Shown here: positions 1 through 64,000 of the stretch, piece by piece
How positions within the stretch are numbered: position 1 is the stretch's first letter
Layout of the letters: each line of letters opens with the position of its first letter
DNA from: Chlorella sorokiniana
Lineage: Eukaryota > Chlorophyta > Trebouxiophyceae > Chlorellales > Chlorellaceae
Length of the DNA: 64,000 nucleotides
Reading direction: 5' to 3'
NCBI GenBank assembly: GCA_025917655.1
Contig: CP084611.1
Location: forward strand, 2,976,001-3,040,000
Notes under the pieces: model-generated
What the model saw: only the letters and a program-made list of their open reading frames with translations
What the model was told of the DNA's origin: nothing
The model's database searches: none
Position numbers and translations under genes: made by a program

Positions 1-76
1 GCTGATTCGGGCTGATACAACCAGAGCCCGCCGCCGGGCGGTGCAGGCAGCTGACGCAGCTCTGCTGGCCTTGCAG

Positions 77-249
77 GGCGGTGGGCGCGTGGCCCGTGGG
101 CGGGCAGCGACGACGACGAGCGCCGGGTGAAGGAAGAGACGGGCGCCACGCTGCGCTGCTTCCCCTTTGAGCAGCCGCAGCATTCCGGCAGCTGCTTCTT
201 CACTGGGCAGCCTGCCAAGGAGGTGGCCATCTTTGCGAAAAGCTACTGA
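77..249 (+). CDS. Prolyl-tRNA synthetase, last exon (partial)
   Basis: This is the 3' end of a gene that enters from the left edge. Bases 1-76 look like the end of an intron, closing with TTGCAG. The exon reads WARGPWAGSDDDERR, then VKEETGATLRCFPFEQP, and ends in AIFAKSY before TGA. That is the C-terminal zinc-binding-like domain and the invariant terminal tyrosine of the eukaryote/archaeal-type class II prolyl-tRNA synthetase, which charges tRNA-Pro. Plant enzymes of this type serve cytosol or organelles; the targeting part lies outside the window, so the compartment cannot be told. Confidence 0.8.
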
Positions 250-710
250 TGGTTCGGTCCTTGAAAGGCATGCTGTATGATGCTGGTGCTTTGCTGTGCT
301 CACTTGCGCTCTCAACTCCCCGACTGCTAACATTTGTTCCTAGCTGCAAATGATCTCATTCTTTGCTGAAAACTTACCGTTGTTCTTGCCTTGCAGTCCT
401 GCACAATCTCGTCTCTTGCAGCGTGAGGGCGGCTTGCGTCAGTTGCGCAGCAGGCGGGTGCTGCGGCTTGGGCTGGCTAGCCGCCTGGGAACGGCCGCAC
501 CACCCATGTTGCCGCAAGGGTAGACGAGTCCCGTGTGAGAAGAGTCAATGTGCTCGATGGGTGCAGCACTTGCGCCGAGACACAGGAGGCTGACCCAGGG
601 ACTGATCAGGGGCTGGTGCATGCACCACTTCGAGCACGGGAGGCCATCATCGGTCTCCTTTCGCAAATTGCGATTCATCTAGTTCCTCGATCGCGGGCGA
701 GGAGCTAAAA
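250..710. other. Intergenic: prolyl-tRNA synthetase 3' UTR and transketolase 5' region
   Basis: This 461 bp stretch holds no convincing gene. A 76-codon open frame at 363-593 has Cys/Arg-rich, non-conserved composition and looks like chance. The right end should contain the transketolase promoter and leader; the sequence just before the start codon is A-rich (AAAA directly before ATGG). Confidence 0.5.
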
Positions 711-3700
711 ATGGTCGCAATGGCTCAGACTCTGGTGGCCCAGCGCCCTGGCCTGGCCCGCCCCGCCCGCAAGCAGCAGATGCGCGCCCGTCGGGCCCAG
801 CTTGTGCGCAACCAGGCCACCGCGGCCCCTACTATGCCCAAGGGCGAGATTAAGGACAAGAATGCGGAGCTGGCCATCAATGGTGCGCCACTGCCGCTTC
901 CTGCTCAACCGCTGCAGATAGCACACAGATCACAAATGCCGTGAAAGCTGCTGGCCGGTGACAGCCTCGGCAATGCGTCAGCGCAGGCTCGGGCAGCAGC
1001 GCGCTGGCCGGGCCCCTTGTTGGGTGCAAGACTGGCGTTCGTAGCGAGCGCTATCGCCTGCAATCTGCTGTCTGTTTGGGAACATCAGCAATCCAGCCCT
1101 GGCCTGGGTGCTGCACCGCAGCTAGGGGTGTTGCCGCAATCTGGCGGCGCCGCTAGCGGCAGCAGCCCAGCAGCAGCAGCAGCAGTGGAAATCCGCAGCG
1201 ATGGCTACGTGGCTGTGGACGCACTGCAAAGAAGGCAGCACAAGTTTGCTTCCTGGTGTTGTTCATGTATTCATGGCCGCTCGCTGCGCGCTGCCCCTCC
1301 CGTGCCTGCAGCCATCCGCTTCCTGGCCATCGACGGCGTGAACAAGGCCAACTCTGGCCACCCCGGCCTGCCCATGGGCTGCGCCCCCATGTCCTACGTG
1401 CTGTGGAAGGACTTCATGAGCGTGGACCCCAAGCAGCCCAAGTGGTTCAACCGCGACCGCTTTGTGCTGTCTGCCGGCCACGGCTCCATGCTCAACTACT
1501 CCCTGCTCCACCTCATGGGCTACGACCTGTCCATCGAGGACCTGAAGCAGTTCCGCCAGTGGGGCTCCAAGACCCCGGGCCACCCCGAGAACTTCCTCAC
1601 CCAGGGCGTGGAGGTGACCACCGGCCCCCTGGGCCAGGGCATTGCCAACGGCGTGGGCCTGGCCGCCGCAGAGGCGCACCTGGCGGCGCGCTTCAACAAG
1701 CCCGACATGAAGCTGGTGGACCACTACACGTGAGCAGGGGGAGTAGAGGGTGGGAATGCAGCGGGATCAGGGCGCACAAATAACGGCTTGTTGCGTGCGC
1801 GCTGTGCTGCACGCTGCATCCCACCCGCCCGCACGCCTGCCCTCCTGATCCCTCCACTGGCTGAGCCCTCCCCGCAGCTACGTGATCATGGGCGACGGCT
1901 GCAACATGGAGGGCATCTCCTCTGAGGCCGCCTCCCTGGCTGGCCACTGGGGCCTGGGCAAGCTGATTGCGCTGTACGACGACAACCGCATCTCCATCGA
2001 CGGCCACACCGAGATCTCCTTCACCGAGGACGTGTGCGCCCGCTACGAGGCCATGGGCTGGCACGTCCAGCACGTCCAGGACGGCAACCACGACCTGGAC
2101 GGCCTCAAGGCCGCCATCGAGCAGGCTAAGGTGGGGGGGGGGCAGCGTGCTGCGCGCAGTGCAAACGGGGCGGGCAGCCTGCATGTTCTGCGCTGCTGGG
2201 CCTCCCGGTGCACCATGGTTGTTGGGTGCTGGCAGCGGCTGACCGTCGCCTGCTGTTGTTGCGCGCTGCAGGCTGTGACCGACAAGCCCTCCCTGATCAA
2301 GGTGTCCACCCTGATTGGCTACGGCTCCCCCAACAAGGCCGACACGCACGACGTGCACGGCGCGCCCCTGGGCGCCGCCGAGACCGCCGCCACCCGCGAG
2401 GCCCTCAAGTGGCCCTACGGCGAGTTCGAGGTGCCCCAGGAGGCGTACGCCGAGTTTGCCAAGTCTGCGGAGCGCGGCGCCGCCGCCGCAAGGCCTGGGA
2501 GGAGGTGGCCGCCAAGTACGCGGCTGCCCACCCCGAGGAGTGGGCCGAGTTTGAGGCCATCACCACCGGCAAGCTGCCCGCCAACTGGGCCGAGAACCTG
2601 CCCAAGTTCACCTCCGAGGGTGCGTGGCATGAGCGGGCGGCTGTGAGGGGCTGAGCGTGCTGCATCGGCCTGCATGCTGTGACGCGCAAGGAGCTCCCCT
2701 GCCTGCTGCCCACCCACCCGCCGCCCCTTCTTTCCCCCCCGCCACAGACAAGGGCCTGGCCACCCGCCTGCACAGCCAGACGATGCTGAACGCGCTGGCG
2801 CCCAACCTGCCGGGCCTGATTGGCGGCTCCGCCGACCTGGCTCCCTCCAACATGACCCTGATGAAGATGTTTGGCGACTTCCAGAAGGCGTCCCCGCGGA
2901 GCGCAACCTGCGCTTCGGGCGTGCGCGAGCACGCCATGGGCGCCATCTGCAACGGCATCGCGCTGCACTCCCCGGCTTTGTGCCCTACTGCGCCACCTTC
3001 TTCATCTTCACCGACTACATGCGCAACCCCATGCGCATGGCGGCGCTGAGCGAGGCGGGCGTGCTGTTTGTCATGACCCACGACTCCATCGGCCTGGGCG
3101 AGGACGGCCCCACCCACCAGCCCATCGAGCACCTGGCCTCCTTCCGCTGCATGCCCAACATGCTGACCATGCGCCCGGCGACGGCAACGAAACCGCGGGC
3201 TGCTACCACGCAGCCGTGCTCAACGCGCAGGCCCAGGTGGGCAGCGGCGCCTGCAGGGCGGCTCTTCCCCCAAGCCCTCCCCACGCTGCAGGCAGCTGCC
3301 GGCTGCGGCCAACAGCCAGGCTCTCGAGCCTGCCCTCATGCCCTGCTCGCCCCCCTTCCCCGCAGAACGCCAAGGGCATCCGCCGCCCCTCCACCCTGGT
3401 GCTGTCCCGCCAGGGCATGCCCAACATGGACACCACCTCCATCGAGGGCACCGCCAAGGGCGCGTACGTGGTGCAGGGCGGGGAGGAGACCCCGACGTCA
3501 TCATCATCGGTGAGGCGGCGGCGGCGGCAGCCTGGCAGGGAGCCCCCTCGCTGCCCGACCCTGCCTGCACCGCCCGGCTATCTGGAAGGGCTGCGTGCGC
3601 CAGGGTGTGAGCCGCGGCTGAACACCCTCCCACCCCTTGTGTGCCGCAGGCACCGGCTCTGAGCTGGTGATGGCGGTGGATGCTGCCAAGAAGCTGGAGG

Positions 3701-3979
3701 CGGAGGGCAAGAAGGTCCGCGTCGTGTCCATGCCCTGCTGGGAGCTGTTTGAGGAGCAGAGCGAGGAGTACCGCAACAGCGTGCTGCCCCCGCCGTCACC
3801 GCCCGCGTGTCGGTGGAGGCCGGCAGCACCTTTGGCTGGGACAAGTGGGTGGGCTCCAAGGGCAAGGCCATCGGCATCGACGAGTTTGGCGCCTCCGCCC
3901 CGGCCCCCTGCTGTACGAGAAGTTCGGCATCACCGTGGACGCGGTGGTGGAGGCGGCCAAGGCATCCATGTCCGCCTGA
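711..3979 (+). CDS. TKL: Transketolase, plastid type
   Basis: Transketolase moves two-carbon ketol units between sugar phosphates, using thiamine diphosphate, in the Calvin cycle and the pentose phosphate pathway. Seven exons are supported: 711-882, 1312-1729, 1878-2130, 2272-2619, 2748-3236, 3366-3509 and 3650-3979, about 718 codons, the usual family length. The N-terminus is Arg/Ala/Gln-rich and suits a chloroplast transit peptide. Diagnostic motifs are [13 protein letters not shown], the ThDP motif [18 protein letters not shown] with the catalytic Glu, and [15 protein letters not shown]. The junctions join in phase, for example DHYT-YVIMGDG. The frame is broken near 2493, 2893, 2918 (an extra base that compensates), 2972, 3179, 3491, 3790 and 3906, mostly by one missing C or G. 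Conservation continues across every break, so these look like sequence errors. Confidence 0.96.
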
Positions 3980-4258
3980 GCGCGGCAGCCGCGGCCCCCT
4001 CCTGCAGCAGCCCCCTACCACGCCCCCGCCCCGCACATTTCGCGCCAGGGGGCTGGCAGCACCGGTGCCCCCCAACACCACCCCGCCGGTTGACTACCCA
4101 TTATTTTGCAATGCTCACCTCTCCTTGTCGCCCTTTGTGTCCACCCGCTCCCTTCTGTGTCTTGTCGGCTTCCCTCAGGCGGGGCATTTTGGGCCGCCCG
4201 GTCTGCGCCGCCTGCCTTGGACAGGCGCCGCCAACCAAACCTCGCAATTTCATGCCAC

Positions 4259-4263
4259 TGTAA
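4259..4263 (+). terminator. TGTAA poly(A) signal of transketolase
   Basis: TGTAA lies about 280 bases after the transketolase stop. It is the usual polyadenylation motif in green algae. The opposite-strand gene ends near 4353, so the two 3' ends meet or overlap here. Confidence 0.45.
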
Positions 4264-4352
4264 CCGATTACAGTCACTGCCACTACATGGGACGGCGTGC
4301 TGGTCTGCGCGGTGCTGGTGCTGGGGTGGAAACCCGCGCAGAGCAGCTGGCC

Positions 4353-6776
4353 CTAGCCGGGAACTGCAGCCTCCACTGCAGCCGACGCCCCTGGCGCCGC
4401 AGCATCCTGCTGTGCAGCCGCCGCCTCTTCCGCCGCTGGCACCGCCCCGGCTGCCCCGCTGCCTGCCGCGCCTCTGCCTGCTCCCGCGCCGTGCGGGCCA
4501 GCTGCTGGGAGGCCTCCTGCGTGAAGTCCCTCAGGTCGGCGTCGGCGTCCCCCTCCAGCGCCTGCCCCAGCGCCGACAGCACCTCCACCAGCCGCGCCAG
4601 CTGGCGCAGGGGGGGGGGCCAGAGGCGTGGGGCGTGGCGACGGCCCGGCACAGCTTTTGAGAGGTTCCACATGCGGCATGCTCAGTCCAGGTGATGAGGA
4701 AAAAGTGGTCCCCGTAACTAAAGAAGCCCCCGGGGCCCCTGCCTCCCACCATGTCGTCTGCTTGGTCGTCGCCCAGCCAGCGCGGCATGAGCAGCATGTT
4801 GCGCTCCTCCCCCGCCACCCGCTTGTGCGCGTCGTCGTCCACCAGCAGCACGCGGTGCAGGCGGGAGAAGTAGGGGGCCAGCGGCTTCACCGTGTCCCAC
4901 GCCTTGCCCCCCCCGCCGCCACGTGCGCCTCCGGCGCCAGGAAGGTGTGCTGCCGCGTCAGCACCAGGCGCCGGTCAAACAGCGGGCCCGGCCCCGGGCC
5001 TGTGCAGCCGGCAGCGCAGCGGAGGTGAGCAGAGGTTGCGGGGGCAGGCTGGGGTGCGGAGGGCCTGCCTCAAGACCTAGCAGGTTGGCACTCAGGCCCC
5101 CCTTACACACGCCTGCACCCACCCGCGGCCGCCTCCAGCAGCTGCAGCGCCGTCTGCACCGTCGCGTCGCTGGCTGAGGAGTATATGCCGAGGTGGAATC
5201 CGGCCTGCAAAAAAGGGGGCAGAGCGCAGGGGTGGCGGGGCGAGTCGGGATGCGGGACCTCAGCACACGCACGGCTGCCAGCCGTGCAGCCAGCCAGGCA
5301 AGGTGGACAGCGCGCGTTCCAGGGACTGGCAGGCAGTGGGGTTGCGCCTGGCTGGCCCATGCCCGCAGCGCACGCGCCTGGAGGCGGCGCAGGTGGTGCA
5401 CCCCGGCCGCGCCCTGTGCACGCCCACGGACCGCCGCATGCTGGTGTGCGTGGTGAGCACGCCGTTGGCATCAAACATGAGCACGGGGCGCGCGGCGTCC
5501 AGCCCCGCGTCCAGCACCCGCCCGCTGGGCTCGTCGTGGCCGTGGCGGCACCAGGGGTGGCGCCGAGGCAGGTGGGGGTCCACGGGCGGGGCCGCAGCAG
5601 CGGGGGGGGGCCTTTGCCTTGCCGGGGAAGGGCACAACGTTGCCCGCACCCCCAGCGCGCGCAGCCTGTGGCATCCGCTCGTGACCCTTTGGCCGGGGGT
5701 GCCGTGGAGCCCTCATCACTGCAGGCGGGCGGCCGCCAGCTGGCAGCCAAATCAGCGCCTGGTTTGGAGCTGAAGCCGCGCTCCTGCTGCTGCTGCCAGC
5801 CTTGCTGCTGCTGTTGGGCCAGGGAAGCCGCTGCCACGCTGGGTGGCCGCAGCAGCGCCGGCGCTGAAGCGTGCCGCAGCGTTGGCAGGCCCTCAGGCAG
5901 CTGCTGGCTGGGCACAGCTGTCGGAGGCGCAGGAGCCGCCGGTGAGCCGTGCTGTGAGAGCACCTGCCGCGCCAGCGCCTGCGCTTCCTCTGAGCTGCGT
6001 GCAATGCGAATAGCATGGAAACCCTCTCGCTGCTGCGGGTACTGCCACTCCTGCATGAAGCGCTGGATGGCCTGCGCAGCCTGGTCTGGCGGCAGCGTGG
6101 CGTGGCCGCTGCGCTGCTGCGCGCGCTGCAGGCACACCGAAGGCGGCAGCTCCAGCACCAGCGCCAGCAGGCGCACATCCAGCCCGCTGCGCTGAGCGTG
6201 CCGCCGTGCCAGCTGCAGCCAGTGCGCGCGCTGGGCCATGCTGAAGTTGCAGCGGTCGACGACCACGCTGTCGCCAGCAGCCAGCGCAGCGCTGCACGCC
6301 GCCTCGCACGCCCTGCGGTCGCCCAACTCGTCCTGGCAGACGACCCGCCAGCCTTCCTGCTTGAACTGCGCTGCAAGCGTGCTCTTCCCTGCATGGGGGA
6401 GTGATGGGCGCAGCGGCACAGGGGTCAGCAACCCTGCCCGTGCTGTTGCCGTCGGCGCCGGGCGTCACGGCCCTGCGGCATGCCACATATGCACGAGCAC
6501 GCCTGCCAACCGCGCTTGCATCTTGTTGATGATTGTCGAGCGCTTCCCGGGCTGCGAGTCCTGACGCAAGCTTTCACAAACCTTGTCGACACAGCTTGAG
6601 TCGTTTGGCGAGTGAGTGTTGCTGCAAATCTTGCTGCTATGCTCACCTGATCCGGGCAATCCACACAAAACCAGCAGAGTCTGTGGTTGCACAGGTGGAG
6701 CAGTGGGCACTGCGGGCTGAGCCTCAGCTTGATGAACAGCTGGCCCTGAGGTCATTCTAAACAGCAACACGAACAC
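4353..6776 (-). CDS. P-loop kinase / FCP1-like HAD phosphatase fusion
   Basis: The first exon (6776-6647) ends inside the P-loop and joins the next exon at 6388 to give [20 protein letters not shown], a clean Walker A. Then follow CQDELGDR and [19 protein letters not shown], typical of AAA_33 / polynucleotide-kinase-like kinases. After a Gln/Ala-rich linker comes a HAD domain of the FCP1/NIF type: [14 protein letters not shown] near 5480, [23 protein letters not shown] (exon 5204-5123), and [25 protein letters not shown] near 4870. The tail is Ala/Glu-rich. The second acidic residue of the HAD DxD motif is Asn here, as in some plant FCP1-like proteins. Kinase-first order matches T4 Pnkp and is the reverse of animal PNKP. 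Frame breaks occur near 4910, 5410 and 5600. The stop at 4353 is preferred; another frame ends at 4283. Substrate is unknown, with DNA/RNA end repair one possibility. Confidence 0.75.
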
Positions 6777-7001
6777 ACATGGCGGTCGATCTCCTTATAT
6801 GCGCACGCATGCCACAGATCCTGGCGGGACTTGGTGGCATCCCGTACTGGCAAGCGGCGTGCAGGGCTGGTGTCGCAGCAAAACGCAGCACATTGATGCA
6901 AAAGATAATGATTATAGCATAAAGATAACGTGGCAATCATACTCGGATACAGGCCGGGTTGGTGTGGGTGCTGGAGGCATCAATCCGGGTGCGCTCGCCG
7001 C
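6777..7001. other. Spacer between the kinase-phosphatase gene and RAF1
   Basis: This 225 bp spacer holds the kinase-phosphatase promoter (reading leftward) and the RAF1 3' UTR. It contains one of the few AT-rich patches in the window, around 6900-6950. No gene is seen. Confidence 0.45.
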
Positions 7002-9475
7002 TCAGAGCGACATGAGCTCTGACGTGGCCGCCGCCACCGTGTCGCGGCTGGGCGGTCGGCACACAAACAGCACGGGGCCCAGCACGCACGCCGCGTACGC
7101 GGCCTCCCCGCCCGGCATGAGCTGCGCCACGCCCCTCGCGTCCTCCGCCAGGTAGTAGCGGTCTGGCGCCAGCGAGGCGTCAGAGGGGGCAATGTCGGCC
7201 ACCAGCACGCCCCGCCCGCTCAGCCTCCGCAGCTCGTCCTCAGACTGTTGCAGTTGATCGGAGAGAGGGAGGGGGAAGCAAGGTGGGGCGCGCATGGCTC
7301 AGGCCGCGGTGCCTGCCGATGGCCATGGCAGGCGCTGGTTGTGGAGCCATGCTGGCCTTCAGCTGTGCAGCCAGCATGCCCCACCTTGGCTGAGGTGGCC
7401 TCTCGTATCTGGGGCACCGCTGCGCAGTCGCGGATGGTGAGGGCCACGGGGTGGCCTGCCAGCGTCAGCAGCGACCAGTTGGGCAGCGCCTGGCGGGAGG
7501 GGGAGGGGAGGGGCCACGCAGCAAGCCCGCGTGCGCGGGTCAGGCCAGCCGCATGCGCTGCAGCTGCGCAGCTGGCGCTGAGCTCCCGTTCATGCAACAC
7601 TGGCACAAGCAGCGGGTCGGGAAGCAAGCGGCGCAGCACTGGGGGCAGGGCCAGCGGCAGCACGCGCGGGCGCCACTCACCACCCACTCGTGGGCGGCCC
7701 CTCGAGCGGCACCCTGAAGTTGCCAAACACGCCCTCGCTGGCCACCTTGGGCGCAGCCAGCACCTGGTCCCCGCTGGCGACCTGCGGGCAAAGCGTGCAG
7801 AGCGCTCAGCAGGGCGCGCAGCGCTGTGGGCGGGGCCGCAACAATCACCACGCCCTCAGGAGCGCCCACCATCTCCCCACCCCTTGACAAAAAGAGAAGG
7901 AAAAAAGCAACACAAGCACCCACCTGCAGCTCCCCCGCCACCGCCAGCGGGCGGAAGCCCAGCTCGTCGCGGGAGAGGCGCAGGATGGTGAGGATGGCGG
8001 TGGGCAGCGAGATGACGGGGCCCGCGTCGTCCTCCAGCAGGGTGGTCTGCGCGGGTGTGGGGGAGGGGGTGAGGAGTCGCTGGGAGGTGGTGGAGGAGGG
8101 GCAGGGGCAGGGGCGGCAGCATTGGGGACAGGCAGTCGGGGCCCTCAACACGACCTCGCCTCCCCCGACTGGCATGCCGCAGAGCGCGGGCACGCGGGCA
8201 GCGGGCTGGCAGCGTGAGGTGCCCGCGCCGCGCGCACCAGCTTGGCGCGCGCCTCGTCGGTGTCTGCCACCGCCAGGCCCTTGCGCGCGCATGCATCCAC
8301 GTCATCCTGGCGGCGGCACTCCAGGGCCTGCGGGGGAGATGCCAAGGGGGGGGCGCACGTTCTTGGGGTGCACACGGGCGACAGCGGGGCAGGTGGTGTG
8401 CGGGGCAGGCACCGGGTTCGGCTGGCGCGAGCTGCTGCCGCGCGCGATGCAGCTCCCGCGGCGCAGGCAGCCCGGCTCTCACATCCCGCCAGTACTTGTA
8501 CGCCAGCACGTCTCCGGGCGTGTCGCTGAAGCCCTCCTTGTGGCCTGCCCGCCGCTCGTGCTCCTTGGACGCCCGTGCCAGCACCTGCGCCTCGGCGGGG
8601 CTGCAGGGGGCGGGGGCGGGGCGGGTGGCGCGATCGGTGCCGGCTGCGAGCGCTGGGCAGCACTTGGGGCCATGACGCGGCAGGCATGGCCGGCCGCCCC
8701 GCCTGCAGCAGCGCAGGAGGCAGCCACAGGGCACAGTGCTGAGGCAGCCCTCCCCACCCCCCCCAGCCCACCTCAGGTTGTTCTCCACGATGTAGGCGGC
8801 GGCGGGGCGCGCTGGCGCACCGACAGGAAGCGCAGCTCGTACAGCAGCACCTCGCCCTCCACGTCAAAGTGGGCCAGCTGGTCGGGGGCAGCACCCCTTC
8901 ACGCTCTCGTACACCTGAGCCGCCGTGTTCCACACGTTCTGCACGCGCCGCTCCAGCCCCGTGGCCTCCTCCACCGCCACGCTGTCGTAGCCGGCGCGCT
9001 GCAACGCGGGCAGGAACCGCGCCAGCTCGTGCCAGTGCCCCGCCAGCGAGCGCAGCCGTCCCAGCATCTCGGGGCTCATGCACTGCTCGGGGCCCTCCGC
9101 GGGGCCCTCCGCGTTCATGAAGCCCGGCGGCGGGCGGAACTGCTGCTGCATCGCCGGAGGGGCGTCCAGCAGGCTGCCACCGCCGCGCGCAGGCGGGGTC
9201 CCGCCTTGTCCGGGCACCACCAGTCGGCCGCCTGGGCGGTTGCCGCCCCTGTCCTGCCCAGGGATGATCAGACGTGGGTCGCTGGCGCCGCCATAGCCCC
9301 CGCCAAAGCTGCCACCGCCGCCGCCGCCATACCTGGACGTGGCCGGGGCTGCTGCACCTCGCCGTTGGCGTCGGGCGAGTGTGAACGGCTTTAGGTGCGC
9401 TTGCACGTGTGCTCCGCGCATGGCGGCTTCGGGATGCACCTGTGCAGCAAGAGTTGGGTGTCGCACTGCAGCCAC
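7002..9475 (-). CDS. RAF1: Rubisco accumulation factor 1 (RAF1), chloroplast
   Basis: RAF1 is a stromal chaperone that stabilises Rubisco large-subunit dimers during holoenzyme assembly. Exons on the minus strand are about 9475-8772, 8600-8483, 8327-8228, 8046-7924, 7781-7681, 7489-7385 and 7244-7002. A basic, Gly-rich N-terminus suits a transit peptide and linker. The helical domain has LGRLRSLAGHWHELARFLP, VAVEEATGLERRVQNVW, then VLLYELRFLSVRQR and AYIVENNLR. The flexible middle has DTPGDVLAYKYWRDV and ALECR. The beta domain includes DDAGPVISLPTAILTILRL, VLVADIAPSDASLAPDRYY and a tail ending in TSELMSL. Single-base losses break the frame near 8888 (twice), 8805 and 7700. The start codon is the weakest point; a second Met follows 18 residues later. 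Confidence 0.93.
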
Positions 9476-9901
9476 AAGTGCCCACCAAACTCAATCTCCC
9501 AACACTTTGCCGTCTGCTGAGCAGTGGCGATGTGCAGAGAGGTGCAGCTCAAGGGTGGAAGAGCGCTGCGCTGGCAGGGCCTTCCAGCTAAGGCGCCTTT
9601 GCGGGGAGGCCCGCCACCTGCTCCAATCAATTGCATGCGCACATTTGCCTGTAGTGGGCCAGTATCGAAGCTCACAAACGCACTCTGGCGCCTTTCACGT
9701 TTTCGGCAAGACTGGGGAATGGCTCTCACGGGGGCTCCTGTGGCCAGCACCAGTGGGCGAGCAGTATGTTCAGGCAACTTTTGGGCCACCAGCCGACCAC
9801 TAGGCGTCTCCCTGGCGCAGCCTCACCAGCAGCTGTCTGGCAATAGGGGCAGGGGGCTGGGGGTGTCAGTGGAGGCGGTGGGGCGGCGTGATGGATTCCA
9901 C
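9476..9901. promoter_or_regulatory. Divergent promoter region between RAF1 and the IMP nucleotidase
   Basis: This 426 bp spacer separates two genes read outward from it. It should contain both promoters and leaders. No classical TATA box was recognised. Open frames here lack conserved composition. Confidence 0.4.
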
Positions 9902-12183
9902 ATGCCCCCTCCTCCATCCCCCATGGATCACGGGGCGACGGCAGCACCCCTGCGGCCGCTGGCCCTGGCAGGCGGCAGCGGCGGCGGCGGCGTGGGCGGC
10001 GGCGGAAAGGTGGGCCCCAAACCCGCGCCTGTGGGCCACGGCCCAGGCGCTTCGCTGTCTGCGGCCGCGGTTGCGGGCTCCAGCTCCAGCAGCAAGGCGG
10101 AGGACTGGCTGGACCTGCTGGGCACCCCGAGCCCGACATGTTTGGCAGCCGCGCGCGCTCGGCCTCCGACGCGGCGGTGCTGCGCCGCAAGGGCCACCTG
10201 AAGGAGCAGGACAAGTTCATCCAGTTCCTGCTGGACATGCACCAGACCCACACCAGCCTGGAGGTGCGCAGGGAGCGCGCAGCGGCCGTGCCAGCCCCCG
10301 CGGCGGGGCCCGCATGAGCGGCCTGCACCGCCGCGTGCGCTGCGCTGCTCAAGCTCTGCCTGTGCCGTCGCGCCGCGCAGGTCATGCAAAAGATGGAGCG
10401 GTGGATTGTGGAGCACCGCAAGGATCCGCGCACCAGCCGGCTGCGCCGCATGGTGCCCACCATTGGCAGCTTCTTCGTGCCCCTCAGGTGAGGCCCGCCG
10501 CCAGCATTCCAGCAGCCGCACTCTGCCGTGCGTGCCGGCGCCGGCGCCTTGCAGCTGCGCCGCCACGCCGCCGGCCCTCCCTCACTGCTCTCATTGCCAG
10601 GCATGGCCCACATGTGTGCGTCGGTGAGTGCCCCCCTCCCCCGCATGTCAAACCGCCCGCCCCCCTTTCTTCAATGCAGGCTGGTGGATGCGTTCATGGA
10701 GTACGACGAGTTCTTCGCCCTGTCCCGCCGCCAGTACGTGCCCCCAACTTTGCGGAGCTGCGCCACATCCTCAACATCGCGCAGGTGCACGCCTCCGCCC
10801 AGTCCCTGCGCCTCATCACCTTTGACGCCGACGGCACGCTGTACGCCGACGGGCACCACATCGAGCACGACAACGAGATGATCCGCCACATCGTGGCCCT
10901 CATGCGCGCCAACGTACACGTGGCCATCGTGACCGCGGCGGGCTACCCGGGCGCGCCCGAGCGCTCGAGCAGCGCGTGGAGGGCCTGCTGGCCGCCTTCC
11001 GCCAGCTCAACCTGCCGCCGTCCATCACCGACAGGTGGGGTGTGCTGTGGGGTGGTGGGGCTGGTGGCAATCCCTCCTCCAAGTGTGTGTGTGCGTGTGT
11101 GTGTTGGAAAAGGGGCAGCTTGGTGCAATGTGGACAGTAGTGCCAGGGCGACCATCCCAGCTGGCAGCAGCGAAGCGACTGTCGTGGTGGTCGCCAACCA
11201 GAGCAGGCCCGCTGCGCTCTTCAACCAAGCTCCCCGCTCTCTGCGCGTCCCCCCTCCTTCATCAACCAACCTGCTGCCCCCTCCAGGTTCCACATCATGG
11301 GGGCGAGTGCAACTACCTGCTGCGCGTGGCGGGCCCGGACAAGCGCCTCGAGTTTGTGCCCGACGGCGAGTGGAAGTCGCCGCTGATGGCGGGGTGGAGC
11401 GAGGGCGCGTGCCAGCGGCTGCTGGACGACGCCGAGGCGCTGCTGCTGGAGGGGGCGCACCGGCTGCGCCTTCCGGTGCAGGTGATCCGCAAGGAGCGCG
11501 CGTGCGGGGTGGTGCCCACCGCCCCCACCATCTACGAGGTGCTGGAGGAGCTGGCCATCACGGTGCAGGCCCAGCTCACCTCAGACCTGCCCTTCTGCGC
11601 ATTCAACGGAGGCAACGACGGTGCGGCCCGGGCGTCAGGCCAACAAACGGGGCCGTGAACTTTGCAGGCGCCCTGGGCATGCGCTGCCGGCATCCATTCT
11701 GGCTCGCCCTGCCTGCCGCACCGCCCGTGCTGCGCTGCATGTTGCTGGGCTGCCCCCTCCCCTCTCCCCCCACCTCCCTCTCCCACACCACTCCCTGCAG
11801 TGTTTGTGGACGTGGGGAACAAGAGCCTGGGGCTGGAGGCGCTGATGGGCTACCTGGGGCTGTCGCCCGCCGAGGTGCTGCACGTCGGCGACCGCTTCTC
11901 CGACACCGGCAACGACTCGGCCACCCGCGACTGCTGCTCCATCCTGTGGGTGGCCAACCCGGAGGAGACGGGTGCGCTTGCACTGGTTTGTGTGTGTTCT
12001 GGGGGCGAGGGGCTGATGGGGGGGGATGATGGCTGCTGAGCAGCGTTTTGCATTGTGTCCGATGAACCGCATGTTTTGCCGTTGACACACGCACTGCCTC
12101 CCATCTGGCCCCCAGATTTCTTCATCAAGCTGCTGCTGGCCGACATCCGGGAGCTGAAGAAGCGGCCCGTATACATCGAGTGA
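9902..12183 (+). CDS. ISN1: IMP-specific 5'-nucleotidase (ISN1 family)
   Basis: ISN1 enzymes hydrolyse IMP to inosine and phosphate and belong to the HAD superfamily. Exons are 9902-10263, 10381-10488, 10680-11034, 11287-11620, 11801-11971 and 12116-12183. The N-terminal segment reads LKEQDKFIQFLLDMHQTH, then VMQKMERWIVEHRKDPRTSR and MVPTIGSFFVPLRLVDAF, as in fungal ISN1. Catalytic motif I is LITFDADGTLYADGH. Further landmarks are HVAIVTAAGYPG, MGGECNYLLR, CAFNGGNDVFVDVGNKSLG and VLHVGDRFSDTGNDSATRD. The protein ends in KKRPVYIE. The Gly/Ala-rich first 60 residues are not family-typical. Frame breaks near 10128, 10743, 10965 and 11300 are one missing base each. Confidence 0.92.
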
Positions 12184-12850
12184 CCGCAGCGCGCCACCAG
12201 CGCTTCCCCCAGCCCCCCAGCCTGGAGCCGTAGCCTGGAGCTGCGGCCTGGGCTGAATGTGGGCAAGCAGCAGCCAAGGCCGCTTGGCAAGCCCTGTACT
12301 CACACCAGCAAACTCGTCCCCTTAGTTTTGAAACGCAATGCAAACACTTGAACGACTGCCCCGGTTCACTTCCCGTTAAGTTTCTGTTTCATTCCGTCAT
12401 GGCCTCCGCTCACTCTCAAACGCATTGGTGCTGCACTGCAGTGCATTTAAACACTCAGTCACAGGCTCATGACCAAGAATTCCACAGCAAAGGGAGCAAA
12501 GAAGCAGCAACCAAACATGGTTCGTGACAGCAGGTGATAACAGTACAGGGGCACAGCGAGGTTTGAGTTGTTTTCACCACGATGCCCTCGCAGTTGGAGG
12601 AAGCAGACCTGGCAGAAGTCAGGTGGACGGAATAAGGATCACCACGTTTGGGGGAAGGGGGTGGTGCATCGTGACGCCGAGATCCATCACTGCAGCAGGC
12701 CACCCACAACACTCGGTTATCACGCTTGCTTCTGGCTAATAGCCATGCAGCGTCATTGCAACACGCTGCCTGACGCTGCACAGCACCAAGGCAGCCACAT
12801 GCTGGCAAGAACAGTCTCAAAGCCCTGGCCCAGCAAGTATCTGTGCTTAC
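12184..12850. other. Convergent 3' region
   Basis: This 667 bp stretch lies between the stop of the IMP nucleotidase and the last conserved codon of the sterol reductase. It should hold both 3' UTRs and possibly a small terminal exon of the reductase: a GTAAGC donor-like site follows its last conserved Tyr codon at 12851. No other gene is seen. Confidence 0.45.
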
Positions 12851-15075
12851 GTAGAGCAGCGGGAACATGCGGTACCGCACTATTGAACAGAACTTGTCCC
12901 AGTCCTTGCCATACTTGAGGCGGCAGGCATGGTCGTCTCGGCGATCTCGGTGCAGGAGCAACACCAAAAAGTAGATCTGGATTGTGGGGATGGGAGAGGG
13001 GGATAAATCGGTGGTGAGTGAGTTGCGCATGGGGCCAGGGCAAGAGGAGGACGCAGCGGCAGCAGCGGCATACATTGGGGTCGCACTTTCAGTGCATCGT
13101 AAGGTGTGACCGGGCACAGTCCAGGCAGTCAAATCATGCACCCCACACTCAAGCAGCATGGTATGTCCTGCGGGCCGTGCTCACCGCATAAAAGTAGGGC
13201 ACGATGCTTTGGAAGCCAGTGGGCAGGCACCAGGCAAGGCTGCAAGTGCACCAAGGCGGTGCGGGCTGCGTGAGAGCATGCTGCCGCAGCAGGGGAGCCA
13301 TCGCCTGCGGGCTGCCACGAAGAGCAGCCAGCCCTAGCTGCCAGGCAGGGTGGCTGCCGCCGCACGGCGCTCACCCCATGAGCCAGTCCCCGGTGTAGTT
13401 GATGTGGCGGGCGATGCCCCACCAGCCGCTGATGATGAGGCGCGTGCCGCGCTCCGTGGGCATCGTGCGCAGCGAGGCGACGCGCGGGTGGCTGGGCTCC
13501 CGCCTGAACAAGTCCTTCTGGCTGTTGGCGCCCGGAACACCAGGTAGCCCAGGGCCTTGAGCGCCAGGATGCCGCCCACCGCCATCCCCGACAGCGGCTG
13601 CGGGGGGGGCGCGTGTGCTGGGCGCGGCGTGGAACATTGCAGGTGGCTGCTGGCAGGGTGGTCACCGTAACGTCCCTCGTCCCTCCCCCTGCTGCCACCC
13701 CGGCTGGGGCTGCCACCATCACGTGCAGGCCTGTGCACGGCGAAGCCGCTCCCGCATCCGCAACGGCTTCCCACCCCTGCGTGCTCCCTTCCAGCTGCCC
13801 CCCACCTGCGCGTGGTCCACCAGCACCCGCGCCTGGAGGGAGTATGTGAAGGGCACCCAGGCCAGGTCGCCAAAGGCCAGCATGAAGCCGAAGCCGTCGG
13901 TGGTGATGTCCATGGTGGTCAGGATGGCGGCCTCAAACCACAGCGCGTCCAGCACGTACAGCGCCTGGAAGCCGCACACCAGCGCCATGCCCACCGACAC
14001 GCCCCCGACGCCGTCAGCTGCTTGTGCGCCATGGCCAGGTTGATGACCACCCAGCCAATCAGGCCTGAGAGGGGGGGGCCATCGGTGTGGGCAAGGCAGG
14101 GATCAATGGAACAAAGTGCAGCCAGCTGCACAGTTTGTTGCGCGGGGGGCCCCCCCTGCGGTTATACCATGCAGCGTCCCTCCCCCACAAGTACAAGTGC
14201 ATAACACACCCATCTCCTCCCCCGCTCTCACCCGGGTACAGCTCGCAAAACTCCTTCAGGTCCAGGCTGCCCAGGCGCGGGTTGAGCTGGCGGCCGATGA
14301 AGAAGTCGTAGACGGCGCAGCCGGTGTTGCCGCCCGCGCCAGGGCTGCACCCCGCGCGAAGCTGGCGGCGTACAGGTATGCGGAGAGGGCGTAGGAGAAG
14401 AGGACGGATGCGGTGAGCAGGGGGACGTAGTTGTCGTAGACCCAGCCCAGGTCCAGCGAGCGGCGGTAGAAGCCGAGGTACAGGGCGGCGCCCACGCTGA
14501 CCAGCAGGCAGTACAGACCTGTACACACGGGCCAACAGTGGCAGGTAGCGATGGCAGGGGGCAAAGCAGGCTGGGCTGCATGCCGGGGCCGAGCCCGGAA
14601 GCTTGCACGCCTGCCGACGCCCTGGGCAGCGCGGGCGCGCAGGGACTGCGGGTGCTGTGGCGCCCACCGTTGAGCTTGTACGTGAGGCGGCTGCCGTCCT
14701 CCAGCACCACGCCCTTGCGTCGCTGGCCCGGAAGCAGCAGGTGCAGGGCCACCTGGCCCGCGAACCAGGCCACATACACCGCCAGAGCCTGCCAGGTGAA
14801 GATGCGCTGGCCCGGCGGGAAGCCGGGGATGGAGAACCGGGGGCCAGGTGCATGCAGCCCGAGGAGTTGCAGGCGTAGACCAGGGCGTAGCAGACAGCCG
14901 GCAGGCCGACCATGATGCCCACGGGGCCGAGGTACGGGCCAAAGAACTGCAGCATGGGGAGCAGCGCCGCCAGCAGCACTCGAGGAGCAGTGGGATCTGG
15001 CCGCCTCGCAACAACCTGCATGCTGCCAGCCGCCAGCCCGCAAGGACATGGTGCAGTCGCAATGCAATCACTCAT
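12851..15075 (-). CDS. ERG24: Delta(14)-sterol reductase (ERG24/FACKEL family)
   Basis: This ER membrane enzyme reduces the C14=C15 double bond after CYP51 demethylation in sterol synthesis. Exons are about 15075-14668, 14518-14232, 14064-13806, 13597-13375, 13239-13185 and 12976-12851. The protein is polytopic. Family landmarks are [85 protein letters not shown] and [17 protein letters not shown] followed by RYRMFPLLY, the usual C-terminal signature. ERG24 is preferred over the related C-7/C-24(28) reductases on overall resemblance, which needs a tree. Frame breaks near 14850, 14345, 14020 and 13535 are single missing bases. Whether translation stops right after LLY or in a further exon is unclear. 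Confidence 0.9.
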
Positions 15076-15523
15076 ACTCTGGCTGCTTTGGCTTTGAGCT
15101 GCGCCGGTGGTGGCTGGCGCTGCCGTTAGGCGTGGCCGCCACGCCGCCGCTGCCGCCAGTGCGCGTTGTTACTGCCATGCCTGCAGCCTGCTGGCGCAGC
15201 ACTGGCGCCAAAAGGCTTTTGAGTTGCTTCAAGCACGCTGCAACTGGCCAGCGAGCAAGGGCCTAAGTAAAACGGGGCGGGCCGCCTAGGTGCGGTGATC
15301 CACTGCCGCGACCCACGACCCTGCCCAATGCTCGCCGATGCACGTTGGTACAGCGCAAAACTGTGTTCCACTCGGTCGATGCGTACTGGCCATGTCCTGC
15401 CGCACGGGAACCCCATCTATGTTTTGAAGGAGCATCTCTCACCCATGCGCTTTGCGTATCGGAGCGTTGGATCAGCTCACCAATGTTTCATGCAGCAAAG
15501 TAGCTTTTCGATACACCCCCGAT
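15076..15523. promoter_or_regulatory. Divergent region between the sterol reductase and a plastid-type unknown
   Basis: This 448 bp spacer separates two outward-reading genes and should hold both promoters. No gene or clear motif was recognised. Confidence 0.35.
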
Positions 15524-16309
15524 ATGATTGCGACAACGTCCCAGACCCGGCCTGCCAGCACGTGCTTCGGCACCGCAAGTAGGCTGAGAGGGAACTGCTG
15601 CACTGTCGGGACAGCGAGACGGCATCTGACAGTTGCAGCAGCAGCACAGGGTAAGTGGGCATGGGGCGGCAGCGGCAGCAACTTGGGCAGCTGGTCAGTA
15701 CATGACGCTGCAACTGTGAATGTATCCTGAACTAGTTTGGTATATCTTCAATTACATTGTCTTCCACACAGTGTGGGTGTGATTTTGATGCGTTTGCCTC
15801 GGCACCCGCCGTACAGCCCAGCCCACCGCGGCCCTGGCGTTCCACATCAATGAAACAACCATCAGCTTCCCGCTGAACGAGGAGGAGGCGCGCAAGCTGA
15901 GCCAGGCGCTGACAGGCGTGATGACCACCTTTGCCGAGAAGCAGCAAGCGGAGCGGCCCAGGCGGTGGCCCACGATGGAGTTTGTGTTCAAGGGTAAGGC
16001 AAGGTGTGATTGGGACTCTCAACTCATCAACTCACATTGGCTGCTGTGCTGCAACGTGCCGCAGTAAACCAGCATTCCTTGGGCAACCTTGACCTGACGC
16101 GGGCTGCGTTCCCGCGCCTGCCTGCAGGCGACACTGCAGCTCGCGAGATTGAGCACCTGGAGGTCTTCTGCAATCCCAATGCACATGCCACCGCTTTTGA
16201 TGCCAAGGCACTTGTCTCGCTGCGCACCGCGGATGGCCTGCGCCTCACCACCGAGAGCAAGCTGACGGCCATCAAGGCAGATGTGGAGGAATATCTTCGC
16301 CAGCTGTAG
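15524..16309 (+). CDS. Small conserved-looking protein, probably plastid-targeted, unknown function
   Basis: Three exons (15524-15650, 15817-15993, 16128-16309) join in perfect phase to 161 residues with no frame break. The first 40 residues are rich in Ser, Thr, Arg and Ala with no acidic residues, like a chloroplast transit peptide, and this decides the Met chosen; an in-frame Met at 15452 would lengthen it. The mature part has [19 protein letters not shown], then [31 protein letters not shown] and [20 protein letters not shown]. It looks like a compact alpha/beta protein. I do not recognise the family and assign no function. Confidence 0.75.
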
Positions 16310-16818
16310 CCGGCCCACGTGCACATAGGTGTGCACAACCCCACAGCCTGATGGCCACAGACTACTTGCCAGGCGTTCAGCATGAATACATACCCTAGCG
16401 AATGGTGCAGGGCATCCAGCGGGGGTGATGCACTATACCCTTCTGTAGCCCAACCTAACACACCGTCATACTGTAAAATATTGTGTAGTGACTCATTTGT
16501 AACACAGTTTATCCCCTTGCTCAAGGGTTGCTCCTGCCTTCGCTCCGTTGCAACCCCATCGGCAACCCACCCTGCACCAGCCAGCTCAGAATGCTGCACG
16601 CCAGTGCGTGCAGTGATTCAATAAAGATAGCGACAGGTCGATTCAAAACTTCATGCATCGAGTAGTAGTGCCGGCCTGCATGGTAGCCCTTTGTGTCGAA
16701 GCCTGCAAGCAGCCGTATACGCAGAAATTGACTGCTCCCGTTACTACTCCACTTGCAAAAGAGACTGAATTGAAGTCCCTCCCCTGCTGCAAGCCTCTCA
16801 CCACTTCGCACACACATA
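16310..16818. other. Intergenic: 3' UTR and promoter of the next gene
   Basis: This 509 bp stretch is lower in GC than its surroundings. It has two TGTAA motifs near its middle and should carry the promoter of the gene starting at 16819. No gene is seen. Confidence 0.4.
16472..16502 (+). terminator. Two TGTAA poly(A) signals
   Basis: TGTAA occurs at 16472-16476 and 16498-16502, about 165-190 bases after the upstream stop codon, in an AT-rich patch. Either could direct polyadenylation of the small plastid-type gene. Confidence 0.45.
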
Positions 16819-18127
16819 ATGCTGGCTCAGAAGATGCAGGTGGCGCTGTCGCGCCCTGCCGCTGTGAGCACTGTGAAGCGTCAGCGCAGCAGTGTTCGCG
16901 CGTCTGCCACGCAGGTGCGCAGCAGCATATGGGGATGTCGATGCAGGCACCAATGTCGAGCCGCCATCTGGGTGTTGGGCCCCGTTTTCGCTGGGCTGGT
17001 TGGTATGCTGGTGACGACAGCCGAGCTCGGGCAGACCAGACAGGCGCCGGTGCTTGCAAGTCTCTTTGCCCCAGCCCGCGGGTGACAGCGACTCTACCAC
17101 TGCGCTCGTTCCGCAGACCGCCGAAGTGGAGGCTCCCGCTGCCGCTGCTGCCTCCAACGGCAAGGTGGCTGAGATCTATATTGGCCACGGCAAGGAAGAG
17201 ATCGAGGCCAAGAAGGCGGGCGCCAAGGGGCGCTTCATCGTGGACGACCCCTCCAAGTACCCGGGCCGCGACAACGACTTTGTGGGCGGCTGGGCGGGCG
17301 GCGAGAAGGGCCTCAAGGACTTTGTGGCGGTGCGTCTATGGCCGTGGCCTCTGCGCCCACGCTGCTGCTGCGGCCTGCACCCTGGTGAATGCACCCTGGT
17401 GCAACCTCTCAGCTGAAGGTCCATCCCTGTGTTCCCGCCGCAGGCCTACGAGCGTGAGCTGGCGCTCAACGGCGCCCCCAAGAAGGAGAGCAAGCCTGCG
17501 CGCGCACCCCAGCCCATTGCCAACGGGGACGACACCATCTACGTTGGCAAGGGCCGGGTGATCAAGGATGATGCGCGCAAGTGAGTGTCGGGCAAGCCCT
17601 GGTGTGGATCGGCATTCGCGCAGCGCATGTGTGGTGCGTCATGGGGGCTGTGTGCTGACGTCGCAGCCTCTTCCCGCCTGCAGGTACCCCAGCCGCAACG
17701 AGCTGACCGGCGGGTTTGCGGGCGGCGAGCTGGGCCTGACTGTGTTCAAGGAGAAGGGCGACGTGCCCATCGCCGCCAACGGCCAGGGCTCCAAGCAGAA
17801 CAGCCCCCTTATCACCGCCTTTGTGCTGGGCCTGGCAGCCACTGGCGGCGGCCTGCTGCTGTCCACGGTGGAGGAGGTGGGCGTGGGCGTCGCGGAGAAG
17901 GGCGCCCCGCTGCCGCCGCCACCGCGTCGCTGCCGCTGGACGACAAGACGCGCCTGGCGCTGACCGCCGCCATTCTGCTGGTGGGCGTCATCGGCACCGT
18001 CAGCGGCGCGCAGCTCCTCATCGACTCCATGGCCTCCAAGATCCGGGCGGGCGCCTCCAAGCTGGCCATCCTGGGCGCCTTCTGGCTCGTCGTCTTCCTG
18101 GCGGCCAAGCTGGTGCTGGAGGGCTGA
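16819..18127 (+). CDS. Plastid-type membrane protein with a duplicated motif and three TM helices
   Basis: Four exons (16819-16914, 17117-17329, 17444-17580, 17684-18127) give about 296 residues once one missing C near 17910 is allowed for. The N-terminus is basic and Ser/Ala-rich, like a transit peptide. Two copies of a motif follow. Copy 1 has IYIGHGKEEIE, then FIVDDPSKYPGRDNDFVGGW and AGGEKGLKDF. Copy 2 has IYVGKGRVIKDDARKYPSRN, then ELTGGFAGGELGLTVF. Hydrophobic helices follow: PLITAFVLGLAATGGGLLL, LALTAAILLVGVIGTVSGA and LAILGAFWLVVFLAAKLVL. Targeting plus helices suggest a thylakoid or envelope protein. I do not recognise the family. Confidence 0.75.
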
Positions 18128-19015
18128 TGTGGGGGCCATCACCAGCGCTGCCCCCACACGCAGCAACATGCACCCGCCCTAGCAGCAGCAGCAACAGCCA
18201 CAGCCATGCCATGCACCAACAACCATCCTGCCGCCGCGACGCCAGCAGTCTCCTCGTTTTTTCCTCCCCTCGTCGCCATCCTTGTCCTTTTGAGAGGAGT
18301 AGGTCCCTGGTTTTACATCCGTAGCTTTTCTGTAGCAGGTGCACTCTCTCACCGGCTGCTTGCCCACGCCGCCGTCTCTTCGGCTGCTGTTGCCACATGT
18401 ATACTAAAGGTGCTGTGGCAGCCGAGCGCCATCCCTGACTCTGCAGCTTTCATTGGCTGGCTGCCCTCCGGCACCTCCCTCTGGTGGAGCTCCCACCCGC
18501 CCCCACCAGGCCCCCCCCGCCCCTCCCCCATTTCGTGTGTACCGTTGACTTACACTGCCATTGTTTCTTTCCTCATGGAACCCCGGAGAACCAACCTCTC
18601 TTCAAACGCCCCTTTGCATTACAAACAGTAACCTGAGCGGCTGGTGTGACAGGTGCCAAGGAAGCGATGCGGAACCGTGCAGTGGAACAGGAAAGCAGCC
18701 GGAACGGGGGCAACAGGTAACAAGCAGCGCCTTCAAAAGGGTGGCCGTGTCGCTTTGAGTACAATGCAGGCAGCATGGGTGGCTGCTGGAAGGCATGAGG
18801 GAGAAGTAGGCGGTGAGCATTGGAAACATTGCGGTAATGCGGCAAAGCCGCTGCAGCGCCTGCTCTGCCTGGGAGCGGGCCTGGCAGGGCTGGGCTTCCA
18901 AGGAGGCTGCCTGGGCTGTCAACATGTTGGTGCAGCCGCTAGGGCAGCAAGATCACGGGAGGGGTGGGGGCAGTGCATCAACATTCAGGCAGGCTGCTGC
19001 TGCGCCAGTGGCTCT
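18128..19015. other. Convergent 3' region
   Basis: This 888 bp stretch lies between two genes that converge. It should hold their 3' UTRs. A TTACA at 18617-18621 is TGTAA on the minus strand and could serve the ANP32-like gene, giving it a 3' UTR of about 400 bases. No gene is seen. Confidence 0.4.
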
Positions 19016-22000
19016 TCATTCGTCATCGTCGTCGTCATCCTCATCCTCGTAGTCTGCAGGACAGCAAGCAGGCTCAGGCTTGCGATGCGAAGTGAGCTGC
19101 TGGAGACAATGGCAAGCCACCAGCAGGAGGGCATCGGCAGAAAGGCACAGTCGGTGCAGCCAAAGGCACACCCTCATCGCTGTCGGCACGCTTCCGCTTC
19201 TTGGGGGCATCCTCGTCGTCGTCGTCGTCCAGCTGCAGCACAAGGCAGGCAAGGCAAGTGATTGTGCCAGTGCATGGGCAGGCTGTGTGTTGATCATGAT
19301 GCTTGCAGGCCTCCGCAGACGACAACAGCATCCTGTCAAAGCTCACATCTTCGTCTTCAGGCTCCTCCTCCTCCTGCGATTATGAATAAGCCAAGTGAGC
19401 TGGCAGGGATTGATGAAGGTCGCCGCCATCCGGAAGGACAACAGAAATGAGCCTTCGCGCAGGCCCCCAGCCTCTGTGCCCCCCTCACACACACACACAC
19501 CACCCCCACCCCCACCCCATCCCACCGCCCGCCCCCAACCCGCCCACCGCATACTCCTCCTCGTCGTCCGACAGATTCTCCTGCACATACAGAGGCGGGG
19601 TTGGAGAACAGAAGAAGGCAGCGGCAGCTGAGCAGTTAGGAGTCAGGAGGGGAGTGAATCCAGAGCAGTCCAGCAGCATAGCAAGGCCGGCCAAACGCAG
19701 CGGTACCTCTAGCAGTGCTGCAGTGCCGGGGGACTTGGGATTGTCCTCTCCTTCCTCGCCCTGCATGCAGCCACAGCACCGATGGATTGCTGTGTGCATG
19801 CCAGTGTGCCACATGCGGCTGCCCCACCCCTCTTGCCCATACTGTGTCAAGCCGTTCTCTGGTAATTGCTTGAAACACCTGCTGCAGGTGACCACTGCGT
19901 GGCAGGAGCCCCTCAAGCCAAATCCTAACTCCCAGCCCTCTGTTTTCGCCCCCAGGCACCCTCGCACCTCCTCAAACTGATCGTCGCCGCCATCATCCTC
20001 ATCATCGCCCTCATCCTGCGGCAGGGCAGAGCATGGCAAGGGTTAGGGCGTTAGGGCAAGGAGGCGGCAGCACAGGCTCAAGAGCACCGCGTTCAGCTGC
20101 GCCAAGGAGTGCACGTTGCTCACATCGTCATCCTGCAGTGGGACACGACAACATACCCGCTTAGCGCAGTACTGCTGAATAGCAAGTTCATGGTACCGAC
20201 CGCAGGTGCACTTCCTGCACACCAAGCAAGCGAATGCGTCAAAGGGCCCAGCCCACCTCGCCATCATCACCGGCCTCGCCGCCGCCGGCACCACCAGCAC
20301 CCTCGCCAGCCTCCTCGCCCTGCGGAGTGGCAGAAAAGGCGCTGTGCAACAACGTCACGGATGGCAGGGCAGGAGTTGCAAGACTCTAGCATGTAACATA
20401 AAGGGCATGGAGCTCCAGACGCAGTCTACAATCTACGCACCTCGCCGCCGTCACCATCCTCCTCATCCTCCTCCTCCTGCAGGGGCGAGGGCAGACGTTC
20501 GGGTTCAGTTGATATCATCCAGCCAAGCCAGCTCCAGACTTGGTTAACATGCCACCGCAGTTTCCACGTGCAACTCACCTCGTAATCATCGTCCTCCTCT
20601 TCTTCCTCCTTCAGTTTCAGGCATTGACAGGGGGCAGCAGTGAAAACTTTCGGCAGGCAAGTACGAGAGGGTTGCCCAGCAGCGGTGCCAGCCAACACGG
20701 CAACAAAAAGGGTTCAGCACCAGCCAGAACAACTGCATGCACCGCCACAGGTATCCTTCTGCACTGCCTGCTGTCCCACAGCTTAACACACCTCTCCCTC
20801 CGAGTCCTCAGCCTCAACCGGCTCGTCTGCGCGTCGGCAAGGCAGCAGAGCAGGCGGACGTTTGAACCCAAGCCATCACAGCTGTCGCTTCCGCTGGGGC
20901 AACCAATGACCAGACAAGCTACTGGTGGGTCTTCGGCTGTGACCCCACCGCGATCGAAGCATTCAAGCGACCACCAGCTGCCCCGGCTCAGCTGATGGCC
21001 CTCCTCCGCGGCCCTCACCATTCTTGTTCATCTCATCGACGGAGGTGAGCGATGGCAGCTCCTCAAACACGTGCGCGCGGTATTCGGGCATCTCTGCCAC
21101 TGGGTTTCCGGCTAGATCGAGCGAGTGAAGGGTTGTCAGCGCCTTCAGGGGATCAAGCGACTGCAAAGACGCTATGCGGTTGCCTGCGGATGTGTCGTTC
21201 AAAGGGGCTGATTGGCAAGGGGGGTGCGCAAGTACGGGCGGGAGGGCGCCCTGCAGTACACACCCCAGCAGCAGCCCTTCAGGCCTGGAACACACAGCCC
21301 TCATCTTTATGAGTTTGGCCATCGTGGCGCATGTGGCAGCAAAGCCTTCATAACAGACAGGCACCGTGACGAGGAAAAACGACCGCTTTGCAAGAATGCA
21401 TGGCCACATTTTGTCGGCGGTTGAGGATACTGGCCCCGCTGCAGAAGCGCTGGCAGCCACCAGGTTCCCCGTCTAGTTGCAGCAAAAGTGAGTGTGAAGA
21501 TCGGCACAGAGCGGTTTCGGTCTGTTCATGAGCCAGCGTCCCCACGGCTGCATGAGAGCTGACAACATGTGTTGCTCAATACCACTGGAAGGTGCTGCCA
21601 GAACAGAAAACATTCATGCCCATAGCCAGTGGCAATGTAGCGCGTTTGCCCACCTGCCAGGTCAAGCCGGCGTAGCAGCGTCAGGGCCGTCAAAGCCGTC
21701 AGCGCTCCTCCAGCGAGGTTGTTGTCATTGACTTGTAGGCATGTGAGCTGCTGTGGCAGGCCAGCCAGCGATTTCAGGCCAAGGGATGCCAGGGACAGCT
21801 TCTGCAAGCTGGTGTACACTTCCAGCCCCTGCGGCTTTGTGAGCGGGGCGTTCTCCAAGTGAAAGCTAAGCAAAACAACTACACATGCACGAGTCAAAAT
21901 TATTGGCAAGCCCGTTTCGCTGCCCATGTCTTGCAGCAGCAAGCTATGCGTGATGCAGGAACGAAACTGAACGCGCCAGGCGCCAGGCGGCGCGCACCTC

Positions 22001-22110
22001 CACAGCACTGGTTCTGCAGCTGCTGTCGAGCTCTAGCTTCACTATTTCACCAGGGGGATGCCCTGCTTCTTGGTGGCGGCCGCTAGGGCGTCTGGCCACG
22101 TTTTGGGCAT
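19016..22110 (-). CDS. ANP32-like acidic leucine-rich nuclear protein
   Basis: ANP32 proteins are nuclear LRR proteins with an acidic tail that bind histones and inhibit PP2A. The N-terminus starts MPKTWPDALAAATKKQGI (exon 22110-21998). LRR exons 21865-21654 and 21183-21019 carry LQKLSLASLGLKSLAGLP, LTCLQVNDNN, LHSLDLAGNPVAEMPEYR and FEELPSLTSVDEMN, matching the ANP32 LRR cap. The tail comes from exons 20826-20792, 20608-20579, 20476-20441, 20319-20257, 20132-20124, 20015-19968, 19760-19707, 19580-19548, 19373-19347, 19232-19172 and 19053-19016. It is mostly Asp/Glu with PKKRKR as nuclear signal. About 307 codons in total. A missing C near 22062 breaks exon 1, and the exon 1-2 phase does not match, so that junction is uncertain. 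Confidence 0.85.
19486..19520. repeat. CA / CCCCA simple repeat
   Basis: A (CA)n run passes into repeated CCCCCA units inside an ANP32-like intron. It is a simple-sequence repeat with no coding role. Confidence 0.8.
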
Positions 22111-22503
22111 TGCTGCCGATCGCAGAGTGACTGGTGCGGTGCCCAGCTGTGCAGGAGTTGAAGTAAAAGCGATGTGATTAAGCGAACGAAAGATTGATGC
22201 AAGGCCTGCAGAGTCGGTCATTCATTTGGAAGCCACGTCTTCATGCTTGCCTCTGCAAGGATGCCGGGGCCGGCCAAGCATGCTCAATGCATTGATGATG
22301 CATGTGCACTGTTAAAGATTCCTCTTCTGACATAAGGCACCGCTTCCGCTGCTGTGAATAGAGGTTCTTGGCCTTTGTGCGAACAGACAAACGCTTCCAC
22401 GCATTCAAGTGCCTCAAAGAGTAATCACGAGTCGAAGGCCGGAGCTGCTGGCAGAGCCTTGGTGCCGCCATCGTCACCGTCGTTGTGGCAGTCAGCGTCA
22501 GGG
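22111..22503. promoter_or_regulatory. Divergent promoter region between ANP32-like and SICKLE-like genes
   Basis: This 393 bp spacer separates two outward-reading genes, both for proteins of nuclear type. It should contain both promoters. No TATA box was recognised. Confidence 0.4.
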
Positions 22504-23584
22504 ATGGACGAGAGTTCTGAGGCGCGGCGCAAGCGACTGAAGGCCCTCACTGAGGCAGCTTCGAGTGCTGATGCGGCAGGCGCTGGCGTTGGGGCTGTCG
22601 CTTCCCTGGTGAATCCGTTGGCAGACGACAGTGGTGGCCGCAGCAGCAGCGGGCCCTGCAGCTTCTACAGGCGAGGACTAGCGGTAACCTGTCGGCCCAT
22701 GCATTGATGAAGCTCGCGTGTTGTGAGGTGCATGTTCCTGAGTTCTGGCATGTCACTGTTGTCTAATGTGCTGGCATTCCCCTTTGGCAGCGACCCTGTG
22801 GGCGCGCTTGAGCGTTCGCGGCATGCACAGCAACAGCGCCGAGATGCCATCGCGAAGGAGGCCAAAGAAGCTGCCATTGCTGGCACTCTGCAGCACCCAG
22901 GCCCAGCCTGGCAGCAGTCAGCTGGTGGGCGGCCTCCTGGTCCATCATCATTCTGGTCGGGCCCGCCGCGGCCGCCGCTTGGGCATCCATCCACGGCTCG
23001 CCAGCACCCCGGGTTCCAGACACAACAGTGGGCGCCGCCGCCGCCTGGCAGGCCACCTCCGCAGCAGAGCGGGCGCGGTATTCCTTGGCAGCCCAGGCCG
23101 CCACCCAGGCCACCTCCACCCGGCTTGCACCCAAGCAACGCGCCTGCAATGCGGCAGCCTGGCTTCACGCAGCAGCAGTTTGGCGGAAGAGGTGGCGGCG
23201 GACGCCAGGGCGGGGGTGAGCAAGCCACCCGTTTGGTGCCGCGCATTGCCATCATCTGGGAGTGCACATGAGTGGCTGACTGGAATGATTGTATCCCTGA
23301 GTTTGTACTGTTTGTTAACCCTCGCATGATGGATGGGCCTGGTGACTGCCTGCTTCAACTGCCTCATTGCAGGACGCGGACGAGGAAGAGGCGGCAGGGG
23401 CGGCGGGCAGGGTGGAGGGTCTGGCCCTGGAATTGAAGCATTCTACACCCCTTCCATGCTGGAGAACCCCTGGGAAGCCCTGGAGCGCCAGCTGTTACCT
23501 CAGAATGGTCAGCAGGCGTCACCGGGCCATGAGGAGCGGGGTGTCTTGGACCCCGAGGGTGCTACAGACCGCCCTTGGCATTGA
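22504..23584 (+). CDS. SICKLE-like proline/glycine-rich nuclear protein
   Basis: Three exons (22504-22670, 22791-23215, 23373-23584) give 267 residues in one unbroken frame. The first intron has a GC donor (CAG then GCGAGG); using it joins CSFY to SDPVGALERSR, which matches the F-x-Y-x-DP element of plant SICKLE. The start has MDESSEARRKRLKALTEA, the basic N-terminal helix of that family. The middle is Pro/Gln-rich. An RGG-like stretch (GRGRGRGGRGGGQGGG) follows. Near the end is FYTPSMLENPWEALE, the other SICKLE hallmark. In plants SICKLE affects microRNA biogenesis and intron handling; the same role here is inference. Confidence 0.72.
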
Positions 23585-23832
23585 GTGAAGTTGCACATGC
23601 CCAGTTTGGCATATGAACATTGCGCAGTATGTAGCGTTCGTGGTGTATGTGATAGTCACCACGCTGTGCAACACCACAGGGCACGCCTCCCGTATTGTAT
23701 TGCTTGTGTAGTGCCACTAAAGCCAAAGGAGCCTCCACGCCAATGGCCCCTGTCACTGAACCACATTTTACTTGAAGTTGGTCGAAGGAATTGCACAGGC
23801 CCGTTCTGTGGCAGGTTCAACAGATAAGCACC

Positions 23833-24286
23833 ATGTTTGTGGCACTCCCTGTTCGCGGCGCGGGCCTGGTCAGCAGCAGCAGCAGCAGCCGTGATATCAC
23901 CACCTGCGCAACCAAGCCCCGTGAGTGACGCTGCACTTCTCCTTCTGCATGCTGGTTCCAAGAACCAGCGCCGGTGCAGCGGCCCACAGGGCAGCGATTT
24001 CAGGGACGTTATGGAAGCTTTTCACACCACGCTGGCGTGTGCGCCACTGCGTTGGCTTGCCGCCACATGTGACGCAGCTAGCGTCTGGGCTCGCTGTAAG
24101 CTGCAAGGGGCCTCCCAGCTCATCCATAATAGCTGCCGTGCGCCATTTGCTGCAGAGTTCAAGGGCGCCAAGAAGATGGCGCACCGGCGGCCAAAGAAGC
24201 GGACTCCTGCTGACCGGCGGCACGGCCCTGCGCAGTACCCCGCACCCCCTGCGCCGCCTGCTGAGTACAGCGTTATCAGCCAGTGA
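23833..24286 (+). CDS. PSRP6/cL38-like plastid ribosomal protein
   Basis: Two exons (23833-23920, 24156-24286) join in phase to 72 residues. A transit-like start (MFVALPVRGAG, then six Ser) leads into FKGAKKMAHRRPKKRTPADR, then YPAPPAPPAEYSVISQ. The pattern of a basic KKxxAH-x-RPKKxxPxD block followed by YPxxPPxPxEW/Y is that of PSRP6 (cL38), a small plant-specific protein of the plastid 50S subunit. The gene is too short and split for simple ORF calling. A mitochondrial relative is possible. Confidence 0.62.
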
Positions 24287-24802
24287 AATGCGTCTGCACA
24301 ACTTTCCTGCTTCTCCTTGGTCCGTGGCGCTTGCAGCTTTCTCCATCATGTAACTTACACACTGTCTTGCTGGTCAAGAGCATAGTTGGAAGCAGCTAGC
24401 GCACTGCTTTTGCCTTTGTGGCAACGGAATCGATGTGCAACTAGTAGGGGCCATGCCAGGGAACCCAGCATCCCTTCTTATGGTTGTATTGTCACTGACA
24501 GCGGACCTTTGGGCGTTAAGCGACTGTCAGAGCCAAGCCTTGCAGAGCCGCCCGGCCTGCCAGCACCACCCTCGATCTCATGCTTCGCCCTTGCAGACCA
24601 CAGCCATCGAGTGCAATGTGTAAAAAGAGGAGCTCTTTGCTGGCCAGCTTCCCACTTGGGAGACGATTTGGGAAGCCTCCATCAGTCTTCCTCTGGTTGG
24701 GGAGCCCCACAAGGGGAGACGACCTTCCCTGCACCTCGTTGGTGTGTCTGTGTGCACAGCCCCCACAACCTCTTGCATGGCGCATAACTCCGTAACAAAC
24801 AA
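24287..24802. other. Convergent 3' region
   Basis: This 516 bp stretch lies between the PSRP6-like stop and the ZNHIT2 stop. Apart from a two-way poly(A) motif near its left end, nothing was recognised in it. Confidence 0.45.
24349..24359. terminator. Two-way poly(A) motif TGTAACTTACA
   Basis: TGTAA reads on the plus strand (24349-24353) and again on the minus strand (24355-24359), separated by one base. It lies 63 bases after the PSRP6-like stop and about 440 bases beyond the ZNHIT2 stop, so it could serve both genes. Confidence 0.35.
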
Positions 24803-26563
24803 CTACGCCATCTCCTCGATAAGTTGGCGGTCTCCCTTCTGCAACGTTTGCTCAGTCAGGATGCTGCCAGTCGCTCCGGCGCTGCTTCTCTCCGAATTGG
24901 CGCCGCCTGAGGCCAGTGCAGCCTGCGCCGTGCTGCGAGAGCCTGCTGGTGGGCCCTTGCCACTCAGCGCTGACGCATGCTTGTGGTGCTCTGCGGCTGC
25001 CGCCAGAGCGAGCATTTCGTACACTTCTGGAGCCTGCTCGTTGGCCCAAGCCAAGAAGAAGATCAGCTTGCGCTCCGCGGCCGCCAGGTTTCGCTTCAGG
25101 TCCTTCAGCTGCTGCAGACAGGCCAGAAGCATCAGGGAGGGGGTCACGCGGTGGCGACGAGTGCCTGACGGGCCCCACAGCATCCCCGCCCTGCTTGCCT
25201 GCTTGCTCCTGCTGCTCACATCAGCGGCGCTGCCGCCTGCGCCTAGCAGCTCCTCTCGCGCCGCCTCCACCACCCTCGACAGGTCCATGAGCGCAGTGAG
25301 CACCACGGCCCTGCCCAGCCGCACCACAGCCGCCACATCTGCCAGCACCCCAACCGCAAAGCCGCGGCTGTGCCCGCTGCCAATGGGCGGCCTGCACGCG
25401 CGCTGCAAGCAGCCCAGAAGCGTGGAGGCTGCGCCGCTGCTGGCGTCGTCGATGCCGCTGGCAGGGGAGGTGCTGCTGCCGCCCGTGCCCAGGGAGCCCC
25501 TGGGGCAGCCGCGAGGAGGACGGCGGACAGGGCGAACACCGCATCCGCTGCCGCTCCTGCCTCGCACTGGTAGTCGCCATTGTACTGCCTCAGCGTGTGG
25601 CAGTACGAGTACAGCAAGTCCAGCAGCTGGTACCGCAGCACGGGTGAGGGGGCCGCCTTGGTCAGCGCCACCAGCGGAGGCAGCGGGCGTGGCGGGGGCT
25701 CAGGGAGGGCCACGCCGTCGTCCGCTGGCGCTGGCGCTGCTGCTGGCCCCTCGTCGTGCGCCCGCTGCTGCTCCCCGGGCCCTTCCACAGCTGACATCAA
25801 GCGCGTGCCGGTGGCGCTGAGCTCCAGGCTGGCAGCCTCCTCGGACAGCCACCAGGGCTGCCAGGGCTGCACCGCGCCGCTGAGCTCGCCCGCCGCCGCC
25901 GCGCAGTGGAAGGCAGCCAGCTCGGCGGGCGTCAGGTCCTCCTCGCTCACCTCCAGCTCGCCACCCGACGCTTGCATCTGAGGGACCACAGGGAGGCGGT
26001 GGGGAGCCGGGCGGCTGGCCGCAGGCGCTCCTCAGCGCCCACCCTGTGCTCCCCACACAGCGCATGCGCCCCACGCTCATGGTCGCACCTTTGCAAAGAG
26101 GCGGTGCAGGGTTGCTGCCGACAGCCCTCCTGCCTCCTCTTCCCCCTCCCCCTCCTCTCCTCCCTCGTCGCCGCTGCTGCCGCTGCCCTCCAGCTCCTGC
26201 TGGTGCAGGCGCTGCAGGATCTCCAGCATGCGCTGCCGCTCATCCTGGCGGGCAGTGATGCTGCGCAGCTCTGTGACAGCGGCGTCCCGGTAGAAGCCCT
26301 CCGTGCACCGCTGAGAGTGCTGCTTGTAGCAGTCCAGGGAGCAGTAGCGGGCATTGCACCGAGGGCAGGTGTACTCGGAGGGGTGCTGGCGGCACCTGCA
26401 GGCGGCCCGGCGGCAGGCAGCGGAAGGTCGATCCCACCGCCGTGGCTGATGCACAACTCATCCACGACTGACGCGTATCGTGTGACCTGGCGAAACAGCT
26501 TGCAGCAGGACTGGACGAGAGATGCCGCACGCAAACTCACACTCGACAGAGGGGCGCCGTCAT
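24803..26563 (-). CDS. ZNHIT2: Zinc finger HIT domain protein 2 (ZNHIT2)
   Basis: ZNHIT2 works with the R2TP chaperone in assembling RNA-protein machines such as the U5 snRNP. A 23-bp first exon (26563-26541, MTAPLCRV) joins exon 26395-26089 to complete the zinc finger: LCRVCRQHPSEYTCPRC, then NARYCSLDCYKQHSQRC. The CRVC pair is formed only by this splice, which decides the start. Then come ITARQDERQRMLEILQRLHQ and an acidic stretch. The last exon (25977-24803) has EDLTPAELAAFH and AVQPWQPWW, as in ZNHIT2. It ends with LKDLKRNLAAAERKLIFFLA, then WANEQAPEVYEML, like the family C-terminus. At least one frame break lies near 25510-25540. Confidence 0.85.
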
Positions 26564-27007
26564 TGCTGCTGATTACAATTCAACCAACTGTGCGCATGCA
26601 TGAAACTTTTATATCATCGTATGGGTTTCACGATACATCATGTGAGCCAGTCAGCAAGAGGTGGAAGAGTGTCTGCGGGACTTTCCTACGCTTGCGGGCG
26701 TTTCTCGATTCATCTAATCGCTCCCTGCTGTCCCGACATCGTGGTTTACGTGGAAAGCAGGGCCTGAATCTGTCTTGCTGGACTTGACACTCAGAACGTT
26801 CGCCAGCGGCCTGGCTTTTCCCTAGCATGTCCTTTTCAGTGCTTCAAACAGGTACTCGGCCCTCAGACCTGATCTTGGCAACTGCACCTGCCGCCAACTG
26901 CGCCGGCCAGAGCCCCCGCCTGCCGCAAGTGCCTGTCTTCGCCGAGTGGCAGCCTCTTTACTGTGCTTGGCGCGCTTGCTGCCCCTTCAGCTGGATAACT
27001 ACCTTGG
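26564..27007. promoter_or_regulatory. Divergent promoter region between ZNHIT2 and the DA1-like gene
   Basis: This 444 bp spacer holds the promoters of two outward-reading genes. Its left half (26570-26720) is notably AT-rich. No gene is seen; an in-frame upstream Met at 26827 does not look coding. Confidence 0.4.
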
Positions 27008-30000
27008 ATGGCTTCCCAGGCTGGCATTCAACGCACACCCTCGGTCCACTCGATTCAGCTGGATGAGGAGGAGCAGCTGCGGATTGCGCTGGCCCTGAGC
27101 GCCGAGGAGGCGGGCCTGGTTGGCTGTGCACGCGGCACCGACGAGGATGAGCGCCTTGCCCGCCAGCTGCAGGCATGTGCAGGGAGCTGGCGGGGGCATG
27201 ATCTGCTGGGCCACAGGGGCTGACTGTGACCGCTGGCCTGGTGTGGTGCCGCAGGAGCAGGAGTATGCTGAGGCCCGCCACCACCAGCAGGCACATGCGC
27301 GGGCAGTGGCGGTGCCGCCGCCTCCCCCGGGTGGCCCGCCGCCGCTGCCGCAGCTGCATGTCCCACCGCCGCCCTCTCCCTTGGGGTCCGGCCTGCCGGG
27401 CGTCACCGGCTTGCCGGCACAGCCCCCGCCCGTATGGGCAGCGGGCTGGTGGGCGGCCTGCGCCAGGCTTCAGCGGAGGCGCTCCAGCGCATCAGCAGCG
27501 GCAGCCGCGAGGTTTGGCAGGGGCTGAGGCGCATGGCAGAGCCTTCCCGGTACCGCATGCGTCGCCGTACTACCAGCCGCCCGCTATGCATGCTGCTGGC
27601 CCGCAGCACCCATATGCCCGCCCTGCGCCTGTGGTGCAAGGGATGCCAGCGCGGCCCGGGCCGTTGCCAGCCCAGGTCAGCAGCCAGCCGCCGCAGCAGC
27701 AGCAGCCGCTGAATGATGACGAGGCGCTGGCGGCAGCGCTGCAGCGACAGTTTGACCTGGAGGAGCGGCGGTGGCAGGCGCCGGTGCAGGGGCAGCACGG
27801 GGGCCCACCACCCGCGTGGCAGCAACCGGCAGCTGCCGGCCCCTTGGGCGCCAACCTGGCTGCCACCACAGCCGCGGCAGCCGGCGCTGGAGGCAGGCCG
27901 CCTGTCGCCGCAGCGCCGCCTGCGGCGCCCTACCCCGCCCGCCGCAGCCCCCGCCCCCAGCGGCGGCGCCGCAGCGGCCCCCAGCGCTGTCGCTGCGCGT
28001 TCCGACCTGAGCCGCTGCGCGGGCTGCGGCGGGTCTCTGGTTGGGTTGCTGGGGGCGCGCAGCCCTACATTGCCGCCTTGGGGCGCCGCTGGCATCCGGG
28101 CTGCCTGGTGTGCACCGAGTGTGCCCGCCCCATCGGCGCGCGGCGGCGTGCCGTTTGCGAGCGGGAGGGTCGGCTGTACCACCTGGACTGCCACAAGGCC
28201 CGCTTCCACCCCAAGTGCGAGGTGTGCGCAGAGTACTGCCCAGAAGAGGTGAGCGGAGGGAGGGGGACGCCCGCCTCCCTCACGACTGGCGGTGCTGAAA
28301 CTGCTGGGTGGGAGGGTGGCTTTGAGCACCCGAGGTGGGGGAGGGCGGTGCTGGCGTGTCCAGTGCACTGGCCCACAAGCGGCACCGGCCAATGTTGCTG
28401 GCAGGTTGCATGGCCGCATGCCTGCAGAGCCCTGGCCCACAAGCGCGCCTCTTCCACTCGTCAGGCGCACCCTGCTGCGCGACCCCCCCCACACACACAC
28501 ACACACACTCCCCCCTCCCGCGCCTTGGCAGGCCAACCGGCGCATTGTGTGGAGCGAGGTGCCCTTCTGGCGGCAGCGCTTCTGCCCCGAGCACGCCTAC
28601 GACGGCACCCCGCGCTGCGCCTCCTGCGAGCGCCTGCGCCCCCACGCGCAGGCGGGCGACTGGGCTGAGCTGGAGGACGGGCGCCAGCTGTGCCTGCCCT
28701 GCCTGGGCACCATCGTCACCGACACGCACGACGCGCAGCCGCTGTGGCACAGCGTGCTGAGGTGGGGGCGGGACTGAGGGGCTGAGGGTGGGCTGGGGGT
28801 TGGGGGATGGGGAGAGGCGCCTTACGCGCAGGAAGCTGAGCACGCCCCTGCAGGCATCCTGGAGCCATCACCCGCTCTGCCTGCTCCACGCCGGGACATC
28901 AGCACCGCTGCCAGCCAGCATTCGACTCATCTTGAACCCCCCCCTTCAGGTTCTTTGAGGGCATGGGCATGCGTCTGTCGCCGGTGCCCCCAATGATGCT
29001 GGTGGATGTGACTGCGCTGAACGAGGCTGAGAGCCAGGAAACGGGGGGGCAGGGGCGCGGCGTGGGGCCCGTTTTTCACGTCAGAGGTGGGAAGGCGGGG
29101 GACGTGCCTGCAGACCGTGCAGGCTGCATGCTGCTCGAAACGCCAGCTGGCGGGAGACCTGTAGCACTGGCCGTGGCTCAGCGAAAGCCTCTGTTGCGGG
29201 GTTGCCTTTGTAGTAAACTCCACCCCCACCCCCACCCCCACCCGCAACACACACTGGGCAGGCCTCACCCTCACCGAGGAGTATGCTTCCATCCGCACCG
29301 TGCTGCGCATCCCGGGGGAACCCCTTTGCGGTGCGGCGGGAGGCGGTACCAGTGGGGCCCACGCTCTGCGAGGTCACCGGAATACTGGTGGGCGGCTGGG
29401 AAGTTGGGGGGGGGAGGGGGCTGAGGCGCAGGTGGTGGGGCCACGCCGGGTGGTGAGAAGAGGGTGACGACAGGTTGCGGCGAGGGTTTGAGGGGCAGCC
29501 CTGCTTGTTTCACAGCGTGCCCGGCCTGTGCGCAGGTGCTGTACGGCCTGCCCCGCCTGCTGACGGGGTCCATCCTGGCGCACGAGTGCATGCACGCCTG
29601 GCTGCGCATGGGCGGCGTCACCTCGCACCAGCGCCTGGCGGAGCAGACGGAGGAGGGGCTGTGCCAGCTGATGGCCTACCTGTGGCTGGAGGCGCAGCAG
29701 GCCGAGGTGCTGGGGCTGGGGGAAGGGGCCTGGGCGGCACATCCGCCCCTGTGTGGCGGGCGAACGTCATGGGCACGTCCTGGTGCCGCGCCGCTGAGCC
29801 CTCTGCTCCTCCCCTGCCACCCGGACCCCCTCCCCCGACAAACATGGAGAAACCCCTCCCCCTCGCAGACTGGGTTCCAGGACGAGCATGAGGAGCGGCT
29901 GGCCGCCTACTTTGCCCACCAAATCCGCGCCGACACCTCGCCCACCTACGGCGACGGGTTCAGGGCGGCGCACGAGGCCTTCCAGGTCATGGGCCTGGCG

Positions 30001-30048
30001 CCGCTGGTGGAGCACGTGCAGCGCCTGGGCGCCCTGCCGCCGCTCTGA
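27008..30048 (+). CDS. DA1-type ubiquitin-activated LIM peptidase
   Basis: DA1 proteins are zinc peptidases that limit organ growth in plants and are activated by ubiquitination. Exons are 27008-27172, 27255-28248, 28532-28761, 28950-29086, 29262-29387, 29536-29706 and 29869-30048. The start carries a ubiquitin-interacting motif (DEEEQLRIALALSAEEAG). A second UIM-like helix (NDDEALAAALQRQFDLEE) follows a Pro-rich region. The LIM domain has CAGCG, RRWHPGCLVCTECARP and FHPKCEVC. The peptidase domain has RIVWSEVPFWRQRFCPEH, VDVTALNEAES and the zinc site LTGSILAHECMHAWLRMGG. It ends with SPTYGDGFRAAHEAFQVMG, as in DA1/DAR1. The first intron has a GC donor. Several single-base losses lie in 27420-28060 and one near 29312. 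Confidence 0.9.
28490..28508. repeat. (CA)n microsatellite
   Basis: Nine CA units sit just before the acceptor of exon 3 in the DA1-like gene. It is intronic. Confidence 0.8.
29221..29245. repeat. (CACCCC)n repeat
   Basis: Four CACCCC units form the C-rich tract before exon 5 of the DA1-like gene. On the other strand this is a G-rich run. Confidence 0.75.
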
Positions 30049-30193
30049 AGGCGGCCCGCCCTGTGGGCAGGCCGCCGCCTTGCTCGGTTGCCGCCAACCG
30101 GCATGAAATGTTCTACAGATTGCTGCTGCACATGTGACTCTGCTGCAACTGCGATTGCGGAGGTGCAGGCGAGCGCCGCATGCAGCCCCACGG

Positions 30194-32442
30194 TCACAGG
30201 ATGCGGGACTCCGCCTTGCGCAGCCCGTACTGGGAGCTGTGCCGCAGCACGCCGTAGACGCAGCCCGCGACCAGCGCCGCCAGCAGCGCGGCGTCGCCCC
30301 AGCCAGAGTGCCGTGCATGCAGGCTGCCACCCTTGCTGCCGGCAATGCTGCCCTCGCCGCTGTAGTAGGCGAGGAGGAAGCGGTACACCTCGTCCTCGTC
30401 CCAGGGTATCGCCTCGTCCTGCCCTGGCCCCTGCCCGCCCCCGGCGGCAGCTGGCGCACAGCTCTGGCGGCGGGAACTGCGCGTGCGACCCCGGCTCTGC
30501 GCCCTTGCCCTCCGCCGCCAGGCGTCGATTGACCTGTGGTGTGGGGAGGGCGACCAGGTGGCTCCACCAGGGGCTGGTCAGCTGAGCAGCGGGGAACCAG
30601 GCGGGCCTGCAGCGCACAAGCGCACCGGCAAGCCAGGCTGTGCACCCACGCAACCTCGCACACACGCGCGCCCCTCCACCCCCTCCCCCTGCTCACGATG
30701 TTGTGGGTGCGCCACAACCAGAGGCAGGCGGAGCGCTTGTCGGCCACGCGCAGCGCCTCGCCCGCGCGGCGTGCGCCATGAAGTGCGCCGCGCAGTCAGA
30801 GCACTGGAAGTAGCCGCCCACAAAGCCCTTGACGGCGGCCAGCCACACCGCGCCCGCGTTGTCCTCCTCGGGCAGGCGCGCCGCCAGCGAGTGCAGCAGC
30901 TGCCACAGGCCGCAGGTGTAGCCGCGCGAGTCCGGGGACGCGCCGCGGCAGCTGCTCCAGTCCTTGAAGGCGGAGCCGGGGCAGATGTGCAGGGCGGCCA
31001 GGCCTGCGGCGGGTGCGTCGGCGTCGTCGGGCCACAGCTCCTGGAGGGAGACCTGCAGCCGCGCCGCGCCCGTGCGGCACCTGGGCATGGAGGGGGGGGA
31101 GTGTGGGGGCCGCGTCGTGGAGATGAGGTGCAGTCGCGCACACCACGCCCAGGGGAAGTTGATCACTGCATCAGGCTCCACACCGCCGCCATCCACCTGT
31201 CCACCGGGTGGTTGTCAGCCAGCAGGCCCACCCAGTCCTTGAGGCCCTGCCGCGCCTCCGCCCCCGCAGCAGCTGCGGCGAGTCGACTATGTACTGCCAG
31301 GAGCGCAGCGTGGCACCCTCCACATCGTTCAGGTCCGCCGAGGCGCCCGCGCCGCCGCTGCCGCCATGCGCTCCGCGCTCGGTGGGGTGCTGCTGTGCGG
31401 CGGCGCCCGCCCCGGGTCCAGCTTGCGGCTGGCTGCGCTGCCGGCGCGGCTGGCGCTGCTGCCGGTGGTAGCGTCCTTGCTGGGGCTGCCATCTGCGGCT
31501 GCTGCATCAAAGGTGCTGCAGGGCGGGGAGGCGGGAGGGGCTCAGCGGTGATGCCGTTGCGGCGCCTGGCGAGCAGCAGAGCGGGGCTGAGCTGCTGTGG
31601 GGGCAGACAGCAGCGGAATGTCGTCCTGGTTGTGCAGCACAGCCCTGCCATCACTGCCATGCAACGCAGCCACCCTCCGTGGCACACTCGCACGTCTGCA
31701 CCCGGCCCCCACTCACACATCCAGATGCTTGGCCAGCCAGGCCACGACGGCGTCGGCACGGCGACTCGCCGGCTGCACCTCCACCAGCTTGTCCAGGGCC
31801 AGGGCGCCCAGGTCGGCGGCGGTGCCCAGCTTCATGGTGGGGTAGCCGCGTACCTGGAAGCTGCCGCAAAGCGCACCCTGAACGACAGGGGGAAAACGGA
31901 GGCTGGCGGACGTGCAGGCGTTTCTGCAAGCCACGACAGCACCAACACCCAGGCAAAGGATGGCTGCCTCCACATGCTGCCACTGCTCCTTTGGGGCTCA
32001 CGTAGTTGGCGCAGTCCAGGCGGGCCACAGTGACCACCGGCTCCTTGTCGCCGCGCTCGGCAAAGTAAGCTGCCACCTTTTCGTATTCGGGCTGAAAGCG
32101 CTGGCAGGCAGGGCACCTGCAGCGGGAGGGGCAGTGCACAAGAAGATTCGCAGACTGTCTTGAGCTCAAAAAGTGTGACGGAAGGGGTTGTCACTGCTTC
32201 GCGGCATTGAAACACAGCAGGGTGGCCCGGCAGGTGCAGGCGGCAACAGGCGGCGCAGCCCACCAGTGCGCGTAGAACTCGGCCAGAACCCATCGATCCT
32301 CTGGCAAAGCCTTCATGTAGGACACAAAAGAGTCGGCCGTGAGCTCCACCAGGCCCGGTTTGGACTCCTGCAACTGTGCACTGCACAACTGCAGGAGAAA
32401 CCATGCCATTGCTGGCACAGCCAGCGCGCGTGGTCTAATCAT
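30194..32442 (-). CDS. QSOX: Quiescin-sulfhydryl oxidase (QSOX), membrane-anchored
   Basis: QSOX makes disulfides in secretory proteins by joining a thioredoxin domain to an Erv/ALR flavin domain. Exons are about 32442-32264, 32116-32002, 31877-31717, 31515-31197, 31080-30697 and 30533-30194. A signal peptide (MIRPRALAVPAMAWFLLQL) is followed by the thioredoxin site split over an intron, AEFYAHWCPACQRFQPEY, and a cis-Pro loop VRGYPTMKLG. A Ser/Ala-rich linker leads to NDVEGATLRSWQYIVDSP. The Erv domain has SRGYTCGLWQLLHSLA and the CxxC site GGYFQCSDCAAHFM, then LWLWRTHNIVNRRL. A C-terminal helix (ALLAALVAGCVYGVL) anchors it. Domain content is that of plant QSOX. Frame breaks lie near 30770 and 30440 and in exon 4. 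Confidence 0.92.
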
Positions 32443-32614
32443 ACTGACAACTGATCAAGCGGGTTGCGGAGGGAAGTCGCTCCCGCTTGCCGCAGTAGCC
32501 GTACTGCTGTTCGCAAGGGGGAGCTTGCCCAGGCCTTGCACACCTATTTTCAGGTATCAATTGACTCCGCAGCCCACAGAGTTCCTATTCGCTGCCGATG
32601 GGGAACGCCTGAGC
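32443..32614. promoter_or_regulatory. Short two-way promoter between QSOX and the organellar DNA polymerase
   Basis: Only 172 bp separate the two start codons, which read outward. Both promoters and leaders must lie here or overlap the genes. No clear TATA element was recognised. Confidence 0.4.
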
Positions 32615-33215
32615 ATGTCCTCTATGCGCAGCAGCCAGCACAGCTCGAAATTGTGTACATACGGCTCAGCAGTCGGCTTGCAAACCACCAGCACCCTGCC
32701 GCTACATGCTAGAGGAAGTGGGGGTCCGGCACTCTCACCGGCCAGCCCTATGAGGCGGCGTGGGCTGTCCAGACTGACCACGGTTGTTATTCAGGCGACC
32801 CACAGCCCCGCATCCAGGTTAGCAGCGCCTGGCAAGGCGAGGTGCTCCAAGAGCGATGGAACGCCGCCAGGCGCACTACCCGCAGTGCTAGCTAGCAGTT
32901 TGCCCGTGCTTACGAAAGGCTTCACAACAATGTCCTGCAGAAACAATGTCGGCTTTTCTAGCCAACCAGGCAGCTGTCAGCGTAAGCACCTGCAGCGCCA
33001 GAAAAGCCGCCAACGCGACGAGGTGGTAAAGCACATTCCTGGGAATGCCGCGGACACGCATGCTGCCGGCAGTCGGGAGTGGCAGCCACCAACGTCTCAG
33101 CGCTCGTGGCAAGGGCTGAATGGTGCCGCGTCAGCGCGGGCAGCAGCGCAGTTTAACCGGCCATACTTTCCCCATGGCCAGGCGCCAGAAGCAGCGCGAG
33201 CTGGTTGGGTGGAGC

Positions 33216-33280
<65 letters not shown>

Positions 33281-36200
33281 TTCAGTGTCGGTGCCACATC
33301 CTCAACCTTGCCGCGACGAGGGGCGGAGCAACCTGCTCAGCCATCTTTTGCGCAGCAAACCCAGGCTGGGGATGGCTGGGGCCCAGTGGCTGCCGCGGCG
33401 TCGTCCCCAGCCCTTGACCAAGCAGCAGCGGCCGCAGCTCACGCAGCAGCCCGACAGCAGGCGCCCAGCCCTGGGCTCGCCCAAAGTGGCGGCGGCGAGG
33501 GTGGCGAGGCAGGGGAGGTGAGCGAGGAGGCAATAGCGGCAGCCTTTGTCAACGAGCCCCCGCCCGACGTGCATGTCGTCAACACGCTGGCGGCTGCGCG
33601 TGCGGCCGCCCAGCGCCTGCTCTCCATGCCCCCGGGCTCCGTATTTGCCTGCGACACGGAAGTCATGGACATCGACGTCAGGTGGGTGGGCGGGTGGTTG
33701 TCATGGTGTGGGTGTGGGTGAGCGCGAGGCGGTTTGGGCACACACCGCATGTTGCTGCCGTTGACTCGGCCCGAGCTTGCCAGGCCCCGGGAAGACCTGC
33801 CGCTCTGCCTGTGCCGCCACCAACAGCGCTGCGCTCCCCTGACTCCTGGCCTGCCTCGCCCTGCCTGCCTCCTTGCAGCTCCCACTCGCCCTGCTGCCAC
33901 GGCCGCGTCATTTGCTTCTCGGTGTATGCGGGGCCTGGGGTGCACTGGGGGAGGAGCCGCCCGCCGAGGGCTCCCCCGCCCGCTCCATGCTCTGGGTGGA
34001 CACGTGGCTTGATGGCGAGGAGGCGCGGGCGGGGAGGCGGCCGCCATCGTGGAGGCCTTCCGACCCTTCTGGGAGTCGGAGCAGCACAAGAAGGTGGGGG
34101 CTGCAGCCCTTGCTGCCCGCATGCGTGCAGCCTCCACTGTGCTGGCTGCTCGTGCAGCATTTCTCTTACTCACTTTCCCATCTGCCCCCCTCCCCCTTCC
34201 CAATGAAACAGGTGTGGCACAACTACTCGTTTGACCGGCACGTAATGGAGCGGCTGGGGGTGGCCATGCGCGGCTTTGGCGGCGACACGATGCACATGGC
34301 TCGGCTTTGGGACTCCAGCCGCATGGTCCGCGGAGGCTACTCGCTGGAGGCGCTGTCCAGTGAGCCGGGGCCGGCGGGAGGGAAGCCGGGGCTGGCGGCA
34401 GGGGAGGCAGTGCCTCGCCTCTGGGGAGCGGCTGCCGCGCTGCAGCGGCCGCAGGGCTGGCCGGTTCATGCCCCGCCTGCTCTGCGCCTGCCCTGCAGGC
34501 GACGAGGGGCTGATGGGTGCGGATGGGCAGGATGTGCGGGGCAAGGTGTCCATGAAGAAGCTGTTTGGGCGGAGGAACATCAAGAAGGACGGCACGGAGG
34601 GCAAGGTGGGGCGCAGGGCGCGGACTGCCTTGGGTGCGGCGGCCACGGGTGCATGCCTGCAGACGGCCAGGCACCAGCTGGCCCCAGAGCAGCCGCCCCA
34701 GCCCTGCCCCCTCATTGCCTGCCACCCTGCACCCCGCGCAGCTGCTAGTGCTGCCCCCCGTGCACGAGCTGCAGCGCGGCGACGACACGCGCTGGCGCTG
34801 GGTCAACTACTCGGCCTACGACGCCAAGTCCACCCACGACCTCTACCAGCGCCTGCGGCAGGAGCTGAAGGCCATGCCAGCTGAGCTGGACGACGCGGTA
34901 CGGGACGACTACCGCCAGGTGGGTGGCCGTGGGCTGGTGGCTGGGCCGTGGTTGCGGCCCTCGCTGCCATCGCCAAAGCCTGTTGATGCGGCTTGGGCTT
35001 GAGCCTGGACCTTGGACCTGAGCGCTGCGCGTGGCGTGCCTGCTCATGCCTCTGCCCGCCGCACTGCCCTCCCCTTCTCTTTTGCCCAGGCTGGCATTGA
35101 GCTGCACAGCATGTGGGACGTGTACCGCCACACGTGGCTGCCCTTTGGGGGCCTGCTGACCGACATGGAGGCGGTGGGCATGGCGGTGGACCGAGCCCAC
35201 CTGGCAGCGGCACAGCGACAGGCGGAGGCGGACCAGGCGCAGGCGCAGGAGCGGTTCAGGTGGGTGGGGGCGGGGCGTAAGGGCATCTCGCTGGAGTTGC
35301 GGTAGGCCTGCCGCATGCCGATGCATCACGCTGCCGGCATACCCTCCCCTTCCCCCTTCTCCAAAACGGCCAGCTGTCCCTGCTGCCCCTGCAGACGCTG
35401 GGCCACAAGCCGCGTGCCGGATGCTCGTTACATGAATGTGGGCAGCGGGGCGCAGGTGCAGCAGCTGCTGTTTGCGGGTGTGCCTAACCGCGACGCCGAC
35501 AAGAAGGACCCGCTGCCTCTGGAGCGCGTGTTCAAGGTGGGTTTGGGTTGCTGGGCTGCCAGCTGGCGCCTGATGCCAGTGCGCAAGTCCCCTCTGACCA
35601 CGCACACAACCGCATGCGTACTGTCGCCCCCTGCCCAGGTGCCCAACACCATGGGCCTGATGGGGAGAAGGACAAGAAGCCCAAGAAGAGCTGGGACATC
35701 CGCCTGCACAGCGTGTGGGGGCCCGCCGCCCGCTCGCCGCTGCAGCCAGAGGTGTTCACCCCCGCAGGGGTGCCCGCCTGCAGCACCCCGTGCTCAAGGC
35801 GCTGGCGGGCAAGGCGGGGCGGGCGCGCAAGAAGCTGGCGGAGCTGGGCATGGAGGAGCTCGGCGAGGGTAGGTGGAGGGGGGCGGGCAATGAACAGCTG
35901 CGCCGCAGGCTCGGTGGGGCTGGCATGCAGCGCCCTGAGAGTGCGCGGGGTGCCGCGCTGCATGCACCCACACCCGTCTGCCTTCCGCCACTGCACCCCC
36001 ATGCAGACCTGTCCATGCTGCGCGGCATCGGCGAGGACGCGGGCGCGGACGCCGCCGAGGCCTCCATGGACGCGGGGCTGGACGACGACGCGGGGCCCAT
36101 CTGGCCCACAGACGACGCCGACATCCGCAAGCAGCAGCAGCAGAAGCAGGTGCTCCTGCGCGGGGTGGCTGCGTGGCGGGCTCCCTCCACGAGCAGCCCC

Positions 36201-38356
36201 CTGCAGTGGGCAGTTGGACCTTGGCGGCCCCCTTCGTGCCATTCCAGACTTGACGCCCCGTCCCACTAACTTGCCCCCCTTCCCCTGGGCGGTGGTGTCC
36301 AGGACCTGGTGTCCCCCGCAACGAGAGGGAGCTGGCTGAGCTGGCGGCGCGGGAGGGCTACGGCGCCCTGTTCTCCGCCTTTGGCACCGTGCGGGACGGG
36401 CTGTACGCTTGCGACGCGGTCGACTCCCTCGTCGACGCCTCCGCCATCGACACCCTGCTCTCCAACTTCATAGTGCCCCTCCAGTCGGACGACATCTCCA
36501 AGCCCGATGCCTCGGGTGGGTTGCGCCCCTGCCAGGGAAGGCGCCAGCGCCAGCATGCCGCGGCGGGGCACACGGCGGCGTCAGCGTGCGCCAGCGTGCG
36601 CCCAGCAGCATGCCCAGCAGCATGCAGGCGGGCCGAGCTGGCGGCGGCTGGCCGCGTCCCCCTCCCGTTGCAGGCGTGTACCGCGTGCACTGCTCCCTCA
36701 ACATCAACACCGAGACGGGGCGGCTGAGCGCGCGGCGCCCCAACCTGCAGAACCAGCCCGCCCTGGAGAAGGACCGCTACAAGGTGCGCGCTCGTGTGTG
36801 ATAGTTTCTGTGTGTTCGTGGGCGGACGGTGGCGTGGGTGGGTGACGGGGTGATGGAGGGTGGGGGGGTTGCGCGGCAACGGACGGCGCTTATGTGGGTA
36901 TGAGGGGAGGGGGCCGTGCCGGCTGGGTTGCTAGAGCGGCAGCTTGCGCAGCGTGGGTGGGTACACGAGGGCTGAGGCAGGCGAGGCTGCGCACCCAGCC
37001 CCCCGGTCCCCGGCGCCCGCAGGTGCGCAAGGCCTTCACCGCTGACGTGGGGGCGGGGCGCACGCTGGTGGTGGCTGACTACGGGCAGCTGGAGCTGCGC
37101 ATCCTGGCCCACATGGCGGGCTGCACCTCCATGGTGCGCGCGTTTGAGGCGGGGGCGACTTCCACTCGCGCACCGCCCTGGGCATGTACGACCACATTCA
37201 GGAGGCCATCGCGCAGGGTGGGTGGCTGGGCGGCTGGGCGGGGCGCGGGCCAGGGAGCGCCAGGGGTGCACAAGCAGTGCGCAGGCTCAGCCTGGCTCAG
37301 CCTGATGTCATGCGGGTGCCCGCCCGCTTGTGTCCGGGAGCATGTCGGGCGGGTGCCGGAATGCCCGCCGCGCAGCGCCCGCCCCGCGGCCTGCCCACGC
37401 GCGGCGCGGCCCCCCGCAGAGCGCTGCCTGCTGGAGTGGGAGGGGAGGGGGGCGCCGCTGCCGCTGCTCAAGGACATGTTTGCGGTGGAGCGGCGCAAGG
37501 CCAAGGTGCTCAACTTCTCCATCGCATACGGCAAGACGGCGCACGGGCTGTCCAGGGACTGGAAGGTGTCGCTGGAGGAGGCGCAGGAGACGGTGAAACG
37601 CTGGTATGCAGACAGGCCGGAGGTGAGAGGCGGCGTGGGGGCCGGCACACCCGTGGGCGGCGGCCATGGCACTGGGGTGGTGGGGGCTGCCAGGCTGGTG
37701 CAGGCGCCCACCCGCGCCGCATGGGCCTGCACACCAATGCAAGCGACGACCCGGCGCTGGCCAGCGCTCACCCTGGACCCCGCCGCCGACGCGCGCAGGT
37801 GGAGGCGTGGCAGGCGCGCCAGCGTGAGAAGGCGTCGTCGCAGGGCTTTGTGACCACCATCCTGGGGCGCCGCCGCCTGCTGCCCGACGCACGCAACTCG
37901 CGCAACCGCGCCGCGCAAGCGCACGCGCTGCGCGCCGCCATCAACACCCCCATCCAGGGCTCGGCCGCGGACATAGCCACAGCCGCTATGCTGCGCATCA
38001 ACGAGGACGACACGCTGCGGCGACTGGGCTGGCGCCTGCTGCTGCAGGTGTGTGCTGCAGGAGGGGCGCGTGACGGATCGTGGGAGCGATTGTTTGGGAG
38101 CTGCAGATTGCGCCAATAGCATGATTTCTTGCTGCGCAGTGCGTTCGCCCCAGGCACGCCCTGCATGTGCTGCCCCCCGCCCTGCCAGGTTCACGACGAG
38201 GTGATCCTGGAGGGGCCACGCGAGACGGCGGACGAAGCACGCGCGCGTGTGGTGGAGTGCATGCGCAGCCCGTTCAGCGGCCTCACGCGGAAGCCCCTCC
38301 TGGTGGACCTGGTGGTGGATGCCAAGCATGCCGACACGTGGTACGAGGCCAAGTAG
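32615..38356 (+). CDS. Plant organellar DNA polymerase (family A, POP/PolI-like)
   Basis: POP enzymes replicate and repair plastid and mitochondrial DNA. Fifteen exons were traced: 32615-33681, 33879-34093, 34212-34359, 34499-34605, 34742-34918, 35090-35259, 35395-35536, 35639-35868, 36007-36149, 36303-36515, 36674-36783, 37023-37217, 37420-37622, 37799-38047 and 38189-38356. The Ser/Arg-rich start suits organelle targeting and includes a 20-Ser run. The 3'-5' exonuclease has VFACDTEVMDID (Exo I), VWHNYSFDRHVM (Exo II) and YSAYDAKSTHDL (Exo III). The polymerase has VVADYGQLELRILAHM (motif A), KAKVLNFSIAYGKTAHGLS (motif B) and QVHDEVILEGP (motif C). Binding motif TGRLSARRPNLQNQP precedes motif A. 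An acidic Asp/Ala/Gln-rich insert lies at 36007-36149. Single-base losses recur, for example near 33950, 34025, 35755 and 37155. Confidence 0.95.
33218..33277 (+). repeat. (AGC)20 microsatellite encoding poly-Ser
   Basis: Twenty AGC units encode a serine run in the N-terminal linker of the organellar DNA polymerase. The repeat is in frame and lies before the exonuclease domain, so length variation should be tolerated. Confidence 0.95.
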
Positions 38357-38479
38357 GCCCACCACAAACAGCTGGACCGATGGCGCGCCGCAGCCGTGGC
38401 AGCGCTTGTGTGTAGCCCCCTGGTTGCAAGTGAGCGGGTGGCGACCTACCTGTCTCTATTTCCCCCTTCTCCTACCTGT

Positions 38480-38490
38480 TGTAATTGTAA
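38480..38490 (+). terminator. Paired TGTAA poly(A) signals of the DNA polymerase gene
   Basis: TGTAA occurs at 38480-38484 and 38486-38490, about 125 bases after the stop codon and before the kinesin start. Confidence 0.5.
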
Positions 38491-38628
38491 GAGCCTCTTA
38501 CGTCTCAAACCTTAGCACGGATAGTGAAGAAGGGAACTTTCTTTTGCGACGGCGCTCAAATTTTCTGGACTGGGCTATGCTGCTGCTTTGGGAGCTTGCT
38601 GGAGGTTTCCTTCTCGGTGGAGAACACC

Positions 38629-40590
38629 ATGAGCGGCTGCAAACCCTCAGGCATAGAGGTGGCGCTGCGCCTCAGGCCCCTGAACGCCCGTGAGAGCTCC
38701 AGCACAGCCAGTGCACGCTGCCTGGAAGTCGTGGACGACACTTCTGTACAATACATAGGCCGGGACGCCCCAGTCAACAGCCGCTTTGGCTTTGATTTCG
38801 TCCTGAGCGAGGGTTGCAGCCAGGAGGAGGTCTTTGACGTGCGTATTTGGACACAACAACATGCAAAGGCTACGATCTGGGCAGTGCTCGTTGCCCTTGT
38901 GTTGACTTGGAGGTTCCATCAGCAAGCCGCGCAGAGGCGTGCAGTCCACGTCGGGACCTGTTCTTCATGTCTTGCAGGGCTTGAAGGAGACAGTCCAGTC
39001 AGTTTTGCAGGGCTTCAATGCTACTATTATGGCCTATGGTCAGACTGGCAGTGGCAAGACTCACACCCTGCTGGGCAATGTGACCGACCCGCGAGAGCGG
39101 GGAGTGGTGCCGCGGGCTGTTGCGGAGTTGGCAAAAGGCATTGCTGCTTACCGCGAGCAGTGCAAGTTCAAGGTTGGCAGGGCCGTTTCAACTCTTTGGA
39201 GTCCTTTGATTGCTGCAGTACCAGGCTTATCTGTGCACACACAGGCAGCAACCCATCACTGCACATGTCCACAGGTGACCCTCTCGGTCATTGAGATTTA
39301 CAATGAGCGCATTCGCGACCTGCTGCAGCTGGAAAAAGACAACCTTCAAGTGGGTGCTTAACTTGGCTTGAGGTTGCTTAGGCTGTTTGATGGCCCTCTA
39401 TTTCTGCGTTTCTCGGCGTAAGCACCCCTGCCATGCCTCCTCGCCTCCCTGCCCCCAGGTGGTGCATGACAGGGAGCGAGGCATCATGGTGGCAGAGGCC
39501 GCTGCAGTTCCTGTCAGCAACGAGCACGACTGCGTGGAGCTGATGCAACTGGGCATTGCCAACCGAGCAGTGTCCGCCACAGCCATGAATGCCGGCAGCA
39601 GCCGGAGCCACTGCGTGGTCTACCTGGTGGTGGAGCGCACCTTCCCTGACGGCCGAGCCGAGTATGGAAAGCTCTGCCTGGTGGTGCGTGGGGAGCGGTG
39701 GAGCAGCATGGGCAGGAATGCCAGCAGCACATGCAGGCTGCTCTGCTCAGGCATCCTGCGCTCAGCCGCATGCCGCTGTGGATCGCCGCGCAGGACCTGG
39801 CCGGCAGCGAGCGGCAGGACAAGACGGGAGCGGTGGGGCTCACAGCGGCAGAGGGCAGCCAGATCAACCGCTCGCTGTCGGCCCTGGGCAACGTGGTCAA
39901 TGCTCTGACCGATCCACGCGGAAAGCACACATACCCTTCCGGTGAGCCAAGTTGCGCGTTTGCGCCAAGCCAGGCTGAGCCAATGCAATGCGCTACGCAT
40001 CACCAGCTCACAGCCCCCTGACCCCGTTGCAGCGACTCCAAGCTGACACGGGTGCTTCAAGACTCGCTGGGCGGCACTGCGCGCACCGTACTCATCATCT
40101 GCTGCTCCGCCTCCCTGTTCAACGATGCCGAAAGCCTGAGCAGCCTGCGTTTTGGCTGCCGCGCAAAGGTTGTTGTTGGGTACGCAGCGTGTGTTCTTGA
40201 GGGAGGGCCCCTGCTGGGGCATGAGAGAACGCTGCAAAACACGAATGCCTCTGCCTCCACTGCTTTCAAACTCACCTCCATGCCTTTTCCCAAAACCTGC
40301 AGGGCATCCAGAACAGCGTGCAGGTAAATGCCACCAAGCGCACACCGGAGCAGCTGGGGAAAGCGTTGGCGGTTGCACAGGCCGAGGTAGAGGCGCTCAA
40401 GAAGCAGCTTGAGCAGGCGCAGAGCGTCGGCCACAGCCCTGAGAGAGTCAGCCAGCGTGCATGCGCAGCCAGGGCAACCAGCTGCCGGCGGATGAGCCCA
40501 ATTTGGCGGTGGGCCCTGGTTGGCGCCCTGCAGCTGAGCGGGCTAGTGGCCTACTTCTTAGCAGCGGATAAGCTAGCTTGCATGGAATGA
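38629..40590 (+). CDS. Kinesin-1-like motor with hydrophobic C-terminus
   Basis: Seven exons (38629-38838, 38978-39172, 39275-39349, 39459-39683, 39794-39941, 40033-40168, 40303-40590) join in phase, with one missing base near 39930, to about 425 residues. The motor has [11 protein letters not shown], the P-loop [26 protein letters not shown], switch [10 protein letters not shown] and switch II DLAGSE, then [16 protein letters not shown]. The neck ([16 protein letters not shown], then a short coiled coil [19 protein letters not shown]) resembles kinesin-1. The same frame then runs into [20 protein letters not shown] and stops 9 residues later. That is a tail-anchor-like helix in place of the long stalk and cargo tail of ordinary kinesins. 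An undetected last intron could change the end. Confidence 0.85.
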
Positions 40591-40704
40591 CATACAGCTG
40601 CAATGGGTGCAATATGAACAAGCAACCAAGAACATGCAGGCAATGGTCGGCGGGGACACAAGCGGAGGTTCAGGAAACCACCCACAACGGTGATGGGGCG
40701 GGCG

Positions 40705-41242
40705 TTATTGCGCTTTGCTGCTGGCATCGCCCTCTGGCAGCTGCTGCACAAACTCGCCGCCGCTGTTGCCACCAGTTTGCTGCTGGAAGCGTCGCGCTGC
40801 ATCCTCTGCCTCTATGGCCGCCACGCGCTGGCGGAACAACTCCCGCTGGTGCTGCCCCCGCTTGATGTCCTCCTCGGTTGGCGGCTCCGCTCGGGATTTG
40901 TGCAAGTATTGGTGCCATTCTGCTGGCAGGCTGGTAGGGTCGGGATCGCCAGCGTACTTGACAAACCGGCGCTCCACATCCTCCCCCTCGACGTTCCGCT
41001 CTAGTTTCCTGCACACTCGTTGAATGCGGGTGGCATCCATGGGCATTGCACATGCATGCTCCATCCGGGGTGCCCGCATGCAGCAGAAAATCTGGCACAT
41101 GAATCGTCTGCTAAGAGTCAACAGATCCATTGGAATACCTGAAGTACTTGTTCCCCAGCTCATCCACGCCGACAAGTTCGCGCTTGAACAGTGCCCAAGT
41201 AACTCGTGCGGCGAAGCGGCGCAGCGGGCCGGCGCCCGACAT
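40705..41242 (-). CDS. NDUFAF2-like complex I assembly factor
   Basis: Two exons (41242-41139, 41008-40705) join in phase to 135 residues with no frame break. The start reads MSGAGPLRRFAARVTWALFK, then RELVGVDELGNKYFRKLE, the opening of the NDUFA12/NDUFAF2 (B17.2/B17.2L) family. It continues RRFVKYAGDPDPTSLPAEWH, then QYLHKSRAEPPTEEDI, also family-typical. The long charged C-terminal helix favours the assembly factor NDUFAF2 over the subunit NDUFA12. It should act in mitochondria. Its 3' end faces that of the kinesin gene, 114 bp away. Confidence 0.85.
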
Positions 41243-41713
41243 GGTGCCGCAGCAATGTTCCCGTCTTTCCTTCAGTTGTTATGTGCACAATCGTATCCTG
41301 GATCTGATCAGTTGGTAGGTAAGAAAACGAGCAACAAGGACACACCAGACTGAGGGACGACGTGAGTCTGCTTTAATCAGGCCTCAGGGTGCAATTATCT
41401 CTTGGGTACAATTGACGGCAACAACCAATACGCAAAGAGCCCACAGCAAGCCACCAGCGAGCCCCGGAGGGTCCTGCTGTGCGTGAAATGGGGCCCCGTC
41501 GGATTTTGGCAACTTCTGACCTCCTGCATGAGAAGGAGGGAAAGCAGCAGCTGGACTGCAAACGGTTGGACGCAGGACAGCCTTAGGACAGCTTCATCAT
41601 GCTTTGAGGCGCCATCCTGACGTGCCGTCCCCGTTAGAGACTGTGCCTGGCAGCAGAGGGTGCAAGCATTTTGTTGAGGCTGGTCAGTGGCCGCCGGGGT
41701 GACAAAGCGGCCG
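41243..41713. promoter_or_regulatory. Divergent promoter region between NDUFAF2-like and SF3A1
   Basis: This 471 bp spacer, relatively AT-rich at 41280-41420, separates two outward-reading genes and should contain both promoters. No gene is seen. Confidence 0.4.
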
Positions 41714-44700
41714 ATGCAGAACGGCACGGAAAGCGGGGCCATTGTGGCCGTGGGGGAGGCCCGCACGGCCCTCCCCAGTGCTCTGGAGACGCAGACAAAG
41801 GCGATCGGCGTCATCGTGCCGCCCCCAGACATCAGGGTGAGCCACGCGCTGAACTCCCACAGTGGCGCCACCGTCGCTGCTTGGCCGCAGCTTACTCGAA
41901 ACTCCTGCCAGCGGATGCACTGTCCTGGCATTGCGGTGCAGGTTGATTGTACGTCTGACAGGGCAGCTGCATGCAACTGATGTGTTCTTCTGAGCTTGCT
42001 GGCGGCAGCTTGCCGGGTGCTCACGCTCCGCGGCGCTCCTGCCCTGCAGGCCATCTGCGACAAGACCGCGCAGTTTGTGGCGCGCAATGGAGCAGAGTTT
42101 GAGAAGCGCATCCTTGCGAACGAGGCCACCAACCAGAAGTTCAACTTCCTGAAGGAGGGCGACCCGTACAATGCGTACTACCGCAAGCAGGTGGGCTGGT
42201 CACTCCTGGGTGGAACGGGCGCAAACTGTGCTCGGACGTCCTTTGGCATACCCAGCAGTCAGCGGGGAGGCTGAAGCAGTGAAGAAGCAGCACGGCACCA
42301 CTTGGCACCCATGCCTCTCTCGCGTGGGCCCCTCCCCCGCAGGTTGCCGACTTCGCTGCTGCGGAGAAGGGCGAGGGCGGCGAGGGCGCAGCGGCTGCTC
42401 CGCAGCAGGCCGCGCCCGCCCCTGCCCCCACCCCTGCGCCTGCCCCCGAGAAGAAGGCCGCGCTGCCGCCCACCAAGCCGCTGGAGGCGCCGGCGGAGGA
42501 GCAGTACACGTCTCACGTGCCGGAGGGGCTGACGTCGCTGGACCTGGACACCATCAGGCTGACCGCGCAGTTTGTGGCGCGCAACGGCAAGGCCTTCCTC
42601 ACCGGGCTGGCGTCGCGCGAGCACGCCAACCCCGCCTTCTTCTTCCTCAAGCCCACCCACTCCCTCTTCGCCTTCTTCACCGCCCTCTGCGACGCATACT
42701 CCCGCGTCCTCATGCCACCCAAGGACCTCCTGCCCCGCCTGCAGAAGGACGCGGATGACAGGTGACAAGGCGGGGGGCAGGCCATCAGGGTGCTGCCCGC
42801 GTCGCCCTGGCCTGCAGCAAGGGCGGCGGCATGGCCCCAGGGTGACGCAGCGCCAGTGCCGGCTCGTGCCCGATGCGCCTCGCTCGCCCCCTGACCCCCC
42901 TGGGGCTCCCAGCAGGTCGGTCATTCTGGAGCGGGCCCTGCAGCGCATGGAGTGGGAGCGGGTGCAGGAGAAGGAGGCCAAGGCGCGGGCGGCTGCCGCG
43001 GAGGCGGAGCGCGAGGCCATGCTGTCGGTGGACTGGCACGACTTTGTGGTGGTGGAGGCCATCGAGTTCTACGACGACGAAACCGACGAGCTGCCGCCGC
43101 CCATGACCGTCAAGGATGTGAGAGGGGGCTACCCGGGGGGGGTTGACGCGTCGGCAGCCTAGGGCGCAGGCGGACGGTGTCTGCCCCCGCAGCCGGGTTC
43201 CCTCCAGCCGCCACCCACCCGCACGCGCGCTGGGCGTGTGCGCCCACATACGCTGCATGCTGGCTGCCAGCGCTGCTGGCTAGCCCCGCAGCAAGCCTGC
43301 CCGCGTGTGCACCCCTCCTCCCCACCTCCCCCAGATCATCCGCATGGCCAGGGCGGGCATGAAGCACGAGGAGCCCGAGCCGGAGGCTGCGGCGGCCGCG
43401 GCGGCGGAGCAGCAGGCGCAGCGCATGGAGATGGATGCGGAGGAGCAGGCTCTGGTGGCGCAGGGCGCAGCGGCGGCTGGGGGGCGCGCCTGCGGGCGGG
43501 GACGACGACATGGATGTGTCTGACGACGAGGGCCGGGGGCCGCCTGCCGAGGAGGAGGACGAGGGCCCCATGCGGGTGGTCAAGAACTACCAGCGCCCCA
43601 ACCCCGCCAGCAGCAGAGCCACGACCCAACGCAGTGAGCGGGGGCTGGCGGCGGGGGCGGCAGGTGGCAGGCTGTGCCAGGCGTACATGCACCGGCAAGC
43701 ACGTGGCTGGGTGGGTCTCACAGCTCTGCGTGTGAACACCCCCCCGAACCCACCCCCAGGTTTGTGGTGTCCCCCATCACGGGCGAGCTGGTGCCCATTG
43801 GCGAGATGGCGGAGCACATGCGCATCTCGCTCATCGACCCCAAGTACCGGGAGCAGAAGGAGGCGATGATGGCCAAGATCCGCGACACAACCAAGGGTGG
43901 GTGGTGGCGCCCTGGCTGCCTCGCTGCAGCTGTCTGTTGCGGCAGTACGCTGCCGCCTTGACTGTGCCTGCCTGCCTGCCTGCCTGCACGCCTGCACGCC
44001 TCAGCCTGCTCCTTCCCGCTGCTGCAGCCAACGACGACGAGATCGGCAAGAACCTGGTGTCGCTGTCCCGCACGCTGCCCCACATCTTTGGCACCACGGC
44101 CGAGGAGATGTCGGCGCTGGTGGGGAAGCAGATTGCGGAGCAGCGGGCGCGGGACTCGCCGCCGCGCGGGCAGCCATCCCCGCCCCGTGCCGCAAGGCCC
44201 CGCGCAGCCGCTGCCGCCGCCCAGCGAGCCGCTCCCGGAGATGCCGGCGGTGGCAGCTGCCTCGGGCGGCGGCGGTGCCAGCAGCGGCGCCGCCCAGCCT
44301 GCCGGCCCCGACCCTGGCCCCGCCTCCGGCTGCTGGGGTGCCGCCGCCCACGCTGCGGCCCCCTGTGGCACCCCGCGTCGGCTCCGCTGGCGGCCCCCCG
44401 CCCGGCGGCCCCCGGCGGCGGCCCCCGCCCGGCGGCCCCCTGCGGCGGCGCCCCCGCTGCAGCCCCTCCCACCTCAGCGCCTCCCGCTGCATCGCCACCC
44501 GCCAGCGCGCCGCCTGCAGCCCAGCAGCCCCCAGGCCAGCTCCGCCGCCTGGAGCTCCGCCGCCGGCGACAGCGCCCGCCCCGCAGCAGCCGCCGCCGGC
44601 CAGGCCGCCCATGATGCGCCCGCCTGTGCCCATGGGGTGCCCACCACCCGCCCGCCGCCCCAGTTTGGCGTGCCCACGGCGCCCGAGCGGCGCCCGCCGC

Positions 44701-45456
44701 TGCCGCCAATGCCCTACGGTAAGCGCCCGGCCTGCGTGGCAGCGGCAGCAGCCATGCTGCTGGGGTCCCCTTGCCCCAGCAAGCCTGCTGCACCATGCAG
44801 CGCCTCCCCTCAGCAGCGTGGTTGCTCCAGCCCCAGCCTGACTGCTGCCCCTGCCCGCTGCCCGCTGCGCAGGCATGCCTCCGCCGCTGCCGCCGCGCGA
44901 GGCTCCCCCGCTGCCCGAGGAGCCGGACGCCAAGCGCCCCCGCACCGACACCTTTGTGCTGACCGCGGAGGAGGAGTTTGCGGACCAGCACCCGGGGCAG
45001 CAGAAGGTGCGGGGGTGTGTGGAAGGGTGTCGTGCGTGCTTGCTGTGCCTGCTCGCGCGGGACGAACGGTACACTGCAGGGCGCCGGCGCCTTGCTGCCA
45101 GCTGGCCCACGTGCGTGCGCTGTCTGGCGTCCTCACGCTGCGGCTACGCCTGATGCTGCCTTGTCTCCCCTCCCCCCGGGCTGGCTGGGCAGGTGTATGT
45201 GCTGTGCCCCAGCGTGGAGGGGTCGGAGGCGCTGCGGGGCCAGCTGCTGGCGGTGGAGGTGCCTTCGCTGATGCTTACGGTGGGAGAGCTCAAGGCGCGC
45301 CTGTCAGAGGTTCTGTCCCTGGCACCCGGCAAGCAGCAGCTGTCCCGGGAGCACGTGGGCGTGCTGAAGAACGAGCTCACGCTGGCCTTCTACAACGTGG
45401 GGGCGGAGGTGCAGCTGCAGCTGGGCATCAAGGAGCGCGGAGGGCGCAAGAAGTAG
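41714..45456 (+). CDS. SF3A1: Splicing factor 3A subunit 1 (SF3A1/PRP21)
   Basis: SF3A1 is part of the U2 snRNP. Exons are 41714-41836, 42050-42190, 42343-42761, 42916-43117, 43335-43633, 43760-43896, 44028-44718, 44873-45006 and 45193-45456. Domains in order: IGVIVPPPDIR leading into SURP1 (ICDKTAQFVARNGAEFE, NQKFNFLKEGDPYNAYY), SURP2 (IRLTAQFVARNGKAFLTGL, NPAFFFLKP), the PRP21 region (WHDFVVVEAIEFYDDE), then FVVSPITGELVP, EHMRISLIDPKYREQKE and SLSRTLPHIFGTT. A Pro-rich stretch follows and the C-terminal ubiquitin-like domain ends ALRGQLLAVEVPSLM to LQLGIKERGGRKK. Frame breaks lie near 43490 and 43610 and several times in the Pro-rich exon 44160-44700. Confidence 0.95.
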
Positions 45457-45782
45457 GCGGCGGGGCGGGGGCGGCGCGAGGGTTCCTGCCCCTTGCGCCT
45501 GCTCCCAGCCTCAATGATCTGTCTGTTGTCATCGCATTGTTGTAACACTCCTGATGTGAGAATAGGCCAAAATAGCTGTACCTTTGCTGGCTAAACCCTA
45601 ACATCAGCCTGTGTTGTGTGGCTGCAGCCTGCATGGATCGCAACGCAGCAGCCTCGCACGATCGATGAGCTTTTGCTGAAACATTTGCGTGGACACTGGG
45701 CTGCTCAGCTCAGCTGCAACAGTGCGCCCCCGTCGCAAAGCCTGCGAGCGCTATCGCGCATAATTGACAATCATTCAAGCCC
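45457..45782. other. Intergenic: SF3A1 3' UTR and next promoter
   Basis: This 326 bp spacer holds a TGTAA signal and is AT-rich from 45550. No gene is seen. Confidence 0.45.
45541..45545 (+). terminator. TGTAA poly(A) signal of SF3A1
   Basis: TGTAA lies 85 bases after the SF3A1 stop codon. Confidence 0.5.
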
Positions 45783-46711
45783 ATGCAACGAGAAACCATG
45801 GAGTGGCCTGACGACATTGTCGACGGCGAGTGGGTCGTGCTTGAGCGGGAGCATCGTCTCGACTCGGTGGCACCCCTGCCCATCCCAGGGCCCAACACAC
45901 CGCAAGTGGGTCTCCATCCCTGTGCGCCACCGCTGCACAGGCCGACCTTACAGGGCGTCGTCGCCCGATGCCCGCCTGCGCCTCAGCGGCCGCGATCAAG
46001 CTCTGGCACGCATTTTCTGTGTGAACCATGTCTTGCGGAGCCCGTCGCTGTTCCGATGCGTGCAGCCCATAAGTTTTAGTTGAGGTCATCTCAGCCTTGG
46101 CTCCTGCGGGTGCCTCGCAGGTGGCCCCAGCTGGTCCTGGGCGTGCCGAGGTGGTGTACGCCAGGCTGGTGTACGCCGTGCTGTGCCTGCTGGATGCTGC
46201 CCTGAAGATGGTTGATGACGCCAAGGTGGTGGCGCGCCGTGCGGGGTCCGCCGGAGCACTGCTGCTGTCCAAGGTCGAGCTTGCCGGCCGCCTGGGACTG
46301 GAGGGTGCGGCCGGAGCAGCGGGCCGCTACTCCCAGCTGCTGAGGCAGGGCGATGCGGCGGGCGCCATCAATCTGGCAGCGGTGCATGCAAGCATGACAG
46401 CAAACTGCGCAGCATCAGCCTTACAGCCCGTAATCATTGTGTTCACCCAGGCAGTTTGTGCCAACTTGCCCACACCCTGCCGGTGCGCAGCGGCCTGCCG
46501 GCCATGCCGAGTGCTGGCGGGCTCTCACGTGTCTGCCTGCCGCGCTATGCGCTGGGCGCGAGCCCGTTGGGCCTCCCTGGACCCCGCCCACAGGCTGCCT
46601 GCTGCCGCCCGCCATGGCTGTGCCTTGGCCTGCAAGCTGCCCTGCTCTACACCAGATGTGTGCATCGTCGGGCTGATGCTGCTCTCAGTAGGAGTCCTGC
46701 TGTTCGTCTGA
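45783..46711 (+). CDS. Uncharacterised protein with hydrophobic segments
   Basis: Two exons are supported. Exon 45783-45905 reads MQRETMEWPDDIVDGEWVVL and on to PIPGPNTPQ. Exon 2 starts at 46121 in phase and has VVYARLVYAVLCLLDAALKM, then VDDAKVVARRAGSAGALL and LLRQGDAAGAINLAA. The open frame ends at 46711 with a hydrophobic tail (IVGLMLLSVGVLLFV), but composition after 46385 is Cys/Arg-rich, so a further intron there is likely and the C-terminus is uncertain. I do not recognise the family. Three TGTAA-type sites in 46878-46907 fit its 3' UTR. Confidence 0.5.
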
Positions 46712-47217
46712 TGGCAGCTTGCCCTTGTTCCAAAGCAGTGCCCTGTCCTCGCCTTTCGCCCCTTCTCCAGACGGTTTCACGGTCATTTTCATTCTTGGCA
46801 CAGTCGCGTAGCATTCATGTTGACCTCAATTGACTTGTTACCACACCCTCCCCCACATGTTGTACAATCACATAAGGTGTAACTTCAAGATTAGATAAAA
46901 TATGTAACACATTTCAAGAGCGTTGCGACCAGGGGCTGGTAGAGGTACAGCAGGGAAGGGACCGACGAGGGATTAATTGGAGAAGCAGTTCAGTTCCAGG
47001 GATTTGTTTTGCTGGAAAGGAATGGGTATGAGCATATATGGATGCGGCATGAGCCTGCTGATGCGAGATAAATGGGAGCGGGGGAGAGGGGACATCAAAG
47101 CTTGCTTGTACGCGGTCACCGAGCCCTGCGCTGACCTGTGCGCCTGCCCAGCGACTGCGCGTCTGGTGCAAGACCCCAGAGGGGCCAGCCAGCCGCTGCC
47201 TGCGGGGTGCGCGGGCC
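46712..47217. other. Convergent 3' region
   Basis: This 506 bp stretch lies between converging genes. TGTAA occurs at 46878-46882 and 46903-46907 for the plus-strand gene, within an AT-rich patch. No gene is seen. Confidence 0.45.
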
Positions 47218-48711
47218 TTAGTCGGATTCATATATTTTATCATATGAAATGTCAATGATGTCCTGGCTGTCCAGGTTGACGCGCTTGCCGGCCCGCCCGC
47301 CCCGCCCGCCCCGCTCGAACATCGTCTCGAAGATGGTGCCGTGGAAGGGGTTCTGCTGGCGCCGCTGCTGCTCCGCCACGTACTCGCGGTACCGCTCCTG
47401 CTGCTCCGCCATCATACGCGCGTTCATGTAGTTTCTATGAAGGAAGGGGGAGGGAAGCAGACAGCGGGAGGGGTCAAGCCCCTTCTGCACTGCAGGCAGC
47501 TCAGCGTGGCATCCATCAGTGCGTGCGACCATCTGCAGCAGCCGTTGCGCTCACATGATCATGGGGCTCAGCAGGATTGACAGCCACACCAGGGTGAACA
47601 TCAGGCGCAGGATGACCCAGAACGCGCCGGTGAACACTGCAGGGGCAGCGCGCAGCGGTCAGCGCCCGCAACCAGGGCGGGAGGGCACGGCGGCACGCCG
47701 CTGAAGCAGCATGCGCCCAGCTCTGCGAGCGGCGGGGGCGCACCCGACACCAGAAAGAGGAAGAAAAAGGTGACGGCGCCCATGGGGGTGCTGGCAAAGT
47801 CCTGAAACTGCCGCCAAATCTGCGGGCGCGGCGCAACAGGCTGGGTGTCGCTTCGCAGCGGCGCAGTGCAGCAGGGACGTGCACTTGCATGCACGAGGCC
47901 ACGCGTGAACAGGGTGGATTGAATGCAAACTTGATACGCTCAGGGCTCACGTAGGGCAGCCGCCGCCTGAAATCCGTGTAGAAGTTGCGCGTGCGCCGCC
48001 TGAACTGGTACCTCTGCAACAGGCACAGCCCTCAGTCAGCACACCCAGCCCTGGCAGGCCTGCCACGCATGGCACGGCAACATCGCCACACTCACGCTGT
48101 CCAGGTCTGCCGCTGCATCATTCATGGTGCGGGCTGCGGATGCTGCCGCCGCCGCCGCCTCTGCCGCCCTGCCTGACACATCATACTCAGCATCCACCTG
48201 TGGCAGAGGCGGTGCGGCAGCAGCCAAGTGGCCAACGAGTCGGTAGGGATGGGAGCTCCGCCACACAATAACCGTCATTCCACAAAACTTGCACTGGTAT
48301 ACGATTATGCAACGTCATTCAGGCAGTTCCTCCTCACTGACACCACCTCCTCCTCCTCCTCCTCACGCCTGGCGGGCGGGGACCACGGCAGAGTTGGCGG
48401 CAGCTCACCCGGCGCGCAGTCTTCTGAGCCTGCTGGGCCGCCTGCTGCGCAGCGCGGCTGGCTGCCTCCATGCTGGAATTCAAGTGGTCGTTGAGACGCT
48501 GCTGCCTGGCCCATTCATCAAACCTGGCCCTCACAGTGCTGGCCTGCCGGCTGAAAGACTCTCGCCAGGCGGCAGGGTCGCCGGCAGCTGCTGTGGGGCG
48601 CACCACCGAGGAATTGCGCCCATGCCTCCTCGGGGAGTCGTTGATTAACTGCGTGCGCAGCGCCCGGCTGCAGCGCAGCGTGGGTGCGGCTGGCGCAAAG
48701 GTCATAGGCAA
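47218..48711 (-). CDS. Plastid-type membrane protein with two adjacent TM helices
   Basis: Six exons (48711-48409, 48197-48096, 48013-47951, 47819-47744, 47636-47555, 47434-47218) join in phase to 280 residues with no frame break. The start is Arg/Ser/Ala-rich with few acidic residues, like a transit peptide. An Ala-rich amphipathic helix (ASRAAQQAAQQAQKTARR) follows. Then come RYQFRRRTRNFYTDFRRRLP, two hydrophobic helices (AVTFFFLFLVSGVFTGAFW and LMFTLVWLSILLSP), and a charged helix AEQQERYREYVAEQQRRQQN. It ends in VNLDSQDIIDISYDKIYESD. No family was recognised; a plastid membrane location is inference. Confidence 0.72.
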
Positions 48712-48911
48712 GAGTGCGCAGCCTCAACCTGTCAAGGGCACCACAGTTTGTCGATCTTCCTGTGCTCCCGAGCTGAATGCACATGCCGCATTGCCCATCG
48801 TCGTGTGTTAGTAAGCTCATGTCCTGCTGCCGTACAGTGGCCTGCCCCCGAAGCAGACTGGTCATCACGACAGCTGCATCATCAGGTTCTATCTACCAAA
48901 CACTATAAAAG
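48712..48911. promoter_or_regulatory. Short divergent promoter with TATA-like motif
   Basis: Exactly 200 bp separate two outward-reading genes. CTATAAAA at 48903-48910 sits directly before the chosen ATG of the PSMD5-like gene. If it is a real TATA box, transcription would begin inside the chosen first exon, so that start deserves checking. Confidence 0.35.
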
Positions 48912-51184
48912 ATGGGAGAGGACTTTGCTGCAGCGGTCCACACTTTGGCCGAGTCTGTGTTGCCTTTGAGCAAACGATGACGCCCGGGAGTTCCTTGAAA
49001 GGCATCCGTTGGACGCATGGTTCATGTAGGCGCTTTTGTTGCGCTTTACGACACTGTCCTGCAGCTGTGCTGCCGCGGCACTGCCGTCCCACCCACTTGT
49101 ACTACTGTGGTGCAGGGAGCTGGGGGCGCTAACGTGCCGGAGTCACTCATAAATGCTGCCGCACCTGCTTTTGCAAAGGTCTTTGAGACTGAGTTTGGTG
49201 AGGAGCCGCCCGCTCCAGCATCAGTTGATGAGGAGGCACCCGCTGAAGCATCCCACCACCAGCTGCCGTGCATCCTTGCTGTGCCTTCTGCAGGCGCCTC
49301 ACTCCTCCCGCACCTCTTGCCATACGCGGAGGCAGCGCTCCAATCGCCATCCACGCCGCTGCGGCGCCTGGCGGTCCAACAGCTTGGGCAGGTGCTGGCT
49401 TCGCAGCTGGGACCGCCGCAGCGCTGCATGGAGCTGCTGCTAGCGGCTCTGCAGGATGAAGATGTGGGTGTGGCCTCGGCTGCCGAGGCAGCGCTGACGC
49501 AGCTGGGCCGCCCGCAGGCAGCAGCACAAGCGCAGCTGTCGCACCTGCTGAGCGGCGCCCACGCCTGGGGCGGCGCTCTGATGCGCATGGCCGCCTGCGC
49601 CGACCCGCTGCTGCGCCTGCGGGCGCTCACTCTGGCGGTGGCGTTGGCGGCGCAGTCGCCGGCGGCGGGGGCAGCGGTGCGGGATTCCGGGCTGCTGGAG
49701 CGGCTGCTAAGGGAGCTGGAGGATGCGGGTGGGGAGCGGGTGTGGGGGGAGGGGGAGGGGCACGGACCCGGCAGGAAGGGAGGCATGAGCTGTGGGGGCG
49801 GGTGCTGCACCCACCAGCCGGCCACCCGAGCAGCTTCTCTGGCGCTGCTGCCCCCTGCCCTGCGGCGTGCCCCCAGCTGACGCGGCGGCCGCCCGCGCAG
49901 GCGACCTGCTGACCTGCATGGCGGCGCTGCAGCTGCTGCGCGATGCGGCGGAGCGGTGCGACGCGGGCATGGCGGCGGCGCTGACGGCTGCGGTGCTGCC
50001 CCGCCTGCAGCCCCTGCTGCAACACCCCGAGCCGCTGCTGCAGGGCGGCGCCCTGCGCGCCGCCGCTGCGCTGGTTGGGCGGGGCCTGGAGGCTGAGGCG
50101 GCGCCCATGGTGCTGGACGGCCCCCAGGCGCCGCTGGCCAACGGAGGGGGCGACGAGGGCGACAGCAGCGCGGGGGCGCCGACGCGCTGCTGCCTGCCCT
50201 GAAGCGGGTCCTGGATGTGAGCGGTGCCGCGGAGGTGGAGCCTGAGCTGGCTCAAGCGGCGCTGGACGCCGGTGGGTGGGCCGGCATGGTTTGGGCCGCC
50301 GAGGCCAGGACCCGAGCTGCTGCCTGGGTGCCTCGTTCCGAGCTGCCCTCTCAGGCTTGGCTGCTTGTAGGGCTGAGCCTGCCACCAGCCTGCCCCCTAC
50401 AACACACCAGCCTGCGGTGCCAGCGGCCAGCGCCCTGCCCTCCCCCCCCCCCGCAGTGTCCATCCTGGGCCAGCAGCCGAGCGGCGGCGAGGCCCTGCTG
50501 AGCTGCCGAGCGTCGGTGGTCGGCGACGTGGCGTACACCGCGCTGGGGCGCGCCCCAGCGCCGCCCTGCGCGTGGCGGCCCTGCATGCCCTGGCGGCGGT
50601 GGCGGGGGCGGAGCGCGGGGTGCGCAGCAGGCAGCTGCTGGGAGAGGCGGCGGAGGCCGCGCTACGGGTGGCAGTGTTTGAAGGCAAGCGGGGGCACCCT
50701 GCTGCGCCAGCTGCAGCGGCGGCTTCTCCCAGCGTGGCTCACCCTGCTGCACACCCATCGCTCCTCCACTGCACATGCAGGCGCGGCATCCGCATGGCCT
50801 GGTGCCACCCCCGCCGAGGTGCTGGCGCAGCAGCTGGCGCAGCCGTTTGCCGAGCAGCGCGTGGCGGGCTACCGCTGCCTGGCAGCGCTTGCGGCGCGCG
50901 ACTGGGCGGCGGGGCAGGTGTGCGGCCACGCACCGCTGCTGGACGCCCTGCTGGACCCGGCCAGCGAGAGCAGCAAGCAGGGCTGCGAGTGGCGCCACGC
51001 CTGCGCCGCCGCCCTGTCGGCCACCATCAGCGACGTCGCGGCGGGCGGCATCGGCGCCGGCGGGCCCCACGCCGCGGCGCTGCTGGCCGCGGCGCAGCGA
51101 GTGGCGGCGGCGGTGCGCTCGGGGCCCTATGGCGGCGGGGGCGGGGGGCAGGAGCAGCATGTGGCCACAGCGGCGGGCGTGTGA
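48912..51184 (+). CDS. PSMD5: 26S proteasome assembly chaperone PSMD5 (S5b/HSM3-like)
   Basis: PSMD5 is an armadillo/HEAT-repeat chaperone for the 19S base. Supported exons are 48912-49025, 49116-49197, 49294-49728, 49901-50271, 50457-50683 and 50781-51184. The start MGEDFAAAVHTLAESVLPLS runs, across a frame break near 48978, into DDAREFLERHPLDAWF, like plant PSMD5. Then come FAKVFETEFGASLLPHLLPY, LRRLAVQQLGQVL and RDSGLLERLLRELEDAG. VSILGQQPSGGEALL and LAQQLAQPFAEQRVAGYRCL, then LLDALLDPASESSKQG, align by eye with human PSMD5. The intron at 50684 has a GC donor. Breaks near 50175 and 50555 are single missing bases. The exon 1-2 junction does not fit in phase and is uncertain. Confidence 0.82.
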
Positions 51185-51985
51185 GGCAGCCTGCCTGCCT
51201 GCTGCCTTTGCGCGCTGCTTTCCGCTCCCTGTGACCCCCGGGGCCTGTTGCTTACAGAGCTGCTGACCACAATGCACTGGGCAGCAGCTGGGATGCAGGA
51301 CTGGCAGGGCAGGCACAAACGGCGGCAGGGGACTGCCTCACTAGAGCGGCAGGTGCCGAAGGGGTGGGGTGGGGTCACTAGGGCGGCCAGTGCACAGGTC
51401 TGGCAAGGCAGCATGCAGGGCTGCAACGCTGGCTGGCCGCCGGGGCTGTGGTGCAACAGATGAAGGGCATGGCTGCGCCGCCGCCGCCGGTCAAGGCTGA
51501 CGTGGGCGGGGGGGGAAGGGGGTGCGCAGTGCTGCTGCCGATGCAGGGTGCGGCTTTGGGGTGCAGAGGTAACTGGTGTGATCAAAATCACTTGCGCAGA
51601 GCTGCAGGCATGTCGGCGCAGCGGCTGGCAGGAAAATGCTGCCTGCAGAATGGGCTTGCAGGCATGAAATGCGTGGTGGCGGTAGTACAGGAGGTGCGGT
51701 GTGCAAAGCCCACGCTGGGTGGGATGCTGCCTGGAGATGGAACAGAGATCTGGTGGTGGTACAGCCTGGCTGGCGATGGAACGAAAGGGAGGGGCTGGGA
51801 AGCCTGGGAGGGGACAGTGTTTGCAGTGAGAGCCGTGGGGAAGCTGCGGCCGAGCGTGGAACGCTGGCGATGCTCCCCCTGGCGTGCTGTGCTGTGTGGG
51901 CGCGAGGCCAACATGGGCCCTGGCAAGCAGGCATCGTGCGCTGCTTGGACTGCCCCCGGCGCATGCACGAGGCGTGCTGCCCGCC
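51185..51985. other. Convergent 3' region
   Basis: This 801 bp stretch lies between PSMD5 and the PCMT-BTB gene, which converge. No conserved protein was found in any frame; open frames here are composition effects. It should contain both 3' UTRs. Confidence 0.45.
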
Positions 51986-54900
51986 TCAGTAGGAGGGGTC
52001 GGGCAGGGGCTGCTGCTCCGCCAGGCGGCGTATGTGCTGCACGAGGCGCGCGTGGGCGGCGCACGCCTCCTCGGCAACCAGCGCCACCTGCTCCCGGCTC
52101 AGGGCGGCGTACGACTCTGGGGGAAGGGGGAGGCAGGGGGCAAGTGCGGCTGTGGGGCCAGGCGCCGCCGAGCCTCCAGGCACCGCAGAGCCGCGACCCT
52201 CCACCAGTTTGCAGGCTGGGCATGGGGCATGGGGCGTGCGTGGCGCTGGCGGGCGCGGCAGCCCCAGCACGCACCCGTGGCCGCCACCGCCCGAAGTTGT
52301 GCACCACGTAGTCGAGGGCCACGGCGCGCAGGTGGGGCAGGCCAGCCTCGTCAGCCAGGGCCAGCAGCGCGGCGGCGGCGTCAGCCAGGCCTGCGGGGCG
52401 CGCGGGTGGGGGCGCGGGGGGCCCCAACGAGGGGTGAGCGTGCGGGGTGCCTGCCTGGCGGCGCTTGTGGGCAGTCGCCAGGGGCCAGCGCTTCGTCGCG
52501 CGCTGCGGGGGCGGGGCCTGCATGTAGCTGCACAGGCTGGCGGCGGCTGAGCTGGCGGGGGCCCACCCTCGTCCTCCTCGTGCTCCCCGTGGGGGGAGGC
52601 GCCGCGGCGCTGCTTGGCGGCGCCGCGCCGCTCGCGGCCGCGCAGCAGCTGCGCCAGCCTGTGCTCGCAGAGGGTGGCCAGGCGGGGGCAGGAGTAGTAG
52701 AGGGCCACGTGCAGCACCGCCACCGCCTCCTGAGGGTCACTGCACTCCTCCATGCCGTCTGCGGGCGGTGTGTGCGCGCGTGTGTCATGGCGGGGGGTCT
52801 CAGGCGCCTTGCTGGGCAGTGCAACCGGCTGGCAAGCTTTGCACCGCCCGGTGCCTGGGCACGCATGCACCCCCTCCCTCCTCCCCCTCACCCCCCGACA
52901 GCAGGCAGCCCACCCACCGTGGTAGACGTAGTGCAAAAAGGCGGCCACCGCGGGCGCCCAAAGTGGTCGGGCACGCGCACCACCTGCGCCTCGGAGTCGG
53001 CCCAGCCGGCGCCGCACCGCGCGGAAGTGGTCGCAGCGCTGGCGCAGCACCGCCCTGGGGGAGGTGCATGTGCATGCTTGGTGTGCGTGTCGTGCAGGTG
53101 TGTGTGAGAGGGGGCGGTTTGGGGAAAGGAACATGCGAGAGGAGGGGCAGCGCCGCCAGCTGCACGTCGCAAGCTGAGCCCGCCCACCGCGCCCAACGCT
53201 GGCGGCAGGCTCCCCGCGCTTTGCTGGGCGCTGCTGCCCCCGGCGCCTCATTCCCGCCGCGTCCCCCTCGTGGCCCCCTCCCCGCCCACCTGTGCGCCGG
53301 CAGCTCCCAGCCCGCCCCCTCAGCACGCAGTCGGGCTCCCGAGCTCCTCGGGGTCAGGCGGGGGGTGAGGGCTGCCCGCCTCGCTGCCGCCCCCGAGCTG
53401 CTGCTGGCGGCGGCCTCCATGGCGGCCTCATCGGCGGCGGAGCCCGAGGAGCAGGCGGAGAAGAGGCGGGAGAGACGGCGGCGGGGGCGCGTCTTGTCGC
53501 CGCCGGGGGCGTGCGGCGTGGGCGGCAGGCCGTCGATCACTGCAGGCATGGGCGGCAGAGCGTGCTGTGGCAGGGGAGGGAAGCGGACGCGCTCCGTGCG
53601 CACATGCTGCAGCAAAGCCCCAGGCAGCAGCTGGGACAGGCTTGCTGGGTGGGCTGCTCACCGCCAGAGGGCGAGGAAGATGGCATGAATGCGGCGCAGG
53701 CGTCGCCGTAGGAGCCTTGGGGCGTGGGGGTGGGGGTGGCGGCGGCGGTGATGGCGGCCACGTCGGCGGCGAAGGTGGAGGGGTGGTGAGCGGGTGCGGT
53801 GCGAGCGCGCCGCTCCCCCTCACCGTGGCCAGCAGCACCTCAGCGTCGCTGGGCACCTCCAGCTCGCTGAACCGCACCTGGCTCAGCACGCGCTGGCTCA
53901 CCGCCCCCGGGCCCCCGGCTGATGACGCGCAGGTCGCTGGGCGCCACCGGCACAACCACCAGCCCGCCCTCGGGCGCAGCAGCGCCAGCAGCGGCGCCAG
54001 GCGGTCGGGGGCACGAGGCGCCCACGTGCACGCGGTCAAACTGGCCCAGCCAGCGGGAGGCGGGCATGAACACGTTCTGCAGCTCAAAGCGCACGGAGCA
54101 GGCCGCCGCCGCATACCTGCGCGCATGGGGGAGGAGGGGGAGCCGTTGCGGGTCATGGCACACAGCGGCCAGCCTGGCGGTGGGTGGTAGCCCCGCACAG
54201 CACGCAGAAGGTCACCCTCTTCCAAGGGCGGCAGCCCGGCTGCCCCCCCCAACACACCAAACAAACACACACACTCACTCTGGGTTGCTGGCGGTGAGGC
54301 GTCGTGCCGCGTCTCGGCTCATGGCCAGTGCCTCGCGCCGCACGTCAAACCCAACGGCCACCCCGCCCCGCCCCACCAGGTAGGCGCCGCAGGCGGTGAG
54401 CAGCCCGCACCCGCTGCCCACATCCAGGAACTGTGAGGGGAGGTGGCGGCGAGGGTGGGGGTGGCGGGGGCCGGGCTTGCAGGCTGCGCTGCGTGCTGGG
54501 CAGGACGCCGGGCGCTTTGCAGCGCGTGGCACCCTTCATGCCGGCCCCCCCGGCCCCTCCCCCTCCTCACCCTGTGCCCCGGCCGCAGCTGCAGCGCCTC
54601 CAGGCACGTGGCGTGCATGTGCGGCGCGGAGATGTTGAAGTCGTGGCGCTCCACGCGGATGGGGGCATCCACCAGCGCCTCGTCGCGGTGCTCAGCAGGC
54701 ACAAACAGGTCGCGCGGGCACAGCTGCATCGCGCGCTTGACGGGGTCGCTGCGCAGGGGGGGCAGGGGGAGGGGTGGGGGCGCGCGCACTGGGCCAAGCG
54801 AACAGCGTGCGAGGCAGGGGGTATACAGCGCACGGCTGTACGGCCTGGGCCATCGCCTGGCCTGCACCTCTGGATCACGCCGTTGCGCCGCAGGTTCTGC

Positions 54901-55396
54901 ACCAGGTCCTCGTTGGTGGCGGCGGCGCCTGCTCAGAGCACAGGCAGGCGGGGGCGGGTGCGGCAGGGGAGCCACTCGGCAGGGATGCATGGCACCAGGC
55001 ACAAGCATCCCCTCGACTGATGTTACGTCACACACAATGCGTGCGGGCCTGCCAAGCTGCTGCACTCTGCCTTCCTCTCACCATGCTCCATGATGCGCCC
55101 GCCGGCGATGAGGCGCAGGAAGTGGTGCAGCGGCAGGCGGTTGGGGTTGGCGCCCTGTCGGCGCCCCATCAGCACGGGCTGCGGCAGGGGCGCATGGTCA
55201 ACCCTCCATCAAGGTTGGAGGTGTGCCCCAAGGCTGGCAGGGCAGAAGCAGTGCGCCCGTGAACAACATAGCGGGCGCCGGCGCACGCCAACACTACCTC
55301 GTCGTCGTCGCTATCCATCTGCTCCTCCATCCCATCATTCGCCTCATCCTCACTATCCATGTGGAAAGGCTCACGTTCAGCGTCCCGGCGCGCCAT
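51986..55396 (-). CDS. Candidate PCMT - BTB - BACK fusion protein
   Basis: The 5' exons (55396-55298, 55178-55082, 54928-54868, 54748-54571, 54430-54279, 54116-53824) encode a PCMT domain: an acidic start (MARRDAEREPFHMDSEDE), TNEDLVQNLRRNGVIQSDPV, RDLFVP, FNISAPHMHATCLEALQL, the SAM site FLDVGSGCGLLTACGAYLVG, FDRVHVGASCP and PEGGLVVVPV. Spacing resembles PCMTD1-type proteins. No stop separates this from the 3' exons (53540-53290, 53054-52918, 52758-52567, from 52546, 52390-52275, 52116-51986), which encode a BTB domain (ELPAHRAVLRQRCDHFRAV, AAFLHYVYHG) and BACK-like helices (AVAVLHVALYYSCPRLATLC, DEAGLPHLRAVALDYVVHNF). The linking exon near 53715-53668 does not fit phase exactly, so two separate genes, the second starting at Met 53549, remain possible. 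Confidence 0.65.
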
Positions 55397-56191
55397 GTTG
55401 AGCTGCAAAGCGTGGGGCAGACTGCGGTGCTGTCTCCCACTCGCAGCCTTGTGCCGGCGCCACATGTGATCCCCAGGCAGATAACACCATTTGATAGCCG
55501 TGTGAAGACTGAAGACGCACCCTGAAGCGCCTGACGCCCGCGCAGGGTTCCCCTTATTGGCTGAGGGGCTCACGGCCGCCTTCAATCGGAATGAGACGTC
55601 CTTATCGGTTCTATGCAGCACTTCCTCAGACTGGGAAGCAATGTAGACCAGTGCACTCGCTCTCCGCCAGGCTTCTACTCGCCACTCTTGAACGTGTCCC
55701 TGTGCCTGTGGAGGAGCCACGGCAGCCTTGTCCGGAAATACAGGGCGAATTCCGCTATTGTAGCCGTTTCCGACACCTGATCGGCTATGAGCATCATGGG
55801 GCGCTGGCGCCACAAGGGCAACCGCTTGAAAGCACCACGGCCATGCTGCTGCTGCTGTTACACCCGTGTACATCACAATAGCGATGACAGGCCTGGGCTG
55901 GCACACGACCCAGAAAGTAAACGCCACACAAACAGAGGGGGAGAGAGGGGCGGTCGTCGACATGGGCTGCAAAGGGGAGGCAGAAATGTCAACCAACAAG
56001 AAGGGAAGTCATGCAGAAGGACTCGGGCAACGGTGGGGAATGCACGCATGCTGGATGCATGCGAAGAAGGGAGGGCAGGCTCTAAGGTGGGAGTCAGAAA
56101 AGGCTCGCAAGAGATGTGCCAACGGGTGAATGCAGTGGCCGAGGAAACAGCTGCTGAACAAACCATACTTGTAAGCGGTCGGTCAGGCGCA
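55397..56191. other. Spacer between the U-box gene and the PCMT-BTB gene
   Basis: This 795 bp stretch holds the 3' UTR of the U-box gene and the promoter of the PCMT-BTB gene, both minus strand. A long open frame runs upstream of the PCMT start codon up to 55999, but its composition is not protein-like. No separate gene is seen. Confidence 0.4.
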
Positions 56192-58407
56192 TTACACGGC
56201 GTCCTGTTCTGCTGCGGGCGCTTGCACTGCGATGGCATCATCTTCGTCATCCGTGGCGTCATCAGCCTCCCACTCGCCCTCCTCCTCGTCCTGCGCCTCT
56301 CCTAATGCCAGCTTTGGGATGTCGCTGGCTACCTCGCTCTCGCTGTAGCCTTCCGTGGGCTCCATCACGCGTCCCAGCAGCCACGCATGGCTGCAATGCT
56401 TGTACCGCCGCAGCTGTGGCAAGCTGATTGCCGGCGGCTCTGCCACTTCACCAGCGCTGAGGCGCAGGGCCAGCAGGCACCCCGCTGCGTCGCGCTTGTC
56501 GTAGCGCACCAGCCAGTCTCCTTTAAAGCCTGCCATGTGGAAAGGGGAGGCAGGGCGTGTGACGCTCAGGGGCCATGCAGCGGCACGCGGACGGCAAGGC
56601 TGGCAGGCGTCGAAGGGCGTGCAACAGGCAAGCTGCAGCTGCACGCGCGCCCGCTGCTGCCCACCCGCCTCCCGCTCCGGCTCCTCCTGCAGCACCAGCT
56701 GCTTGAGCAGGCGCACGCCGCCGTGGCGCCGCACTTCAAGCCGTCCCTCTGCGCACTTGCACATCAGCCATAGGGCGGAGGCGGCGGAGCAGCGGTTGTA
56801 CTCAAAAGGCACCCTGCGGGCATGGGGGCAGGTGGGGTGCCATGAAGCATGCTGTCGGCTTCAGCCCCATGCTCCCGATGTACTGTGCCGCCAGGCAGGC
56901 CACCTCAGCCACTGACTTGGAACGGTGTCCCGGTGACCGGTGTTGAGGAAGCACCCGCAAGCAGCCCCCAAGCACCCCCTCCACACATGTGCGCCCCAGC
57001 AGCGCCCAGGCCCGAGGCCCGCAGCGCGCGCCGCCCCAGCCGGCCCCTCGCCCGCGCCCCGCGCCCGCTCACCCGAGGTCCAGCTGCTGCAGCAGGCCGC
57101 GCACCGCCCCCGCCTCCACCAGCACTCGCGGCATGGAGGGCGAGGCGCGCGCCAGGCTGGCCAGCAGGCGGGCCGCGCTGTGCTGGCCGTAAGTGTGCGG
57201 GGACCACAGCAGGGCCACCGCGGGGCAGGCTGCCACCGCGGCCAGCAGCGCCACCTGTTCGGCACGCTTGTACTGCGACAGCGCCGCCGCCGCCACGCCG
57301 CTACCGTATGGGTCGCCCTGGCGCATGAGCCACACCAAATCCAGCAGCATGGCCTGGGCGAGGGGGTGGGTGGGGCGGGGGTGAGGGTCCGCCTCGGCGC
57401 CGGAAGGCAGGGTGGCCAACCGATTCCCTGCGACAGGCACCGCGTCCCTGCCGCCAAACTGTGCCAGCCGCCAACGGCGCGAGCCGGGCACGCGGCCCAC
57501 CTCCATGGCTTGATGGCGCGAGGGCGTCTCCTCCTCCCGCCCCCACCCTATCAGCAGGTCATTCACAGCGCCGGCGGCCAGGCCCCGCTTGTAAACGTCG
57601 CCGCTGCGCAGCTCCCCAGCAGCCGCGGCACACTCTCCCCGCCTGCTGCAGCACATCTGGCGGCGGATCTAGCGGCGGCAGCGGTGACAGGCCATGGGCG
57701 GCGCGCCACCCGGCGATGCGCTGGCGCACAGAGGGTAGGCGGACCACCTGCAGGCGGGGAGCGGTGCTGACGGTCTGCTCCTGGCATGGGACCCGCTGCA
57801 GCCGACAGAACAAGAGCCACGCCGCCTTGAAACGCTGCGCCTGCACAGGGAACCCCTGCACAGGGAGCCCCTTGCGCTCCTCCCCCGGGCATGCGCCCGC
57901 CTCACCTCCACATCCCGCATCTCCAGGTTTGTCTTAGGGCAGGTGCGGCTGCCGGTCGCCAGCCAGCCGCGCAGGCTGCAAAGGCAGTAGATCTGGCCGG
58001 TACCGCACAGCAACACGGGGTCTGACATGCAGGCCAAGGTGATGGGGTCCAGGAACTCCTGCGGGGGGTGGGGGTGGGGAAGCCGAGGGCAGGTGGAGGA
58101 GGTGAAGGGCCCAACCGACCCCGTGCCTGGCAGCACGCATGCGGGGCCACAGGTGGGAAGGCAGCGACCGCGGCCATCGTCGTACCTCAGGAACATCTTC
58201 CTCGTCTTCCCCGTCCGGCCTGCTGGGCTCAGCGCCGAGGGCGCCATCAGCTGTGGCGCCAAGCAGGCGCTGGGCTAGCCAGCCAAGCATCCAGCTCCTG
58301 CCCTTGCTGTGGGGCTGACGGCGGTACGACTGCCACACCAGCCAGGTGACCACAGCGCTAGCAGCGCAGGTTGCAGCGCCAGTGCGGCCAGAGGGCAGCA
58401 AAAGCAT
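56192..58407 (-). CDS. U-box protein with N-terminal TM helix and ARM-like repeats
   Basis: The first exon (58407-58186) encodes a hydrophobic segment (TCAASAVVTWLVWQS) and an acidic end (DGEDEEDVPE). The second (58058-57906) carries the U-box: EFLDPITLACMSDPVLLCGT, GQIYCLCSLRGWLATGSRTC, PKTNLEMRDVE. The third (57747-57501) continues VVRLPSVRQRIAGWRAAHG, the usual U-box exit. The fourth (57353-57073) has alpha-helical repeats such as AEQVALLAAVAACPAVALLW and VLVEAGAVRGLLQQLDLG, resembling armadillo repeats. Later exons include FEYNRCSAASALWLMCKCAE and the last (56529-56192) ends in an Asp/Glu-rich tail. It is probably an E3 ubiquitin ligase; membrane anchoring is inference. One frame break lies near 57640 and the exons at 56990-56540 are not fully resolved. 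Confidence 0.75.
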
Positions 58408-58420
58408 GCAGGGTGGCACC

Positions 58421-58874
58421 CTAGTCTGTCGCTGTGGTGGTCGCCACTACATGCGTGACCTCCAGGCGCAGTGGCTTGCTGTCGTGGCTGGACACCAGAA
58501 TGAGAGCTGCGCGCAGCTTGGGTTCGTCCCTGCATGGAAACGGCGTGCATTCACTGTCGGTGCCTGGAGCTGCATCACATTGAGCGGTGAAGCACGCGTG
58601 CCGCGCCAGCCCCACTCCCCAGTCACCTCTTGTCCACCGTAACCACGCCTTCCTTGCCGCTGCTGGACGCCACCTCCTCAAACTCCAATGGAACAGCCCC
58701 TCCAATCACACCAAACAGTTGTAGCAAGGAGGTCTGAATCACAGCTGCTAAATTAACCTCACGCTCGGCAGCGTCAAGTCTACACGCAGCACAAGCGGGC
58801 GGGACAAGGGAGTCGGGGTGGGGCGCCCGGGCCGCAGGCAAGCGGGCGCGGCGGAACGGAGCAGTGCTGCTCAT
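58421..58874 (-). CDS. RNase P/MRP subunit RPP14/POP5-like
   Basis: Two exons (58874-58627, 58529-58421) join in phase to 118 residues with no frame break, close to the length of human RPP14. The core reads EVNLAAVIQTSLLQLFGVIG, then GAVPLEFEEV, EGVVTVDKRDEPKLRAALIL and LRLEVTHVV. This follows the RPP14/POP5 order of a helix ending in LFGxxGxAxPL, then a strand and a W/AALxL helix. The first 30 residues are not family-like, so the start may lie further in. It should act in tRNA 5' processing in the nucleus. Its stop is 13 bases before the start of the U-box gene on the same strand. Confidence 0.6.
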
Positions 58875-59156
58875 CCCCGAGTTGTGAAGTAGAGATGCAG
58901 CGCGCTCACGCCTTCACGCGCAGTCGAACGCTACTTCTGCTCATGAGTATGAACTCATTGAAGTCTAGCCTGGTTGGTGGGCTATAAAAACGTTGAAAGA
59001 TGGAGGGGGTTCGAAATACGGGATGCAGGGCCTTGTGGGCACCTCCACCAGGCGCGGTCCGCCCCGCTGACAGCATGCAAAGTCGATGCCCGAGGATGTG
59101 TGTGGGACCAACTACGGCCAGCCCTGCTTCCGGCTTTGTGAAGTTGTTCAGAGTGA

Positions 59157-60942
59157 TTACAGAGTCCAGCACCAGACGTCGACCATGTCGACCAATTGGT
59201 TGACGCCACCAATGACAACCAAATCCGAGGCATCTGCGTCACACAACACGCCTGCCGCATGCGCAAAACGCTGTGGCGGAGCACGCTCCGCCACTTGCAC
59301 CGGGCGCAACTCTGCTCGCAGCCCATAGTTACCTGCAAGGATGGGAGGTGCGGTGCAAGCAGGTGCCAAGTGGCCTGTCAGGCAGGATTCCTGCCAGTGC
59401 AGGTGCTGACTTCATGTGACTCTTGCCTGAGCTGCGCTGCTGGCGCATGAAGCTGAGTTGCAGCAGGTCGGCAGCCACCGCGTCCCCTGTATAGCCGCCA
59501 AACAGCAGGACATTCGAGGCAGGCGCGCCTCCGCCTGCCCCTGCAGCTTCAGACGCAGGCACTTGGCTGCCGCCACCCCCATCGTTGCTGGCGAGTTTGG
59601 GCAGCGCTGCAGCGTTGCAGGCTGTATGCGCGCAGCGCGTGTAGCCCGTGGCTTGGATCAGGACCCAGCGCGCGGCTCGTGCGTCGAAAATGCCAATGTC
59701 ATCCAGGAGGCCGCCGTCTGGGCCGCGGCCCCCGTGAATCAGCAGCCCCGCCTCGCTAATCATGGTGCCCGCTGCCATCTCCCGCGCCTCTGGGCAATCC
59801 TCCTCTGCAAGTTCCGAAGACAGGCAGCGCCACTGCCCTAAGGCCAGCTCAAACAACCATACGTCGTTGAGTGGGCCGCGCAGCCCCGCGCCACCAAATA
59901 GGATGATGCCTGTTTGGTCAAAGGCTCCCGCAACGTGGCTGTGCCTGCCAGGCGGGCGTTGCACGTGCTGCTGCTGCCGCTGCTGCTGCCGTTGCTGCTG
60001 CTTCATGGCTGCCGCTTGGGTTGACAGCTGCTGCGGTGCCACTGGCACGTCCCTCAGCTCCCAAGTCGTGACATCCAGACTCTGCACAGGCATGGCGACC
60101 ATGCAACAGGTTAACCAGGAAGCTGGCAGCCACACTCCGCTAACTGATGCTGACACTGTGGCTGTTCACTGAAAGCCCGCCGGCGCCCGGAGCGACACCC
60201 ACCAAAAAACTCACCAAAAAGTCGTCAAAAATGACTCCGGCGACCGGGTCCTGACCCCCAAACAGGAACACTTGGCCGCCATCGCTGCCTTCAGCCGCAG
60301 GTATGAATGTCAGGGTAGCCCCACTACGCGGCAGCAGCTTCCTCCTGAGCAGCAATGATGCCAGCCAGCACTGTCAATACAAAGACTCAAGGCAACGTGA
60401 TGCGCCGAGCAGGAGCAGGCAACAGCGCCGCGGCTTCATTCAAGCATAGAGGCCTTCCTACTGGCATGCACAACAGGTTTACCTTTTGTTGAGCTTCACC
60501 ACAGGCGAAATTCTAGTCCAATGGCCGCTGTTTCCATCATCTGAAACCTCTAACAGCCACCAGTCGTTGAAGGTGGAGGTACGGTTTGCGCCCGCAAACA
60601 GCAACAGGCGCCTGTCCCCAATCGCTACGCAGGCTGCACCGCCCCGCTCCGCAGGCACCTCGCTCTTAGGATCTGTCTGCAAAGTAGATCAGGATGTTTC
60701 AGCGTGTCGGAGGCTGCCAACAGGTCAACACACTTGGCTGCGGGGGCGGGGTGTCCCACCTTGACCTCCCTCCAGCCCATGCTGGGCGACAACTTCAGCG
60801 CTGAGAACGGGAGCACATGCAAAAGTTTGGGAGGTCCCTCCGTGCTATGCTTGTGCTGAGGTCCATGGCGCGTCAAGGGGCCCTTGGGCGCAGAAACGGG
60901 CATGGAACTGATTCGTACGATTCTCGCTTGAGTTCCGGCCAT
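59157..60942 (-). CDS. Kelch-repeat protein
   Basis: Five exons (60942-60760, 60676-60483, 60344-60215, 60081-59427, 59332-59157) join in phase to 445 residues. The last intron has a GC donor (CAG then GCAAGA). Six kelch blades can be counted: RLLLFAGANRTSTFNDWWLL, VFLFGGQDPVAGVIFDDFLV, IILFGGAGLRGPLNDVWLFE, LLIHGGRGPDGGLLDDIGIF, VLLFGGYTGDAVAADLLQLS and DLVVIGGVNQLVDMVDVW. A Gln-rich insert (MKQQQRQQQRQQQ) lies between blades 2 and 3. There is no BTB or F-box, so this is a bare beta-propeller, probably a binding scaffold. The N-terminal 50 residues are not conserved-looking; a later Met such as that of MGWREVK may be the true start. Confidence 0.85.
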
Positions 60943-60953
60943 CGCAACAAGCG
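60943..60953. promoter_or_regulatory. 11-bp gap between divergent start codons
   Basis: The kelch gene and VPS28 read outward from this gap. If both annotated starts are used, the promoters must overlap the opposite coding regions. A later kelch start would widen the gap to as much as about 170 bp. Confidence 0.35.
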
Positions 60954-62203
60954 ATGAACACTGGGTCTGCGGAGTTGGACTCGCTCCTGCTTAGAAACAC
61001 AACCAAAAAGGAGCGAGAGATCTTGGAACAGTATGCAGGCAAGTGACTGGTGCACATGAGAGCAAGGGAGACGAGCCAGCCACTGGCAGGCAGCCGCAGC
61101 AGCAGAGGGCGGCAGCTGCCTCGCTCCCAACCAGGCAGCCCCCCATGTCTGATGTGCTGCTGCTTGTATTGCTCAACCACTGCTGTAGATTTATATGCCA
61201 TTCTGAAAACAACAGAAAAATTGGAGCGGGCATACGTCCGGGACGCCATCAGCGCAAAGGAATGTGCGTGACTGCTTGCCCACTGGCCAATGCCGTGCGT
61301 GCCGCGAGCGGAGCCTGTTTCCTGCCTACTTCTGCCTGCTGCCACCAGTTTGACCCTGCCAAAAAGAACTGTGACAGTTTACTTCCCTGCAGATGAGCCA
61401 GCCTGCGAGAAGTTGATAGGGCAGTATCGCACACTGTGGGACACCGTGCGCAGCTCGGTAAGCGGGGTCCTTATGGCTTGTCTGACACCCCTCGTTGGCG
61501 ATGCGTGCTGCTCCTTTGTCCAGCACCTCCCCTCCTTTTCTGGCGCAGGTGCCTGATGTGGAGCAGTTTATGGCCACATACAACATGCAGTGCCCTATGG
61601 CAGCCAAGCGCCTCATCCATTCGGGCATGCCCGCGACAATAGAGCACAACATCCGCCCTGCTCGGGACTCGACTGCCTCCACGGCCATTGCTGTAGCGGA
61701 GACTGTGCAGCATTTCATCACTGCCATGGACTCGCTCAAGCTCAACATGGTAGCAGTGGACCAAATCTACCCGCTGCTCTCAGACCTTGTGCAGGCAATG
61801 ATGAAGGTGGGGACGGCGAAAGGAGTTTGCCCTGGTTAGAAAGCAGAGCTGTCGGGCCGGCTGCAACAGAAACAAGCAGCTGCGGCACACGCTGGCATGC
61901 AGAGCTGCGACAGCCCACCTCTCCCTGGTTGCTGTCTGCAGGTCAGCACCCTGCCGCCTGACATGGCAGGCAAGAAGACAGTGCGAAGCTGGATGACCAA
62001 GTTGCATGCACTGCCCGCATCGCACGAGCTAAATGACGACGACGTGCGGCAGCTTCTGTTCGACTTGGAAAGCGCATACAATGAGGTGCGCGTCCATTTC
62101 GGTGTTGGTAATGCAATCAATCTTCAGCAAGTCCCAATCCACGTAAGATTTAAGTTGAGAACCCTTTGCAATCCCGCAGTTCATGGCAAATCTACCGCGA
62201 TGA
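60954..62203 (+). CDS. VPS28: ESCRT-I subunit VPS28
   Basis: VPS28 is a core ESCRT-I subunit that sorts ubiquitinated cargo at endosomes. Six exons (60954-61038, 61189-61263, 61393-61457, 61549-61806, 61942-62085, 62180-62203) give 216 residues in an unbroken frame. The first intron has a GC donor (CAG then GCAAGT). Landmarks are LYAILKTTEKLERAYVRDAI, EYEPACEKLIGQYRTLWD, PDVEQFMATYNMQCPMAAKR, then AVAETVQHFITAMDSLKLNM, VDQIYPLLSDLVQAM and RQLLFDLESAYNEFMANLPR at the end. Both the N-terminal core and the C-terminal four-helix domain are complete. Confidence 0.97.
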
Positions 62204-62536
62204 CAACCTCTGGTCTGCTCCGTCTTGACTTCCTTGACAAGCTTCTGCTGTCGGCAACTTTCCTGCCCATCTCGGCAATTCCTGATCCTTTGTTCCATAT
62301 CATCTTACAGATTGCCTCCTGACCTGTAACATACATGCTCGAGTATGATGAGCGGCCCAGTCTGCGTTGGCAGTCAACAGCGAGGTGCCACTACAGGCCA
62401 GCCCTCGACAGGTCAGCTTTCGGCGCTTGCCTCTTCCATCGAGCGCACCATTGCTATCTTTGTTGATAGGCATCGTTGTGGCAGGTGTGAGCCCCACCAG
62501 GGCTCGGCGGTGCCGGCTGAAGCCAGAGCTAGCGCG
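62204..62536. other. Intergenic: VPS28 3' UTR and AP-4 epsilon promoter
   Basis: This 333 bp spacer holds a TGTAA signal at 62325-62329, and must hold the promoter of the next gene. No gene is seen. Confidence 0.4.
62325..62329 (+). terminator. TGTAA poly(A) signal of VPS28
   Basis: TGTAA lies 122 bases after the VPS28 stop codon. Confidence 0.5.
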
Positions 62537-64000
62537 ATGGACCTCGCGAACAAGGTGGCTGCAATGGCCAAGAGGACACTTCCCGTGTCGGGCGTCTTTG
62601 ACGAGGTGGGCCAACTTCAGGAATTGATCACTGCGTTGCAGGGCGCTCGCAGGCTCTGCAGGGCTCTGGTTACAATGCATGCAGCACGAGCGCTCCTTGA
62701 TCGTGCATACTGGGTCTGCATCGCCCGCTGCTACGCCGGCTCCCCCGCCGCCAGTCGGCAGCGCACGCCCCTTTCCTTGGCCTTCCAAGGTGCGCTGCTC
62801 TTGCACACTCCGGCCCCTGGTCCTGCAGCTCATACGTGCCATAGGCGAGTCCAAGAGCAAAAGCGAGGAGGACGCGATTGTGGCCAAGCTGGTGGAACTG
62901 AGCAAGCAGAAGATCCGGGAGGGTCGGCGTGAGCCGCGCACCCAGAAGGAGCTGCTGGTCTACCTCATCTACATCGAGATGCTGGGCCACGACACAGCCT
63001 GGGCCCAGGCCACTGCCATACAGCTGTGCAGCGACAAAAACCTGGCGGTGAAGAAGGTGGGGTTTGCGGGGCTGGGCAGGGGTCAAACCAGGTGTCGCGC
63101 AAGGGCGGCGCACAAACCCACCTGGCGCATTCGTTGCGCAATCGTGTTGGGCCTTCATCAACCCTGTTGCCACCCCTCCTGCACATCAGCACGTGCGGTC
63201 TAACCTTCACGCACCCTGCACCTTCATCCTGTCGCTGCGCAGCTGGCCTACCTGACTGTGTCGCTGCTGCTGGACCCTGCCAGCGAGCTGTCCATCATGG
63301 TGGTGGCCACCATCCAGGCAGACCTGCGCTCAGACAACTTCCTCACGGGTGAGGGCAAGCAAGTTTGAGTGGTGGGAGGTTAAGGAGGAGGTGCCCGGGT
63401 GCAACCACGAAGGGCGACGCGGGGGGGGGCGCGCAGGGGGCAGGCTTGCTGCCCACGTGATTCACATGCGCCGCCTGTGCCCCGCACGCAAGGTCCGCAG
63501 TCTCTGTCGCTTAACACGGCCTATCCTGCTGACTTCCCCGCCACGCCCTCCTCACCCCTCCCTGCGCAGTGTGCACCGCACTGTCGGCCATCTGCCACAT
63601 CGTCAGCCCCGAGCTGGTGTCGGTCTTCCTGCCCCAGGTGACCGCGCTGCTGCGCCACGACCGGGACCTGGTGAAGAAGAAGGCGCTGCTGGCCATGCAG
63701 CGCTTCATACAGGTGGACCCAGGGGTGGCCCCAGACCTGGAACGCCACCTCATCGACAAGATTGGGTACAAGGTGCGGGCCGGGCTGCAGAGGGGCCGGG
63801 CTGCAGAGGCAGGAACCTGCGATGTGTGCACCGCAAGACCGAACGCCAGCATGGTGCGGGGCAGGCAAGCGGGGGCCCCGTTCTCGGCCTGGCCCCTTTG
63901 TCGCTGCTTTCTGTTGACTGGGACGCACGCCTGTGCCCTGCCGCCTGTGTGCGCAGGAGCCGTCTGTGATGGTGGCCTCGCTGTGCGGGCTGCGAGAGCT
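62537..64000 (+). CDS. AP4E1: AP-4 complex subunit epsilon (5' part; runs off the window)
   Basis: AP-4 epsilon is a large adaptin of a coat complex for cargo export from the trans-Golgi. Exons in the window are 62537-62668, 62829-63056, 63243-63348, 63570-63772 and 63957 to the edge. Landmarks are LIRAIGESKSKSEEDAIV, LLVYLIYIEMLGHDTAWAQA, LAYLTVSLLLDPASELSIMV, ATIQADLRSDNFLTVCTALS, AICHIVSPE and LVKKKALLAMQRFIQVDPGV. The order and spacing match the epsilon/gamma/alpha adaptin trunk; EMLGHD and LRSDN favour epsilon. The first 40 residues and its GTTACA donor at 62669 are less certain. The C-terminal half lies outside. Confidence 0.85.

Follow-up and report, generated by a model that had tools for sequence, protein, structure and literature searches.

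The window, a 64,000-nucleotide stretch of the Chlorella sorokiniana genome (contig CP084611.1, from an assembly of 15 contigs and 38.8 Mb), carries on its minus strand, from 55396 to 51986, a single gene that encodes a PCMT-BTB-BACK protein. Searches by tblastn with three homologues, each a single protein combining PCMT and BTB, recovered exons in order across the gene. The model (Table 1) has 11 exons rather than 12 once a stretch taken for an intron in an earlier interpretation made from the letters alone (the sequence-only reading) is read as coding. Its exons and splice borders on the minus strand were set by hand, and a composite protein of 588 residues was spliced by hand across frame breaks. 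The composite has Pfam matches to PCMT (residues 70-279, 116.4 bits, 1.9e-33, above cut-off), BTB (residues 383-479, 38.2 bits against a cut-off of 20.5, 1.8e-9) and BACK (residues 515-557, 22.0 bits against a cut-off of 20.9, 1.8e-4). These matches and the tblastn alignments confirm the earlier claim that PCMT, BTB and BACK exons follow one another on the same strand.

Table 1. Exons, frame changes and putative poly(A) signal of the PCMT-BTB gene (window coordinates).
Feature	Position	Strand	Support or remark
Exon 1: start codon and acidic N-terminus	55298..55396	-	Match with homologue P0003 (tblastn); homologues also start acidic
Exon 2: LPLHHFLRLIAGGR segment	55082..55178	-	tblastn with homologues
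Exon 3: PCMT domain begins	54868..54928	-	tblastn with homologues
Exon 4: PCMT pre-motif I (NISAPHMHA)	54571..54748	-	tblastn; conservation in homologues
Exon 5: PCMT SAM motif I (LDVGSGCG)	54279..54430	-	Pfam; tblastn
Exon 6: PCMT end, conserved joint (ERRxRTAPxxxPSTFAxDVAAI), start of linker	53662..54116	-	tblastn
Frame changes in exon 6	near 54010, 53971, 53905, 53821	-	
Exon 7: linker and BTB start	53290..53539	-	tblastn; frame changes near 53394, 53338, 53320
Exon 8: BTB core, with W-A-D where the hydrophobic-x-E motif falls	52918..53054	-	tblastn; conservation
Frame changes in exon 8	near 53010, 52953	-	
Exon 9: BTB end	52567..52758	-	tblastn
Exon 10: BACK, first part	52275..52390	-	Frame change near 52290; tblastn gives only a 14-residue piece, with homologue P0001
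Exon 11: remainder of BACK; stop codon	51986..52116	-	tblastn
TGTAA, possible poly(A) signal of the whole gene	51252..51256	-	Motif scan

The reading path switches frame at ten places, all within exons 6, 7, 8 and 10. Two shifted stretches give tblastn matches of their own, 53907-53818 with all three homologues and 53022-52933 with two of the three; the other changes were placed by eye against homologues. The canonical PIMT exon of the same genome (L004, C7:65915) has its SAM motif out of frame with its SAPHMHA motif, so such breaks are not peculiar to the PCMT-BTB gene. The frame breaks in that gene are most likely assembly errors. At L004 (G000:C7:64415-67513, near locus position 1501-1640) the break lies in a G/C run and is perhaps an assembly-wide trait. 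In the PCMT-BTB gene the changes tend to cancel within an exon: exons 6, 7 and 8 each end in the frame in which they began, and exon 10 does not; random errors need not cancel within exons in the manner of exons 6, 7 and 8.

A frame change near 53823-53819 accounts for the one-base phase misfit that the sequence-only reading had met at a supposed linking exon (53715-53668). The stretch 53823-53717, the supposed intron, encodes ERRARTAPAHHPSTFAADVAAI..., which matches Micractinium ERRARTAPGHHPSTYAEDVRTI, and this coding segment is conserved in homologues (ERRARTAPxHHPSTFAxDVAAI). As homologues translate through this stretch, a splice site at 53823 followed by a linking exon is rejected, and the supposed exon is instead the tail of the long exon 6. 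The PCMT frame had also been described as open until 53428; that is correct, yet the frame conserved in homologues is a different one.

A database search with the composite returned 64 related proteins, and 57 of these combine PCMT and BTB in one protein (51 by precomputed Pfam annotation and six by added scans; P0058 and P0059 are counted though just under the BTB cut-off). The nearest named full-length relatives are from Micractinium tetrahymenae (66%) and Chlorella vulgaris (60%). Fused proteins occur in M. tetrahymenae, M. conductrix, C. vulgaris, Auxenochlorella, Trebouxia, Coccomyxa, Apatococcus, Symbiochloris, Pleodorina, Monoraphidium, Raphidocelis and Bryopsis, genera that we take to belong to several green-algal classes, and in the amoebozoan Arcella; P0061 is probably from the glaucophyte Cyanophora, to judge by the name of its contig. 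The seven proteins without a BTB match comprise P0010 and P0063 (apparently fragments or misread models), P0019 and P0048 (apparently cut models), P0051, P0054, and the PCMTD-like P0064. A further 50 rows came from a profile search with Arcella as lead; by precomputed Pfam annotation 39 of them have both domains (Acanthamoeba castellanii among them), seven BTB only and four PCMT only. Each search scored about 8000 candidates, those sharing most words, and the lists imply the absence of no group, land plants for example. Plasmid records searched with P0003 gave only two distant prokaryotic matches. For counts of motifs and domains, 70 homologues, mostly long, were hand-picked from the 114 proteins (64 + 50); that all 70 have BTB is by selection. 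One relative, P0092 (629 aa), seems by eye to hold two tandem BTB-like stretches.

The proposal of one fused gene is therefore borne out by the 57 fused relatives, among them those of Chlorella vulgaris and two Micractinium species, and homologues do not always encode the two parts separately, as had been offered as a counter-case. Nor do a stop codon or poly(A) site part the two halves: the path that follows the homologues has no stop, and TGTAA, which we assume to be the green-algal poly(A) signal, is absent between the PCMT and BTB parts on the minus strand (51000-55500), its sole copy lying at 51256, past the BTB stop. That two adjacent genes, or an assembly join, were misread as one could draw on the ten frame changes, on the earlier phase misfit and on the Chlorella variabilis model P0019, which ends after the PCMT part and linker. 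The like frame break in the canonical PIMT exon and the joint conserved between algae and amoebae speak against it, and we give it a negligible chance. Fused relatives, conserved joint and uninterrupted conserved path together are our grounds for rejecting two separate genes. The C. variabilis model itself (CHLNCDRAFT_134794, 349 aa) has a linker of the fused type and looks like a cut model hiding a BTB half.

Proteins of Chlorella vulgaris and Acanthamoeba match at 36% through PCMT and on across the joint (ERKKATTIEIPPDTFVQDFARLLNN versus ERRQRTAPGHQPSTFAQDVAAIVGG). A joint kept over this distance suggests that the two parts were fused once, in an ancient lineage, and not several times over.

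The PCMT half keeps its catalytic motifs. The SAPH Ser is conserved in 69 of the 70 selected homologues (the other has a gap) and the SAPH His in 68, and all 70 have the motif I Asp; SAPH and SAM motif I are also present in the C. sorokiniana gene. In human PCMT1, the S60A variant served as an inactive control, according to the available excerpts of PMC11974815; S60 was equated with the SAPH Ser by counting along the 1i1n sequence, adding one for the missing Met. In PCMTD proteins of vertebrates (three sequences), SAPC and LNLG take the places of the SAPH and LDVG of PCMT-BTB. With the TIGR00080 PIMT equivalog (cut-off 159.05 bits), Chlorella vulgaris (89.6), Arcella (97.6) and Acanthamoeba (90.6) all fall below the cut-off, whereas fly PCMT1, the control, passes at 191.9; the test used these three homologues rather than the composite, and the Arcella and Acanthamoeba models are without parts of the domain. 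Judged by these scores, PCMT-BTB is not a plain PIMT.

Phylogeny places the PCMT domain nearer to that of animal PCMTD. A 42-row tree was built from 24 PCMT-BTB proteins (chosen from the 70, the composite not among them), three PCMTD (all vertebrate, from the best 120 of 6356 matches), three PCMT1 and 12 archaeal PIMTs (chosen from 80 loci). It sets PCMT-BTB and vertebrate PCMTD on one side and PCMT1 and archaeal PIMT on the other (support 100/99.7), and a topology that unites PCMT-BTB with PCMT1 and leaves PCMTD outside fails the AU test (p-AU 0.018). An earlier 78-row tree has the same main split, with long-branch warnings. Independently of the trees, PCMT-BTB profiles give 158-170 bits to five PCMTD, 120-136 to three PCMT1 and 107-142 to twelve archaeal PIMTs. 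In the best 42-row tree PCMTD falls among amoeba-type PCMT-BTB rows (87/88); we do not accept such nesting, as the AU test also tolerates a single PCMT-BTB clade (p-AU 0.352) and PCMTD sits on a long branch (2.05). A stretch of animal PCMTD (LPPxAVxxLQDLARI) that by eye resembled a leftover of the SPOP-like joint was rejected as such: a joint profile run on five PCMTD tails scored -1.6 to -4.2 bits, values equalled by 57 to 271 of 400 shuffles. The PCMTD-like protist protein P0064 (961 aa), whose methyltransferase domain is split by a large insert and whose long C-terminal part has no domain assigned, groups with PCMTD at 89/98 on a long branch in the 78-row tree; an F-box guessed there by eye has no Pfam support.

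The sequence-only reading had suggested that the alga may have reached the coupling seen in animal PCMTD1/2 by a different adaptor. An independent arrival by the alga does not hold. Amoebae carry the same fusion and joint, and in the tree the PCMT domain falls on one branch with that of animal PCMTD, so that shared ancestry is more likely than convergence.

In the BTB-BACK half, the nearest solved relative by sequence profiles (Arcella and algal) is SPOP. The Arcella match to SPOP extends through BACK; with the algal model, SPOP is outranked by BTB rows of the BCL6 type. PF07707 BACK is found at E <= 0.01 in 42/70 chosen homologues. The SPOP/BPM-type BACK (PF24570) reaches this level in 21/70 and scores 20.4 bits with the composite, below its cut-off of 27.4. 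No Pfam match to MATH was obtained in the composite, which has PCMT there instead; with SPOP the nearest relative of the BTB-BACK half, PCMT occupies the position of SPOP's substrate-binding MATH domain. The composite has no SOCS box match at E <= 0.1 and a BTB match above cut-off, in agreement with the earlier suggestion that a BTB adaptor takes the role that the SOCS box has in animals. At the hydrophobic-x-E position, which we take to be a CUL3 contact motif, the first residue is hydrophobic in 69/70 chosen homologues and the last is D in 54/70 and E in 15/70.

Cullin matches lie at three places in the genome. The cullin pieces on C6, joined end to end, match Cullin-3 (5.4e-52) ahead of CUL4A (1e-37); on these matches the genome has a CUL3-like gene. 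BTB matches lie in at least two other places, a lower bound because the search missed the PCMT-BTB gene itself. SOCS and MATH searches of the genome gave no matches, as did their positive controls.

Comparison with known systems helps to frame a function. (i) PCMTD1 and PCMTD2, which work with CUL5-Elongin BC (CRL5), have a PCMT domain from the branch that also holds PCMT-BTB and, like PCMT-BTB, join it to a cullin-ligase adaptor, in their case a C-terminal SOCS box (PF07525) rather than BTB-BACK. The earlier parallel with these proteins has gained in substance: PCMTD1 has been solved with CUL5-RBX2-Elongin BC (title of entry 9oma), and PCMTD2 is reported, in the available excerpts of PMC10798966, as a CUL5 receptor for T cell receptor and IL2 signalling parts that binds the tails of IL2RB and CD247 and promotes their ubiquitination. 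In the excerpts of PMC10798966 and PMC11514484, PCMTD1 bound SAM and isoaspartyl methyltransferase activity was not detected. (ii) SPOP and plant BPM (MATH-BTB-BACK) are CUL3 receptors; PCMT-BTB differs in having PCMT instead of MATH and, in algae, a long linker ahead of BTB. (iii) The repair enzyme PCMT1/PIMT lacks BTB-BACK, and PCMT-BTB lies under the PIMT equivalog cut-off and outside the branch of PCMT1 and the archaeal enzymes. (iv) In the PCMT1-cereblon axis (C-terminal cyclic imide degron, CRL4), PCMT1 makes a degron for cereblon, as described in the excerpted text of PMC11974815. This too ties PCMT chemistry to ubiquitination; methyltransferase and receptor are separate there and would be one protein in PCMT-BTB.

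From domain position and kinship with PCMTD we propose that PCMT-BTB is a CUL3 substrate receptor, with PCMT as its substrate finder, that binds and perhaps methylates isoaspartyl proteins and leads to their ubiquitination (probability roughly 0.6). The SPOP-like BTB-BACK half would probably dock as a dimer on CUL3-RBX1. The PCMT half, at the MATH position, would probably bind damaged proteins at isoaspartyl or otherwise carboxyl-altered segments and bring them to the ligase for ubiquitination and degradation. Since the SAM motif and the Ser essential in PCMT1 are kept, PCMT-BTB may also methylate what it binds, or may produce a degron in the way that PCMT1 serves cereblon. One protein could then carry out repair or, where repair fails, destruction.

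The same motifs, kept in 68 to 70 of 70 chosen members, would suit a repair methyltransferase whose BTB-BACK half merely dimerises or localises it, with no ubiquitin ligase involved. BTB domains often serve in oligomerisation alone, most members have D where the hydrophobic-x-E motif calls for E, and BCL6-type rows outrank SPOP in the algal model. We nonetheless think this unlikely. The profile-nearest solved BTB-BACK is that of a CUL3 receptor, a CUL3-like gene is present in the genome, and the related PCMTD proteins are CUL5 receptors (excerpts of PMC10798966; 9oma). In addition, the canonical PIMT exon at L004 makes a second plain repair enzyme unneeded.

A CUL3 receptor might instead use PCMT as a plain peptide-binding or SAM-sensing module for specific native proteins rather than for isoaspartyl damage. 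Such a role would resemble the binding of receptor tails by PCMTD2 and the SAM binding of PCMTD1, for which methylation went undetected in the excerpts cited above. PCMT-BTB retains SAPH and LDVG, however, where three vertebrate PCMTD have SAPC and LNLG, and we regard this role as decidedly improbable.

The proposed damage receptor may also bear on the origin of PCMTD. Tentatively, and with the odds somewhat against it, PCMT-BTB could be the older form: an early eukaryote would have put PCMT in place of MATH on a SPOP-like CUL3 receptor, and PCMTD1/2 would descend from it, exchanging BTB (CUL3) for a SOCS box (CUL5). In algae and amoebae, where the enzyme motifs are intact, one protein may then both write or repair the damage mark and pass failed repairs to the proteasome.

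In the open-licence PMC literature, none of the matches listed describes a PCMT-BTB protein in its title or the start of its abstract. Relatives are named in databases as hypothetical protein, isoaspartate O-methyltransferase, PCMT-domain protein or BTB/POZ protein. As the pairing of PCMT with BTB already stands in database annotations, the novelty lies in recognising an ancient counterpart of PCMTD, one that is SPOP-like, is probably linked to CUL3 and has intact catalytic motifs. PCMTD1/2 pose the puzzle of why a methyltransferase-like domain without detected isoaspartyl activity sits on a CUL5 receptor; a deeply conserved PCMT-BTB with intact motifs and a CUL3-type adaptor gives them an evolutionary context. 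The presence of PCMT-BTB in easily grown algae and Acanthamoeba makes the idea of repair or destruction directly testable. The open frames that flank the gene, 57069-57668 on the minus strand and 50246-51184 on the plus strand, resemble armadillo-type repeats by eye.
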